A stretch of DNA of 64,000 nt from Gammaproteobacteria bacterium (GCA_028870845.1 JAGWOR010000002.1:1-64000); one strand, 5' to 3'; numbered from the stretch's first letter, positions 1-64,000 are shown. Numbers and translations are program-made. The notes: generated from the sequence alone by a model not told the origin.

Positions 1-974
1 AATACCGTAGGCCTGGGTTCTCTGGGTTGCAAAAATGCGGTCAGGTAACTTTGAATAACCTGTTCCAGGGGCAGGCCGTTGCTGGATAGGCGGATTTCGG
101 GGAAATTCCTGGATATCACTGCAATGGTCTGCTGGGTTAATGCCTGATAGTCGGCATAACCATCATGGCTCTGCGCGTATGCAGATGCGATCGAACGCCA
201 ATTATGGGTAAAGTCCGCGAGCAGCAACTCAAGCTCTCCAATCCTGGGATGCGTGCTGTTGGCTTTTCGCAGGTCGGGAATCAGTTCCTGAATAACGCCG
301 CGCACGGTGTCTGGATGGGCGATGGCATCCAGATTATGCTGTTCAATGGCCAGCTCGGCCTTTTTGGCCGGCTCATGCGCGATCAATCTTGGTTTCAGAT
401 TATGATCACCGCCGGGCGCCCGCGCAGGCATGAATAATCCGCTCGATACCAGGCGCCAGAATGCGGCGGTACCGACCGTGTCGATCACCAGGTGTATTCG
501 GGTAGTTTGGGTATGATTCAGGACGTAGTGCGGCCGCCAGTTGTCGAATATCCAGGCTTCGCCCGCGGCCATGTGTACTTCCGTGCCATCGCATACAAAC
601 CTGACGCCGGGGTTCGTGATGATCGGGACATGAATTCGAATGTGGTCATGCCAGTAGTAGGCAATATCCGAATGCGGCTTGACTTCGGCGCCGGGGGCAA
701 GCCGCATGAGCCGCGAGCGTCCGACGATGGTGCCGAAACTGGCAAACACCTGCATAAGATAGGGGCAGTGTTGCAGTCTTGGTGTTGCCGCCATGGGACC
801 GTATGAATCGTCATTGTCAGTGCCGCCATGCGAGACCAGTATCAATGCGGAATTGCCTGGGTAATCCTGAGGATGGACCCGCCACTCAGTCTCAGGAAAC
901 TGCAGGGCTTCTGCCTGCAGAATCCCGGCATCGAATACAATAGGCAGCTTTGCAAATGGGCTGGGGAGTCGCAT
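1..974 (-). CDS. Aspartyl/asparaginyl beta-hydroxylase family protein (3' end truncated by window edge)
   Basis: Not in the ORF track because it runs off the left edge. My minus-strand translation from ATG at 974 gives MRLPSPFAKLPIVFDAGILQAE...LMRLAPGAEVKPHSDIAYYWHDHIRIHVPIITNPGVRFVCDGTEVHMAAGEAWIFDNWRPHYVLNHTQTTRIHLVID, open to position 1. HxD, distal H and R are present. Confidence 0.85.
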   Translation of the reverse strand, partial: MRLPSPFAKLPIVFDAGILQAEALQFPETEWRVHPQDYPGNSALILVSHGGTDNDDSYGPMAATPRLQHCPYLMQVFASFGTIVGRSRLMRLAPGAEVKPHSDIAYYWHDHIRIHVPIITNPGVRFVCDGTEVHMAAGEAWIFDNWRPHYVLNHTQTTRIHLVIDTVGTAAFWRLVSSGLFMPARAPGGDHNLKPRLIAHEPAKKAELAIEQHNLDAIAHPDTVRGVIQELIPDLRKANSTHPRIGELELLLADFTHNWRSIASAYAQSHDGYADYQALTQQTIAVISRNFPEIRLSSNGLPLEQVIQSYLTAFLQPREPRPTV

Positions 975-1083
975 GGTTCAGGTGATGTAGTCGCTCAGGT
1001 ATTGCAGTATATTCAACATGTTACGTTAACACCATGATTATTTACAGTACCGGGCATATCCACCGGCTGCCGGATAGAAGCAT

Positions 1084-1707
1084 ATGAGCGTCCAGTTTGA
1101 TAAACGCAACCACATCGTTGCTTGCCGGCGATTGCCGCGTCAGATCGACATTGCCGCGTTACAGCATGAGGTTGCTGCAATCCCTGCCGTTGCCTGGACT
1201 GGCCAGCGTGCCCCTGTGCACCGCGAAACGGTGTCGGTTTTTCTCAAGGGTTATCCGCCGATGCAGCATGTTGAAGGCGATCCGGAACGTCCGCCACTGA
1301 GCACATGCCCGTATATACGCCGGCTGATTTATGGCTTATTGAGAGGAAATCCCGGGAAATGTCTGCTGGCTTCGCTGCAACCGCGGGGCATTGTTTATCC
1401 CCATACGGACGCCGCCAATGGTTATTTTATCGGTTCCTATCGCATTCATATCCCGGTTTTTACCAATCCCGAAGCCCTGGTGTTCTGCAATGGAAGGTTT
1501 TTCCATATGCGGGCAGGGGAAATCTGGTTAATCAATAATCTGGCTCCGCATGCGGTGATCAATGATCATCCGACCGAAAGCCGGATACACCTGATTTATG
1601 ACGTGTTTCCTGATGAAGAAACCGTGGGACTGATAGACAGTTTACCGGAGGAAGCCGGGATAACGAATCCCAGCCTGTTGGCCAGGCTGAAGGCCAGCGT
1701 CGGTTGA
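1084..1707 (+). CDS. Aspartyl/asparaginyl beta-hydroxylase family protein
   Basis: VYPHTDAANGYFIGSYRIHIPVFTNPEALVFCNGRFFHMRAGEIWLINNLAPHAVINDHPTESRIHLIYD: same HxD...H...R layout as the gene at 1-974. Confidence 0.85.
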   Translation: MSVQFDKRNHIVACRRLPRQIDIAALQHEVAAIPAVAWTGQRAPVHRETVSVFLKGYPPMQHVEGDPERPPLSTCPYIRRLIYGLLRGNPGKCLLASLQPRGIVYPHTDAANGYFIGSYRIHIPVFTNPEALVFCNGRFFHMRAGEIWLINNLAPHAVINDHPTESRIHLIYDVFPDEETVGLIDSLPEEAGITNPSLLARLKASVG

Positions 1708-1731
1708 TTCAGGATCAACATACCATGGAAC

Positions 1732-2436
1732 CTAGAATGTATACCCGAATTGCTCGATATAATCGCGCTCCCGGTCCGCGATCAGTTGCATGAGCGGTTG
1801 GGAATAATAATTCCGGTATTCCGCATGTACGGAAGCATTCACGGCCGCGCCGGTGTTGATTTCATGACGCATCGCGGGAGACACCAATAGTCCGTGCTGG
1901 GTGAGCAGGCCCGCGAGTTCCTGGCGCAGGGATTCGTAGCGCCCAAACGTCACCCCATGGATTTTGCCTTCGACCTGAAACATATACCGCCAGATCCAGC
2001 TGAGGTAGCCTCGATTGGGTTCCTGCATGCTTGCCATAATGCTGCTGGTGATGCCGCTGCCCAGGTTGTTATCACGGTTTTTGGGAAGTTGATTTGCGAT
2101 CTCCATGCGCAGGGGCTGATGATCCTCGTCTGCCAGCATCACGAGGTTCGCAATCGTTTTCGTGAAATCAAGGGATCCATGTGCGGATACGGCCCGGTAA
2201 ATGGGGTTGCGCTCGGGTGCTGCGTGATTAAAAGCATACCAGGATACGTACCAGTCCCAGGGGTTACGTACATGTCCGAGCACGGGTAAGGTGCGCAGCG
2301 CGAGTGGCGCCTCGGAGAGGGGCAAGTGGTATCCGATGCGCGTTGCTCCCGGTATAAATCGCAGCAGCAACCGGTTCACAAACTGTCCGCCTGTCTTGTG
2401 CAGGTGAACAAACAGCATCGAGGGAGTTTTGATCAT
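1732..2436 (-). CDS. Sulfotransferase family protein
   Basis: N-terminal MLFVHLHKTGGQFVNRLLLRF resembles the 5'-PSB loop; GHVRNPWDWYVSWYAF resembles the 3'-PB motif of PAPS-dependent sulfotransferases. Confidence 0.75.
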   Translation of the reverse strand: MIKTPSMLFVHLHKTGGQFVNRLLLRFIPGATRIGYHLPLSEAPLALRTLPVLGHVRNPWDWYVSWYAFNHAAPERNPIYRAVSAHGSLDFTKTIANLVMLADEDHQPLRMEIANQLPKNRDNNLGSGITSSIMASMQEPNRGYLSWIWRYMFQVEGKIHGVTFGRYESLRQELAGLLTQHGLLVSPAMRHEINTGAAVNASVHAEYRNYYSQPLMQLIADRERDYIEQFGYTF

Positions 2437-2453
2437 TATTTAAGAATGGATAA

Positions 2454-3773
2454 TCAGACTTCGAATTTTCGGTTGAATTCTCCTACTGCCTGCACCAATG
2501 TGGTCAGGCCGCTGCGTTCCGCGGGGCTCAGTAATGGGTTCCAGATCTCAAAGATCAGCACCGCCCGCAACTGGTCGCTTTTATTCCAGGCTTCATGCTG
2601 GAAGCTATCGTCAAATACCAGGCATTTTCCTTCCGTCCAGGTGCGGGTTTCGTAGCCAACCCGGATTGCGCACTGATCAGGAACCGCCAGCGGTAGGTGC
2701 ACTGCCAGTTTGTAATTGGCCACGCCATGGTGAGGTGGAATGTGCGTCCCGGGGCGTAGTATCGAAAAGAACGCTTCAGCTGCATGACCGGGGATTTTGA
2801 TCAGCGGCAGTCCGCTTAATATATCTGCGGTGACCGGGCAGCGTTTGCAATTTTCGGTGATTGGCTCTCCGCCGCGGTATAGATGATACGAGCTCCAGTC
2901 TTTGGAATGATTTAATTCGCTCCATTGGCGCGTATCTTCGCCTTCAATGTTAACGTAGGCTTCAAGATCTTCAGGATGAGCCAGCAGGGAATCTAATTCA
3001 CGCCGTATTTCCGTGTGCCGGATTTCCAGTTCATGCATCCACTTGAAATCCCGAGTATCAAAAAACGGCCTGGGCTCAACATCGGGCATGTACAACCAAT
3101 CCGGGTGTTGCAGGGCATGCAGGTATTCGGGCGTCGTGAGTCCCGATTTGATCCTGGCGGCTTTCAGCACCCGTCTCATGGGCTGTTCGCCATGTTCGTC
3201 CATATTTTTGGCAAGCGCTGCAGTGAAATAATCATATTTGAGTCCGTACAGCGCGGCAGCCGCGTTTCTGACCAGTTCGCGTTTGCTAGCGGGGATTCGA
3301 CTGTCAGCAAGCGTAGCGTTTACTGATGGCAGTAATTTCAATGCGCGGGCATATGCGGTGATGGCTTCGTCCTTTCTGCCGGCCTGCAGGTGGATGTTGC
3401 CCTGGTAGATCCAGGAGTAGATAAAATCTTCGCGTATGCTTGTGGCATTCTGGAAACAGCGCAACGCGCTTTCCGGATCTTTCTCCGTCAGAAGCAGGAT
3501 GCCGATATTTTGATGAATAATCGGCCGCTTGGAATCCACTTCCAGAGCGCGCTCATACAGCGCCAGCGCACGCGCACTATCGCCTCTCTCCATCGCGCGT
3601 GTGGCCAGAAAATTCAGGGATCGGATGTGATAGGGCGCAGCATCCAGTATCTGTTCATATATTTTTTCAGCATCCGCGTAGTTGCCGTTCTTGGCAAGCT
3701 GACGCGCGCTTTCTGTCAGGGTGTGGATGTGCCATCCCGGTGTACCGGGTTCTGGTATAGCTTTGCGATTCAT
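2454..3773 (-). CDS. TPR-repeat protein with C-terminal aspartyl/asparaginyl beta-hydroxylase domain
   Basis: N-terminal TPRs (NYADAEKIYEQILDAAPYHIRSLNFLA...), C-terminal THIPPHHGVANYKLAVHLPLAVPDQCAIRVGYETRTWTEGKCLVFDDSFQHEAWNKSDQLRAVLIFEIWNP, like AspH. Confidence 0.9.
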   Translation of the reverse strand: MNRKAIPEPGTPGWHIHTLTESARQLAKNGNYADAEKIYEQILDAAPYHIRSLNFLATRAMERGDSARALALYERALEVDSKRPIIHQNIGILLLTEKDPESALRCFQNATSIREDFIYSWIYQGNIHLQAGRKDEAITAYARALKLLPSVNATLADSRIPASKRELVRNAAAALYGLKYDYFTAALAKNMDEHGEQPMRRVLKAARIKSGLTTPEYLHALQHPDWLYMPDVEPRPFFDTRDFKWMHELEIRHTEIRRELDSLLAHPEDLEAYVNIEGEDTRQWSELNHSKDWSSYHLYRGGEPITENCKRCPVTADILSGLPLIKIPGHAAEAFFSILRPGTHIPPHHGVANYKLAVHLPLAVPDQCAIRVGYETRTWTEGKCLVFDDSFQHEAWNKSDQLRAVLIFEIWNPLLSPAERSGLTTLVQAVGEFNRKFEV

Positions 3774-3815
3774 AGGCGTGGGTATCTGTTGAGCATGCGT
3801 CAGGAATGCAGGGTG

Positions 3816-4871
3816 TTAAAGTTGTGTTGTTTGTTGTTCGATGCCGCTGACTGGTTTGGCTTTCAGTAAATCTGCCGCCCATGCCATGGTTTCTTCAATT
3901 TGCGTGCCGAATTCATCAATGATAACGCGATTTTCCCGTTCCCGGAATTCCAAGCCGTATTCATATCTGGGATCCTTGGCGTTTGTATTCCAAATGTCAC
4001 CGTTGATCACTTGCACGAAATGCTCATAGTCCAGGCCAAGCTGCAGCCAGTTTGAGGCGCATTCCAGCTTGACGGCGGGCTCTTTCAGCAGCTTCCGTGC
4101 ATCGAGTACGCGCAGGCGCTGTGGCCAGCTAGCCAGTAATTGCAGGAAATGCAACATCTGCGCATGCCAGAAAACCGCCGCCGCACGCAGGTGAGGAAGC
4201 TGAGCGGGGATGATATCCGGAAAATCATTCTTATAGTTGACGAGTGTGGCGGCTTCGGATGCAAGCCATGGTATTTTCTGTTTGGTATCGTCGGTTTTCT
4301 TCAGGTTTGATATGAGGAAATCCCTCAAATCCGTATAAAGAAGAATACCGCGGGATGCAGGAAGGGCATTCATTACATCGTCAATTAAATTATTCGCAAG
4401 GTTTGTGGGTTTTATTAGTATGCTTTCGCCGTCTGCGTAAGTCTTGTTCAACAATGTCAGCATCAGGTCGGTAAGCGACTGTCCCTTTTGATTCCATTCC
4501 CCAGACGCCTGCATGCGTGATTTCACCGAGCTCATCTGAAAAAAAATCCAGGGTTCGCGGATTACCAGAGTTTTGCCCGGTGATTGCAATGCCCTTGCCA
4601 GCAAGGTTGAACAGCAGAATGAAATATGAAATATGAATTGAATGGGGGCCTGTGACGCCTGTATGTGGCCATAAGCTCTTATAACCTCGTCGACTGGCAA
4701 AGCCACGAGCCGTTCCCTGGTGTGCTGGATTCTATTGTCCAGGTATGTTGATTTAAGGAAGGTATCCTTGGTCACCTGGAGAAAATGGAGTTCTGCGCGA
4801 TCCACGTCCATCCTGTAAAGCATGAAATCAGGATTTTGCACGACGTCTCTGGCGTCCAATTGGTCGTTCAT
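3816..4871 (-). CDS. Sulfotransferase-like P-loop protein
   Basis: QFIFHISFCCSTLLARALQSPGKTLVIREPWIFFQ, a PSB-loop-like motif; downstream YTDLRDFLISNLKK. Confidence 0.55.
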   Translation of the reverse strand: MNDQLDARDVVQNPDFMLYRMDVDRAELHFLQVTKDTFLKSTYLDNRIQHTRERLVALPVDEVIRAYGHIQASQAPIQFIFHISFCCSTLLARALQSPGKTLVIREPWIFFQMSSVKSRMQASGEWNQKGQSLTDLMLTLLNKTYADGESILIKPTNLANNLIDDVMNALPASRGILLYTDLRDFLISNLKKTDDTKQKIPWLASEAATLVNYKNDFPDIIPAQLPHLRAAAVFWHAQMLHFLQLLASWPQRLRVLDARKLLKEPAVKLECASNWLQLGLDYEHFVQVINGDIWNTNAKDPRYEYGLEFRERENRVIIDEFGTQIEETMAWAADLLKAKPVSGIEQQTTQL

Positions 4872-4947
4872 TTACAGGTTCCTGTTTCCATCGCATACTG
4901 TAAAACTACCGTTGCATATTAGCGTTCACTGTCCATGGAATCCATAT

Positions 4948-6240
4948 ATGCATGACGAAGCCGACACAAAAACAATCACGCTCAGGGCCAGTGCGGGTGA
5001 CAATGCCGCACAGGCGCAATTAGGGTTACGCCTGTTCCAGGCGGGCCAAATTCAAGAAGCTTTGCCGTGGATTGAAAAAGCCGCTGCTGCCGAACAGGTA
5101 TTGGCTCTGAACCTTCTGGGGGTGATGCACCTGAATGGCGTTGCCGTGCCATTGGATATGCGCCGTGCCGCAACCTTGCTTAGCCGCGCATCGGAACTCG
5201 GTTTAAGGGAGGCAAACTACACCCTTGCCGGAATGCATGCCGCCGGATTCGGTGTGACAGCCGATCCGCGGCATGCCTGGCAGTTTTTGATACGTGCATG
5301 CCGGAGCGGCCATCCCCCGGCACTCAGGGCCGCTGGCGTCTTATATTTGATTGCCAGGCCCGGAGATATGAATGGGGTCCGCTTGCTGCGAATTGCTGCT
5401 GAGCGTGCCGATGGCCTGGCTCAGGCAATGCTGGCCGTGTGGCTGGCACAAAATGGATCCGCTCAGGAACTGGCTGAAGCCAGGTACTGGCTGGATCAGT
5501 CAGGCGCACACGGCCGGATCGCCGGACATTTGAATCCGGATTTACCGCCCGCCGGCGTGGCGCCGGACAGACCGATGGGTGAACCGGATTGGGAACGGCT
5601 GGAGCCCGTGATTCCTCCGACTGAGCCTGCGGGAAAATCGCAAACGCTGATTAAGAATGTGGTATATGAAATTCATGATGCACTGCCGTATTTGGCTTGT
5701 GAGTACCTGATTACCCTGTCGGCTCCACGCCTGAAGCCTTCGATGGTGGTGGATCCGCAGACCGGCAGGCAGGCGGTGAACCCTGTCAGGAGCAGTCATT
5801 CAATGTATTTGCCGCCAAATATGTGCGACTGTGTCGTCAGTTATGTAAGCAGCCTGATGGCGGGACTGGCGGAGCTGCCGGCATCCCATTCCGAACCCAT
5901 ATCCATCCTGCATTATTCTCCCGGCCAGGAATACAAACCCCACCAGGATTATTTTGTCGGCACAGCCGCTGGTGATACCCGCATTGAACAGCAGGGCGGA
6001 CAACGCAAAGTGACGGTATTCACCTATTTAAGCGAGGTGCAGGAAGGCGGAGAAACGGATTTTCCCGAACTTCACCTGCGGATTCGGCCAGCGCGGGGGA
6101 AAGCGGTTAAATTCATGAATCTAGACGCTGATGATATGCCCAATCCTATGACCCTGCATGCCGGCCGCCCGGTCATACAAGGTGAAAAGTGGCTGGCTAC
6201 GTTCTGGTTTCGCCAGCGCCCATTCGTATGGGAAATTTAG
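4948..6240 (+). CDS. Sel1-like repeat protein with C-terminal prolyl 4-hydroxylase (2OG-Fe(II)) domain
   Basis: ORF begins at 4822; likely start is ATG 4948 (MHDEADTKTITL). Sel1-like repeats, then ILHYSPGQEYKPHQDYFVG...RKVTVFTYLSEVQEGGETDFPELHLRIRPARGKAVKF...HAGRPVIQGEKWLATFWFRQRPF. Confidence 0.88.
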   Translation: MHDEADTKTITLRASAGDNAAQAQLGLRLFQAGQIQEALPWIEKAAAAEQVLALNLLGVMHLNGVAVPLDMRRAATLLSRASELGLREANYTLAGMHAAGFGVTADPRHAWQFLIRACRSGHPPALRAAGVLYLIARPGDMNGVRLLRIAAERADGLAQAMLAVWLAQNGSAQELAEARYWLDQSGAHGRIAGHLNPDLPPAGVAPDRPMGEPDWERLEPVIPPTEPAGKSQTLIKNVVYEIHDALPYLACEYLITLSAPRLKPSMVVDPQTGRQAVNPVRSSHSMYLPPNMCDCVVSYVSSLMAGLAELPASHSEPISILHYSPGQEYKPHQDYFVGTAAGDTRIEQQGGQRKVTVFTYLSEVQEGGETDFPELHLRIRPARGKAVKFMNLDADDMPNPMTLHAGRPVIQGEKWLATFWFRQRPFVWEI

Positions 6241-6243
6241 CCT

Positions 6244-6948
6244 TCAGCAGGACAGAAACCAGCCCGTGATGCTGTAGCGGATGCCGGTGGCGAACGGCGC
6301 CACGAAAGAAACACAATGTGGCGCCGGAACCCGAAACAGGCTGAGTGCGTTGAAGCGTGGCACATAGCTGTCGATGACTTTGCCTTCGCTGTCCATGAAT
6401 TGCAGCAACCCGCCCCAATGGGCCTGCCAGTTTTTTGTCAGGCTGACGACATAGGCCAGTTCACGGCCACGCTCCACGTAATCATCAGTATGCTGCTTTA
6501 GAAAATGGCCGGGCATGTAGCGTGTTGCCTGGGCATTGGCTCGAATGATATTTTCCACTCCGCTGACCTTGCGTATGAATTCCAGGCATGGCTTGCTGTT
6601 CAGGAATTCCGTCGCCCGATGCAGATATAAGCCTGGATCACGCTGTTCCCGGTATGCGGTCACCATCATGTAGGTGTTAAACGCGAACTGATATCCCTCG
6701 CGTGCGGTGCTTTGGATATTTTGCATGAACGCCATGCGTTCAGCCTGGCTCATGGACTCAAATACGGCCTTTGGCAGGGTGGCGCCGCTATTGCCCTTCT
6801 GATACGCCAGGTCCCAGCGCACCTGCCTGGCCAGGCATTCGTGCAGTGCTTCCGCCTGATCCGGCACCAGGAAATCGGAAATCTGCAGCCGTTGTGCAAG
6901 GGCAAAATCAGCATGCAGCCTTTCACTGTCTAAATTCGTATTAAGCAT
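6244..6948 (-). CDS. 2OG-Fe(II) oxygenase (prolyl 4-hydroxylase-like)
   Basis: RYMPGHFLKQHTDDYVERGRELAYVVSLTKNWQAHWGGLLQFMD...PAPHCVSFVAPFATGIRYSITGWFLSC; likely start MLNTNLDSERLH at 6948. Confidence 0.85.
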   Translation of the reverse strand: MLNTNLDSERLHADFALAQRLQISDFLVPDQAEALHECLARQVRWDLAYQKGNSGATLPKAVFESMSQAERMAFMQNIQSTAREGYQFAFNTYMMVTAYREQRDPGLYLHRATEFLNSKPCLEFIRKVSGVENIIRANAQATRYMPGHFLKQHTDDYVERGRELAYVVSLTKNWQAHWGGLLQFMDSEGKVIDSYVPRFNALSLFRVPAPHCVSFVAPFATGIRYSITGWFLSC

Positions 6949-7024
6949 GGTTTTAGGAATGTGGCCGGGAGATTGCGACCGCATTATAGGCAGCCAGGCG
7001 GCGACTTTCACAGGTGGCGGACGA

Positions 7025-7035
7025 TGCTATAAAAT
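7025..7035 (+). promoter_or_regulatory. Putative extended -10 element upstream of sucA
   Basis: TGCTATAAAAT (TGn-TATAAA) in the divergent intergenic region; no strong -35. Confidence 0.35.
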
Positions 7036-7149
7036 AGTGTTTTACAGCATCTTCCCCCATGGCAGACGCAGGCCCACTCACGGCATTACCCGGCAAACCA
7101 CACTAGACACGGCCAGCCAGCTGGGCGTGGGATTCAACATTAAATCGCA

Positions 7150-10044
7150 ATGAACAACTCTTACCAACAGCGGTATGTGACAACGCCGTTCTCCGGCAGC
7201 AATGCTGCATACGTTGAATTCCTGTACGAACAGTATATGGAAAATCCAGAATCGGTCCCCAAGGAGTGGGCGGATTATTTCCGCGAGTTGCAGGCAAGCA
7301 CGCCCGGACCAAAGGATACCCCCCGCAGCCCGGTGGAATTGGAGCTGGCAATCCGGGCCCATACCGGCCGTCTCAATCAGCGAGCATCTGCAATGCCGCT
7401 GCATCCCCTGGCCGCTGAGAAGCAGGCTGCCGTCATTAATTTGATCGAGGCGTATCGGGAGCGCGGACACTTGCGCGCCAGACTGGACCCGCTTGAGCTG
7501 TACGTGCCGCTGCCGGTTCCGGATCTGGACCTGGAGTTTCATGGACTGGGCAAGCCGGATATGGACACGGTATTCAGCACCGTGTCACTCAGCGGGCCGG
7601 ACCGGATGCCGCTGCGGGACATCTGGGCGATCTTGCAGGACAGCTACTGCCGGACACTGGGTTTCGAATTCATGCATATGAGCAACAGTGAAGAACGCCT
7701 GTGGATCATTCAGCGGATCGAATCGGCGCGCGCCAATGCCCGGCTTACACCCGACGAGAAACGCATGATCCTGGATTCGCTGATTGCCGCCGAAGGTATG
7801 GAGAAATACCTGCATACGCGCTATGTGGGACAAAAGCGCTTCTCCATTGAGGGCGGCGATGCGCTGATTGCCATGCTGCACGACCTCATCAAGTACGCCG
7901 CTGGCTTGCACGTGCAGGAAACCGTGATTGGCATGGCTCATCGTGGCAGGCTGAACGTGCTCATCAATATGCTGGGCAAGTCACCGCGTGAGATCTTTTC
8001 GGAATTCGAAGGCAGCTATGATCCGCAGCACGAAACCGGTTCCGGAGATGTGAAATACCATCTTGGGTTTGCCTCGGATTTAAAGACGGTCAATGGCAAT
8101 ATGCATGTGGCATTGGCGTTCAACCCGTCGCATCTGGAGATTGTGAATCCGGTGGTTGTGGGTTCAGTGCGGGCCCGCCAGGACCGGCGCGGGGATGCCA
8201 GCGGGGAAATCGTACTGCCGGTGCTGATTCACGGTGATGCGGCCTTGTCAGGGCAGGGCGTGGGCATGGAAACGCTGCAGCTTTCACAAACCCGGGGTTT
8301 CCACACCGGCGGCACCGTTCACATCGTGCTCAACAACCAGATCGGCTTTACCATCAGCAACCCGCACGATGCCAGATCCACGCCGTATTGCACGGATATC
8401 GCCAAGATGCTGGAAGCGCCGGTAATCCACGTGAACGGCGATGACCCGGAAGCCGCGATTTTTGCCACGCGCCTGGCTCTCGATTACCGCCAGAAATTTC
8501 ACAAGGATGTATTCATCGACCTGGTTTGCTACCGGCGTCACGGTCATAACGAAGCGGATGAACCTGCGGCTACTCAGCCGATCATGTACCGGAAAATCCG
8601 TGCACATCCCACTACCTTGGAATTGTATGTGCAAAATCTCCAGCAACAGAATCTGGCGGATAAGGCCGCGGTAGACGCCAAACTGATCCAGTATCGCGAT
8701 CAGCTGGATGCCGGCAAACCGGTTGCCCCGAGCATCGTGACCCACGTGCCGAACCAGTACACGGTTAACTGGTCGAGGTATCAACAGCGGCATTGGCACG
8801 AAGAGGTAAATACCCAGCTTGCGGATAATCAATGCCAGGAGCTGGCCGAGGCGATAAACCATGTGCCGGATAATGTTATCCTGCATCCCACCGTTGCTCG
8901 CATATATGATGCGCGTCGCAAGATGGCGGCAGGCACGTTGCCAATGGACTGGGGGTTCGCCGAGTTGCTGGCATATGCCAGCCTGGTGACCAGTGGCTAT
9001 CCGGTGCGCCTGACCGGGCAAGATACGGGCCGCGGTACTTTTTTCCACCGCCAGGCCGTACTGCATAATCAGAAAGATGGCAGCACCTACATCCCGCTTG
9101 AGCACATTGCCAAGGACCAAAAACCGTTCATGGTGGTGGATTCGCTGCTTTCCGAAGAAGGCGTCATGGGCTTCGAATATGGCTACAGCACCGCAGAGCC
9201 CGATGCGCTGGTGATCTGGGAGGCCCAGTATGGCGATTTCGCCAACGGCGCGCAGGTGGTTATTGATCAGTTCATTTCTGCAGGCGAGGCCAAATGGGGT
9301 CGTCTGTGCGGGCTCGTGCTGTTTCTCCCGCATGGTTACGAAGGCGCAGGTCCCGAGCATTCTTCCGCGCGGTTGGAGCGTTACTTGCAGTTGTGCGCAG
9401 AGCACAACATGCAGGTCTGCATACCATCCACCCCCGCGCAATTTTTCCATATGCTGCGTCGCCAAGTCATGCGACCATACCGCAAACCCCTGATTGTCAT
9501 GACACCCAAGAGTTTGTTGCGGCACAAACTCTCTGTATCGCAGTTGCGGGACCTTACACATGGACGTTTCCATGTGGTTATTCCTGAGATTGACGATCTC
9601 CAGACCGGGCGCATACGGCGTGTAGTGTTCTGCTCCGGCAAGGTCTATTACGATCTGCTGGAAGCCAGGCGTGCGGACAAAAGCATAGATGACATAGCGC
9701 TGGTGCGGCTTGAGCAGCTTTATCCATTTCCCCATGAGGAATATGCAGATATCATCCAGCGCTATTCACAGGCCCGCGATATCGTTTGGTGCCAGGAGGA
9801 ACCGCAGAATCAGGGCGCCTGGTATGAAATCCGGCATCGTTTACAGGACCCGCTCACGGCATTGCACACGCTGCGCTACGTTGGCCGTCCGGCATCCGCA
9901 TCTCCAGCGGCGGGTTACGCGCAGCTGCACAAGCAACAGCAGGCTGCGTTGATCAGTGCAGCGCTAAGCAAAGGCGCAGTGCCGATGCCGGCAGACGCGC
10001 CTAAAATGAAAGCCAAAGCCAAAGCCAGAGCTGAATCGGAGTAG
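7150..10044 (+). CDS. sucA: 2-oxoglutarate dehydrogenase E1 component
   Basis: 964 aa; MNNSYQQRYVTTPFSGSNAAYVEFLYEQY..., VIGMAHRGRLNVLINMLGK, GHNEADEPAATQPIMYRKI; followed by E2 and E3 genes. Confidence 0.98.
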   Translation: MNNSYQQRYVTTPFSGSNAAYVEFLYEQYMENPESVPKEWADYFRELQASTPGPKDTPRSPVELELAIRAHTGRLNQRASAMPLHPLAAEKQAAVINLIEAYRERGHLRARLDPLELYVPLPVPDLDLEFHGLGKPDMDTVFSTVSLSGPDRMPLRDIWAILQDSYCRTLGFEFMHMSNSEERLWIIQRIESARANARLTPDEKRMILDSLIAAEGMEKYLHTRYVGQKRFSIEGGDALIAMLHDLIKYAAGLHVQETVIGMAHRGRLNVLINMLGKSPREIFSEFEGSYDPQHETGSGDVKYHLGFASDLKTVNGNMHVALAFNPSHLEIVNPVVVGSVRARQDRRGDASGEIVLPVLIHGDAALSGQGVGMETLQLSQTRGFHTGGTVHIVLNNQIGFTISNPHDARSTPYCTDIAKMLEAPVIHVNGDDPEAAIFATRLALDYRQKFHKDVFIDLVCYRRHGHNEADEPAATQPIMYRKIRAHPTTLELYVQNLQQQNLADKAAVDAKLIQYRDQLDAGKPVAPSIVTHVPNQYTVNWSRYQQRHWHEEVNTQLADNQCQELAEAINHVPDNVILHPTVARIYDARRKMAAGTLPMDWGFAELLAYASLVTSGYPVRLTGQDTGRGTFFHRQAVLHNQKDGSTYIPLEHIAKDQKPFMVVDSLLSEEGVMGFEYGYSTAEPDALVIWEAQYGDFANGAQVVIDQFISAGEAKWGRLCGLVLFLPHGYEGAGPEHSSARLERYLQLCAEHNMQVCIPSTPAQFFHMLRRQVMRPYRKPLIVMTPKSLLRHKLSVSQLRDLTHGRFHVVIPEIDDLQTGRIRRVVFCSGKVYYDLLEARRADKSIDDIALVRLEQLYPFPHEEYADIIQRYSQARDIVWCQEEPQNQGAWYEIRHRLQDPLTALHTLRYVGRPASASPAAGYAQLHKQQQAALISAALSKGAVPMPADAPKMKAKAKARAESE

Positions 10045-10046
10045 GC

Positions 10047-11306
10047 ATGAGCATAGAAATCAAGGTACCCCAGTTGCCTGAATCCATCCAGGACGCCACG
10101 CTGGTCGGCTGGCACAAGCAAGCGGGCGATGCGGTTAAGCGGGATGAAAACCTGGTGGATATCGAAACCGACAAAGTCGTGCTGGAATGTCCCGCGCCTG
10201 CCGACGGCGTGCTCAAGGAGATCCGGATTCAGGGTGGTGCGACAGTCACCGCCGGGCAGGTGATCGCCATTCTGGATACGGATGTAGCGGGCTCCGGCGC
10301 CAAGCCGGCCACTATGCCCGAGGCCCGGTCCGAGCAACTGCCGGGTCAGGAAAAGGCAAGCGCTGCTGCCAGGCCGATGCGCGATGAACTGCCGCTCAGT
10401 CCTTCAGTGCGCCGGCTCGTAGAGGAGCACAAGCTGGATCCCGAAATGATCAAAGGCAGTGGTCCGGACGGCCGCCTCACCAAAGGTGATGTGCTGGCCT
10501 ACGTCGAGCACGCCGGTACGAACGCTGGCACTGCCGGCGATACTCCGCATGCCCCGCAGGGCGGCGAACCGGCTGCCATACCAAAAATGCAGTCGCCTGC
10601 AGGCCAGCGCGAAGACCGCCGGGTGCCCATGACGCGCATGCGTGCGCGTATTGCCCAGCGTCTCAGTGAGTCACAGGCAAATACCGTGATGCTCACGTCC
10701 TTTAACGAAGTGGACATGAGTGAAGTGATGAACCTGCGGGCGCGTTTCAAGGAAAAATTCGAGAAACAGCAGGGCATCAAGCTCGGATTCATGTCCTTCT
10801 TTGTCAAGGCAGTGGTTCAGGCACTGAAAAATTATCCGGTTTTGAACGCTGCATGCGAAGCTAACGACATCATTTACCATGATTATTGGGACATCTGTGT
10901 GGCGGTTTCCACTCCCCGTGGCCTGGTAACGCCCGTATTGCGCGACGCGGACCAGATGGGTTTTGCCGAAATTGAAAAAACACTGGCTGATCTCGCGGTG
11001 CGAGCACGCGATGGCAAAATATCGCTGGAAGAACTGACTGGCGGCACCTTCACCATCACCAATGGCGGGGTATTCGGCTCGCTGTTTTCCACGCCAATCC
11101 TCAATCCACCCCAGAGCGGAATTCTTGGCATGCATGCCATCAAGGACCGCGCTGTAGTAGTAGACGGCAAAGTCGAGGCCCGTCCCATGATGTATATCGC
11201 AATTACCTACGATCATCGCATCGTCGATGGCCGTGAAGCTGTGTTGTTTCTGGTATCAATAAAGGAGCAACTTGAGGATCCAGCACGAATGCTGTTGCAA
11301 ATCTGA
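10047..11306 (+). CDS. sucB: Dihydrolipoyllysine-residue succinyltransferase (E2)
   Basis: Lipoyl domain with DIETDKVVLE, E3-binding domain, catalytic ITYDHRIVDGREAVLFL. Confidence 0.98.
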   Translation: MSIEIKVPQLPESIQDATLVGWHKQAGDAVKRDENLVDIETDKVVLECPAPADGVLKEIRIQGGATVTAGQVIAILDTDVAGSGAKPATMPEARSEQLPGQEKASAAARPMRDELPLSPSVRRLVEEHKLDPEMIKGSGPDGRLTKGDVLAYVEHAGTNAGTAGDTPHAPQGGEPAAIPKMQSPAGQREDRRVPMTRMRARIAQRLSESQANTVMLTSFNEVDMSEVMNLRARFKEKFEKQQGIKLGFMSFFVKAVVQALKNYPVLNAACEANDIIYHDYWDICVAVSTPRGLVTPVLRDADQMGFAEIEKTLADLAVRARDGKISLEELTGGTFTITNGGVFGSLFSTPILNPPQSGILGMHAIKDRAVVVDGKVEARPMMYIAITYDHRIVDGREAVLFLVSIKEQLEDPARMLLQI

Positions 11307-11421
11307 TTGCCTGTGACTGCCCTGTGGCGTGAAGCTCCCGGAATCGCATCAAAACTGCTGACAGTTTCCTATGCCAGCCCTGCCGGAGGCGGCACCTGGA
11401 AATTAACCAAGGGAATCGAAC

Positions 11422-12855
11422 ATGAACGAATCATATGATGTTGTGGTTATCGGTGCCGGGCCTGCCGGCTATGTGTGTGCGATCCGTGCTGCGCAGAATG
11501 GCTTGAAAACCGCCTGCGTGGACAACTGGAAAAATCCGGATGGCAAACATGCCCTTGGTGGTACCTGTCTCAACGCCGGCTGCATACCTTCGAAAGCGCT
11601 GCTGGAATCCTCGGAAATGTTTCACAAGGCCAAGCATGAATTTGCTTCCCACGGAATCAAACTCGGTACTCCGCAGGTTGATGTGCAGGTAATGCAGGCC
11701 CGCAAATCCAGGATTGTCAGCAGCCTCACCGGAGGTATCGCAGCGCTGTTCAAATCCAATAATGTAACCGGCATCCAGGGGACTGCACGCTTGCTCAAGA
11801 ACGGCAGCGTCGAAGTATCCGACTCCGGTGACCCTAAAAAGAAGGACATCATCCAGGCCAGGCACATAGTGCTGGCTTCGGGGTCGGAACCTGTGGAGTT
11901 GAAGGTTGCGCCATTCGATGGCAAGGACATAGTGGATTCCTGGGGTGCCCTGGAATTCACGTCTGTGCCCAAGCGATTGGGAATCATCGGTGGTGGAGTG
12001 ATTGGCCTGGAACTCGGCAGTGTCTGGCATAGGCTCGGATCGGAAGTGGCCATCATCGAAGCCATGGAAAACTTCCTGTTCATGGCCGATCAGCAGATTG
12101 CGCAGGCCGCAGCCAGGGAATTCAAAAAGCAGGGACTGAACGTGCGCCTGGGGTCAAAAGTCACCGCTGCGATAAAGGGCAAGGACGGTGTGCGCGTACA
12201 ATATGAAGACAAGGATGGCAGGCATGACCTGACGGTGGACAAGTTGATCGTCTGCGTGGGACGCAAGCCCGCAACCGCCAATTTGCTGGAGGACGGATGC
12301 GGCGTAAAAACCGACTCCCGGGGCTTCATTCAGGTGGACGATGAATGCCGGACAGGTGTCAGGAATATCTGGGCAATCGGCGATTGTGTGCGCGGGCCCA
12401 TGCTGGCCCACAAGGGCTCGGAAGAAGGCGTGATGGTGGCAGACCTGATGGCTGGCAAAGTCGCGGAAATGAACTACGATGTTATTCCATCGATCATATA
12501 CACATGGCCTGAAATCGCTTGGGTAGGCAAGACCGAGGAGGAACTCAAAAAGCAGGCGATACGCTACAAGGCAGGCAGTTTTCCGTTTGCCGCCAATGGC
12601 CGTGCCAAAGCAATGGAAGCGCCCGCCGGCATGGTGAAGATACTGGCGCGTGCCGATACTGATGAAATACTCGGCGTGCACATCCTGGGGCCGATGGCCT
12701 CCGAGCTGATCGCCGAGGCGGTTGTCGCCATGGAATTCCGCGCCAGTGCCGAGGACATTCAGCGTACCATCCATGCACATCCGACCCTCTCGGAAGCCAT
12801 GCATGAGGCGTCGCTGGCGGCAGACAAACGCGCTATCCACGCCATAAACAGATGA
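11422..12855 (+). CDS. lpdA: Dihydrolipoyl dehydrogenase (E3)
   Basis: GAGPAGYVCAIRAAQNGLKTACVD, GGTCLNAGCIPSKALL, HAHPTLSEAMHEA. Confidence 0.98.
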   Translation: MNESYDVVVIGAGPAGYVCAIRAAQNGLKTACVDNWKNPDGKHALGGTCLNAGCIPSKALLESSEMFHKAKHEFASHGIKLGTPQVDVQVMQARKSRIVSSLTGGIAALFKSNNVTGIQGTARLLKNGSVEVSDSGDPKKKDIIQARHIVLASGSEPVELKVAPFDGKDIVDSWGALEFTSVPKRLGIIGGGVIGLELGSVWHRLGSEVAIIEAMENFLFMADQQIAQAAAREFKKQGLNVRLGSKVTAAIKGKDGVRVQYEDKDGRHDLTVDKLIVCVGRKPATANLLEDGCGVKTDSRGFIQVDDECRTGVRNIWAIGDCVRGPMLAHKGSEEGVMVADLMAGKVAEMNYDVIPSIIYTWPEIAWVGKTEEELKKQAIRYKAGSFPFAANGRAKAMEAPAGMVKILARADTDEILGVHILGPMASELIAEAVVAMEFRASAEDIQRTIHAHPTLSEAMHEASLAADKRAIHAINR

Positions 12856-12883
12856 GCATAGATAGCGTATATTCCTTAATCCA

Positions 12884-12914
12884 TGGAGGGCGCTGAATGC
12901 GCCTTCTTTTTTAT
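12884..12914 (+). terminator. Rho-independent terminator after lpdA
   Basis: GAGGGCGC-TGAAT-GCGCCTTC stem followed by TTTTTTAT. Confidence 0.75.
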
Positions 12915-12951
12915 ACGCCAGGCATTCCGTGCAGCAAGAGGAGTGTGCATC

Positions 12952-14019
12952 ATGCATAAATATTACAGCGGCCTACTGTGCGCATTGCTGCTTTTGCCGG
13001 CAGCGGGCAGGTGTGCAGTGCCTCCGCATGCGGTGGTATTCATCTATCATCGCTTTGGAGACGACCGCTACCCTTCAACCAACATCAGACTGGACCAGTT
13101 TGAAGCGCAGCTGAACTGGCTTGCACAGAATCACTATCAAGTATGGCCATTGCCTAAAATCGTTAGATACCTGCAGGAAAACAAGCCCATGCCGGACCAC
13201 GTAGTGGCCATCACCATCGATGATGCGTTTCAATCTGCCTACGTGAATGCATATCCGCGGCTTAAGGCGCGTGGCTGGCCTTTCACCGTGTTTGTCAGCA
13301 CCTCCGCGGTGGATGAACACCTGCCCGATTTCATGAGTTGGGATGAACTCCGCGAGATGGCCAAGCACGGCGCCAACTTCGGGGATCACACGGTGGATCA
13401 CGCGCACCTGCCGTTCAGGTATAAGGGCGAGACCGATATGATATGGGCTGACCGGGTGCGCAAGGATATCCTCCAGGCCCAGGCGCGCATCCAGGCTGAA
13501 CTCGGCCCGGACACCAATGAATCCCCCAAGTTGTTTGCCTACCCGTATGGTGAGTACGACAAGGATCTTGCTGAATTGGTCAACGGGCTGGGTTTCGTTG
13601 CCTTCGGGCAGGAAGCGGGCGCACTGGATGAACCGCTGGATCCGCGGGCTTTACCGCGCTATCCCATCGAAGAACATTATGGCGACCTGCCGAGTTTTAT
13701 CTTGAAGGCGCAAAGCCTGCCGATGCCCATCATAAGCCTCAAACCATGGAATCCATTGGTCACTATGAATAATCCGCCAAGCCTTGCCGTGACCCTGAAA
13801 CCGGGCGTGATCCCGGCGGATGCCCTGCATTGTTACCTGAATGGCCCGCCCATGACGGTGCATTGGCTGAATACATCCAAAACACAGTTCAGTCTGCAGG
13901 CTGGCCAGCCTGTGGGAGTAGGGCGCAGCCGTTACAATTGCACCGCACTCGTAGGCGGGCGCTATTACTGGTATAGCCATATGTGGCTGCTGCCGCCCGC
14001 GCCGCCAGCAAAGTCATGA
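12952..14019 (+). CDS. Polysaccharide deacetylase (NodB-like) family protein, exported
   Basis: Signal peptide MHKYYSGLLCALLLLPAAGRCA; VVAITIDDAFQSAYVNAYPRLKARGWPFTVFVST; GDHTVDHAHL. Start moved to ATG 12952 because upstream codons lie in the terminator. Confidence 0.85.
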   Translation: MHKYYSGLLCALLLLPAAGRCAVPPHAVVFIYHRFGDDRYPSTNIRLDQFEAQLNWLAQNHYQVWPLPKIVRYLQENKPMPDHVVAITIDDAFQSAYVNAYPRLKARGWPFTVFVSTSAVDEHLPDFMSWDELREMAKHGANFGDHTVDHAHLPFRYKGETDMIWADRVRKDILQAQARIQAELGPDTNESPKLFAYPYGEYDKDLAELVNGLGFVAFGQEAGALDEPLDPRALPRYPIEEHYGDLPSFILKAQSLPMPIISLKPWNPLVTMNNPPSLAVTLKPGVIPADALHCYLNGPPMTVHWLNTSKTQFSLQAGQPVGVGRSRYNCTALVGGRYYWYSHMWLLPPAPPAKS

Positions 14020-14103
14020 ACCACTGATCAATTTTCGGGTACTGACCGCTACGCGGTATTCTGGACGTCTAATTACCGGATGGCTGTTTATTAATAAAGC
14101 GGT

Positions 14104-15012
14104 TTAATCACCGGTGTTGGAAAGCGACAAGTTTGCCAGTTTGCTCAACTCGTTGCTGCGGATCATGGCGCGGATATTCTCGATGTATGCATCGCCGGTG
14201 ATCGAATAGCGGTTAAGGGCGCCGGCAAGCTTGAGGGCATCCAGAGGTTTACCACTGGCGCGCATCTGCGCCCGCAGATTGCGGAAATCCACGTAGGCGA
14301 AGCCGACATTGATATTGTTCAGATAGGCACGCACCGAAGTTTGGATATCCGGATAGACGCGCACCAGGTGATTGGCGTCGTCCCCGCGGTTTACCGGCAC
14401 GCTGCCCTGGTCGGTATCCCAGGTCCAGATGCCGAACAGATTGTTGCCTTCGAGGGCAAAGCGTGATGTGCCCCAGCCGCTTTCCTGGGCGGCCTGCGCC
14501 AGCACCAGGGCCACCGGCACCGTATCCACGCGATTAAGCAGGGTTTCACGCACTTTCGGGTCGTTTAAGTCGCCATCCACATGGTATTGGGCGGCGATGG
14601 CCAGGATTTCCTGGCCGGCATCAGATTGGGAATCGATGGCGCCGCGGCCGAATTGCTGCAATATGAATTCGCGCTGACGCCAGATGCGTAAATTCTCGGC
14701 AAGGACGATGGGCAGAAGCGCGCGAAAAAACACGGTCTTCTTCTGCTGCTTATCCAGGGTGTCGAGGCCGTAGGGTAGCGAGGTGATGGCGTATGGCGGC
14801 ACGCTATCCTGGGGAGGCCAGGAATAGTCCTGGCTTAAAAAAATATTTTCCAAGGCCGTGGCGGATGGCGGCTTTATGGGTATCAGGTCAACCTTATCGA
14901 TGAGGACAACCGGATCCCCGGGCGCGTGCCGCTGATGCCATACGATGAGGCCCGCCACCAGGAAGGGCACGGTGGAGAGCAGCATATACACCACAAACCG
15001 TGCGATGCGCAC
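14104..15012 (-). CDS. Glucosaminidase domain protein (Bax-like), membrane anchored
   Basis: N-terminal TM; VALVLAQAAQESGWGTSRFALEGNNLFGIWTW...VRVYPDIQTSVRAYLNNIN. Confidence 0.87.
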   Translation of the reverse strand: MRIARFVVYMLLSTVPFLVAGLIVWHQRHAPGDPVVLIDKVDLIPIKPPSATALENIFLSQDYSWPPQDSVPPYAITSLPYGLDTLDKQQKKTVFFRALLPIVLAENLRIWRQREFILQQFGRGAIDSQSDAGQEILAIAAQYHVDGDLNDPKVRETLLNRVDTVPVALVLAQAAQESGWGTSRFALEGNNLFGIWTWDTDQGSVPVNRGDDANHLVRVYPDIQTSVRAYLNNINVGFAYVDFRNLRAQMRASGKPLDALKLAGALNRYSITGDAYIENIRAMIRSNELSKLANLSLSNTGD

Positions 15013-15423
15013 GGCCAGCTTGGACTGGGATGGATTGGCGCGCTGCGCTCGGATATGCGGTTCCTCGTGTAATTAAGCGTCACTGAACTAGTATAGGTTA
15101 CACAGCCGCCGGTTCCCTACCGCCCATGCCTGCTGGTGTCGGCCGCGGGCCATAGGCTGGCTTGAAAGATCAAAGTACGCGGCACAATGCACGCTATGGC
15201 GGCATAGTATCCAGACCAAAGTGAGCATCAGCCGGTGAATTTCTGGCCTGTGCTCCGGCTTTCCTGAGTATTCGAACTAAGGTTTGTAAATGACTTGCTA
15301 GGTGAATTCTTGTGAGGGCGGGTACCGGCTCTACAGTGCATGAAAATACTGCAGTATTCGTGTTTTTAACGCTATCATATACGGCAGTTCTACCAGTTTA
15401 TGCACCATTCCAGGAGCTCTTCC

Positions 15424-15987
15424 ATGATTATACGCAGCGCAGGCCTGTTCCTAGCTTTGGCCGCCACGGCATTTGCCGTACAGGCGAATAACCTGGATAT
15501 TAACCTCGGCAGTAACGCCGCAGCCGTTAATTTTTCCACCAATCTGACCAGCACCGGTTTGGAGGCTGATGCAGGTTATCTGCATCATACCAGTCAGGTG
15601 GATATCGGTAATGTCGGCTTGCAAGTGGTGGGTGATTCGAATCCCGCGGGCTCGCCGTTCATTTTCGCGGTCGGGGGCAAGGTTTTTTTCATAAGCCCCA
15701 AGCAGAACTATGGCAATGGTACAGTGCTTGGACTTGGCGGCCACTTTAATTACACCTGGCCAACTTACAACCGCTTCATAATCGGCGGCGAGCTTTATTA
15801 CGCGCCTAGTATTGTGTCATTCAATAATGCCGACCGTTATCTGGAATTTGGTGTGAATGCCGGATATGAAATTCTCCACAACGCGGAACTGTACGTGGGC
15901 TACCGGCATATTTCAGCGGCGTTCACCCATACCGGAACCTTGACTCTGGACAGCACATTCATGGTCGGATTCAACCTATCATTCTGA
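15424..15987 (+). CDS. YfaZ-family outer membrane protein
   Basis: Signal peptide [21 protein letters not shown], beta-rich body, C-terminal VGFNLSF with terminal Phe. Confidence 0.7.
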
Positions 15988-16009
15988 TTTATTTGGTACG
16001 GGTGTATGC

Positions 16010-16750
16010 ATGGCGGGTCACAGCAAGTGGGCGAACATACAGCATCGCAAAAACAGCCAGGATGCCAAGCGCGGCAAACTGTTCACGCGACTGATTCGTG
16101 AAATTACCAGCACAGCCCGCCAGGGCGACGCTGATCCGAATACCAATCCACGTTTACGGCTGGCGGTGGACAGGGCCCTGGCCGCCAACATGACCCGCGA
16201 TACCATCGAACGTGCCATCAAGCGCGGTTCTGGCGAATTACAGGGCGCAGCCCTGGAAGAAATTCGCTATGAGGGGTATGGGCCCGGCGGCGTTGCCATC
16301 ATCGTCGATTGTCTGTCAGATAACCGTACCCGCACCGTTGGGGAAGTACGCCACGCCTTTACAAAACATCATGGCAATCTGGGGGCGGACGGCTCGGTCA
16401 GTTATCTTTTCAACGAATGCGGAGTCCTGGTTTTCAGTCCGGATACAGGCGAAGACAAGGTCATGGAAGCAGCGCTGAATGCCGGCGCGGAAGATGTGAT
16501 AGACGGCGATCAGGGAATTGAGGTTTTGACCGACCCGGCGGCATTTCATGCCGTCAAGGAAGCCATGGAAAATGCAGGATTGAAACCACTTTCCTCTGAG
16601 ATCACCATGCGTGCGGCGATATCCGTGCCGCTGGAACCGGCCCAAGCCCAGAATGTACTGGAGCTGCTGGAGGCACTGGAAAACCTGGATGATGTCCAGA
16701 CGGTGTATTCGAACGCCGAATTCCCGGATGAAATGCTGCAGGCTTCATGA
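16010..16750 (+). CDS. yebC: YebC/PmpR family DNA-binding regulatory protein
   Basis: [32 protein letters not shown]; directly upstream of ruvC. Confidence 0.97.
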
Positions 16751-16763
16751 CCTCAGGTACTGA

Positions 16764-17279
16764 GTGATCCACAACATCAGAATTCTAGGCATAGACCCGG
16801 GCTCCCTGTATACGGGCTACGGGATCATTGACAGCCAGGGCGACAACCTGAAACATGTGGCCAGCGGGTGCATACGTACAAACGGCGGTGAGTTCACCAG
16901 ACGGCTACAAGAGATATTTTACGGGGTTGGAGCATTATTGGATGAATTCCGGCCCCAGGAGCTGGTGGTGGAAAAAGCCTTTGTACACAAAAATGCCGAT
17001 AGCGCCCTCAAGCTCGGCCAGGCACGCGCCGCTGCCATTTGCGCAAGCTTGCCCCAAGCGCTGCCGGTGCATGAGTACACGCCGCGTGAAATCAAGCAGG
17101 CGCTTACCGGCCGGGGTGGCGCCAGCAAAATCCAGGTCCAGCATATGGTGAAGAGCCTGCTCAGGCTGCAGGGCGTCATGCAAGCGGACAGCGCGGATGC
17201 TTTGGCGGCCGCCATTTGCCATGCCCATAGCCGCGGTATGCGCCTGCGGCTGGCGGCCGGCCAGGGCGGTCAGCAATGA
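16764..17279 (+). CDS. ruvC: Crossover junction endodeoxyribonuclease RuvC
   Basis: RILGIDPGSLYTGYGIID; GTG start; ATGA overlap with ruvA. Confidence 0.96.
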   Translation: MIHNIRILGIDPGSLYTGYGIIDSQGDNLKHVASGCIRTNGGEFTRRLQEIFYGVGALLDEFRPQELVVEKAFVHKNADSALKLGQARAAAICASLPQALPVHEYTPREIKQALTGRGGASKIQVQHMVKSLLRLQGVMQADSADALAAAICHAHSRGMRLRLAAGQGGQQ

Positions 17280-17863
17280 TCGGTCTGCTGCGAGGCGTGA
17301 TACTGCACCGGCACCCGCCCCATCTGCTGATCGATGTGCATGGAGTCGGATATGAAATTGAGTCACCCATGTCCACTTTCTACGACCTGCCGGACACCGG
17401 TGCCGAGGTGTTGCTGTATACCCACCTGGTGGTGCGTGAGGACGCGCATATTCTTTTCGGTTTCGCCACGGAAACCGAACGCCGCCTTTTCCGTGCCCTG
17501 ATCCGCGTGAATGGCGTGGGACCGCGACTGGCGCTCACCATACTTTCTGGCGTCAATGTCGAAACCTTCGCGCGCAGCGTTCTGGATAACGATACTGCCG
17601 CGCTTACGCGATTGCCGGGTATCGGCAAAAAGACCGCCGAACGCCTGATCGTGGAAATGCGTGACCGGCTGGAAGAGGCAATCAGTATCGACGCTGCCAT
17701 CACCGGAAAACCGAATCCGCGTGATGAAGCGTTGTCCGCGCTGGTAAGTCTGGGCTACAAGCCGCAGGAAGCCGCCCGCATGTTGCGCGGCGTGCCGGAT
17801 TCCGGTATCAGCAGCGAGGAAATTATCCGCCGGGCGTTGCAGAACGCCGCACGCGGGCAGTGA
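17276..17863 (+). CDS. ruvA: Holliday junction branch migration protein RuvA
   Basis: MIGLLRGVILHRHPPHLLIDVHGVGYE; LPGIGKKTAERLIVEMRDRL. Confidence 0.97.
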   Translation: MIGLLRGVILHRHPPHLLIDVHGVGYEIESPMSTFYDLPDTGAEVLLYTHLVVREDAHILFGFATETERRLFRALIRVNGVGPRLALTILSGVNVETFARSVLDNDTAALTRLPGIGKKTAERLIVEMRDRLEEAISIDAAITGKPNPRDEALSALVSLGYKPQEAARMLRGVPDSGISSEEIIRRALQNAARGQ

Positions 17864-17869
17864 GCAGTT

Positions 17870-18910
17870 ATGCCGGTTGAACGATTGATCACTTCAAAAA
17901 ACACTCCGGAGGACGATGCCCTGGACCGTGCGATCCGTCCGCGTACTTTGGCTGAATACATCGGCCAGCAGGCGGTGCGCGACCAAATGGATATATTCAT
18001 CCAGGCTGCCAAAAAACGTGGTGAAGCGCTGGACCATGTATTGATCTTCGGCCCGCCGGGACTAGGCAAAACCACGCTGGCACACATCATCGCCCATGAA
18101 CTGGGCGCCAACCTCCGCCAGACATCCGGACCGGTGCTTGAGCGCCCAGGCGATCTGGCGGCGCTGCTCACGAACCTTGAGCCGCGCGACGTGCTGTTCG
18201 TGGATGAAATCCACCGTCTCAGTGCGGTGGTGGAAGAGGTGTTGTATCCGGCGCTCGAGGATTACAAGCTCGACATCATGATCGGGGAAGGTCCGGCGGC
18301 GCGTTCCCTCAAACTCGATGTGCCGCCGTTTACACTGGTGGGTGCCACCACCCGCGCAGGGTTACTGACTTCGCCCTTGCGTGACCGCTTCGGGATCGTA
18401 CAGCGGCTGGATTTCTACAGTCACGAGGAGCTTACCCGAATCATTACGCGTTCGGCCCGCATCCTTAATCTTGTCATCGATCAGGAAGGCGCCCACGAAA
18501 TTGCCACGCGTTCACGCGGCACTCCCCGCATCGCCAACCGCCTGTTGCGCCGGGTGCGTGACTACAGTGAAGTCAAGGCGGATGGTTCAATTCATGCCGA
18601 GACGGCACGCCTGGCCATGGACCTGCTGGACGTGGACGTGCATGGTTTCGATATGCTGGATCGTAAGCTGTTGCTCACGGTCATAGAGAAGTTTTCCGGC
18701 GGTCCGGTGGGGGTCGACAGCCTGGCGGCGGCCATCGGCGAGGAGCGCGGCACCATCGAGGACGTGCTGGAACCGTTCCTGATCCAACAGGGTTTCCTGA
18801 TGCGCACAGCCCGCGGGCGCATGGCCACCCGGACCGCCTATGAGCATTTCGGCCTGAAACCGCCGCAGCGGGATGCATCTGCGGACCTTTTTGATGGCGC
18901 ACGGGATTAA
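17870..18910 (+). CDS. ruvB: Holliday junction branch migration helicase RuvB
   Basis: [33 protein letters not shown]. Confidence 0.98.
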
Positions 18911-18915
18911 ACCTC

Positions 18916-19389
18916 GTGGAAAGGGGAACCAGCAACCCGGCCCAGGGTCACATGCCAGGACATGGCGGTAGCGCAGCGGAGGTTTCCGGGACATTCACCT
19001 GGCCGGTGCGCGTTTATTACGAAGACACTGATTTTGGCGGCGTGGTTTATCACGCCAATTACCTCAAATTCCTGGAACGCGGCCGTAGCGAATGGCTGCG
19101 GCACCTGGGTTTCGAGCAGGACAAATTGCGGGAGCAACTGGGTATCCAGTTCGTGGTGGTCGGCATGCAACTGGAATTTCACCAGCCAGCGCTCTTCAAC
19201 CATGAGCTGGAGGTCAGTGTGCTGGTTACCGGCATGCGGCCAGCCAGTATGATATTCGACCAGTCAATTACGGATTTGACGGCTGGTCGCGCGCTGGTCT
19301 GTAGCGCCCAGGTTCGGGCCGCGTGCGTGGACAGTGTGACCCATAAACCCAAACCCTTGCCGCGGGAAATCGTGGCGGAGCTTGCTTAA
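18916..19389 (+). CDS. ybgC: Tol-Pal system-associated acyl-CoA thioesterase
   Basis: FTWPVRVYYEDTDFGGVVYHANYLKFLERGRSEWLRHLGF; upstream of tolQ; GTG start. Confidence 0.95.
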   Translation: MERGTSNPAQGHMPGHGGSAAEVSGTFTWPVRVYYEDTDFGGVVYHANYLKFLERGRSEWLRHLGFEQDKLREQLGIQFVVVGMQLEFHQPALFNHELEVSVLVTGMRPASMIFDQSITDLTAGRALVCSAQVRAACVDSVTHKPKPLPREIVAELA

Positions 19390-19390
19390 T

Positions 19391-20077
19391 ATGAATGGCC
19401 AAGAATCCTTCGTTGAAATCGCCCTGCATGCCAGCCTGGTGGTAAAAATCGTGCTGCTCATCCTGCTGGCGGCGTCGCTGGCATCCTGGGCGGTGATATT
19501 CCGAAAACACCGCATGCTCAAGGAGGCGCGCAATGCCACCGACCAGTTCGAGAAGCGCTTCTGGTCAGGCGGGGAGATCGCTGCCATCTATAAGGAAATC
19601 AGCGGTACAGGGGCGGAAAACGGCATGGAAAGCATCTTCGAGGCCGGATTTGGCGAATTCGCCCGTCTGCGCAAGCAGGGGGACGCCCAGGGCATGATTA
19701 TCGAGGGTACACGCCGTGCCATGCGGGTGGCACAGATACGCGAAGTGGACCGGCTGGAGGAAAACCTCGCGTTCCTGGCCACCGTGGGTTCCACCAGTCC
19801 GTATGTAGGACTGTTCGGCACGGTGTGGGGCATTATGAATGCGTTCCACGGCCTAGGGAATGTGCAACAGGCCACCATTTCCATGGTGGCACCGGGAATT
19901 TCCGAGGCTTTGATCGCCACCGCCATGGGCTTGTTCGCCGCCATACCGGCGGTGATCGCCTATAACCGCTTCGCCAATCAGGTGGAACGCCTGGAAACAC
20001 GCTTCGACAGTTTCCTGGATGAATTTTCCACCATCCTGCAACGCCATGTGGGCGGGCGCTCCGCAGTGCAAGGGTAG
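19391..20077 (+). CDS. tolQ: Tol-Pal system protein TolQ
   Basis: GLFGTVWGIMNAFHGLGNVQQATISMVAPGISEALIATAMGLFAAIPAVIAYNRF. Confidence 0.97.
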   Translation: MNGQESFVEIALHASLVVKIVLLILLAASLASWAVIFRKHRMLKEARNATDQFEKRFWSGGEIAAIYKEISGTGAENGMESIFEAGFGEFARLRKQGDAQGMIIEGTRRAMRVAQIREVDRLEENLAFLATVGSTSPYVGLFGTVWGIMNAFHGLGNVQQATISMVAPGISEALIATAMGLFAAIPAVIAYNRFANQVERLETRFDSFLDEFSTILQRHVGGRSAVQG

Positions 20078-20083
20078 ACGGGT

Positions 20084-20539
20084 ATGGCCGGCGGACGCAG
20101 CAAACGGCGCATGATGAGCGAGATCAACGTGGTGCCCTACATCGACGTGATGCTGGTGCTGTTGATCATTTTTATGGTTACAGCCCCCCTGCTGACCCAG
20201 GGCGTGAAGGTGAACCTGCCCAACGCCAGCGCCAGGCCATTGGACCTGAAACCCAATGAAACCCCGGTGGTGCTGACGGTGACCGCGGATGGCAAGTATT
20301 ACCTGAACATCGGCGCCCATCCGAACCAGCCCATCGATGCAAAATTGGTGGTGGCGACAGTGGCGGCGGTACTGAAACTGCGGCCCGGAACCCATGTGGT
20401 GGTACGTGGCGATCGCGATGCCCGCTACGAACAGATTATGTATGCCATGGTGCTCTTACAAAGGGCAGGCGCGCCCAGTGTCGGCATGGAAACCAACCCC
20501 AATAACCCGCCTCAGGTAAAAATTACCGGCAAAAGCTGA
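20084..20539 (+). CDS. tolR: Tol-Pal system protein TolR
   Basis: MSEINVVPYIDVMLVLLIIFMVTAPLLTQGVKVNLP. Confidence 0.97.
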   Translation: MAGGRSKRRMMSEINVVPYIDVMLVLLIIFMVTAPLLTQGVKVNLPNASARPLDLKPNETPVVLTVTADGKYYLNIGAHPNQPIDAKLVVATVAAVLKLRPGTHVVVRGDRDARYEQIMYAMVLLQRAGAPSVGMETNPNNPPQVKITGKS

Positions 20540-20550
20540 CGGATAGCTAT

Positions 20551-21354
20551 TTGGAAACACGCGCACAAGTCCTGATGCCCTGGCTGTATTCGCTGCTGCT
20601 GCACGCGGGGTTCGTGGTTTTACTGGTGCTCAGCATCCACTGGTCCAATTCCACGTTGCCGTCCCTGGGCGGCCACGGCGATGTCGCCCAGCCGGTGCAG
20701 GCCACAGTGGTGGACCAGAAACTGATCCAGCAGCAGATGGATCTGCTGCAAGCCCAACAGAAACAGAAACAGGAAGCGGCCCAGCGGTTGCAGCAACAGG
20801 CGGCGGCCGCCAAGACCGAGCGCCAGCAGGAGGAACAGAAGGTCGCCCAGCTCAAGCAGCAGCAGGCGGCCGCTCAGCAGGCCCTGGATCAGAAACTTGC
20901 CGATCTGCAAAAGCAGGCCCAGGCTGAGCAGGACCGGCTCGCCAAGCTCAAGGCCCAGGCAGCAGCCCAGGCCAAGCAGCGCAAAACCGCTGAAAATGCC
21001 CGCCGCCAGGCGGAATTGAAGCGCGAAATCGCCGCAGAGCAACGTGCCCTGGACGCAAAAAAAGCCTCGTATAAGCAGCAGTGGGCGGCGCTGATTACCC
21101 AGAAGATCGAGAACAACTGGGCGAAGCCACCATCGGCGCCGGATGATCTAAAATGCATCGTTAATGTGCAGCAGGTTCCCGGCGGTACTGTTACGGACGC
21201 TGCCGTCGGTACATGCAATGGCGATGAGGCAGTACGCCAATCGATCGTAAATGCCGTATATCAGTCATCGCCCTTGCCACCGCCACCGGATCCGTCCATT
21301 TTCGACAGAAATCTGACCATAACCTTTTGCCCGGGATGCAACCCAGGAAACTAA
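20551..21354 (+). CDS. tolA: Tol-Pal/colicin uptake protein TolA
   Basis: N-terminal TM, long Q/A/K-rich helical region, C-terminal TolA domain (ITQKIENNWAKPPSAPDDLKCIVNVQQVPGG); TTG start. Confidence 0.94.
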   Translation: METRAQVLMPWLYSLLLHAGFVVLLVLSIHWSNSTLPSLGGHGDVAQPVQATVVDQKLIQQQMDLLQAQQKQKQEAAQRLQQQAAAAKTERQQEEQKVAQLKQQQAAAQQALDQKLADLQKQAQAEQDRLAKLKAQAAAQAKQRKTAENARRQAELKREIAAEQRALDAKKASYKQQWAALITQKIENNWAKPPSAPDDLKCIVNVQQVPGGTVTDAAVGTCNGDEAVRQSIVNAVYQSSPLPPPPDPSIFDRNLTITFCPGCNPGN

Positions 21355-21356
21355 AT

Positions 21357-22664
21357 ATGTGGCGAAGAGTATTGCTGGTTTTCGGATTGTGTATGTTGCC
21401 AATTGTGGCTTCACACGCGACGCTGGAAATTACCGTAACCCGCGGCGTGAACACTGCCGTACCCGTAGCAATCGTGCCTTTCGGTTGGGAGGTGCAGGGA
21501 CCGGCGCCAAGTACGGATGTGGCGGCAGTGATCGGAGCGGACCTCACCCGCAGCGGGCGTTTTAAGGCAATCCCCGATAAATCCATGCTGGAAAAGCCCA
21601 CCCAGGCCAGCGCCATCAACTTCACCAACTGGCGCATTCTGGCGGTCAATGACCTGGTCATTGGACGCATCAAACCCGCCGGCAGCAACTATCAGGTGGA
21701 GTTTCAGCTGTTCAACGTCTATACCGGACAGCAGCTGCTGGGATTAAGCATACTCACCACACCCCAGGGACTGCGCTGGACTGCCCATAAGATCAGTGAC
21801 CTGATTTACCAGAAACTCACCGGCCAACAGGGTGCATTTGCCACCCGCATCGCTTATGTGGAAATCTCCGGCAAGGGCGGCAAAGACAGCCATTACGCGC
21901 TGGTGGTGGCGGATTCCGATGGTGCTAATCCGCAGACGGTGTTCGAATCCAGTCAGCCCATCATGTCGCCGGACTGGTCGCCAGACGGCAAATACATTGC
22001 ATATGTTTCCTTTGAAAGCGGACTGCCCGCCATTTACATGCAGGATATTTACACCGGCAAACGCGAACTTTTGTCGGAAAGGCGGGGTCTCAACAGTGCG
22101 CCGGCATTCTCGCCGGACGGCAAGTCGCTGGCGATGGTTCTATCATCGTCACCCGGCAATCCAGATATCTATGTGATGGACCTTGCGACACACAAGCTGC
22201 GGCGGATCACTCATTCGGAAGCCATCGACACGGAACCCACATGGTCTCCGGATGGGCGGAGCCTGTATTTCACCTCTGACCGGGGCGGCAGCCCGCAGAT
22301 ATATAAAGTGAGTTTGAGTGGAGGAGCACCGCAACGCATCACGTTTGACGGCAACTATAATGCGCGTTCGCGAATCTCGCCGGACGGCAAGACCCTGGCC
22401 ATGGTACACCGTGAAAACGGGCAATTGCGGATCGCAGTCATGAACCTGAATACCGGCGCACTGCTGACGCTCACAGATGGAAGCCTGGACAAGTCGCCCA
22501 GTTTTGCTCCCAACGGCGGCATGATTATTTACGAGGCCGACTACCATGATCGGGGCGTGCTGGCGGAAGTTTCTGTGGACGGTCAGGTAAGCGAGCGGCT
22601 TTCGGAAAGCCAAAGGGGCGTCAGCGTGTATGCTCCCGTTTGGGGGCCATTCCTGTCACAATAG
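21357..22664 (+). CDS. tolB: Tol-Pal system beta-propeller protein TolB
   Basis: Signal peptide MWRRVLLVFGLCMLPIVASHA; repeated SPDWSPDGKYIAYVS/FSPDGKSLAMV/WSPDGRSLYFTSDRGGSPQIYK. Confidence 0.97.
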   Translation: MWRRVLLVFGLCMLPIVASHATLEITVTRGVNTAVPVAIVPFGWEVQGPAPSTDVAAVIGADLTRSGRFKAIPDKSMLEKPTQASAINFTNWRILAVNDLVIGRIKPAGSNYQVEFQLFNVYTGQQLLGLSILTTPQGLRWTAHKISDLIYQKLTGQQGAFATRIAYVEISGKGGKDSHYALVVADSDGANPQTVFESSQPIMSPDWSPDGKYIAYVSFESGLPAIYMQDIYTGKRELLSERRGLNSAPAFSPDGKSLAMVLSSSPGNPDIYVMDLATHKLRRITHSEAIDTEPTWSPDGRSLYFTSDRGGSPQIYKVSLSGGAPQRITFDGNYNARSRISPDGKTLAMVHRENGQLRIAVMNLNTGALLTLTDGSLDKSPSFAPNGGMIIYEADYHDRGVLAEVSVDGQVSERLSESQRGVSVYAPVWGPFLSQ

Positions 22665-22713
22665 TATGCATATGTATTTTGGTGCGATCGGTTACCCTGA
22701 TAAGGAGACAGTC

Positions 22714-23244
22714 ATGAAGTTTCTGCGCTATGGTTTTATGGCATTCGTGGTGGTGCTGTTTGCCGCCGGCTGCGCCAAGACTGTGAAGCCGGTAACGCCG
22801 CCTCCGGCGACGGCGCCGTCGACGTCCGCAACCACGCCGCCCGCAACTTCCACGGCAGCTCCTCCATCCGTCACCCAGCTGAGTCCGCTGGACGATCCCA
22901 ACAACATTCTTTACAAGAAAGTTGTGTATTTTGATTTTGACAAAAGCAACATCAAACCCGAATTCCTGGATATGCTTACGGCGCACGCCAAATACCTGAT
23001 CGCCCATCCCAGCCAGAAGATCCGCATCGAAGGCTACACCGATGAACGCGGCACCTGGGAGTACAACATCGCACTGGGCGACCGCCGGGCGCAATCCGTA
23101 CGCCGCTTCCTGCTGTTTCAGGGTGTAAATCCGGACCAGATCAGCACCGTAAGCTACGGTGAAGCGCATTCGGTTTGCAGCCAGCACAATGAGGCCTGCT
23201 GGTCGCAGAATCGCCGTGCGGTACTGGTGTATCTGTCCCCATGA
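22714..23244 (+). CDS. pal: Peptidoglycan-associated lipoprotein Pal
   Basis: Lipobox VVVLFAAGCAK; OmpA-like VVYFDFDKSNIKPEF...IEGYTDERGTWEYNIALGDRRAQSVRRFL. Confidence 0.97.
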   Translation: MKFLRYGFMAFVVVLFAAGCAKTVKPVTPPPATAPSTSATTPPATSTAAPPSVTQLSPLDDPNNILYKKVVYFDFDKSNIKPEFLDMLTAHAKYLIAHPSQKIRIEGYTDERGTWEYNIALGDRRAQSVRRFLLFQGVNPDQISTVSYGEAHSVCSQHNEACWSQNRRAVLVYLSP

Positions 23245-24026
23245 AAACCCGGCTTTGGATAGGTATCGCTGCGTGCCTGGCGGGCTTGCTGGGCGGCTGC
23301 AGTACCACGGTCAAGCCCGACGATCCGGTCTATATCCGTCAGCAGCAACTGGAAGCGCGGGTTGACCGTCTCGACCAGATCTTCAACAACCAGAGCCTGG
23401 CGAACCTTTCGCAGAATATCGACAACCTGCAGCAGCAGATCAACGACCTGCGCGGTGACATACAGGTGCTGCAACATGATCAGCAGCTCACCAACAAACA
23501 ACAGCGGGATCTGTATTCGGATCTGGACAAACGGCTGCAGAAACTGGAAATGAGCCTGACCAGCAACGCTTCCACGCCGGCTGCCGGCGCCACCACGCAG
23601 ATATCAGCGGCCGGCACGACTTCGAACGCGGCAACATCCGGCGGCGATCAGACCGCGTACCAGCGAAACTTTAATTTGCTGAAACAGGGGCGCTATGAAG
23701 ACGCCATCAACGGCTTTACCAATTTCATCCAGCAGTATCCGCAAAGTCCACTGGTGCCGAATGCGGAATTCTGGATGGGGGAATGCCACTATCAAATGAG
23801 CGATTTTCAGGGCGCACTGGTCAATTATCAGGCGGTGCTCAAAGGTTATCCGAATTCCAATAAAGCGCCTGATGCCCTGCTTAAAGTAGGTTATTCACAG
23901 TATGAAATGCAACGCTATGCAGATGCACGCAAGACCCTGGATAGCGTGATCAAGCGATATCCAGGAACCAATGTGGCCAATCTGGCAAGGCAGCGCCTGC
24001 AGCGCATGCGAAAAGAAGGGCACTGA
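23241..24026 (+). CDS. cpoB: Cell division coordinator CpoB (YbgF)
   Basis: N-terminal coiled coil, C-terminal TPRs (YQRNFNLLKQGRYEDAINGFTNFIQQYP), after pal. Confidence 0.93.
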   Translation: MKTRLWIGIAACLAGLLGGCSTTVKPDDPVYIRQQQLEARVDRLDQIFNNQSLANLSQNIDNLQQQINDLRGDIQVLQHDQQLTNKQQRDLYSDLDKRLQKLEMSLTSNASTPAAGATTQISAAGTTSNAATSGGDQTAYQRNFNLLKQGRYEDAINGFTNFIQQYPQSPLVPNAEFWMGECHYQMSDFQGALVNYQAVLKGYPNSNKAPDALLKVGYSQYEMQRYADARKTLDSVIKRYPGTNVANLARQRLQRMRKEGH

Positions 24027-24038
24027 CCGGTAACCCCA

Positions 24039-24731
24039 TTGAATGCTGATGCGATGCAGGTAAAGCCACAACGCGATGCGTTGCCGGCGGATCAGCGGCT
24101 GAAAATCACCGAGATTTTTTATTCCATTCAGGGTGAAGCGGAAAGCGTCGGCTGGCCGACGGTATTTATCCGGCTCACTGGATGCCCATTAAGATGCCGT
24201 TATTGCGACACGGCTTATGCGTTCCACGGCGGCAAATGGACGAGTCTCGATGAAATCCTGCAGCGCGTGGCAGAGTACTCGCCCCGGTATGTAACTGTCA
24301 CCGGCGGGGAACCTCTGGTACAGACAAACTGTACTGTGCTGCTCCGGCTGTTATGCGACACTGGTTATCATGTGTCCATCGAAACCGGCGGCTCCTTGCC
24401 AATCGAGAATCTCGATGAACGTGTAATACGAGTAATGGATCTGAAAACACCGGACTCCGGTGAGAATCATCGCAATCTGTATTCCAATATTCAGTTCCTG
24501 CGCGGCAAAGATCAGGTGAAATTCGTGATCTGCAGCAGGCGGGATTACCAATGGGCTTGCGATGTACTGCTGGAATACAAGCTTCCCAGCCGGTGTCAGG
24601 TGCTGTTTTCGCCCAGCCATGAGCAGTTGAATGCAACTGAACTGGCCGAGTGGATGCTTGCCGACCGCTTGCCGGTGCGTCTGCAGCTGCAAATACACAA
24701 GTATCTCTGGGGCAACGTGCCAGGCCGCTAA
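24039..24731 (+). CDS. queE: 7-carboxy-7-deazaguanine synthase
   Basis: [38 protein letters not shown]; radical SAM CxxxCxxC; start TTG 24039 or ATG 24054. Confidence 0.95.
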
Positions 24732-24751
24732 ATTTGACAGAATCAGCCAGC

Positions 24752-25429
24752 ATGAAAAAAGCCGTTGTGTTGCTGTCCGGCGGCCTGGATTCAGCCACCA
24801 CTCTGGCCATAGCAAGCCGCGAGGGTTATAGCTGCTTTGCCTTGAGCCTCGCCTACGGACAGCGGCACAGCGCCGAACTGGCCGCCGCTGCGCGCATCGC
24901 CCAAAGATTCGAGGTCTTTGAACATAAGACACTTTCAGCGGATCTTGCCTCCCTAGGCGGATCAGCCCTGACTGACACGGGCATCCCGGTGCCCAACCGG
25001 CCGTCCACCGGTATACCGGTGACTTATGTACCGGCGAGAAACACCCTGTTGCTGGCCTTGGCTCTCGGCTGGGCGGAAACCCTCTCGGCATGGGATATTT
25101 TCATAGGCGTCAATGCCGTGGACTATTCCGGCTATCCTGACTGCCGCCCGGAGTTCATCGGTGCATTTGAAACACTGGCGAATCTCGCCACCAAGGCTGG
25201 CGTCGAGGGCAGGCGGTTTCACATCCATGCGCCGCTGCTGCAGCTCAGCAAATCGGAAATAATCCGTCAGGGCATTGCCTTGGGGGTTGATTATTCTTCC
25301 ACGGTCTCGTGCTATAAAGCAGATTCAGCTGGCCGGGCTTGCGGGCGTTGCGACAGCTGCCGTTTAAGAAAGCAGGGCTTCATGGAAGCGGGTATTGCGG
25401 ATCCCACGCGATACGCCGACGGGTTGTAA
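24752..25429 (+). CDS. queC: 7-cyano-7-deazaguanine synthase
   Basis: [22 protein letters not shown]-terminal Cys cluster [17 protein letters not shown]. Confidence 0.96.
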
Positions 25430-25541
25430 TCGCAAGCATATGCGCTATTATGCGCGGCTTCGCATAATCTTCGCGCGCAACCGGGTCCAGGTATGATCCG
25501 TGAACCAACGGTAGCCTGAGACTTTGGGGCAAGACAAAACC

Positions 25542-25617
25542 GGGCCGTTAGCTCAGTCGGTAGAGCAGCTGGCTTTTAACCAGTTGGTCGGGCGTTCGAA
25601 TCGCCCACGGCCCACCA
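25542..25617 (+). tRNA. tRNA-Lys(TTT)
   Basis: GGGCCGTTAGCTCAGTCGGTAGAGCAGCTGGCTTTTAACCAGTTGGTCGGGCGTTCGAATCGCCCACGGCCCACCA; full cloverleaf, encoded CCA. Confidence 0.98.
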
Positions 25618-25946
25618 GTTTTGCAGCTTACACAACAGTCCCGGGGCAATTTTCCCAAGGCTATGGTTCAGTGTCCGCATGTTCCGTGTGATGCTTATTA
25701 CAAAAAATTAATTCCATCCGCACACTGGCTTCTAAGTACTCCACGTGGCTGAACTGGCAATTCATTTCTGCTAAGAACTCCAACCTTTGCAGTTCGAATA
25801 TGCATTTAAACGATACGTCATACCGACGTTACAGCATTGTCTCGATAAGTGGAACTTATTAATTGCGAATCCTGTCCACACTCAGCAACCGGGTTAACGA
25901 AATTTGTTCACCCAGGAACAATTGCAGAACGATCGGAGGCACCACT

Positions 25947-26219
25947 ATGTTGGCTAGAATGCGCACGTTGTCAGTCGCGGCTATTGCGGGATTGGGTGTT
26001 ACTGCAGGCGTGTTGTTCTTTAATCACATAAACAATACACGTCATGCAGCCATACGAACTGCGGATACATCTTGTGTCCAAAAAGCTTCAGATAAGTCAT
26101 CCTGTATGGATACCGACCCGGTCATCAACCTTGGGCGAGTGGTCGTGACCCCGACAGCCAGGGAACTGCGCTTGGCAGAAGCCAGGGTCAAGACGGGGCA
26201 GGTGTCGAACACCGGCTGA
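25947..26219 (+). CDS. Small exported or membrane-anchored hypothetical protein
   Basis: 90 aa from ATG 25947, preceded by a GGAGG-type SD (cggaggcaccact); N-terminal hydrophobic stretch VAAIAGLGVTAGVLFF. Confidence 0.5.
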   Translation: MLARMRTLSVAAIAGLGVTAGVLFFNHINNTRHAAIRTADTSCVQKASDKSSCMDTDPVINLGRVVVTPTARELRLAEARVKTGQVSNTG

Positions 26220-26387
26220 CCAAGCATAGCCAATCCATTCAGAGTCAACGTCAAATTCCGTGCCGGTTGACCGCGTAGCCAGCCAGGCATCATATGCTGG
26301 TAGAATCATGTGTTGATACCTGAAGCGGATTTCGGTCACAAACCCAGGTATGACCACGTGCGATTTTAATATGGAGGTGCTATAGCT

Positions 26388-27407
26388 ATGCGATTGCAGG
26401 AATTGGAGGTAATTGCCCAGAAGATGGTGGCCGGAAACCGCGGGTTACTGGCGGCCGACGAGAGCACTGGAACAATCGAAAAGCGCTTCAAGGCTATTGG
26501 AGTTGCTTCCACGGAAGAATCCAGGCGTGCCTATCGCAACATGCTGTTTACTGCTCCGGGACTGGAGAAATTCATCAGCGGCGTCATCCTGTATGACGAA
26601 ACCATCCGGCAGAAAACCCTCAGCAATGTCCCGTTTGCCGATTACCTGACAGGCTTGGGTATCGTTCCGGGCATCAAAGTCGACAAGGGAGCCAAGCCGC
26701 TGGCCAACAGCCCGGACGAGAAAATCACCGAAGGACTTGACGGCTTGAGGGAGCGCCTGCAGGAGTACTACAAATTGGGCGCGCGCTTTGCCAAATGGCG
26801 TGCAGTGATCGATATCAGTGAAAATATCCCCACCGGATATTGCATTCGGGCAAATGCCCAGGCATTGGCGCGCTACGCGGCATTATGCCAAGAAGCCCAA
26901 ATTGTCCCGATTGTTGAACCCGAGGTATTGATGGATGGTGCACACGGCATTGAACGCTGCGCGGCAGTAACTGTTTCCACGCTCAAGGCGGTTTTTGACG
27001 AGCTCTATACCCATGGCGTGGCTCTTGAGGGCATGATCCTCAAGCCCAACATGGTCATCAGCGGCATGTTGTGCCCCCATCAGGCTTCAGTGGAGCAGGT
27101 AGCCCGTGAAACACTGCGTGTGCTCAAAGAGAGGGTGCCTGCAGCCGTGCCTGGAATTATGTTCCTGTCCGGGGGCCAAAGTGCTGAACTGGCAACCGCA
27201 CACCTGAATGCCATGAATGTATTGAGCAATCATCCATGGAAATTGAGTTTTTCCTATGGTCGGGCGCTGCAGGCCCAGTCACTGGAAGCCTGGAAGGGTC
27301 AGGCAGACCGGCAGATGGCGGGTCAGAAGGCATTGATTCATCGGGCCGCCTGCAACAGCTCTGCATGTGCCGGAACTTATACGGCGCAGATGGAAAAGGC
27401 TGCCTGA
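26388..27407 (+). CDS. Fructose-bisphosphate aldolase class I
   Basis: GNRGLLAADESTGTIEKRF...LEGMILKPNMVISG...FLSGGQSAELATAHLNAMN. Confidence 0.95.
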   Translation: MRLQELEVIAQKMVAGNRGLLAADESTGTIEKRFKAIGVASTEESRRAYRNMLFTAPGLEKFISGVILYDETIRQKTLSNVPFADYLTGLGIVPGIKVDKGAKPLANSPDEKITEGLDGLRERLQEYYKLGARFAKWRAVIDISENIPTGYCIRANAQALARYAALCQEAQIVPIVEPEVLMDGAHGIERCAAVTVSTLKAVFDELYTHGVALEGMILKPNMVISGMLCPHQASVEQVARETLRVLKERVPAAVPGIMFLSGGQSAELATAHLNAMNVLSNHPWKLSFSYGRALQAQSLEAWKGQADRQMAGQKALIHRAACNSSACAGTYTAQMEKAA

Positions 27408-27591
27408 AGCACCCTTATAATGCGTTTAATGCGATTTTAAGCACGGATGCCGGCATATCCAGCATTCCCCTCATAAACCCTCAGGTATGCGAGTATGCCA
27501 GCCGGTTCCTACCTGCTCACAAGCCACCTGGATGGCCTGGGAAATGGTGTATGCAGCGGCCCGTTGACGGGATGTACGGGTAAAACTAGAC

Positions 27592-27607
27592 TAGACCGTC
27601 CAGTCTA
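27592..27607. promoter_or_regulatory. Putative regulator-binding palindrome upstream of mlaF
   Basis: TAGACCGTCCAGTCTA: 7-bp half sites TAGACCG/CAGTCTA (one mismatch), 2-bp spacer. Confidence 0.4.
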
Positions 27608-27662
27608 ATCAGACCGATGCTCCGTACAGGGCAAAATGTACGGCAATCAGGAATCAAGCCAC

Positions 27663-28481
27663 ATGACACAAACGAACAATGAAAACGTGGTGGAGATCTC
27701 CGGCCTCAAATACCGGGTTGGCGACAAAGTCATTTTTGACCGCCTCAACATCAACATACCCCGGGGCAAGATTACCGCCATCATGGGCCCCAGCGGCACT
27801 GGCAAAACCACGTTGCTGCGCATCATGACCGGGCAGGTGCTGCCGGACAGGGGCAGGGTATTCGTGGATGGCAAGAACGTCAGGCGCCTGGATACGGATG
27901 AACTGTATGATTTGCGCAAGGAAATGGGCTTCCTGTTCCAGAATGGTGCGCTGTTTACAGACAGCAGCGTCTATGAAAATGTTGCTTTCCCCCTGCGCGA
28001 ACACACCCGGCTTCCTGAAACCCTGATCAGCCATGTTGTACTCATGAAACTGCAGGCCGTAGGTTTGCGTGGCGCTGCCGGCATGATGCCTGCGGAATTG
28101 TCCGGTGGTATGGCCAGGCGGGTGGCGCTGGCGCGCGCCATCGTCATGGATCCCAAGATCATTTTCTATGACGAGCCCTTCGTCGGCCTGGATCCTATAT
28201 CCATGGGCGTGATCGTACGACTCATCCGTGAACTGAACGACAGTCTTGGTTTAACCAGTATTATCGTTTCCCACGATGTGGATGAAGTAAACAGTGTTTC
28301 CGACCAGAGTTACCTGATATCAAACGGCAAGGTTGTCGCCTACGGCACGCCGGAGCAGTTGGAACACAATAAATCTGCATGGGTGCGTCAATTCATGAAG
28401 GGTCTGGCGGATGGCCCGGTGCCGTTTCATTATCCCGCACCTGACTATGCCGAGCAGCTGTTCGGCGGCGAGAGGTTTTGA
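27663..28481 (+). CDS. mlaF: Phospholipid transport ABC transporter ATP-binding protein MlaF
   Basis: [53 protein letters not shown]; followed by mlaEDCB. Confidence 0.96.
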
Positions 28482-28483
28482 AC

Positions 28484-29263
28484 ATGCGCCTACTGCGTGA
28501 AATGTATTACATCCTGCTGGATTTTCTGCAGAGCATGGGCGCCTGTTGGTTGTTCCTGCTGCGGATTTTGCGCTGTATCCCGGGAGCCTTATTGCGCTGG
28601 CGCATCATCTGGCAGCAGATCTATTCCGTAGGCGCCATGTCCCTGGTTCTGATCATGATGTCGGGACTTTTTGTCGGCATGGTTCTGGGACTCCAGGGGT
28701 TCAACACGTTGTCCAAATTTGCCGCCACCACGGCATTGGGCACTCTGGTGGCATTGTCCCTGCTGCGTGAACTGGGCCCGGTAGTTACAGCTTTGCTGTT
28801 TTCCGGGCGTGCCGGTACGGCACTGACATCGGAGATCGGACTGATGCGCGCTACCGAGCAAATCGCTGGCATGGAGATGATGGCGGTGGATCCGATTCGC
28901 AGAATCGTGGTCCCGCGGTTTCTCGCCGGTGCGATTTCCGTGCCGCTGCTGACGATGATATTCAGCGCCGTCGGTCTTCTTGGCGGGTACCTCGTGGGCG
29001 TTTCGCTCATGGGCGTTGACCCAGGGGCATTCTGGTCGCAAATGCGCACCAATGTGGATTTATGGGACGATGTAATCAACGGACTGATAAAAAGCGTGGT
29101 ATTCGGCGGCGCCTGCAGCCTGCTGGCGGTCTACGAAGGCTATTATTCACACCCAACGGCTGAAGGCGTGAGCCGCGCAACCACGCGCACCGTGGTGAAT
29201 AGCGCGTTGGCGGTGTTGGTGCTCGACTACCTACTCACAGCTCTAATGTTTCACGGAGTATGA
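28484..29263 (+). CDS. mlaE: Phospholipid transport permease MlaE
   Basis: [53 protein letters not shown]. Confidence 0.96.
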
Positions 29264-29266
29264 CTT

Positions 29267-29737
29267 ATGCGTCAGACACGAACCATAGAGATCAGTACCG
29301 GTTTCTTTATCATTCTGGGATTTGCCGCATTGTTTTTCCTGGCCACGGAAACCACGAACATTGGTGCCTACGGTGACTCCGGCGGTTACGTGGTGACGGC
29401 CAGCTTTACCAACGTGGGCGGCCTTAAAGTGCGTGCTCCCGTTACCATGGCGGGAGTAGATGTTGGCCGGGTCACGGCCATACGCCTGAATCCCCAGACC
29501 TTCAATGCGGTGGTCAGCATGCGCATCAGCAATACTTATAACGAGATTCCGGATGATTCCACTGCCAGCATTCTTACTTCCGGACTGCTGGGCGAACAAT
29601 ATATCGGCCTTTCGGCCGGCGGATCCGAAAAGTTCCTCAAGAATGACAGCAAGATTCAGTACACCCAGTCGGCGCTCATCTTGGAGAACCTCATTGGGCA
29701 ATTCCTGTCCAGTAAAGCATCTTCCGGGAGTAAGTGA
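29267..29737 (+). CDS. mlaD: MCE-domain protein MlaD
   Basis: MRQTRTIEISTGFFIILGFAALFFLA; TASFTNVGGLKVRAPVTMAGVDVGRV. Confidence 0.96.
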   Translation: MRQTRTIEISTGFFIILGFAALFFLATETTNIGAYGDSGGYVVTASFTNVGGLKVRAPVTMAGVDVGRVTAIRLNPQTFNAVVSMRISNTYNEIPDDSTASILTSGLLGEQYIGLSAGGSEKFLKNDSKIQYTQSALILENLIGQFLSSKASSGSK

Positions 29738-30399
29738 TGTACCTCAAAAAAATCAGTATTGCAGCCATAGCCGCGGCTTTTTGCTGCCTTTCAGCAATGG
29801 CCGCCACGAGTCCATCAGCCACGACACTGGCGCCGGACCAGGTGGTCAAGCAAACCGCCACGCAAATGCTGGCAGCCGTGAACAACCAACGCGAGGATTT
29901 GAAAAAACACCCGCAGAACCTCTATGACCTGATCGGAAAAATCCTGCTGCCGCGTTTTGACCTGAACTACGCAACCCGCCTGGTGCTGGGACCGTATTGG
30001 CGCACCGCGACACCGCAGCAGCGTCAGGAGTTCCAGGATGCGTTCTACAAATACCTGGTGCACAGTTACGCCAATAAATTGCTGGAGGGTAACTATACCG
30101 ACCGTAACATTCAGGTTGAGCCGTGGCGTGGCGATGCAGAGGATGGCCGCACCATGGTGCGCAGCAAGGTCATGAGAGCCGGAAATGCCCAGCCCGTGCA
30201 GGTCGACTATGCCATGGTACGGACCAAGGATGGCTGGAAGGCCTTTGACGTAACCATCGAAGGGATCTCCTACGTGATGAATTACCGCAATCAGTTTGGC
30301 CCGGAAATCCAGCAGAAGGGCATTGATGAGCTGATCCAGCGCCTGAATGCGGAATCGGAGAAGGCGCCCCCGGCACAAGCTAAAAACGCCGGTTTATGA
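29737..30399 (+). CDS. mlaC: Periplasmic phospholipid-binding protein MlaC
   Basis: Signal peptide; RFDLNYATRLVLGPYWRTATPQQRQEFQDAFYKYLVHSYANKL. Confidence 0.95.
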   Translation: MYLKKISIAAIAAAFCCLSAMAATSPSATTLAPDQVVKQTATQMLAAVNNQREDLKKHPQNLYDLIGKILLPRFDLNYATRLVLGPYWRTATPQQRQEFQDAFYKYLVHSYANKLLEGNYTDRNIQVEPWRGDAEDGRTMVRSKVMRAGNAQPVQVDYAMVRTKDGWKAFDVTIEGISYVMNYRNQFGPEIQQKGIDELIQRLNAESEKAPPAQAKNAGL

Positions 30400-30710
30400 A
30401 GGACCCCAATAATAAAGTGAAGTTCGAGGACCTGGGAGGCGGCAGGTTTCGTGTTGACGGGCGCCTGGATTTCAACAGCGTTATCCAGGCACTGGAAACC
30501 AGCAAGCATCTGTTCGCGGAGCTGCACGCCGTTCAACTGGATCTTTCCGGGGTCAGCGCCATCGACAGCGCCGGACTGGCGCTGTTTGTCGAATGGATCA
30601 GCCGCGCCAGACGCGGCAATTGCAACTTGGTTTTCAGCAATGTGCCTGCCCAGGCCATGGCCATCGCCCGAATCAGTGATGTGGAAAAGTTGCTGCCGGT
30701 GGCTACCTGA
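30396..30710 (+). CDS. mlaB: STAS-domain protein MlaB
   Basis: VQLDLSGVSAIDSAGLALFVEWISRARR; ATGA overlap with mlaC. Confidence 0.92.
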   Translation: MKDPNNKVKFEDLGGGRFRVDGRLDFNSVIQALETSKHLFAELHAVQLDLSGVSAIDSAGLALFVEWISRARRGNCNLVFSNVPAQAMAIARISDVEKLLPVAT

Positions 30711-30715
30711 TTTAA

Positions 30716-31630
30716 TTACGACTGACGATCACCGGCGTTAATCAGGGTTTTTTCCTTGCTGCCCGCAACCGCCGGTGGTTGCTTTGGTTTCACCGGGGCA
30801 GGCGAGACCTGGGTGCCCGCGGCCGCAGATTTGGTGTGGCTGACGGCACTGGGAGCGCTATTACTGTCGGAATCGTCCGGCGGAAGGTCTGGATAATCGG
30901 GATATTGCATCGGCGGGTTACCGCGATACAGCTGGAAGCGGCGGTGCTGTATCCACGCGTCACGCACGAATGTATATGGATCAAAGGCGCTGTCAATGGC
31001 GCTGTCCAGATCCAGCAACCCGGCGCGGGTGTCCACCGCATTGGTCAAAGTTGCCGCGTTTCTATAGCGGGGCTGCATACTGCTTTGTATCGGGTCCGCA
31101 TACTCGTAATCCACATACAGGGATCCGGTGTCACGTACGCTGCTGGGGCCCAGGAAGGGCAGGACCAGGTATGGACCTGAAGAAACCCCGTAGTCGGCGA
31201 GGGTCTCACCAAAGTCGGCACTGTGATGCGGCAGATCCATGTGCTGGGCCACATCGAACCAGCCCAGCAGGCCGATGGTGCTGTTGACGATGAAGCGGCC
31301 GGTATCCTTGAACATGTACTTGAATTGCCCCTGTAACAGGTCATTGATGATGCTGATCGGAGCCCCCAGATTGTGCAGGACGTTATGGATGCCGTCCCGG
31401 GCCTGGCGTGGAACGGCACGTACATAGGTCTTGGCCACCGGCCGTCCTATGATCTTGTCGAATTTCTGATTGAAGGCAAAGGTTGCACGGTTCATTTTTT
31501 CCCACGGATCCCTGGTTTGGGTGGCGTAATCCGGGGGTGTGGATGCGCAACCTGCCATCAGCAGTATCAGCAGCGCAAAGCACAAAAACCACGCTGACCG
31601 CCGTCGCAGGCGGGTTGAATGAATTGGCAT
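30716..31630 (-). CDS. mlaA: Outer-membrane lipid asymmetry lipoprotein MlaA (VacJ)
   Basis: Lipobox LLMAGCAS; DPWEKMNRATFAFNQKFDK; TIGLLGWFDVAQHMDLPHHSADFGETLADYGVSSGPYLVLPFLGPSSVRD. Confidence 0.96.
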   Translation of the reverse strand: MPIHSTRLRRRSAWFLCFALLILLMAGCASTPPDYATQTRDPWEKMNRATFAFNQKFDKIIGRPVAKTYVRAVPRQARDGIHNVLHNLGAPISIINDLLQGQFKYMFKDTGRFIVNSTIGLLGWFDVAQHMDLPHHSADFGETLADYGVSSGPYLVLPFLGPSSVRDTGSLYVDYEYADPIQSSMQPRYRNAATLTNAVDTRAGLLDLDSAIDSAFDPYTFVRDAWIQHRRFQLYRGNPPMQYPDYPDLPPDDSDSNSAPSAVSHTKSAAAGTQVSPAPVKPKQPPAVAGSKEKTLINAGDRQS

Positions 31631-31692
31631 CGGCTTTCCAGTGGAACAGGGCTGCCTATCCTAGCAGCTCAAGGAACAAAGTGAAGTCACGA

Positions 31693-33285
31693 TCAGGGAT
31701 TGTTCTGGGTTACCAGGGACTGGCGGTTGGCACGACCCCATGCTTCCAGGCGTTGCAGTCGGGCCTGGTATCGCTGCCTCTGCATGCCGTCAATTCCTGG
31801 CGTAGCCAAGGCGATGCGCAACTGGTCGGCTGCCGCCGCCGGCAGTCCGGTGCTGTAGTAGTACTCGGACATGTAATAGTGTGAATCTCCCTCATCGCCG
31901 GCCCGTTCATAAGCTTTGGCCAGCATGCGGATGATTTCCGGGTCATTGTCCACATGCAGAGTTTGCGGGATCAGCAATGAGATTGCTTCCTGCGGCAAAT
32001 CCGCCTCGATGAGGTCGTTGGCGTAACTCAGAATCAGCGGCTTGCTGTCGGGGAACAACTGCAGCGCTTGTGCGTAGGTAACCCTGGCTGTTTTGATATC
32101 ACCGGATGTCATCTGCGCATTCGCGAGCCCAATACGGAATGCAACGATGTCGCTGTATTTGTCGGCAAGAACACGCATGATTTCCACGGCTTCTTTATCC
32201 CGCCCAACGAGGATGTCACTGAGAGCCAGACCATAACGCATGGCTTCCTGATTCCATCCACTGGTGGTGGCGACGCCATTCCTGAAATATTCCAGTGTCT
32301 TGTTGGGATTGTCACTGACCAGCACACGCACCCTTGCCTTCATGATTGCATAGCTGCGACTGTCCGGACGCGGCGGTACACGCATGCTGAGTGCGCGCTC
32401 TTCCAGATAGGCCATGCGAGTTGAGTCTTGGGGGTGATCCAGCAGAAATTCCGGTATATGGTTGTAGCCATTCAACACGGAGTCTTGCTCCATCTTTTTA
32501 AAGAATTCGATCATGCCTTGCGGAGGAAAGCCGGCCCGTGCCAGTGTTTGTATGCCAACGCGGTCCGCTTCCTCTTCCTGAGATCGGGTAAAGGTGATCT
32601 GATGCTGGATGATGGAGCCCTGTGCGGTAGCAAGCGCACCGATGGCGACATTGGGGTCGCCGGAACTGGCGGCGACCAGGATGGATCCCAGGATTGTGGC
32701 GAGATCCAGCAAACTGTGGTTTTTCTGGTCCTCAGCGCTGCGCGCGATATGCCGCTGGGTGACGTGCGCGGTTTCGTGGGCCATGACGCCGGCCAGTTCA
32801 TCTTCACTGTCGGTTTCCAGGATCAGACCGGTGAAAACCCCGACAAAGCCGCCAGGCAGGGTAATGGCATTGATTTCCGGATCATTGACGACGAAATATT
32901 CGAAGTGCAGTGTCGGATCGTCGCTGTGGGAAGACAGTTCATGTCCCAGGTTGTCTATATATTCGTGTATCAGCGGATCGTTCACAATCACGCCCGCCTG
33001 GCGTGCCTGGTTCATGATCTGCACGCCGATCTGGTATTCCTGCTGTGGTGAAAGCACATTGGCGCCAGCCATGCCGATCTGTGGCAGGTTGAAGTCGCTG
33101 CGTGATTCATTGCCAGGCATGGCATAGTAACCGGCTGGTAATGAACTATTGCTTGCAGCAGCGTGTTGTTCGCCAGCTTTACTGGAGCTGGCGGTAGGAG
33201 ATGCCGCTCCCGCATAACCACCGGCGATGGTAAGAAGACCTGCGAACAGCAGGTAACAGGCAGACTGTATGCGCTTGATTCGCAT
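31693..33285 (-). CDS. M48 family metalloprotease with TPR repeats (BepA-like)
   Basis: HETAHVTQRH zinc motif; C-terminal TPR region; signal peptide MRIKRIQSACYLLFAGLLTIAGGYAGA. Confidence 0.92.
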   Translation of the reverse strand: MRIKRIQSACYLLFAGLLTIAGGYAGAASPTASSSKAGEQHAAASNSSLPAGYYAMPGNESRSDFNLPQIGMAGANVLSPQQEYQIGVQIMNQARQAGVIVNDPLIHEYIDNLGHELSSHSDDPTLHFEYFVVNDPEINAITLPGGFVGVFTGLILETDSEDELAGVMAHETAHVTQRHIARSAEDQKNHSLLDLATILGSILVAASSGDPNVAIGALATAQGSIIQHQITFTRSQEEEADRVGIQTLARAGFPPQGMIEFFKKMEQDSVLNGYNHIPEFLLDHPQDSTRMAYLEERALSMRVPPRPDSRSYAIMKARVRVLVSDNPNKTLEYFRNGVATTSGWNQEAMRYGLALSDILVGRDKEAVEIMRVLADKYSDIVAFRIGLANAQMTSGDIKTARVTYAQALQLFPDSKPLILSYANDLIEADLPQEAISLLIPQTLHVDNDPEIIRMLAKAYERAGDEGDSHYYMSEYYYSTGLPAAAADQLRIALATPGIDGMQRQRYQARLQRLEAWGRANRQSLVTQNNP

Positions 33286-33423
33286 GCTTGGGTCAGTGCG
33301 AGAAACGTTCAATATTGATAACGATACCTGACCTAAACTCTATTATGGCACGTTGGTTGACCGCCGGTAGGGCTTTCATACCGGGGTAGACAGTTCAGCC
33401 GGGGAGATTACGCCACGATCAGG

Positions 33424-33451
33424 AAAAAAAAGCCCCCGGGAACGGGGGCTT
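33424..33451 (-). terminator. Rho-independent terminator for the fadL-like gene
   Basis: Minus strand AAGCCCCCGTTCCCGGGGGCTTTTTTTT. Confidence 0.9.
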
Positions 33452-33480
33452 GATGTCATACGTAGATTGATGGCTGCAGG

Positions 33481-34863
33481 TCAGAATTTATAGATGTATT
33501 GGACGCCCAGGATATCTGCGTCTGCATTGAACTGCCCAGCGATGTAGTCGCCGCTAACGCCATCCAGCTGGCTGTAGGGGATATGGCTGTTAATGAACAG
33601 GTGGGCATAACCGATATCCCATTGGCTGTGACCGGACACATGCCAGCTGGCGCCGAAGGCCAGCCATCTCCGGTTTGCATCCGGCAGGCGCGCGGTACGG
33701 CTGGCATCAATGCTGTTGGGCGTGGTGGCAGAGGCGGCCGTGGGGTTTGGAACCGGACTTTTGTCCAGTGCGATTCCGGTACGGAATGTCCAGGCATCGT
33801 TGTACTTATAGTTCAATCCGATGCTGTAACGGTTCGAATTAGACAAGCCTTCCTGCACAACCACTGGCGGCATATTCGGGTTCTGAAAATTAATGGTCAG
33901 GTTCTGGAAGCTGCTCCATCCCGTATAGCTCCAATCAGCCATCAGTGACCACTGGTTGTTGAGTTGCTGGAACAAACTCAAAGAAACGATTTGCGGTGTG
34001 GTGAACTGGGCGCTGATTCCCTGGTCCTGGAACAGGCCCTGACTGGCAAAAATGGACGGCACATTGGTGAATGAGGCGCTGCCGCTCAGATTGTGTTTGA
34101 CGCGCGAGCGGTAAGAAAAGCCGACGCGTGTGGTGTCATAGTCCCATAACACCCCAAAGTTGAAACCGGTGGCGGTATTGTCCGCGGTAGCCGAGAAGAA
34201 TCCATCGTGACCCTGGGGCACGAGACCAAAGCTCTGGCTGCAGGTTGCGGGGTTAACTTCCGCAAAGCAGATGGCGCCGAAATCTACGTCATTGGTGAGC
34301 TTGACGTTCATGCGTTGCACGTCAATGCCAAAGCCGACAGAAAAATGATTGGTAAGCTTGTATGCCAGTGTGGGGTTCAGGTTGATTACGCTGACGGATG
34401 TGTAGATCGCCTGATACCGGAAGATGGAACTGGCGTTGTAACTTGTGGCCAGTCCGAAAGGCACACCGAGTCCGACGCCGAAGTCCAGCTTGTCGGTAAG
34501 CGGTGTCGAGTAGTAGATGTATGGTACTGCCCCAAGTTTTCCTGGATTCCCACCGTTATTTCCGGTAAGGGGCTGTCCGGAACCATCTACCGCGGTGGTA
34601 GGCGTAAAACTGGCGCCAAAACGGATCAGGCTAAGCCCCGCATCCAGTTCCGGATCAGACAGGCGCGTCAGACCCGCAGGGTTATACCAGATGGTGGATG
34701 CGTCGTCTGCAAAAGCAGCGCCTGCCGCATGTGCGCTGCCCAGGCTGGTAACGCTTTGCTCCGTGAGCTGGAAGTTGGATGCCACAGCCAGGCTGGGCAG
34801 CACGCCTAAGGCTGAACCGCTCAGTAGTGCAAGCAGACATTGGAAAATCCGTTGTTTCTTCAT
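33481..34863 (-). CDS. FadL/OmpP1/TodX-family outer membrane transport protein
   Basis: Mature NFQLTEQSVTSLGSAHAAGAAFADDASTIWYNPAGLTRL; C-terminal beta strand ending YIYKF; start MKKQRIFQ at 34863. Confidence 0.93.
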   Translation of the reverse strand: MKKQRIFQCLLALLSGSALGVLPSLAVASNFQLTEQSVTSLGSAHAAGAAFADDASTIWYNPAGLTRLSDPELDAGLSLIRFGASFTPTTAVDGSGQPLTGNNGGNPGKLGAVPYIYYSTPLTDKLDFGVGLGVPFGLATSYNASSIFRYQAIYTSVSVINLNPTLAYKLTNHFSVGFGIDVQRMNVKLTNDVDFGAICFAEVNPATCSQSFGLVPQGHDGFFSATADNTATGFNFGVLWDYDTTRVGFSYRSRVKHNLSGSASFTNVPSIFASQGLFQDQGISAQFTTPQIVSLSLFQQLNNQWSLMADWSYTGWSSFQNLTINFQNPNMPPVVVQEGLSNSNRYSIGLNYKYNDAWTFRTGIALDKSPVPNPTAASATTPNSIDASRTARLPDANRRWLAFGASWHVSGHSQWDIGYAHLFINSHIPYSQLDGVSGDYIAGQFNADADILGVQYIYKF

Positions 34864-34972
34864 CGTTATGATCCTCAAGGATATGAGGGAGTTTGGTCCG
34901 AATGATTTAAGCATAGGTAGGGCCTGGTTGTCAGTACCCGCCCCACCCATGCATGGCTTTTTCCATTGCTGT

Positions 34973-36382
34973 TTAAAGGGCATCTGATGCGAAATCAGCC
35001 AGTCGCGATCGCTCGCCGCGCATCAATGTTATGTGGCCGGAGTGTGGCCAGTTTTTGAACCGGTCTACCACGAAGGTCAAGCCTGAGGTGGTTTCGGTCA
35101 GGTAAGGGGTGTCGATCTGGGATATGTTGCCAATGCAAATCATTTTGGTTCCCGGGCCGGCCCGGGTTATCAGGGCTTTGAGCTGTTTTGGCGTCAGATT
35201 CTGTGCCTCATCTATTATGATGTAGCGGTTCAGGAAAGTGCGGCCGCGCATGAAATTCAATGAGCGAATTTTGATCCGGTTGCGAAGCAGATCATTGGTT
35301 GCGGCGCGCCCCCATTCGCTGCCTTCGCCCGACTGGGTGAGCACTTCCAGGTTATCCATAAGCGCGCCCATCCAGGGCGTCATTTTTTCTTCCTCAGTGC
35401 CCGGAAGGAATCCAATATCTTCACCCAGTGGCACGGTCACCCGTGTCATGATGATTTCCCGGTAGTGGTTCTGTTCCAGGGTCTGCGCCAGACCTGCGGC
35501 TAGAGCCAGCAGGGTTTTGCCGGTGCCGGCTGCGCCTAGCAGTGTGATGAAATCAACATTCAGGTTCATCAGCAGGTTCAAGGCGAAGTTTTGTTCGCGG
35601 TTGCGGGCTTTGATGCCCCAAACGTTGTGGCGTGCTCCACGATAATCGCGCGTGAGTTCCAGCAAAGCGCCACGCTCATCAATATTGCTGACCATGGCTT
35701 CGAAATTGTCGGTATTGCTGAATACGAATTCATTCGGGAACCAGGTTTCAACTCGCGGACCTTGAATTCGGTAATAGGTGTGACCATCCTGCTGCCAGGA
35801 TTCCATATCCCGGCTATGGTGCTCCCAGAAGTCATTGGACAAGTCGTCTACGCCAGTGAACAGAAGCTCCAGGTCATCCAGAGCCTTGTCGTTAAAGTAA
35901 TCTTCCGCATGGATGCCGAGCACCGCGGCCTTGATGCGCAGGTTGATGTCCTTGGACACCAGGATCAGCCGGCGATCCGGGTATTTTTGCTGCAGCGCCA
36001 AGGTGGCACAGAGGATGTTGTTGTCCGGTTTGTTGCCCGGCAGAGAGTCCGGCAGTATCGCGGGCAGTGGTTCAGTCTGGAAAAAAAGCCTACCGGTCGT
36101 TGATCCGCTAACGCCTTGGACTTGCTGGAGAGTGGAGATTGTCAGACCAGCGTCGATCTCCGCCTTGCTGACATGGCGCATCATCTCGTCCAGGAAACGG
36201 CTCACTTGACGCACATTCCGGGCTAATTCAGAAATACCCTTTTTGCTGGTATCCAGTTCTTCCAGAACTACCATGGGCAGATAGATATCATGCTCTTTAA
36301 ACCTGAAAATGGCGGTCGGATCATGCATCAGCACATTGGTGTCTAATACATATAATCGTCGCGGCTCACGGGATTTTTTCAC
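34973..36382 (-). CDS. PhoH-family protein with N-terminal PIN domain
   Basis: RRLYVLDTNVLMHDPTAIFRFKEHDIYLPMVVLEELD; LLGAAGTGKTLLALAAGL; YIIIDEAQNLTPKQLKALITRAGPGTKMICIGN. Confidence 0.94.
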   Translation of the reverse strand: MKKSREPRRLYVLDTNVLMHDPTAIFRFKEHDIYLPMVVLEELDTSKKGISELARNVRQVSRFLDEMMRHVSKAEIDAGLTISTLQQVQGVSGSTTGRLFFQTEPLPAILPDSLPGNKPDNNILCATLALQQKYPDRRLILVSKDINLRIKAAVLGIHAEDYFNDKALDDLELLFTGVDDLSNDFWEHHSRDMESWQQDGHTYYRIQGPRVETWFPNEFVFSNTDNFEAMVSNIDERGALLELTRDYRGARHNVWGIKARNREQNFALNLLMNLNVDFITLLGAAGTGKTLLALAAGLAQTLEQNHYREIIMTRVTVPLGEDIGFLPGTEEEKMTPWMGALMDNLEVLTQSGEGSEWGRAATNDLLRNRIKIRSLNFMRGRTFLNRYIIIDEAQNLTPKQLKALITRAGPGTKMICIGNISQIDTPYLTETTSGLTFVVDRFKNWPHSGHITLMRGERSRLADFASDAL

Positions 36383-36398
36383 GAACGGGACTCCGGCT

Positions 36399-36869
36399 TC
36401 AAAGCGTGGTCTTTAAAACTTTGAGTATTTCATTAACGTGGCCGCTCACCGAAACCTTGCGCCATTCGTGACGAAGTACACCTTTGGCGTCTATCAGAAA
36501 AGTGCTGCGTTCAATACCCCGGTATTTGCGTCCGTACATGCTTTTAAGTTTGATAACACCAAATGCCCTGCAGAGCCTGGCTTTTTCATCGGATAACAGA
36601 TCGAATTTCAGGCCTAGTTTTCTGCGAAAGCCCTCATGGGATTTTAGCGAGTCGCGGGAGACTCCCATAACAATGGTATTCAGTCGCTTGAATTTTGCGC
36701 GGTTAGCATTGAAGGCCTGGGCTTCCAGCGTACACCCGGTAGTATTGTCTTTAGGGTAAAAATATATCACCAGGTTACTGCCCTTCAATTCCGACAACTT
36801 GATGGTTTTACCTCCGGTGGAAGGCAATTCAAAATCAGGCACTGGCTTGTTTATCACCGGTTTCAGCAT
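36399..36869 (-). CDS. bcp: Thioredoxin-dependent peroxiredoxin (Bcp family)
   Basis: NLVIYFYPKDNTTGCTLEAQAFN; DLLSDEKARLCRAFGV. Confidence 0.93.
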   Translation of the reverse strand: MLKPVINKPVPDFELPSTGGKTIKLSELKGSNLVIYFYPKDNTTGCTLEAQAFNANRAKFKRLNTIVMGVSRDSLKSHEGFRRKLGLKFDLLSDEKARLCRAFGVIKLKSMYGRKYRGIERSTFLIDAKGVLRHEWRKVSVSGHVNEILKVLKTTL

Positions 36870-36929
36870 GTGTAGCCTCCTGAGCATATCGGCAGCGATA
36901 TATTTTAGGTGTCACCTGCAGATCAATGT

Positions 36930-37460
36930 TTAATTCTTTATCGGCTCCATGACTGCATCCAGGTTGAGCTGCTCACAGAAATCCATGAATTCCTCGCGTA
37001 ATCCCCCGATGTGAAGGTCAGCAGGAAAACTAACCGACAATTGCACGGAAAGCATGGGCGCATCCGTATATGCCGCAAGATATCCGCGGGATGTCAGCTC
37101 TGAGATGCTGATGTTGCGCGCAACGAAAAAACTGGTAATTTTGAAAAGAACATCGGGCCGGTCCAGTGAAACTGCGTCAATGGCATATGGAACCAGGTCA
37201 TGCCGCGGCGTGCGTTCTGTGGTCCGATGTGCTGACAAGGTCAATGCATGTGTTTTCCCCAGTTTTGGCAGCAGACCCTCCAGTTTGGCAAGCGCATTCC
37301 AATTGCCGGAAACCAGAACCAGCATGCTCAAATGTTTGCCGAGAACGATCATGCGGCTCTCGGCAATGTTGCAGCCGCTGTCTCTAACAGCAGCGGTTAA
37401 ATCTTGCAATATGCCCGGCCGGTCCTGGGACAGAACTGACATTACCAAATACTGTTTCAT
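36930..37460 (-). CDS. gcvR: Double-ACT-domain protein, GcvR-like
   Basis: MKQYLVMSVLSQDRPGILQDLTAAVRDSGCNIAESRMIVLGKHLSMLVLVSG; gcvR-bcp order divergent to dapA. Confidence 0.82.
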   Translation of the reverse strand: MKQYLVMSVLSQDRPGILQDLTAAVRDSGCNIAESRMIVLGKHLSMLVLVSGNWNALAKLEGLLPKLGKTHALTLSAHRTTERTPRHDLVPYAIDAVSLDRPDVLFKITSFFVARNISISELTSRGYLAAYTDAPMLSVQLSVSFPADLHIGGLREEFMDFCEQLNLDAVMEPIKN

Positions 37461-37611
37461 GCAGACTCGCGGCACCCAGATCCGGATGTGCAGAATTCAC
37501 CAGCAGTTTACCGCCTTTCATCCATGAAGCAATCACGCCATGGAGTGTTTATCTTGAGCCTTAGGCACATTGACCGGTAACATATGGTGTTTTTCACGGG
37601 GCTGAATATAT

Positions 37612-38487
37612 ATGTTTCAGGGCAGTATCGTGGCGCTAGTCACGCCCATGGCGGAGGACGGCCGGGTGGATTACGCGGCGCTTGAGGAACTCGTGCAATG
37701 GCATGTCGCCGAAGGCACCGATGGGATTGTTGCGGTTGGTACGACCGGCGAGTCGGCGACTCTTGAATCCCACGAGCATATGCGGGTGCTTGATAGTTGC
37801 CTGCGGGCTTCCGCTGGACGTATACCGGTCATCGCCGGTAGCGGCTCGAATTCCACTTCCCATGCTATAGCTTTGACCCGACTCGCACAGTCTCGAGGTG
37901 CAGCCGCTGCCCTGGTTGTGACCCCGTACTACAACAAGCCCACTCAAGAAGGGCTGTATCAGCACTTCCGAGCCATTGCCGAGGCGGTATCGCTGCCGCT
38001 GATTCTATATAACGTTCCGAGCCGCTGCGCGGTCGATATGCTGCCAGGCACCATTGCGAGGCTGGCTGAAATTAAAAATATCATCGGTATCAAGGAGGCT
38101 ACTGGCAAGCTGGACCGCGTAAAGGAAATCCGGGATGATTGCGGAGGTAATTTTCTGCTCTTAAGCGGAGACGACGCGACCGCCAAGGAATTCATGCTGG
38201 CAGGCGGACAAGGCGTGATCTCGGTGACCGCCAATGTCGCGCCAAAATTAATGCATGCGATGAGCGTGGCTGCTTGCGCGGGAAATCGCAGCCAGGCTGA
38301 TATACTCAACCAACGGCTTGCCGAATTGCATAAGAATCTGTTTTTGGAGAGCAACCCAATCCCGGTAAAATGGGCGCTCACAGAAATGGGCCGGATACCA
38401 CCCGGAATACGCTTGCCGCTTACCAGGCTTGCACCCAGCCATCACGACTTGCTTCGAAATACTCTCCGATCCATGGCGATCCTTTAG
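37612..38487 (+). CDS. dapA: 4-hydroxy-tetrahydrodipicolinate synthase
   Basis: MFQGSIVALVTPMAEDGRVDYAALEELVQWHVAEGTDGIVAVGTTGESATL; IIGIKEATGKLDR. Confidence 0.97.
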   Translation: MFQGSIVALVTPMAEDGRVDYAALEELVQWHVAEGTDGIVAVGTTGESATLESHEHMRVLDSCLRASAGRIPVIAGSGSNSTSHAIALTRLAQSRGAAAALVVTPYYNKPTQEGLYQHFRAIAEAVSLPLILYNVPSRCAVDMLPGTIARLAEIKNIIGIKEATGKLDRVKEIRDDCGGNFLLLSGDDATAKEFMLAGGQGVISVTANVAPKLMHAMSVAACAGNRSQADILNQRLAELHKNLFLESNPIPVKWALTEMGRIPPGIRLPLTRLAPSHHDLLRNTLRSMAIL

Positions 38488-38517
38488 TTATCGTCAGTTG
38501 CAACTGGAAAAACACGC

Positions 38518-38928
38518 ATGACAAAAAATCTCTATTTGGCGTTCATCCTACTGGCCGCGAGCTTATCTGGCTGCAGCACGGTGTACTGCGGTGATGCACA
38601 TGCCTATGCCGGCAGCGCAGTAAGCCCTGCATTACACGCCCCGCCTGGCATGAGTGTTCCACCAACAGATCCAAATTATTCAATCCAGGGCGTCGATACG
38701 GCCCCCGGCAAAGCTTCCAAGCAAGACGCGGTTGCCGCGTGTTTGATAAAACCTCCTGAGTTGGTCGACACACAGCCGGCGGCCAAAGTTAAAACAGCCG
38801 AACAGCCGACGCCGGGACAGGAAAAGGCCGCTCCGGGTGGCAACAAGGCGACGCTAAAACAGCAAGTAAAACCCTCATTACCAGCACCGGTGGCTGGAAC
38901 ATCAGAGTTTCCAGCCGCCGCGATTTGA
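38518..38928 (+). CDS. Short lipoprotein with BamC (NlpB) N-terminal-like region
   Basis: Lipobox LLAASLSGCST; PALHAPPGMSVPPTDPNYSIQGVDTAPGK resembles the BamC N-terminal lasso; downstream of dapA as bamC often is; 136 aa only. Confidence 0.55.
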   Translation: MTKNLYLAFILLAASLSGCSTVYCGDAHAYAGSAVSPALHAPPGMSVPPTDPNYSIQGVDTAPGKASKQDAVAACLIKPPELVDTQPAAKVKTAEQPTPGQEKAAPGGNKATLKQQVKPSLPAPVAGTSEFPAAAI

Positions 38929-39103
38929 TATCCGGCGCAGCGGCTTTCAATTAGCCGGGTTGCCGGATGGATTTCCAGAGGTTGCGGAAATGTCTGGATA
39001 CAGGCCTGCATTTATATGAAAATGGAAATCCCAATGCCGATTGTCCGGTAGCACCAAACGCCAGCGACCATGATATGAGGCAGGAAGGCCAAGAGTTCAG
39101 TGT

Positions 39104-39194
39104 GGAGAGGTGTCCGAGCGGTCTAAGGAGCACGCCTGGAAAGCGTGTATACGGCAACCCCGTATCGCGGGTTCGAATCCCGCCCTCTCCGCCA
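39104..39194 (+). tRNA. tRNA-Ser(GGA)
   Basis: GGAGAGGTGTCCGAGCGGTCTAAGGAGCACGCCTGGAAAGCGTGTATACGGCAACCCCGTATCGCGGGTTCGAATCCCGCCCTCTCCGCCA with long variable arm. Confidence 0.97.
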
Positions 39195-39273
39195 GATTTA
39201 TAGTTGACGCAGTGTGGATAACGCGCGTATCCGGTACTGTGGAGTGAATCCGCGGTTCGCGATCAGTTCAATG

Positions 39274-39384
39274 GCAGCCTGCGCCGGCTTTTCCGCGACG
39301 ACCAGCTGTGAATCCCGTCAGGCCCGGAAGGGAGCAGCGGCAGCAGTAGCCTCGTGTGCCGGAGTGCAGCTGGCGCAGGCTGTC
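39274..39384 (+). ncRNA. ffs: 4.5S / small SRP RNA
   Basis: Conserved GTCAGGCCCGGAAGGGAGCAGC and GTGTGCCGG; 5' CAGCCTGCGCC pairs with 3' GGCGCAGGCTG; upstream of dnaX. Confidence 0.93.
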
Positions 39385-39480
39385 ACCCAATGTGTCACCA
39401 TCAAAGCAGGGTTGTTGACGCGTCTGGTAAAGTAATCTAAACCAAGCTGTTTTGTTGTAAATCCGGGAACTGGAAATCCA

Positions 39481-41079
39481 ATGTCGTATCAGGTATTAGC
39501 GCGAAAATGGCGACCACGGAATTTTGCGGAAATCGTGGGCCAGGAGCATGTACTTAAGGCCCTGATTAATGCCCTGGACAACGACCGTCTACATCATGCA
39601 TTTTTGTTCACCGGCACACGTGGAGTGGGCAAGACGACCATAGCGCGGATTCTCGCCAAATCGCTTAATTGTGAAAACGGCGTCAGTTCCAAACCATGTG
39701 GTAACTGCAGCGCCTGCCTGGAAATTGACGCTGGTCGGTTTGTGGACCTGATTGAAGTGGATGCGGCCTCACGCACCAAAGTAGACGACACACGCGACCT
39801 CCTTGAGAACGTGCAGTATGCACCCAGCAGGGGTCGTTACAAGGTTTACTTGATCGATGAAGTGCACATGCTGTCTAACCACTCCTTTAATGCGTTATTG
39901 AAGACCCTGGAAGAGCCGCCGCCACATGTGAAATTTCTGTTGGCAACTACCGATCCACAAAAATTGCCGGTGACGGTGCTGTCACGCTGCCTGCAATTCA
40001 ACCTTAAACGTCTGCCGGTCAGCCTCATTGAGGCACATGTTGGCCACATCCTTGACTCCGAAAATGTTCGGCATGAAAGCCCGGCGGTTGGCCTAATTGC
40101 AGCGGCCGCCGATGGCAGTATGCGCGATGCATTGAGCATTCTGGATCAGGCGATCGCTTATTGCGGAGGCAACTTGCAGGAAGCCGAAGTACGCACGATG
40201 CTCGGTACGATCGAATCTTCCTATGTGAGCTCGTTGCTGGAAGCGGTAGTGAACAAGAACGGTAAATTATTGATGGAAACTCTCGCCAGATTGGATGAAC
40301 TGGCGCCGGATTATGAACTCGTCCTGTCGGATATCGCTTCTTGCCTGCAGCGTCTTGCCATCGTTAAAGCAGTGCCGGGAATGCTGCCGGAATTCACTGA
40401 CTTGCAGGATTTGCATGCACTCAGCGAGCTACTCGAAGCTGAGGATGTTCAGCTATTCTATCAAATTGCGATTTTGGGCAAGCGCGACTTGCAGCTGTCG
40501 CCATCGCCACGCGCCGGTTTTGGAATGACGCTTCTGAGAATGATGGCATTTACGCCGCCATCACCGGAATCGAAGTCATGGCAGGTTTCGCTGCCTGCGG
40601 AGCGCGGCGATAAAACCGGCGGCAGCAACAGTTTTCCTGATGCAAGTCGCGGCACGGTCCCGGCTAACCCACCGTCTGGAAACAAGACTGCCGAATGGCG
40701 TGAACCGGACTGGATTGGTCTGGTGGAATCTCTTGAAATTCGCGGCGCAGCCCAGCAACTGGCACTTAACTGCGTTTACCGCAGCAGGGAAGGCAACATA
40801 CTGTGTTTGGAGCTGGACTCCGTGCATGAGCATATGGCAACCGAGCAGCTGATCAAGCGCCTGGAAGACGCGATTTCACGCTACTTTGGTGAAACGCTTA
40901 AACTCCGCATCCAGCCTGCCGACGGAGAGTTGGCAACACCGGCAAAACAGGATGCGCAACGCCAGGAAGAGCGCCTGAAGGCTGCACAGGCGGCAATAAT
41001 CTCGGACCCCAAAGTCCGTGAATTGTGCGAAACTTTCGGCACACAGGTGAACCCGCAGTTGATAAAACCGCTGGATTGA
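39481..41079 (+). CDS. dnaX: DNA polymerase III subunit gamma/tau
   Basis: MSYQVLARKWRPRNFAEIVGQEHVLKALINAL; FTGTRGVGKTTIARILAKSLNC; zinc module CGNCSACLEI. Confidence 0.98.
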   Translation: MSYQVLARKWRPRNFAEIVGQEHVLKALINALDNDRLHHAFLFTGTRGVGKTTIARILAKSLNCENGVSSKPCGNCSACLEIDAGRFVDLIEVDAASRTKVDDTRDLLENVQYAPSRGRYKVYLIDEVHMLSNHSFNALLKTLEEPPPHVKFLLATTDPQKLPVTVLSRCLQFNLKRLPVSLIEAHVGHILDSENVRHESPAVGLIAAAADGSMRDALSILDQAIAYCGGNLQEAEVRTMLGTIESSYVSSLLEAVVNKNGKLLMETLARLDELAPDYELVLSDIASCLQRLAIVKAVPGMLPEFTDLQDLHALSELLEAEDVQLFYQIAILGKRDLQLSPSPRAGFGMTLLRMMAFTPPSPESKSWQVSLPAERGDKTGGSNSFPDASRGTVPANPPSGNKTAEWREPDWIGLVESLEIRGAAQQLALNCVYRSREGNILCLELDSVHEHMATEQLIKRLEDAISRYFGETLKLRIQPADGELATPAKQDAQRQEERLKAAQAAIISDPKVRELCETFGTQVNPQLIKPLD

Positions 41080-41100
41080 ATCCCTGGAGGATATACAGCA

Positions 41101-41424
41101 ATGAAAAACGGAATAGGCGGTCTCTTGAAACAGGCCCAGCAGTTAAAAGCCAACATGGAAAAAGCCCAGGAAGAACTGGCACGGCTTGAAGTTACTGGCA
41201 CCGCGGGTGGCGGCATGGTAAGCGTGGTGATGACAGGACGCCATGATGTGCGGCGTGTCAGCATCGACCCCAAAATAGCCGCTGATGACAGGGAAATGCT
41301 GGAAGATCTTATCGCCGCGGCCATCAACGACGCTGTCAACAAAATCGATACCGTGACCCGGGAACGGTTTGCCGGTTTTGCCACGGGTATGCCGTTGCCG
41401 GATGGATTAAAACTGCCATTCTAA
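41101..41424 (+). CDS. ybaB: YbaB/EbfC family nucleoid-associated protein
   Basis: [34 protein letters not shown]; between dnaX and recR. Confidence 0.96.
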
Positions 41425-41429
41425 TTCGC

Positions 41430-42029
41430 ATGGCATACGTACCTCTGTTGCAGCAATTGATGGATGCATTGCGATGCCTGCCGGGAGTCGGTCCGAAATC
41501 TTCGCAACGCATGGCTTTTCACCTGATGGAGAGAAATCGTGACGGTGCGAAGGCGCTTGCCCGTGCCTTGGCGGCTGCCGCAGACGGCATCAAGCATTGT
41601 GAACGTTGCCGGATGCTGACTGACAAGCCCTTATGTGATATCTGCGCCTCCTTGAAACGCGATCCGGGAGTTATGTGCGTTGTGGAATCGCCGGCTGATG
41701 TGTTTGCGATTGAAGATGCCACGGACTTCCGCGGACGATATTTTGTGCTCATGGGTCATTTGTCCCCCCTGGACGGTATTGGCCCTGAGCAGCTGGGATT
41801 GCAAATCCTCGAGGGACAACTTGCGGAAGGCCGCATAAATGAATTGATCTTGGCAACCAACCCCACGGTGGAAGGTGAGGCAACGGCCCACTATGTCGCC
41901 GAGATCGCAAGATCCAGGGGCGTGCGTGCGACCCGCATTGCGCACGGTGTGCCCTTGGGCGGGGAACTGGAATTCGTGGATGGGGGTACCTTGCTGCATG
42001 CCTTCAGTGGAAGACAGGATATACGCTGA
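41430..42029 (+). CDS. recR: Recombination protein RecR
   Basis: [24 protein letters not shown]; zinc finger [22 protein letters not shown] region. Confidence 0.97.
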
Positions 42030-42143
42030 GTTATTCACTAGCGGCGGGTATGTGATGCCAGTCAAGCGCTTTTTGCGTTTCAGGTTCAATAGATACGGCG
42101 GATCCGCCAGCCAGGGCCGGCGGAGGTTAAACGGGGGAAGGCC

Positions 42144-42956
42144 GTGAAATTAAAAGAAGTGTTGTTTGGTCTGGGTATCAGGCCCGAAATCAGGGAGTTT
42201 GCATTCGATATCCGGCATTTCAGGCTCGAGAAGGATGGCGAGCTGGATTTTGCCGTGTGGCGGCACCCGTCTGAAAAGCCAAAATTTTTTTCACAGGCCG
42301 GCGTGGATGCAATCCGCGGATTTTTGTATCCCGGGGATTTTGCCATCGATATCGGCGCACACACCGGAGACTCGGCACTGCCGATTGCTCTGGCTACCGG
42401 TCCAACCGGTGGTGTGCTGGCAATTGAACCGAATCCTTACGTATTCAAAGTCCTTCAAGCAAACGCCGGGCTGAACAAGGCCAAGACCAATATCCTGCCG
42501 CTGATGTTTGCCGCAACCGCAATGAACGGGGAATATGAGTTTGAATATTCCGATTCGGGATTCTGTAATGGTGGATTACATATAGGTGTGAGCCATTGGA
42601 AACACGCGCATTTCTTCAAACTGAAGGTGACTGGCCGGAATTTGGTAACTTATATTAAAAGCAGCTGTCCTGAAATCTGGCCTAAAATACGCTATATAAA
42701 AATTGATACGGAGGGATATGATCCGGATGTGGTGGCCTCAATCCAGGAATTGCTGGCCAGCGCCCGGCCATACATAAAGACCGAAATTTATAAGCATCTT
42801 TCTGCGGAGCGCCGCATCGCCTATTTTCGCCAACTTTCTGACCTTGGCTATATTATTCACCGTTGGGAAAGCGATGAGAATTATTATGGACAGGTGCTTA
42901 CGGATGGCGACATGACACGATGGCTGCATTTTGACGTGTTCGCTGTTCCCAAGTAA
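42144..42956 (+). CDS. FkbM family methyltransferase
   Basis: YPGDFAIDIGAHTGDSALPIALATGPTGGVLAIEPNPYVFKVLQANAGLN; IRYIKIDTEGYDPDVVASI. Confidence 0.87.
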   Translation: MKLKEVLFGLGIRPEIREFAFDIRHFRLEKDGELDFAVWRHPSEKPKFFSQAGVDAIRGFLYPGDFAIDIGAHTGDSALPIALATGPTGGVLAIEPNPYVFKVLQANAGLNKAKTNILPLMFAATAMNGEYEFEYSDSGFCNGGLHIGVSHWKHAHFFKLKVTGRNLVTYIKSSCPEIWPKIRYIKIDTEGYDPDVVASIQELLASARPYIKTEIYKHLSAERRIAYFRQLSDLGYIIHRWESDENYYGQVLTDGDMTRWLHFDVFAVPK

Positions 42957-42975
42957 CAAATTGCACGGGTGAAAA

Positions 42976-43320
42976 ATGAAAGATTGCCTGTTCTGCAAGA
43001 TGGTGGCGGGAGAAATCAAGCCGGATATGGTCATGCAAAATGATCAGTTGATCGCTTTCCGGGATATCAACCCGCAGGCCGCCACTCACATACTTGTGGT
43101 TCCGCGCAGACATATCAGCACCCTCAATGATCTTGCTCAGGAAGATGCTGGCATCATTGAAAGCATGGTTTCAGCGGCGCGTACGATTGCACATCAGCAG
43201 GGGATTGCCGCGTCCGGGTACCGGTTAGTGATGAATTGCAACCAGGCTGGGGGGCAGACGGTTTACCACATCCACTTGCATCTGTTAGGCGGTAGACCGA
43301 TGGGCTGGCCCCCGGGTTAA
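42976..43320 (+). CDS. HIT (histidine triad) family protein
   Basis: KDCLFCKMVAGEIKPDMV; GGQTVYHIHLHLLGGRPMGWPPG. Confidence 0.95.
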   Translation: MKDCLFCKMVAGEIKPDMVMQNDQLIAFRDINPQAATHILVVPRRHISTLNDLAQEDAGIIESMVSAARTIAHQQGIAASGYRLVMNCNQAGGQTVYHIHLHLLGGRPMGWPPG

Positions 43321-43346
43321 CAGCCGTCCTGCTGGGTTTTCCCCGA

Positions 43347-44603
43347 TCAATGGCCCGTGGTACGGGCCAGTTGCCGCAGGTGTGCGATGCGGGTAACTGC
43401 CGGCGGATGGGAATCATGGTACGCCGAATGCAATGGGTCGGGTGTCAGCGTGGTGGCATTGTCGCGATAGAGTTTCACCAGTGCATGAACCAGGTCGGTC
43501 GCATTTGCGTAGCGGCTCGCATACGCATCTGCCTGGAATTCATGGCGGCGCGACCAGGCTGAACTGAGCGGTTCAATGAGAGATAGAAAAGGCGGCGCCA
43601 ACAAACTGAACAAAAGCAGGGCCATGTAGCTGGACGCTTGTGGCACACCTAGACCCTGATAAAACCAGCTATGCGCCGACAGCCACGCAAGTATCCCCAA
43701 TCCCGCCAGGCTGAGGATCGCGGCAACCACCAGCCTCTGTATGACATGCTTCATGCGGAAGTGACCTAATTCGTGCGCCAGCACCGCCTCGATTTCTTCC
43801 GGAATCAGTTTGTCCATGAGTGTGTCGAAAAACACGATACGTTTGTTATTGCCAAAACCGGTGAAATAGGCGTTGCCATGTGCCGACCTTGTGGATCCAT
43901 CCATCACGAAAACCCCGCGGCTGCTGAAACCGCAGCGTTGCAACAATGATTCAATGCGCTGCTTCAGGGCCGGATCCGCCAACGGCGTGAATTTGTTGAA
44001 CCAGGGGGCGATCAGCACCGGATATGCCCAGGTAAGCAGCAAACTGAACCCCAGCCACAATAACCAGACATACAGCCACCACAGATGCTTGGAATACCCC
44101 ATGAGCCATAGTGCGGCGTACAGCAGCGGAATGCCAAGGATCGCGGCCAGCAGCAGGAGTTTTGCCATATCCAGCAGATAGGTCTTGACGCGGATGCGGT
44201 TAAACCCAAAGCTCGATTCAATGCCGAAGGTTGAATAAATATTCAGTGGTAATGCGATCAGAGCATTGATCAGCGCATAGCAGCAGATCACAATTACGCC
44301 GGTATTCATCTGATTCGCGCCTGCTGCGCGCCAGGTGCTGTCAAGCAGTTTCAATCCGCCACCGATCGTCCAGAGCAGTGCCAGGGTTAAATCCAGTATC
44401 AAGCCAGCCAGGTTCAAACGGCTTTTGGCAACCGTATAATCTGCGGCTTTGCGGTGTGCTTCGGATCCAATGGAATCAAGAAATGCTTCAGGTACGGAAT
44501 TTTTGTGCTCGCTGACGTAACGTATGTGACGCCCGATAAGCCAGGAGCGAACTGCTGAGGATAGCGCAAGCATGCCTATGAAAACGACGGTAAGGTAGTT
44601 CAT
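43347..44603 (-). CDS. M48 family metallopeptidase (Ste24/CAAX prenyl protease-like), integral membrane
   Basis: VLAHELGHFRMKHV zinc motif, multiple TM segments. Confidence 0.93.
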   Translation of the reverse strand: MNYLTVVFIGMLALSSAVRSWLIGRHIRYVSEHKNSVPEAFLDSIGSEAHRKAADYTVAKSRLNLAGLILDLTLALLWTIGGGLKLLDSTWRAAGANQMNTGVIVICCYALINALIALPLNIYSTFGIESSFGFNRIRVKTYLLDMAKLLLLAAILGIPLLYAALWLMGYSKHLWWLYVWLLWLGFSLLLTWAYPVLIAPWFNKFTPLADPALKQRIESLLQRCGFSSRGVFVMDGSTRSAHGNAYFTGFGNNKRIVFFDTLMDKLIPEEIEAVLAHELGHFRMKHVIQRLVVAAILSLAGLGILAWLSAHSWFYQGLGVPQASSYMALLLFSLLAPPFLSLIEPLSSAWSRRHEFQADAYASRYANATDLVHALVKLYRDNATTLTPDPLHSAYHDSHPPAVTRIAHLRQLARTTGH

Positions 44604-44708
44604 GTTCAGGTCGGGCCAAAATGAAGAGCCAATTGTAAGCGATGTGCTCTAGTATGGGCAGGTTGTTTTGCTGGCGTTAAACTAGCCGCAGGTCAATAGG
44701 GCGTGACT

Positions 44709-45260
44709 ATGGCAATCAATGCGGAAAATTTGGTATGGCTGGATCTGGAAATGACCGGCTTGGATCCGGATTCGGACCGGATACTTGAGATCGCGACGCT
44801 GGTGACGGATAAACATCTTAACCTCCTCGCCGAAGGCCCGGTCATGGCGGTTCACCAAAGTACTGAAATTTTATCGGCCATGGGTGAGTGGTGTACGCAC
44901 CAGCACCAACAATCCGGACTTACCCAGCGTGTTGCTGGCAGCCAGACCAGTGAAGCCGCTGCGCAGCGCATCACCCTGGATTTCCTTCGCCAATATCTTC
45001 CGCCCAAAACTTCCCCCATGTGCGGCAACAGTATCTGCCAGGACCGGCGTTTTCTCGCCCATTACATGCCGGAACTCGAACAATTCTTCCATTACCGCAA
45101 CCTGGATGTCAGCACCCTGAAGGAACTTGCCAAACGCTGGGCGCCCGAAGTCATAAACGGCTTTACCAAGCAATCAAGCCACCTGGCACTGGATGATATC
45201 CGTGATTCGGTGGCGGAACTCAAGTACTACCGCGAACATCTTTTCAAGGCATCCATTTGA
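44709..45260 (+). CDS. orn: Oligoribonuclease
   Basis: [67 protein letters not shown]. Confidence 0.97.
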
Positions 45261-46234
45261 ACTCCGAAGCGCAACAAGAGCATCCGCAGGATAACTGTTT
45301 AAGGTTTTCTGACATACGCGCCGCCGCCGCGAATATAGCCGCGCACATCCGGCTTACTCCGGTACTTCGATGCCCGCAATTGGATGACAGGCTGGACGCG
45401 GAAATATTTTTTAAATGCGAGAATTTCCAGGAAATGGGTGCATTCAAGTTGCGCGGCGCAACGAATGCTGTTTTCACGTTGCCTGAGACAGCCGCTGCGA
45501 AGGGGGTAGCAACGCATTCATCCGGTAATCATGGTGCGGCGGTAGCGCTGGCGGCGCGCCGTCGTGGGATCACCGCATGCGTGGTAATGCCCGAGAACGC
45601 CAGCAGTTTCAAAAAGCGTGCAGTCACGGAGTACGGGGCCAAAGTCATCTTTTGTGAATCCAGCATGCGTGGGCGAGAAACCGCCCTGGCGGAATATGTG
45701 TCGGCTACCGGCGCTGCCGTAGTGCACCCCTATAACGACATCAAGGTCATGGCCGGACAGGGTACCGCAGCCTTGGAGCTGCATGCACAGGTAGAGCAGC
45801 TGGATTTGATCCTGGCCCCGGTGGGCGGCGGCGGACTGCTATCCGGCACGGCCGTAGCGACCCGTGCACTGCGACCCGGCTGCAGCATCATCGGGGTGGA
45901 ACCCGCGGGCGCGGACGATGCCCGGCGTTCACTTGAGCTTGGACGGATCACTGCCTTGGCACAACCGGAAACCATTGCGGACGGCCTGCGCGCCACGGTT
46001 GGGCCGTTACCGTTCGCGGTTTTGCGTTCCCAGGTGGATGATATTGTTTGCGTATCCGATGAGTCGATTATCCGGGCTATGCGTTATATCTGGGAACGCA
46101 TGAAGATAATCATTGAACCTTCTTCAGCAGTTGTGGCGGCGGCCATGCTGGACCTGCTGGTGGACGTGAAAGGCAAACGGGTCGGTGTTATTCTCAGCGG
46201 CGGTAATGTAGACCTGGATCAGCTACCCTGGTAA
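45257..46234 (+). CDS. PLP-dependent threonine/serine dehydratase-like protein
   Basis: [45 protein letters not shown]; no ACT domain; TTG start overlapping the orn stop. Confidence 0.9.
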
Positions 46235-46247
46235 GAGGTTAACAATC

Positions 46248-46823
46248 ATGCAGAGGTGGACAAGAAAGCTGGCAGTTTTGGCTGGGTTGCTGTGCGTCAC
46301 TGCGGTGCTCGCGGGGGCGGTTTCCCAACCGGTGGATATTCGCGACCTGATGACCGTGACCCAGTTCGACAACACGGGACTCAACAAGCTTTCAGCCGGC
46401 GAAATCAAGGCCCTGAATGCCTGGTTGAATCAGTACCTGAAATCCCGAAGCACTGCCGGCAATCCGGGAACTCCGACGGTTGTTGTTCCAAATACTGCGC
46501 TGACACCCACAACCCCGGCAAAGCCGCCGCATTCATCGCCGGCAGCCGGCATTGCAAACTTCGGTGCCGATACCATGACGCCGAAGGAACCATTGCAGGA
46601 ACCCTCGAGAATCGAATCTCATATTGCCGGCCACTTTACCGGATGGACCGGTAATACAGTATTCAAACTTGAAAACGGTCAGATTTGGAAACAGGCGGCC
46701 ACCGGCTACTTCACCAATATTGATCTGGACAATCCAGAAGTGGTAATCAAGAAACTGACTTTCGGCTACCTGTTGACGCTGCCTGGCCATGGCGAGACGG
46801 TTTTTGTCAGGCGTGTGAAATAA
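46248..46823 (+). CDS. Exported hypothetical protein
   Basis: Signal-peptide-like N-terminus AVLAGLLCVTAVLAGAVS, P/T-rich centre, C-terminal GWTGNTVFKLENGQIWKQ. Confidence 0.65.
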   Translation: MQRWTRKLAVLAGLLCVTAVLAGAVSQPVDIRDLMTVTQFDNTGLNKLSAGEIKALNAWLNQYLKSRSTAGNPGTPTVVVPNTALTPTTPAKPPHSSPAAGIANFGADTMTPKEPLQEPSRIESHIAGHFTGWTGNTVFKLENGQIWKQAATGYFTNIDLDNPEVVIKKLTFGYLLTLPGHGETVFVRRVK

Positions 46824-46825
46824 AC

Positions 46826-47374
46826 GTGCGGAAGCACACCTTGCCTATGATGCGGTGGCACGCGCCCTTCGGTTTGCGAATCCTGCTGGTGAGCATGCTG
46901 TTTTCGATCATCAACCTGGCGCATGCCGCAAACCAGGCTGCTGCAATCGAGGGTGTGTGGTCCACACAGGACGGCAAGGCGCGCGTGCAGATCGTGGAGC
47001 AAGACAACAGGTTTAAGGGTCGGATTGTCTGGTTGAAACAACCGTTATTTCCCGCCAACGACCCGCAGGGCATGGCTGGCAAGCCCAAGGTCGACCGCAA
47101 AAATCCGGATAATAAACTGCGCACCCGCCCGATTATGGGCTTGCCATTGCTGGATGGATTTCATTATGCCGGCGATGCTGTGTGGCGCGGCGGCACGATC
47201 TATGACCCCGAGAGCGGCAAGACGTACAGCTGCAATATTACCCTCATGCAGGATGGATCACTGCGGATCCGCGGCTATGTGGGAATACCGCTTTTCGGAC
47301 GCACGGAAATCTGGAAGCGGTACCATCCCGATACAGCAACAAACGCGGCCTCGGCTGTCACACATAACCCTTAA
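46826..47374 (+). CDS. DUF2147 family exported protein
   Basis: AIEGVWSTQDGKARVQIVEQDNRFKGRIVWLKQPL...NKLRTRPIMGLPLLDGFHYAGDAVWRGGTIYDPESGKTYSCNITL; start GTG 46826 or a downstream ATG. Confidence 0.85.
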   Translation: MRKHTLPMMRWHAPFGLRILLVSMLFSIINLAHAANQAAAIEGVWSTQDGKARVQIVEQDNRFKGRIVWLKQPLFPANDPQGMAGKPKVDRKNPDNKLRTRPIMGLPLLDGFHYAGDAVWRGGTIYDPESGKTYSCNITLMQDGSLRIRGYVGIPLFGRTEIWKRYHPDTATNAASAVTHNP

Positions 47375-47380
47375 ATACCA

Positions 47381-47644
47381 TCACGGTGGTGAATGGCTGG
47401 CGGCAGAGGGCGCACTGCCAGCTGACTGTGCCTGTATTTGCCGGTCCAGTGACTGCTGTTGCGCATTCACAGTATTTTGAACGTTTTTGGCCTTGTTAAG
47501 ATCCCGGATGTAGGGTGCGAATACCGTGTGACTCACCGGGGGCGGAGCGCTGTGCGCTTGCTTTGCCTGGTCTTCCCTGGAGGAACCGCACGCCGCTATC
47601 ATGGCCAGGATGGTGCAGAGTGTGAATAAATTCAGGACTTTCAT
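47381..47644 (-). CDS. Small putative lipoprotein
   Basis: MKVLNLFTLCTILAMIAACGSSREDQAKQ; lipobox. Confidence 0.6.
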   Translation of the reverse strand: MKVLNLFTLCTILAMIAACGSSREDQAKQAHSAPPPVSHTVFAPYIRDLNKAKNVQNTVNAQQQSLDRQIQAQSAGSAPSAASHSPP

Positions 47645-47681
47645 TGTCATTTGCTCCTCGCCAATTCAGATATTCCGGGAA

Positions 47682-48239
47682 TCAATTGCAGAATGACTCG
47701 GTATGGTAGCGGAAAAATTTCAGATTCGAAGACCAGTAATCCCTGCCTAAACCGGCTTTTCGCATGAGGGCGGCGTAAAATTCATCGGGCTCAGGCAGCG
47801 ACTCCCATACCGAAGGTAGGAAAGTTGCACGCCGTCTGCCGTCCTGCACTGTCAAGCCATCCACGTGCGGATTAAGCATCAGCAGCAAATCCGCGCGGCT
47901 GCGTACATTGACGGATTCTGCCGTAGTCAATACGGAAATTTCAATCTGCAGGTTTTCCAGTTCCGGCGCCGCTAGCGGCGGGAAACGCGGATCCTCGAAA
48001 GCCGCGGCTCTGGCATTGGCTACCACATCGTGCAGAAGCGCGCGCCTGGGGTCCAATGTGCCGATGCAGCCCCGTAACGCGCCGTGCCGCTTCAAGGTTA
48101 CAAAGCTGGCAAGTAATTCACGCAACACAGGGTTTTGATTGGATCCATCAGGTAGGAATGCGCTGCCGCGAAGCTGCTCCTCAATGCTGTGGAGCGCGGC
48201 CATTAACAGCAGCGAACGTGTGACGCCATCAAACTTCAT
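47682..48239 (-). CDS. AmmeMemoRadiSam system protein A (AMMECR1-like)
   Basis: FVTLKRHGALRGCIGTLDPRRALLHDVVANARAAAFEDPRFPPLAAPELENLQIEISVLT; VDGLTVQDGRRRATFLPSVWE; likely start MKFDGVTRS at 48239. Confidence 0.92.
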   Translation of the reverse strand: MKFDGVTRSLLLMAALHSIEEQLRGSAFLPDGSNQNPVLRELLASFVTLKRHGALRGCIGTLDPRRALLHDVVANARAAAFEDPRFPPLAAPELENLQIEISVLTTAESVNVRSRADLLLMLNPHVDGLTVQDGRRRATFLPSVWESLPEPDEFYAALMRKAGLGRDYWSSNLKFFRYHTESFCN

Positions 48240-49026
48240 AAAAAGCCCATGCGCCGTAGCCAACGACCCGTTCAGGAGTGCCCGCTGTGTCGCCTGAATT
48301 GCGGAGATCGAGCCGTTGCACATGCAGCTTCAGCCTGCGCGCCATCTGCAGCAGGCCATTGACCGGATGTGCGCCGCACGCCTGATGTTCACTGATGGGG
48401 CTATCCAGGTTTTCAATGTGGTTTGCGGTGGCAGCATCCAGCTGACGGGCCCGATCCGATGGATGGTAATGGCTGAGATCGGAACTGATGACCACCAGCG
48501 TTTCCTTGCCGTCCCAAAGTTTTTCCAGAACTTCAGCCACTTCCGCTGCCTGCGCCTGCCCCACCACCAATGGCACCAGCGTGAAATTAACCAGCATTGC
48601 CTGCAGAAATGGCAGCTGTACCTCCAGGCTGTGTTCCAGGGCGTGCGCTTGGTCTGACACCATGATCTGGGGAAGGGCCTCGAGTTGCGCGGCTGCCTGC
48701 CGGTCCAGACGGATATCCCCCAAGGGGGTCTGGAAGGCCTCCACGGACGGCAGGGCCAGACCGTGCAGCGCGACCCTGTGCGCGGGCCCCAGCAGGACCA
48801 CACGACGGATCGTCCCCCTCAGGCCAGCAAGCGCGTTATAAGCGCGTGCGGCGATAGGCCCCGAGTACACATAGCCGGCATGGGGAACGATCAGGGCCTT
48901 GGGCGGGGGGGTGTGAACGGTATTCTCGGCCAGCAGCTTTTGCACCTGGGAGAGGAGTCCGGCGCTCTCCTGGGGGTAGAAATAGCCGGCTACGGCCGCA
49001 GGACGAATCATGCCATGCTTGGTCAT
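48229..49026 (-). CDS. AmmeMemoRadiSam system protein B (MEMO1-like)
   Basis: IRPAAVAGYFYPQESAGLLSQVQKLL; LIVPHAGYVYSGPIAARAYNAL; VVISSDLSHYHPSDRARQLD. Confidence 0.94.
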   Translation of the reverse strand: MTKHGMIRPAAVAGYFYPQESAGLLSQVQKLLAENTVHTPPPKALIVPHAGYVYSGPIAARAYNALAGLRGTIRRVVLLGPAHRVALHGLALPSVEAFQTPLGDIRLDRQAAAQLEALPQIMVSDQAHALEHSLEVQLPFLQAMLVNFTLVPLVVGQAQAAEVAEVLEKLWDGKETLVVISSDLSHYHPSDRARQLDAATANHIENLDSPISEHQACGAHPVNGLLQMARRLKLHVQRLDLRNSGDTAGTPERVVGYGAWAFYEV

Positions 49027-49058
49027 ATACTTAAGCTTAGTACGATACCAGGCTACAG

Positions 49059-50162
49059 ATGCAAGACGCTGCAGAAACGATTGTAACCACCCGCTACTGG
49101 CATGCCTTGGGGGACGGACGGGTCCAATGCGATGTCTGTCCGCGCTACTGCAAACTGCATGAGGGCCAGCGCGGACTGTGTTTCGTGCGTGGCTGCGAAG
49201 ACGGCCGGATAAAACTCTTCAGCTATGGCCGTTCTAGCGGGTTTTGCGTCGATCCCGTGGAAAAAAAGCCGCTCAACCATTTCCTGCCGGGCACATCGGT
49301 GCTTTCATTCGGCACCGCAGGATGTAACCTGGCATGCAAGTTTTGCCAGAACTGGGACATGTCAAAATCGCGGGAGATGGACAAGCTCATGGATGCAGCA
49401 ACGCCAGAAACCCTGGCGCATGCCGCGAAGGCATTGGGCTGTGCCAGCATGGCGTATACCTACAATGATCCGGTGATTTTCATGGAATACGCCATGGACG
49501 CGGCGGATGCCGGCCATGCGATCGGCATTAGCTCGGTTGCCGTGACCGCCGGCTACATGTGCGCCGAGCCGCGCATGGATTTCTACCGGCATATGGACGC
49601 AGTCAACGTGGATTTGAAGGCCTTCACCGAAAATTTCTATTGGAAGACCTGCGGCGGACATCTGCAAGCGGTGCTGGATACGCTCATGTATCTCAAGCAT
49701 GAAACCCAGGTGTGGCTGGAAATCACCAGCCTGCTGATTCCAGGGGAAAATGACTCACAACAGGAAATTGAAAGCCTGGTCCAATGGGTGGCAGGCAAGC
49801 TGGGACCGGATGTGCCCCTGCACTTTACGGCTTTCCATCCGGATTGGAAAATGCAGAATACCCCGGCAACGCCCGCACACACATTGCTGAGGGCGCGCGA
49901 GCTCGGCATCCAGAATGGGTTGCGTTATTGCTATACCGGGAATGTGCACGATGCCATCGGTGGCAGCACCTATTGCCATCACTGCGGCGCGTTATTGATC
50001 GAACGCAATTGGTACGAGCTTGGGCAATGGCGGCTTGATACCGATGGACACTGCCTGCAGTGCGGCGCGCTATTGCCCGGAGTATTCAGGGGGCAGCCAG
50101 GGCATTGGGGCCGGCGGCGTATGCCGGTGAGGATCAACCAAGCTGCAAATGGTTTGGGTTGA
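49059..50162 (+). CDS. AmmeMemoRadiSam system radical SAM enzyme
   Basis: VQCDVCPRYCKLHEGQRGLCFVRGCEDGRIKL; radical SAM motif GTAGCNLACKFCQNWDMSKS; C-terminal Zn-ribbon-like CHHCGALL...CLQCGALLPGVF. Confidence 0.95.
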   Translation: MQDAAETIVTTRYWHALGDGRVQCDVCPRYCKLHEGQRGLCFVRGCEDGRIKLFSYGRSSGFCVDPVEKKPLNHFLPGTSVLSFGTAGCNLACKFCQNWDMSKSREMDKLMDAATPETLAHAAKALGCASMAYTYNDPVIFMEYAMDAADAGHAIGISSVAVTAGYMCAEPRMDFYRHMDAVNVDLKAFTENFYWKTCGGHLQAVLDTLMYLKHETQVWLEITSLLIPGENDSQQEIESLVQWVAGKLGPDVPLHFTAFHPDWKMQNTPATPAHTLLRARELGIQNGLRYCYTGNVHDAIGGSTYCHHCGALLIERNWYELGQWRLDTDGHCLQCGALLPGVFRGQPGHWGRRRMPVRINQAANGLG

Positions 50163-50305
50163 GCCTGCGATATTGGCCGCTCTCACATGATTACGGTTAT
50201 ATATACGCGAGTGTGACACGGAGGCGATTCCTGCATGATGCACGGGAAAGCCGGCCGTTTGCATAATAGAATGTGTTTTCCACTAGACCGGGCAGTTAAA
50301 AAAAC

Positions 50306-50947
50306 ATGCACATAGAAAGCGAAAAGTACTACCACATACACAAACACAATTCACCTAAATGGGTTGAAGGCGCCACTTTCATGTTCGGCGACGAACCCAA
50401 TAATTCATGGCGTGCTTTCGAAGTGGCGCGGCGCGGCATTACCAATCCGGAGACCAACGAGGTATACACCGTCGACATGGTGGCCTTCCGCGCCCTGCAT
50501 GTTTATCGCAAGCAGGGGAAAAAAGATCCACACCTGGGTTTCTATCACTACAATCCGGTCATGACGCTGGCGGAGACCCTGGACAGCTTGTTTTTGTCCA
50601 CGCGCATGGTGAGAGAGCTGGTACTGGAAGAGGTGCGAAAACAGATGTACCCGGATCTGCCATCCCGCGCCAACTGCATCTGGCTGATCCCCGAAGACGA
50701 ACGCGCGGTGCGTTTCTGGCTGGAGAATATGCGCGGCGATCACAAGCGGGTTTTCCGTGTGCGTGCCACTGGCGAGATGCATCGCGCACCCCAGCAGGTT
50801 GTCATGGGAGACACGATCTCATTGCTGGAATGGCGCAAACGCGCACTGGATTACTGGAATGGCGTGGATATGGAATCATATGACGATGAAATCACCTGTA
50901 ATGGTGAAATCGAAGTGCTGGAAGAACTGCCCGCCAGCAATTTCTGA
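50306..50947 (+). CDS. Conserved protein of unknown function (possibly DUF2441-like)
   Basis: 213 aa; EKYYHIHKHNSPKWVEGATFMFGDEPNNSWRAFE; LVLEEVRKQMYPDLPSRANCIWLIPEDERAVRFWLENM. Family call tentative. Confidence 0.6.
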   Translation: MHIESEKYYHIHKHNSPKWVEGATFMFGDEPNNSWRAFEVARRGITNPETNEVYTVDMVAFRALHVYRKQGKKDPHLGFYHYNPVMTLAETLDSLFLSTRMVRELVLEEVRKQMYPDLPSRANCIWLIPEDERAVRFWLENMRGDHKRVFRVRATGEMHRAPQQVVMGDTISLLEWRKRALDYWNGVDMESYDDEITCNGEIEVLEELPASNF

Positions 50948-52537
50948 TCAGGGTTTCCCGAACATCCTCGGCAGCAAGGACAGCGCCCGCCGAAATCCCG
51001 TCAACCGGGTTGCAATACCCCGGCCATACAGGGCCTTAAGCGCTCCTTTCAGGCCCTCGTAGGCTTTGATGTCATAAGGCATCCAGAAAGGCTGGCGGCG
51101 CAGGTGCTTGAACCAATCAGTGATAATGACCCTGGGTGCGGTAACCGCCTCGAATGCATAGTGCCCGTGACCGCGGCTGTACCCGGAATCCTTGAATCCG
51201 CCCCAGGGCGTCTCAGTCATGCCGTAGGAAGTCACATGGTCGTTGATCATGATCGCGCCGGCATGAATTTGCTTCGCCAGGGATGCGGCCTTGCCTTGGT
51301 CTCGCGACCAGACCGAGGCACTCAAGCCGTAGCGTGAGTCATTGGCAAGGCGCACGGCCTCGGCATCGCTGGTGTACGGCATGACAGCCAGTATCGGGCC
51401 GAAGGTTTCATCCCGCATGATGGCCATTTCATGGTCGACGCCGGTGAGCACCATGGGGGAAATAAAGTTTGGGTTGGGCGCTGGCGCAGGTCCCGCCTTG
51501 GCGGCCACGCTGGCGCCGCGCTGAAACGCCTCTTCCAGCTGCCGTTGCACCGTATCCACCTGGCGCTGGGTGCAAAGTGGTCCCACGTCCACGTTGAATT
51601 CCGTGCCCGGGCCGACGCGCAAGGCGGAGACTTTTTGCGTGAGCTTGCCCACAAACTCGGCATAGACGTCTTGCTGGATATAAATGCGTTCCACAGCCGC
51701 ACAGGTTTGACCGGCATTGGACAAGCCAGCCCAGACAGCGCCATTAGCGGCCCTTTCCAAGTCGGCATCCGCGCAGACGATCATGGCATCTTTACCGCCA
51801 AGTTCAACTGATATCGGGGTCAGCGTGCGGGCGGCTTTCTCCAGCAACAGCTTGCCAACCGGCACGGAACCCGTGAAGAACAGTTTGTCCACGCCGCTGC
51901 CCGGTTGCAGCAGCAAGTCGCCTGCCGGCGGTCCGTCAATATGGATATGAGAGAACACGCCGGCTGGAATTCCACTCTCGCGGAACATGCGCTGCAGAAA
52001 CACGCCGACAGCGACCGTTTCCGGCGCGGTTTTGAACACCACCGTATTGCCGGCCAGCAGCGCCGGTACGATTTCATGCATTGGAATTCCGAGCGGATAG
52101 TTCCATGGCGAGATGATGCCGATCACGCCCCAGGGAACGCGAATCACGCTGCTGCTTTTGCCGAAGAACAGCCATGACCCGTTTTTTAGACGCTTTGGTT
52201 TGAGGTATTTCCATGCGTGCTTTTCATACCAGCGGCACCCGGCAACAGTCGGCAGGACTTCAGTCGCGAGTGCGTCGAGCCGGGTTTTGCCCACACAGTT
52301 GGAGATTAACGTGGAGAACTCATCCATGTGCGCCAATATCCAGCGGCGCAATTCACGCACAATCTCCCGGCGTTGCGATAGCGGCAACGCGGCCCACTCA
52401 GGCTGGGCATCGCGGGCCAGGCGCAGCGTGGCACGCACTTCTTCGGCGGTTTGCCATGGGAAACGGCCGATAAGTTCCCCAGTGGCCGGATTGCGCAGGG
52501 TGACCCCGGGTGCATCTGAAGCTGTGGTCTCACTCAT
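50948..52537 (-). CDS. Aldehyde dehydrogenase family protein
   Basis: IGIISPWNYPLGIPMHEIVPALLAGNTVVFKTAPET; SVELGGKDAMIV; GLSNAGQTCAAVERIYIQ. Confidence 0.95.
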   Translation of the reverse strand: MSETTASDAPGVTLRNPATGELIGRFPWQTAEEVRATLRLARDAQPEWAALPLSQRREIVRELRRWILAHMDEFSTLISNCVGKTRLDALATEVLPTVAGCRWYEKHAWKYLKPKRLKNGSWLFFGKSSSVIRVPWGVIGIISPWNYPLGIPMHEIVPALLAGNTVVFKTAPETVAVGVFLQRMFRESGIPAGVFSHIHIDGPPAGDLLLQPGSGVDKLFFTGSVPVGKLLLEKAARTLTPISVELGGKDAMIVCADADLERAANGAVWAGLSNAGQTCAAVERIYIQQDVYAEFVGKLTQKVSALRVGPGTEFNVDVGPLCTQRQVDTVQRQLEEAFQRGASVAAKAGPAPAPNPNFISPMVLTGVDHEMAIMRDETFGPILAVMPYTSDAEAVRLANDSRYGLSASVWSRDQGKAASLAKQIHAGAIMINDHVTSYGMTETPWGGFKDSGYSRGHGHYAFEAVTAPRVIITDWFKHLRRQPFWMPYDIKAYEGLKGALKALYGRGIATRLTGFRRALSLLPRMFGKP

Positions 52538-52559
52538 AAGCCTGCAGCACCCAATGGTT

Positions 52560-53210
52560 TCAGAAGATGAATTGTGTATTTTGCAGGATTACATCAAAAG
52601 CGATGATTGCACGGTCACCGCTACCTTTAAAAGGATACACGTAGTGTATGTAGTAAGGCGGAAACAAGATCAGGTCACCGGCGCGAGGATTAAGCCGGCG
52701 TGTCAGGCTTACACCATGGTGGTGGGCGACCGGATGTGGATTGAGAAATTCTATGCAGCCTTCTGGCTCCGGCTTTTCCGGCATGTTCAGGTAATACACT
52801 CCGCTGGCCAGATTGCCGGCGCTGGGATGCATGTGGGGCGCCTGCCAATCGCCAGCAGACAGTATATTTGCCCATGAGGTTATCCGGGTACGCCCGGATT
52901 CCACCTGTTTGTCATAGGCATACTCGAGATAGTCGGTGATGCCAGGCAGGATTATTGCATCGCGCAGATCGCGAATGCCTGGTTCCGTGCGGTCCAGGAA
53001 CATCATCTTTTTAGAGGTCTGATAGCCGCCATAGGTTGTAATAGTGCCGGACAGGGCTTCATTCTCGACGCTGTCCTTGACATGCAGGTCCCGCAGCTTG
53101 GCAAGGATTCCGAGTACATCACGGTTGATTGGTTCTGCTCCCGCATGATGTCTCACCATAACGCGGATCGGGAAATGGTCTTCGAAGCGGGTATCGCGCT
53201 GAATATTCAT
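52560..53210 (-). CDS. Putative 2OG-Fe(II) oxygenase (TIGR02466-like)
   Basis: WANILSAGDWQAPHMHPSAGNLASGVYYLNMPEKPEPEGCIEFLNPHP...LNPRAGDLILFPPYYIHYVYPFKGSGDRAIIAFDVIL. Confidence 0.8.
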   Translation of the reverse strand: MNIQRDTRFEDHFPIRVMVRHHAGAEPINRDVLGILAKLRDLHVKDSVENEALSGTITTYGGYQTSKKMMFLDRTEPGIRDLRDAIILPGITDYLEYAYDKQVESGRTRITSWANILSAGDWQAPHMHPSAGNLASGVYYLNMPEKPEPEGCIEFLNPHPVAHHHGVSLTRRLNPRAGDLILFPPYYIHYVYPFKGSGDRAIIAFDVILQNTQFIF

Positions 53211-53217
53211 TGGGTTC

Positions 53218-55590
53218 TTATTTTACTGCGCCGGAAAGATACAGCCAGGTTTCCACTACGGTATCCGGATTAAGCGAAATGCTTTCGATGCCCTGATCCA
53301 GCAGCCAGCGCGCCAGATCCGGATGATCCGATGGGCCCTGGCCGCAGATGCCGATGTATTTTTTGTGCTTGCGACATGCCTGGATCGCCATGGACAGCAT
53401 GGATTTGACCGCATCGTTGCGTTCGTCGAACAGATGCGCGATCACGCCTGAATCACGGTCCAAACCAAGCGTAAGCTGCGTCATGTCATTGGAACCGATT
53501 GAAAAGCCGTCGAAATACTCAAGAAATTTCTCCGCCAACACGGCATTTGACGGCAGTTCGCACATCATGATGAGTTTGAGGCCGTGCAGACCGCGTTTCA
53601 GGCCGTTGGCCGCCAGCAGCTCGGTGACCTGGCGGGCTTCCTCTACAGTGCGCACAAACGGGATCATCACCTGGACATTGTCCAGACCCATATCCTCGCG
53701 TACCCGGCGTAGCGCGCGGCATTCCAGTTCAAAACAGTCACGGAACTGCTGTGCGATGTAGCGGGATGCGCCACGGAAACCCAGCATGGGGTTTTCCTCG
53801 TGAGGTTCGTACTGGCGGCCGCCAATCAGGTTGGCATATTCGTTGGATTTAAAGTCGGAGGTGCGCACGATCACCGGTTCCGGTGCGAAGGCTGCAGCAA
53901 TGGTGGCGATACCTTCGGCCAGTCTTTCTGTGTAAAAGCTGACTGCATCTTTGTAGCCTGCAATCTGGTCACTGATCTGGCGTTTGATATCCGTAGGCTG
54001 TGAATCCAAGTTGAGCAGTGCCTTGGGATGTATGCCAATCATGCGGTTAATGATGAATTCCAGCCTGGCCAGGCCCACGCCCTTGTTGGGTAACATGGCG
54101 AAGCCAAAAGCCCGCTCAGGATTGCCCACATTCATCATGATTTTGAGCGGCGCTTCGGGCATGTTATTCAGGCTGATATGGCGGTGCTCGAAAGCAAGTT
54201 TACCGGCGTATATGTAGCCGGTATCGCCTTCTGCGCAGGACACGGTGACCGGCTCGCCGTCACTGATTCTGGCGGTGGCGTCACCGCAGCCGACCACAGC
54301 GGGTATGCCGAGTTCCCGGGCAATGATCGCCGCATGGCAGGTCCGGCCACCGCGGTTGGTGACGATCGCCGCAGCGCGCTTCATAATCGGTTCCCAATCG
54401 GGGTCGGTCATGTCCGTGACCAGCACGTCGCCCTCCAGGATATGGTTCATTTCCTTGATGTTGTTGATTATCTTGGCGGTGCCAGCGCCGATTTTTTGGC
54501 CGATACTGCGGCCCTCGGCCAACACCGCGCCTCGTGATTTCAGAGCGTAACGTTCAATGCTGTGTGTTTGCCGGCTTTTAACCGTCTCCGGGCGGGCCTG
54601 CAGGATGTACATCCTGCCGTCATTGCCGTCCTTGGCCCATTCAATATCCATGGGCCTGGCGTAATGCTTTTCGATGATTAGCGCCTGATTTGCCAGTGCC
54701 GTCACTTCGTCGTCATTCAGGCAGAAGCGCGCACGCGCCTCCGCATGCACCTCGATGGTCTTGACGGTCTGGCCGATGCTCTTGCCGTCGCCATAGATCA
54801 TCATGTTGGCCTTGCTGCCGAGACTGCGTCGTACAATGGGAAATTTTCCGGCGGCCAACGCCGGTTTATACACATAGAACTCATCCGGATTCACCGCTCC
54901 TTGCACCACGGTTTCACCAAGTCCATAGGAAGCGGTAATGAAAATCACCTTGTCGAAACCGGATTCGGTATCCAAGGTGAACATCACGCCCGAGGCGCCC
55001 AGATCGCTGCGTACCATGCGCTGAATGCCCGCTGAAAGCGCTACATTTGCGTGCTCGAAACCATGATGCACCCGGTATGCGATGGCCCGGTCATTGAACA
55101 ACGAGGCAAAAACCTGCTTGACAGACTGCAATACTGCGTCGATGCCGCGTACATTCAGTACGGTCTCCTGCTGTCCGGCGAAGGAGGCATCCGGTAGGTC
55201 CTCCGCGGTGGCCGAGGAGCGCACTGCGACGGAGATTTCCTTGCCTGCCTGCCGAATCAATGCTGCATATGCGCTTCGGATTGCCTGTTCCAGACCGGCG
55301 GGAAAGGCAAGGGCGGAGACCCATTCGCGGATTCGGGCGCCGGTCTCGGCCAGCTTTACCACATCATCCACGTTGAGCTTGGACAGTTCCGATTTAATCC
55401 TTGCGTCCATGCCGTCATGCGCCAGAAATTCACGATAGGCGTCCGCAGTGGTGGCAAAGCCGCCTGGCACCGACACACCCAGTCTGGTTAAATGACTGAT
55501 CATTTCGCCCAGGGATGCGTTCTTCCCGCCTACCTTGTCGACGTCCCGCATGCCGAGGTTTTCAAATCCGATCACAAAGCGCTGGTCCAT
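53218..55590 (-). CDS. ppsA: Phosphoenolpyruvate synthase
   Basis: [77 protein letters not shown]. Confidence 0.97.
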
Positions 55591-55697
55591 CGTTGTGTCC
55601 TTAATGGCCTGTGACAAGGTTACTGGCTGTATACTGAAGCACCGGATGACTCCCGGTATCGGCGCAACTCAAACCAGTTCCGTCCCTACGGTAAAGT

Positions 55698-56519
55698 ATG
55701 GAAAAGAAACGAACGGTATTCTTTGTGTCGGATCGCACCGGCATCACAGCGGAAGCCCTGGGGCGCAGTCTCATGAGTCAGTTCAATGGTGACGGTTTCA
55801 GGCAAATCACTTTGCCATTTATCGCCAATCTTGACAAGGCGAATCAAGCAGTCGAACGGATTAATTCCGCGGGCAAAGACCAGGGTTTGCGGCCAATCGT
55901 ATTCAGCACCATCGTAGATGACGAGGTACGGACGGTCATTGAGCGCAGCGATGCCCTGTATCTGGACTTTTTCAAGACCTTCATCGGACCGCTGGAAAGT
56001 GAACTGGGGATGCGCTCGTCGCATACGGTTGGCCGGGCGCATGCTTCAGCGGACAACGCCGCCTATATCCAGCGAATCGAGGCGGTCAATTTCGCCCTGG
56101 CAAACGATGACGGCATCAGCACCAAACGCTATCCCGAGGCCGATGTGATACTGGTGGGGGTGTCACGTTCGGGAAAGACCCCGACCTGCCTGTACCTCGC
56201 GCTGCAATTCGGGATCTATGCGGGCAACTATCCCTTAATCGAGGACGACCTCAAACGTGGCAAGCTGCCTGATGTGCTGGTGCCATTCTTGCCCAAGCTT
56301 TATGGCCTTACCATCGAGCCGACACGCCTGCAGCAGATCCGTTACCATCGCCGGCCAGACAGCCGCTATGCTTCAGCCGATCAGGTGCACTATGAAGTGG
56401 AGAAGGCGGAGGACATATTCAAGGCGGTAGGTGTGCCGTATATGAATACCACGCACCCATCCATAGAGGAAATTGCCACTACCGTTCTGCATCAAACCGG
56501 CATCCAGCGCCGTTTCTGA
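55698..56519 (+). CDS. ppsR: PEP synthase kinase/phosphorylase regulatory protein (PpsR, DUF299)
   Basis: KKRTVFFVSDRTGITAEALGRSLMSQF; VGVSRSGKTPTCLYLALQFGI; divergent from ppsA. Confidence 0.96.
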   Translation: MEKKRTVFFVSDRTGITAEALGRSLMSQFNGDGFRQITLPFIANLDKANQAVERINSAGKDQGLRPIVFSTIVDDEVRTVIERSDALYLDFFKTFIGPLESELGMRSSHTVGRAHASADNAAYIQRIEAVNFALANDDGISTKRYPEADVILVGVSRSGKTPTCLYLALQFGIYAGNYPLIEDDLKRGKLPDVLVPFLPKLYGLTIEPTRLQQIRYHRRPDSRYASADQVHYEVEKAEDIFKAVGVPYMNTTHPSIEEIATTVLHQTGIQRRF

Positions 56520-56523
56520 GGGG

Positions 56524-58158
56524 TCAGATCACTGCGGATGGGGATTGGATGCCCTGGGTATCAAGCCGTGCCAGTGATTGCGCCATGCGCGAAAGCGGAG
56601 CCAGCACAGCGCTGCGGGTTTGTGAATGTTGCGCCGCGTCCGGCAGGTACTGTTCCAGGTAGATTCGCAATGTCGCTCCACGCGTGCCGGTACCGGAAAG
56701 ACGGTATACGATGCGTCCGCCACCAGCCGTAGTCACCCATATGCCCTGATTGTGGCTGATGCTGCCGTCCACTGGATCATGGTATGTAAAGTTTTCTGCG
56801 TTGCGTACCGTGACTCCTGCCACGGTTTCATCCGGCAAGCCGCCGACACGCGAACTCAAAAGCCGCATGAGTGCCTGAGCCTGGGCCGCATCACTGATGT
56901 AATAGTCTTCGCGTTGGAAAAAATCGCGGCCATATTCCTGCCAATGCCGGGTAAGGATCATGCCGACGTTTTCCGAGCGCACCGCGATGAGGTTGAGCCA
57001 AAACAAGATCGCCCATAACCCGTCTTTCTCCCGGGCATGGTTGCTGCCGGTACCGAAGCTCTCCTCTCCGCACAAACTCACCTTTCCGGCATCCAGCAGG
57101 TTGCAAAAAAAACGCCAGCCAGTGGGTGTCTCATAGCACGGGATGCCGAGCTTCTCTGCAACACGGTCCACGGCATGGCTGGTGGGCATGGAACGTGCCA
57201 CGCCGATCAGGCCTGATGCATACCCGGGCACCAGATGTGCGTTTGCTGTCAGAACCGCAAGACTGTCACCGGGGGACACCAGCATTTTGCGGCCGATGAT
57301 CATGTTGCGGTCGCCGTCGCCATCCGAAGCAGCGCCGAAATCGGGGCTGTCTTCTGCACTGAATAATTTGATGAGACCGGGCATCTCCAGAGGGTTGGGG
57401 TCGGGGTGAACCCCGGCAAAATCCTCCATGGGTGTGCCATGGATGACCGTGCCTGGCCGGGCGCCCAGGCGTTTTTCAAAAATTTCCACTGCGTATGGGC
57501 CGGTAACTGCATGCATGGCGTCAAAATGCATTTGGAAAGTAGCGGATCTGAGTAGCGCACGGATAATCTCAAAATCAAAAAGATTTTCCATTACACCGGC
57601 ATAGTGGGCGATGGGGTCAATGATTTCGATGGACATGCTGCCCAGTTGCTGGCTGCCGATGCGGTTCAAGTCGATCGCGGAAGTTACATCAAGCATCCGG
57701 TAATGGGTTATTGCCCGGCTGCGCTGGTAAATGGAGTTGCAGTTAGCTTCAGTTGCCTGGCCGCCGTTGGCCAGGTTAAGTTTGATGCCGAAATCGCCTT
57801 GTTGGCCTCCCGGGTTATGGCTGGCGGTAAAAATAAACCCGCCAGCGGCCCGCAGATGCGTTATCAGCATGGAAGCAGCAGGAGTCGATAATAGACCACC
57901 GCGGCCGATGATTGATTTCTTTACGCCATTGGCAGCCGCCATCTTGAGCAGGGTGCCGATGGCTTCACGGTTGAAATATCTGCCGTCGCCCCCGATGACC
58001 AGTGTTCCGGATATCAGCGATGGTATTGCATCGAAACACGCTTGAATGTAATTCTCCAGGTAGTGGGGTTGCTGGAATGCGCGCACCGATTTGCGCAGAC
58101 CGGCGGTACCGGGATTCTGGTCGATGAAGGGACGCGTGGAAACGGTGGCAATTTTCAT
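56524..58158 (-). CDS. pgm: Alpha-D-glucose phosphate-specific phosphoglucomutase
   Basis: DQNPGTAGLRKSVRAFQQPHYLENYIQACFDAI; IFTASHNPGG; DGDGDRNMI; GEESFGTGSNHAREKDGLWAILFW. Confidence 0.95.
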   Translation of the reverse strand: MKIATVSTRPFIDQNPGTAGLRKSVRAFQQPHYLENYIQACFDAIPSLISGTLVIGGDGRYFNREAIGTLLKMAAANGVKKSIIGRGGLLSTPAASMLITHLRAAGGFIFTASHNPGGQQGDFGIKLNLANGGQATEANCNSIYQRSRAITHYRMLDVTSAIDLNRIGSQQLGSMSIEIIDPIAHYAGVMENLFDFEIIRALLRSATFQMHFDAMHAVTGPYAVEIFEKRLGARPGTVIHGTPMEDFAGVHPDPNPLEMPGLIKLFSAEDSPDFGAASDGDGDRNMIIGRKMLVSPGDSLAVLTANAHLVPGYASGLIGVARSMPTSHAVDRVAEKLGIPCYETPTGWRFFCNLLDAGKVSLCGEESFGTGSNHAREKDGLWAILFWLNLIAVRSENVGMILTRHWQEYGRDFFQREDYYISDAAQAQALMRLLSSRVGGLPDETVAGVTVRNAENFTYHDPVDGSISHNQGIWVTTAGGGRIVYRLSGTGTRGATLRIYLEQYLPDAAQHSQTRSAVLAPLSRMAQSLARLDTQGIQSPSAVI

Positions 58159-58218
58159 CAGCAGCTGCTGTTTCGAAACGAGTACATGCCGGGTATTTGG
58201 CCTATGCTATAGTGAATC

Positions 58219-58665
58219 ATGCTCATTGAAACAGTAGAACAACGCATCCGATTGGTAAAGCCCCGCAGTTTTGCCGGGTTGATGACGCTGTATGAAGGCA
58301 ACCATGCAAAAATGAGGCAACTGCTTGGTAACCTGCGGTATCTGCCCTCACAGCTCATGTCTAAAAGCGCCACCGATCTGAGTATTCACCTGTCATTGCA
58401 TGGACGCAGCAAGTACACCTCGACTTTATGCATGACCTACTGGTTTGATGATGATGTGAAATCAAGCGATCCGGAACTGGTGGTGCGCATCTATCACGAT
58501 GCGCGTCTGGCGGAGGCGGTGAGTTGCCGCGAACATCCGCGGCATCCGGTATTCAACGGCGGCTGTTCCCCGGGAGCCAAGCCTATGGAAAAGCGCTGGT
58601 TGCTGAATATGCTGCTGTGTAAATGGCTGGAGTACTGCATCGATCATCGCCATGTGTTTGTCTAG
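58219..58665 (+). CDS. DUF1249 (YqiB-like) family protein
   Basis: FAGLMTLYEGNHAKMRQLLGNL; ELVVRIYHDARLAEAVSCREH; KRWLLNMLLCKWLEYCIDH. Confidence 0.85.
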   Translation: MLIETVEQRIRLVKPRSFAGLMTLYEGNHAKMRQLLGNLRYLPSQLMSKSATDLSIHLSLHGRSKYTSTLCMTYWFDDDVKSSDPELVVRIYHDARLAEAVSCREHPRHPVFNGGCSPGAKPMEKRWLLNMLLCKWLEYCIDHRHVFV

Positions 58666-58893
58666 TCGAGCGTCTGTCAGTCATCATATTCTGTCCAAGA
58701 AACAGGTTTGATACCTTTGATTCAGTTGAGCCTGCAAATCATGCATCCTGCATATTGACTAGCCATGTGCAAAAGTCCAAATTATCGGTTCCAATTGCGG
58801 ATATCCCAGGCTGGCTCGATGAATTTTCACCTCGGGCAGCTTGTTTATTTTCGAGATCCATCACAGAATTTGTAGAACCTGGAGGCAAATAAC

Positions 58894-59775
58894 ATGCTGA
58901 ATTCAACTATCCACCGGACCGGGCTCTGTATTTTGGGAATGGCCGCCATCATGCTTGGGCTTTTTGGCTGCTCCAGTTCGCCAAAGGGATATACGCTGCT
59001 GGCCCAACTGCCGCCTAATTCCAAAGATCAACTTATCATGCAGGCGGCAATTGATGTTGAGGGCCAGGCGTGCAATGTCACGGTGCTTACATGGAGCACT
59101 GAGAGTCCCTGGAATCCGACCTGTACAGTCAACCAGGATCAGCCGACACACAAAAATTTCACAATTGACGGACAACAAGTGGATCTGGTCGGAGACGATG
59201 CGAATGGATTCAAGGTATCCAATCAACTGTCTTTGAAAGTGCCGCTGCCCGCGACTGCCGCGCCGACGTCCAAAACCGCGGTTGCCGCCGCTATCGCTAA
59301 AGCAGTAAACAGTCCGAACCCGAAACCCAATGAAGTTAAAACGCCGACTGCAGCTCCAACGCCCGCAACTTCAGCAACGGCGGCTTCGGCAGCGCCCGGC
59401 CAGGCATTTCCAACACAATGGAAACTTGCCTTATTCCCCGGCCATAGGCAGCTGGTGGCGCAAAACCTGGGTTATCTGGTGAAAAGCGCCGGCATTGACA
59501 TCAACGGCAGTGCCTGCAAGTTACAGGTGGTGTTCAAGGTGCGCTACCCGCCATATAACCTTGACTGTGTGGTTACCACCAACAAGCGCGGAGATCTGAC
59601 CCTGTTGTTCAGCCCTTTCATTGTTGCAAACTCTGCTAAGAGCGCTACCAACAGCATCCTGTTGGTCTCTGAAGGCGAAAGTATCTCGGGCATCATTTGG
59701 GATTCGCATGGATTTGATTCCTGGACTCCGAGTGTGCCTCCTTCCTGGAGAGTCAAACCCAAATCCGGCAGCTAA
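58894..59775 (+). CDS. Hypothetical lipoprotein with internally duplicated domain
   Basis: Lipobox IMLGLFGCSSS; two copies of A-x-IDxxGxAC...P-x-N-x-x-C-x-V; A/P/T-rich linker; GGAGG SD upstream. Confidence 0.7.
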   Translation: MLNSTIHRTGLCILGMAAIMLGLFGCSSSPKGYTLLAQLPPNSKDQLIMQAAIDVEGQACNVTVLTWSTESPWNPTCTVNQDQPTHKNFTIDGQQVDLVGDDANGFKVSNQLSLKVPLPATAAPTSKTAVAAAIAKAVNSPNPKPNEVKTPTAAPTPATSATAASAAPGQAFPTQWKLALFPGHRQLVAQNLGYLVKSAGIDINGSACKLQVVFKVRYPPYNLDCVVTTNKRGDLTLLFSPFIVANSAKSATNSILLVSEGESISGIIWDSHGFDSWTPSVPPSWRVKPKSGS

Positions 59776-59863
59776 GACTGGCCAGGCAGCAGAAATCCAA
59801 ATAATGGATTGATGTCGGTGCTGCTTGACTAACTCGTAGAGTATCGACGTAAAAAACTCGAGC

Positions 59864-59900
59864 GCACGCGTATTCCTTCAGGGGTACGCGTGCTTTTTTT
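59864..59900 (+). terminator. Rho-independent terminator
   Basis: GCACGCGTA-TTCCTTCAGGGG-TACGCGTGC, perfect 9-bp stem, followed by TTTTTTT. Confidence 0.9.
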
Positions 59901-60221
59901 CGAGCGTAAATCTCCGGCGAACTTGGCTGCCTCTGCATGGTTTGTACGGCCGTGCCGGCACATTAAATTGCTGCGCCAACCGCACGGCAGTTGCGCACCA
60001 GGGCCGCAGGTACGGGTTGATTGCTGCTGTTTGTGCTGGTCAATTGAATATATAAACTACCTAAGCAGCGGATAACACGGTACTTTTTATGTGCTTCCAT
60101 GCCGTATTCAAATTTATGTTAAGTTAAAGGCAAGCACGGTGCGCGGATTCTAGAGCCGGTTAGCGGCTCATGATGGAAACGGGCAGATCCACTAGCATTG
60201 ACACTTTATCAGGTGCGGCAA

Positions 60222-61349
60222 ATGTCTCCGAAATACAAAAAACTCATCACCCGGAAAGACGACCCAGTTGATGCGTCAACCGCCGGCGCATCTCCCGCAC
60301 ACAACTCCAAACTCGTCGAATTATTTGAAAACCGTAATTTGATCAAACGTGAGCTTGACCAGATAACTGCTGAGCGGGACTCGCTGAAAAACGAAGCAAA
60401 AGACCTGCGTGCCAGTAACGAGGAACTGCTTCGCCAGCTCAATAATCTTGAACAGATGCTGGCGGATGCAGAACGTGGCCAAAGTGCGATTGTTTATTAC
60501 CGCTTGCGTGCCGTCTGGAACACCTGTCGCCAGCAGCTTCTGGCTTTAGCGGAAGACCTGGGGGGGCGTTTCGAGAAGGCTGAACGCGGGGGCTTCGAGG
60601 AAAAAGTTGATAAGGATCGCGGCCGGCGTCTCGATGTGCTGACAGAGCAGTTCGACAAGCTGGAGCGAGAGCGTCGTAATTTGCGCAATAACCTCGGAGA
60701 TCTGCAAAAGCAACTGCCGAACCTGCAGAAATTCTGGCATAAAAACAAGCGTGCTGAGATTCAGATTCAAATCGAAAAACTGACCAAACAGTTTAAACCC
60801 ATTGAATCTAAAAAATTAGAACTGCTGGCTGCCATGGAGGAAATGCGCCGTGAAAAACAGCAGGCATGGCCGGGCATCAAGACCGCCTCGAAACGCACCG
60901 TAAATCTTTGGTTGCTGGGGCTCGCGCAGTATCTGTACCTGCATTTCAGGGAATACAATATCGCTGAAATGGCGCGTAGCGCGGGCACCAAGCCGGTATC
61001 CGACGTGAATTTCGGCTTGCTGAACGACTGTTTGATCATCGGCAATCACATCTACGAGGTCGTAGTTAAGTTGCGCGGCGACAAAACCCGGCCTGAAAAA
61101 CTGCGCTTCCGGGTCGAGCATTTGCGTCGCGGAGCGACTTACGCGAGTGATTCCGATACTGTACCTGATGAAGCCTGTCTTGATTATATTTCCCTGGCTT
61201 CACAGACTGCCCCCACAATCGACGCCGAAGCCCAGCCGGTAGGGGTCAACATCCTGAGGATGAACTACTGGGATATCCAAGGAATTTTGCTGATGCCGCC
61301 GGCGCCAGCAAAATCCCAAGGTTCGCAGGATCAGCAAGCGGCTGATTGA
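60222..61349 (+). CDS. Hypothetical coiled-coil protein
   Basis: Likely start ATG 60222 (MSPKYKKLITRKDD); long heptad-rich coiled coil (LIKRELDQITAERDSLKNEAKDLRASNEELLRQLNNLEQML), distinct globular C-terminal part, no signal peptide. Confidence 0.7.
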   Translation: MSPKYKKLITRKDDPVDASTAGASPAHNSKLVELFENRNLIKRELDQITAERDSLKNEAKDLRASNEELLRQLNNLEQMLADAERGQSAIVYYRLRAVWNTCRQQLLALAEDLGGRFEKAERGGFEEKVDKDRGRRLDVLTEQFDKLERERRNLRNNLGDLQKQLPNLQKFWHKNKRAEIQIQIEKLTKQFKPIESKKLELLAAMEEMRREKQQAWPGIKTASKRTVNLWLLGLAQYLYLHFREYNIAEMARSAGTKPVSDVNFGLLNDCLIIGNHIYEVVVKLRGDKTRPEKLRFRVEHLRRGATYASDSDTVPDEACLDYISLASQTAPTIDAEAQPVGVNILRMNYWDIQGILLMPPAPAKSQGSQDQQAAD

Positions 61350-61353
61350 CCTG

Positions 61354-63510
61354 CTAGTTCCGCTTGGCAGCCGCCTGCGGGATGGACGGCATGCTGCCGA
61401 TACCCATCTTCTCCATGTCAATGGTGATCTGCGCACTTTCCTGCAACAGCATGTCGGGTACCAGTAGATTTGAAGCGTTGGCGCCATCGGCAGCAGTGCC
61501 TGAGGCGGGCAGCTTATAGGCCTCGTCAAGGCTTTTTGCGGCGGGCAGCTTGCGTAATTTCCGCCAGTCATTGGCCAAGGTCAACTTGGCATCGTCAAGT
61601 TTGCGCTGCTGCAGTTTCCGTTCGCTGAGCAATAATGATACCGATTTGGTGTCACGTTCGGACTGCAACTGACGCAGCCCATCAAGGTATAGGGCCCACT
61701 CGGGAATTTTGAGGGTGCGCTGCGCATGCAGCTTGTTGAGTTCGGGAATTGATTTGTCGATGCCCAGGCTCAGCGGAGTGTATTTCGCAGGTGCGATCTG
61801 ATCCCAGGGCAATGCATCCTCTTCGGTTTCTTCGCCAAATTCCTTGGAGCTGACTGGAGAAGGTAAAACGATATCTGGGGTTACGCCCTTTATCTGGGTG
61901 CTGGAGCCATTGACACGATAAAATTTGTCTACCGTCAGTTTGAGTTCGCCCACGCTCTCGCTCCCCGGCAAGTACCTGCTGAGATCAATCAATCGCTGCA
62001 CGGTGCCTTTCCCATATGTGGTGGATCCCACCACAAGTCCACGATGGTAATCCTGTATCGCGGCCGTGAAGATTTCCGAAGCCGACGCGGTTAGCCGGTT
62101 TACCAGCACCACCAGTGGGCCGGTATACACGACTGAGCTGTCATCGTCGTCATCCACTTCAACGTCGCCGCCGGTATCACGGATCTGCACCACAGGGCCG
62201 TGCGGGATAAACAGGCCGGTAAGCTTGGTGGCTTCATCCAATGCCCCGCCGCCGTTGTTGCGAAGGTCGATTACTACGCCACTCACGTGTTCAGCTTCGA
62301 GCTCCAGCAGCAGTTTACGGACATCCCGAGTAGTACTTGTGTAGTTCTTTTCGCCTTCGGCGCGACCTTCAAAGTCGCTGTAGAAAATTGGTATGTTTAC
62401 CACGCCAATCTTGTATGTCTGGCCGCCACGGTTAATGGTAACAATGCTCTTGTGTGCGGCTTGTGCTTCCAACTTCACGGTATCTCGTACCAGGCGGATG
62501 GTTTTTTCAGGTGATCCCGGGGCGGCGCCAGCCGGCAGTATTTGCAGCCTGACAATCGTGCCTTTGGGTCCGCGAATAAGCTGCACAACGTCGTCCAGGC
62601 GCCAGCCCACTACATCCACCATTTCTCCATGGTCACCCTGGGCAACGCCGGTAATACGGTCGTCGGGATGCAGTTCCTTGTCCCTTGCGGCGGGCCCACC
62701 CGGAATGATCTGCACGACCTTGGTATATTCGCCTTCGGAAACCAGTGATGCGCCAATTCCCTGGAATTTGAGGCTCATTTGAATCTGAAACTGTTGCGAT
62801 TCGCTGGGCGAAAAATAATTACTGTGTGGATCCAGCGTAAGCGTGTATGAGTTCATGAACAGGTTGAATACATCTTCGGGTGCAACCTGGTGGGCACGAT
62901 AATCGAAATTCTCATAGCGTTTATGCAATATTGTGGCCGCCTGTTTCCACGATTTACCCGCCAGTAACAGGCCTATGACATCGTTTTTGACGCGCTTGCG
63001 CCAGATTTCATCCAGTTCAGCCACGCTGCTTGCCCAAGGCAGCTTGCTGCGGTCATACACGTAGTCTTCGTTGACATTGAAATCCGGTTCATGATTCAGC
63101 AGGCGCAGCGCGTATTGGATGCGCTGTTGCACGCGCTGCTGATAGACGTTGTAAATGGCAAACGCCGGTTTCAGGTTGCCGGCTTGGATCGCGCCAACAA
63201 GATCTTTTTCATAATGCGCAAAACCGTCGATGTCAGACTGCAGAAAATAGCTGCGGTTTGGATCAAGATTTTCCAGGTAGTGTGTAAATACCTGTTTGGA
63301 CAGTTCGTTTGCCGGCGGCTGGTTGCCGTAGTGATAGCGGGTCAGAATGCCGGCTATCGCTTCATCCACCAGTGCCTGGCGTGGTTGCGGTTTTAAAACC
63401 GGTAATTGCGCAAGCGCAGTGCCTGCGGCAGGGGCCGGACTGAATGCATGGACATTCGCTGCGGCGAACATGCAGAGTGCAATCAACAGATTGAAATGCT
63501 TATTGCGCAT
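61354..63510 (-). CDS. prc: Carboxy-terminal (tail-specific) protease
   Basis: Signal peptide MRNKHFNLLIALCMFAAANVHA; PDZ region; VVIDLRNNGGGALDEATKLTGLFI; LVVLVNRLTASASEIFTAAIQDYHRGLVVGSTTYGKGTVQ. Confidence 0.96.
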   Translation of the reverse strand: MRNKHFNLLIALCMFAAANVHAFSPAPAAGTALAQLPVLKPQPRQALVDEAIAGILTRYHYGNQPPANELSKQVFTHYLENLDPNRSYFLQSDIDGFAHYEKDLVGAIQAGNLKPAFAIYNVYQQRVQQRIQYALRLLNHEPDFNVNEDYVYDRSKLPWASSVAELDEIWRKRVKNDVIGLLLAGKSWKQAATILHKRYENFDYRAHQVAPEDVFNLFMNSYTLTLDPHSNYFSPSESQQFQIQMSLKFQGIGASLVSEGEYTKVVQIIPGGPAARDKELHPDDRITGVAQGDHGEMVDVVGWRLDDVVQLIRGPKGTIVRLQILPAGAAPGSPEKTIRLVRDTVKLEAQAAHKSIVTINRGGQTYKIGVVNIPIFYSDFEGRAEGEKNYTSTTRDVRKLLLELEAEHVSGVVIDLRNNGGGALDEATKLTGLFIPHGPVVQIRDTGGDVEVDDDDDSSVVYTGPLVVLVNRLTASASEIFTAAIQDYHRGLVVGSTTYGKGTVQRLIDLSRYLPGSESVGELKLTVDKFYRVNGSSTQIKGVTPDIVLPSPVSSKEFGEETEEDALPWDQIAPAKYTPLSLGIDKSIPELNKLHAQRTLKIPEWALYLDGLRQLQSERDTKSVSLLLSERKLQQRKLDDAKLTLANDWRKLRKLPAAKSLDEAYKLPASGTAADGANASNLLVPDMLLQESAQITIDMEKMGIGSMPSIPQAAAKRN

Positions 63511-64000
63511 TCTGAAAAATTTCCTGTGTAATTTTAAGACTATGCTGCCGTTCAGGCGGGCGGGTAAATGATCATGCACTGACCGCATGAAAATATACTA
63601 TGGGATGCATGGTGTGCAGGCGCGTACAGCCGCATATAACCAGCAAATAGTACCAGTTTATCCTGTCTTACAGGCTCCGCCCGGCATGATTTTGGCTGTC
63701 CGGCCTGACTGACCCTGTCCCCGGCGGGCCCATGGCCTGCAACTTGTCAGTCTTGGAACCGCTGGCTGCGGGAGCCGTTGTGGGCTTTGCGCCATAGGGT
63801 GTTTTCACGAGTGCATGCGGATATCGCTATGGCCAACGGCAGCTGCCGGTGCGTCAGGAAATGGCGTGGACTGTATAAATCTTACACACGCTGTCCTGTG
63901 AATGGGCACAAGACTGCATGCCCTGCCCAAGCCGGACTGCAAATTCCAGGCGGCCTCGGGGTTAAGCGATATCGCTGGCTTGAGGCCGGGCGGGGTGTGG

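Follow-up and report, generated by a model that had tools for sequence, protein, structure and literature searches.

A TonB-dependent-receptor-linked island of 2OG/Fe(II) oxygenases and sulfotransferases, a candidate system for modifying exported proteins

Introduction

In methanobactin operons the sulfotransferase MbnS is encoded beside MbnT, a TonB-dependent receptor (TBDR). A different bacterial enzyme, RaxST, sulfates the RaxX precursor before type I export of RaxX (PMC6637879). Among hydroxylases, human AspH binds its protein substrate through a TPR domain, and Gln at its position 735 lowers 2OG efficiency >3000-fold, as against ~15-fold for Gln at 688 (PMC12816917).

Here we compare with these systems a gene island of which seven genes lie at the start of a 64,000-nt stretch of gammaproteobacterial DNA (the window; C12:1-64000 of genome G000). 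Like methanobactin operons, the island has a sulfotransferase beside a TBDR, but its oxygenases are of other families, no MbnA-like precursor was found, and no genes for MbnA, MbnB or MbnC were seen among the annotated neighbours. It differs from the RaxST system in having neither a RaxX-like precursor nor a type I exporter, and in having a TBDR as partner instead.

Results

Seven enzyme genes

ORF calling placed seven consecutive genes, w1–w7, at the window start, five for 2OG/Fe(II) oxygenases and two for sulfotransferases; this content, the basis of the original prediction, is confirmed by the ORFs, Pfam, and family or structure matches. Three of the oxygenases belong to the AspH family (PF05118, cut-off 22.6 bits): w1 (3..974, minus strand; 68 bits), the small w2 (1084..1707, plus strand; 45 bits) and w4 (2454..3773, minus strand; 168 bits). 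All three score above the cut-off and have both His iron ligands and the 2OG-binding Arg. The HxD..H..R motif of w1 (H101-x-D103, H149, R159) is kept in 77/77 aligned homologues and that of w2 (H107-x-D109, H156, R167) in 36/36, while H348, H393 and R403 of w4 are kept in 17/17. The fourth oxygenase, w6 (4948..6240, plus strand), combines Sel1 repeats with a prolyl-4-hydroxylase-like domain (PF13640) bearing HxD..H..K; the fifth, w7 (6244..6948, minus strand; PF13661/PF13640), is of the PPHD/OGFOD1 (protein prolyl hydroxylase) type and bears HxD..H..R. Both motifs are invariant in their family sets. The ORF calls were longer for these two: 4822–6240 (plus strand) for w6, where an ATG at 4948 is the likelier start, and 6244–7011 (minus strand) for w7, where an ATG at 6948 corresponds to the end first proposed. 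Beyond w7, sucA starts at 7150. Iron ligands are thus intact in the homologue sets of all five oxygenases, as had been read from the window, and the alignments gave no sign of catalytic-residue loss. Also as read there, two oxygenases are fused to helical repeats, TPR in w4 and Sel1 in w6, both matched by Pfam.

The best PDB match for both w1 (4e-10) and w2 (6e-5) is L-proline cis-4-hydroxylase (4p7w), but the similarity is weak, and w1 is instead fused or coupled to a sulfotransferase, in a protein-modification context. Likeness to human AspH is more extensive for w4, which aligns over 180 residues (112 bits to 5apa) and has the same domain order (TPR, then oxygenase), the two His ligands and the 2OG-binding Arg. 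In the alignment to 5apa the R735 equivalent is retained, and the R688 equivalent is Ala. The w4 system differs in being linked to a TBDR; EGF-like proteins, whose Asp/Asn residues are the substrates of human-type AspH, were not seen among the scanned neighbours. PDB matches for w7 (4iw3, 2.8e-4; 4nhx, 5.7e-4) mark it as a weak relative of bacterial PPHD and of OGFOD1. It is only loosely tied to the island, since in several sister genomes it is located elsewhere.

The two sulfotransferases had no Pfam match when the window ORFs were searched. The first, w3 (1732..2436, minus strand), is a small protein of the Sulfotransfer_2 type with PAPS motifs KTG (5'-PSB) and RNP..S (3'-PB); alphaproteobacterial members of its family match PF03567 Sulfotransfer_2 (3e-12), K16/R83/S91 are invariant in alignment A7, and the Arg and Ser of the PAPS motif are present in 50/50 relatives. 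Of the domain families that had been suggested for searching, PF05118 and 2OG-FeII_Oxy matched window genes directly, and PF03567 matched relatives of w3. The second, w5 (3816..4871, minus strand), is divergent. Its AlphaFold model is confident (pLDDT 90.7) and its best PDB matches are sulfotransferases only, with tyrosylprotein sulfotransferases first (E 7e-6, TM 0.42–0.54). We treat w5 as a family of its own with a predicted sulfotransferase fold. Its activity is uncertain, because the 3'-phosphate Arg is absent from the conserved positions of the w5 family. A first scan of genome contigs with w5 alone as query gave no matches.

Continuation beyond the contig end

Gene w1 is truncated because the window starts at base 1 of contig C12. 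Homologues in sister species are 614–694 aa long and have a C-terminal Sulfotransfer_3 domain. The corresponding half was found at G000:C43:1-690, at the start of a ~4-kb contig; the fusion profile is covered at positions 1–312 on C12 and 378–607 on C43, with a gap of ~65 codons between. Gene 1 is therefore best read as an AspH::Sulfotransfer_3 fusion (AspH::ST) split over two contigs, of which the gene first described as AspH-like is the PF05118 half. A structure prediction for the fusion was poor (pLDDT 55) and was not used.

After the fusion half, C43 encodes a TPR-Sulfotransfer_3 protein (TPR-ST), an oxygenase nearest to NCBIfam FlmC, and a PF13759 oxygenase. Gene order in loci L092 and L106 suggests that C42 follows C43; this contig ends in a 1008-aa TBDR with three TPR-STs behind it. 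Both joins are drawn from homology and order only, with no sequence overlap shown. The sequence to the left of the window, flagged for inspection in the original prediction, thus appears to supply the w1 sulfotransferase half, four TPR-STs, two further oxygenases and a TBDR; the fusion and the TBDR had escaped the first reading because they lie off the contig. All TPR-STs found in G000 adjoin its two ~1010-aa TBDRs, and none was seen adjoining its other four TBDRs (680–853 aa). An S8-PKD protease adjoins the TPR-ST triplet. The seven window genes make up the end nearest sucA of a larger gene set with wide conservation.

Conservation of the gene set

The arrangement beside sucA recurs in sister genomes, completely or partially (L026, L027, L028, L029/L099, L030/L106, L092 and L107), where named relatives are labelled Natronospirales. 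A functional tie to the neighbouring sucA-sucB-lpd genes was considered and rejected; the position is common to sister species only and is taken here as location, not function.

A scan that used the AspH::ST alignment as query gave 80 loci, spread over Gamma-, Beta- and Alphaproteobacteria, Cyanobacteria, Planctomycetes, Polyangia and Acidobacteria. Since w1 homology was the criterion for picking these loci, many of which are related, the counts that follow are not independent. Among 78 anchored loci in named genomes, AspH and ST were fused in 36 and unfused in 42. Within six genes, the unfused loci had a TPR-ST in 41/42, a TBDR in 39/42 and w3 in 36/42. The gene caller reported w2 in 24/42, and tblastn found it in 11/11 further tested loci where the caller had missed it. 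In 59/78 anchored loci the gene-1 homologue had a TBDR no more than five genes away; TBDR frequency peaked at same-strand positions two to four genes upstream, compared with roughly 0–10% at other offsets. Several of the 19/78 loci without a TBDR in that range are cut by contig ends, and four with the fusion (L108, L116, L117, L127) adjoin a beta-helix, Calx-beta or cadherin protein. Overall, matches to the profile are rare: 6/399 genomes sampled across the phylum, G000 included.

The most regular form is a five-gene operon in ~40 alphaproteobacteria, the culturable and non-pathogenic Caulobacter, Brevundimonas and Sphingomonas among them, with fixed order and spacing: TBDR-(~70 nt)-w3-(-4)-w2-(-4)-TPR-ST-(+3)-w1. 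Its third gene is the w2 orthologue, and the TBDR is its sole non-enzyme. Partner TBDRs fall into three sequence clusters; the alphaproteobacterial partner at locus L149 scores 625 bits against the TIGR01782 model (NCBIfam cut-off 310), and the G000 TBDR lies outside that subfamily. Family synteny and recurrence of the core across phyla rule out a phylogenetic accident of one MAG, and they bear out the expectation that these genes co-occur. Both w5 and w7 are outside the widely conserved core.

Tyrosine sulfotransferase affinity of the TPR-STs

With the TPR-ST domain profile as query against the PDB, human protein-tyrosine sulfotransferase came first over the whole domain (E 1.8e-27, 100 bits), whereas cytosolic SULTs reached only ~1e-4 (~25 bits). 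At least 71/72 TPR-STs retain the active-site R, E, K and R. The motif SxxQVxxP, whose aligned human counterpart is the SxxQVIxPV segment, is present in 64/72 of them and in 0/787 other neighbours. These conserved residues are, we presume from the TPST2 structure, the catalytic residues of TPST. The TPR-ST catalytic domain is thus nearest to TPST1/2 in the PDB and has the Arg, Glu, Lys and SxxQV of a protein-tyrosine sulfotransferase, an activity that we predict for it; TPR-STs differ from TPST1/2 and RaxST by their TPR docking domain.

We looked for sulfotyrosine-like sites in the TBDRs. Invariant Tyr was frequent in the operon TBDRs (31/43), but invariant Gly and Trp were frequent too and the comparison TBDRs were just 18–26% identical, so that no conclusion is drawn. 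Conserved Tyr in an acidic context gave no clear signal.

The sulfate donor PAPS would come from APS kinase, which was found in 24/24 named genomes that carry either the operon or the fusion and in 6/12 genomes of the window's family. It was not found in G000 (a MAG, 87.6% complete) or in its sisters G001 (94%) and G004 (91%). A weak match in G000 was rejected, as the ORF reads as an ABC lipid exporter. Genome gaps may explain the absence, though three misses are uncomfortable.

Discussion

We propose, with a probability of about 0.45, that this receptor-linked island acts on an exported protein ahead of its secretion, hydroxylating and tyrosine-sulfating it, and that this protein is most likely the partner TBDR. 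Cytoplasmic enzymes would dock the client via TPR or Sel1 repeats; 2OG/Fe(II) oxygenases of the AspH and prolyl-hydroxylase types would hydroxylate its side chains, and PAPS-dependent sulfotransferases, the TPST-like TPR-STs included, would, presumably afterwards, add sulfate to tyrosines or to the hydroxyls just formed. The likeliest client would be the TBDR of the same operon, whose modified surface may be tuned for ligand capture. TPR domains occur in both enzyme types and therefore point to protein substrates. The common denominator of the loci is an exported surface protein, from which we infer that this protein may be hydroxylated and sulfated before export, with the TBDR as client by default. 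The nutrient context differs between clades, which speaks against chemistry directed at any single ligand, although TBDR and enzymes might still be linked solely through a product. A TBDR would be no less expected of a system that makes or uses a TBDR-imported ligand.

Such a ligand could be a small metallophore or peptide that is hydroxylated and sulfated, secreted and then reimported through the TBDR in the manner of methanobactin, although we consider this unlikely. Beta-hydroxy-Asp serves as a ligand in siderophores, the nearest relatives of w1 and w2 are an enzyme acting on free L-proline and the nonproteinogenic-amino-acid hydroxylase family, and an oligopeptide ABC importer is found near the TBDR in several beta- and gammaproteobacteria. 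Yet the core showed no gene for an NRPS/PKS, a ligase or an exporter, and the TPR-STs resemble a protein-tyrosine sulfotransferase. Nor was there a conserved RiPP or RaxX-like precursor in the cluster: islands of the window's family share no small ORF, and the tight alphaproteobacterial operon has no space for a precursor peptide gene. The lack of NRPS/PKS, RiPP precursor and capsule genes, observed from the window at the outset, extends to the core. Of the hydroxylation and sulfation system then envisaged, for proteins, peptides or a surface glycan, protein substrates are best supported; the peptide branch is weakened by the missing precursor and the missing space for one, and the glycan branch because the TPR-STs are closest to protein-tyrosine sulfotransferases and the core has no capsule genes.

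The beta-helix, Calx-beta and cadherin genes beside the fusion in four loci, and the S8-PKD protease beside the TPR-ST triplet of G000, would fit modification of one or more other exported proteins, namely those beta-proteins in some taxa and the S8-PKD subtilase in this genus, with the TBDR merely co-regulated. We regard this as improbable, given that the TBDR is the sole constant partner in ~40 alphaproteobacteria. Tailoring of a surface glycan or of an imported substrate, such as a phosphonate or lipid head group, seems very unlikely. Phosphonate or phosphocholine genes do lie near the operon in 31/43 alphaproteobacterial loci (phosphonoacetaldehyde hydrolase, Phn-HD oxygenase, HpnW, PhnR, phosphocholine phospholipase C), and phosphonate catabolism can run a 2OG hydroxylase ahead of an HD oxygenase; but the link is confined to alphaproteobacteria, with 0 loci elsewhere, sulfotransferases have no role in phosphonate chemistry, and the core is without glycan genes.

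The island had been called possibly undescribed. The enzyme families are known, so the description applies to their combination, for which we found no account in open-access full text (the work of Iyer et al. 2010 about peptide-modifying dioxygenases could cover it in part). The core claim is novel if the TBDR is the substrate, as TBDR modification of this kind seems undescribed so far. More tentatively, bacteria of several phyla might possess dedicated kits by which their own TBDRs, or else other surface beta-proteins, are hydroxylated and tyrosine-sulfated while still in the cytoplasm. TBDRs serve many Gram-negative bacteria as their principal routes of nutrient entry, and the proposed modification of the receptor would, if true, represent a class of post-translational modification that is not known from the outer membranes of Gram-negative bacteria. 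Bacterial tyrosine sulfation would then extend far beyond RaxX, and if TBDR loops are hydroxylated and sulfated, ligand specificity and recognition by phages or bacteriocins would need rethinking.

Neighbours of related loci

In the sister species G001, a group II intron maturase gene (L027:4709-6073, contig G001:C19) was inserted within the island, which here is without w1, w2, w3 and the first TPR-sulfotransferase. APS kinase was not found in the source genome (G000) or its sisters G001 and G004. In the family of the source genome the enzyme occurs fused to ATP sulfurylase (L188:73-2034), and in several genomes of that family APS kinase and non-TPR sulfotransferases share one contig. The triplet of TPR-sulfotransferase genes adjoins an S8 peptidase gene with a PKD domain (L087:4786-7104), itself next to a UDP-glucose dehydrogenase gene; L085, L086 and L089 have similar-length genes in the equivalent position.

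A fusion of AspH and Sulfotransfer_3 is extended by DUF4915 (TIGR03032 type) into a triple fusion at L116:9869-13114 and L117:10001-13030, and L127 has its counterpart of equal length. At all three loci it adjoins a Calx-beta, beta-helix or cadherin gene. DUF4915 is an unfused, separate neighbour gene in cyanobacterial L111. At five beta- and gammaproteobacterial loci (L115, L128, L133, L135 and L140), the TonB-dependent receptor (TBDR), AspH and sulfotransferase genes adjoin those of an oligopeptide ABC importer, namely an OppA-like SBP, permeases and ATPases.

Possible metabolic links

A paralogue of w5, the divergent sulfotransferase-fold protein, directly adjoins a gene of ∼453 aa in the source genome (L033:9609-13525, contig G000:C16) and in relatives L032, L035, L036, L038, L039, L042 and L043. 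The neighbour was annotated in the source genome copy only, the other loci being matched by gene length and position; there it encodes a FAD_binding_3 monooxygenase, and the gene after it is kynureninase-like. This arrangement suggests that the w5 paralogue is a sulfotransferase-fold protein linked to kynurenine metabolism.

Phosphonate and phosphocholine genes lie near the alphaproteobacterial operon TBDR-w3-w2-TPRST-w1 (L141-L183), including those for phosphonoacetaldehyde hydrolase, Phn-HD oxygenase, HpnW, PhnR, PC-specific phospholipase C and DUF5690. Given these neighbours, the TBDR of this operon may act in phosphorus scavenging.
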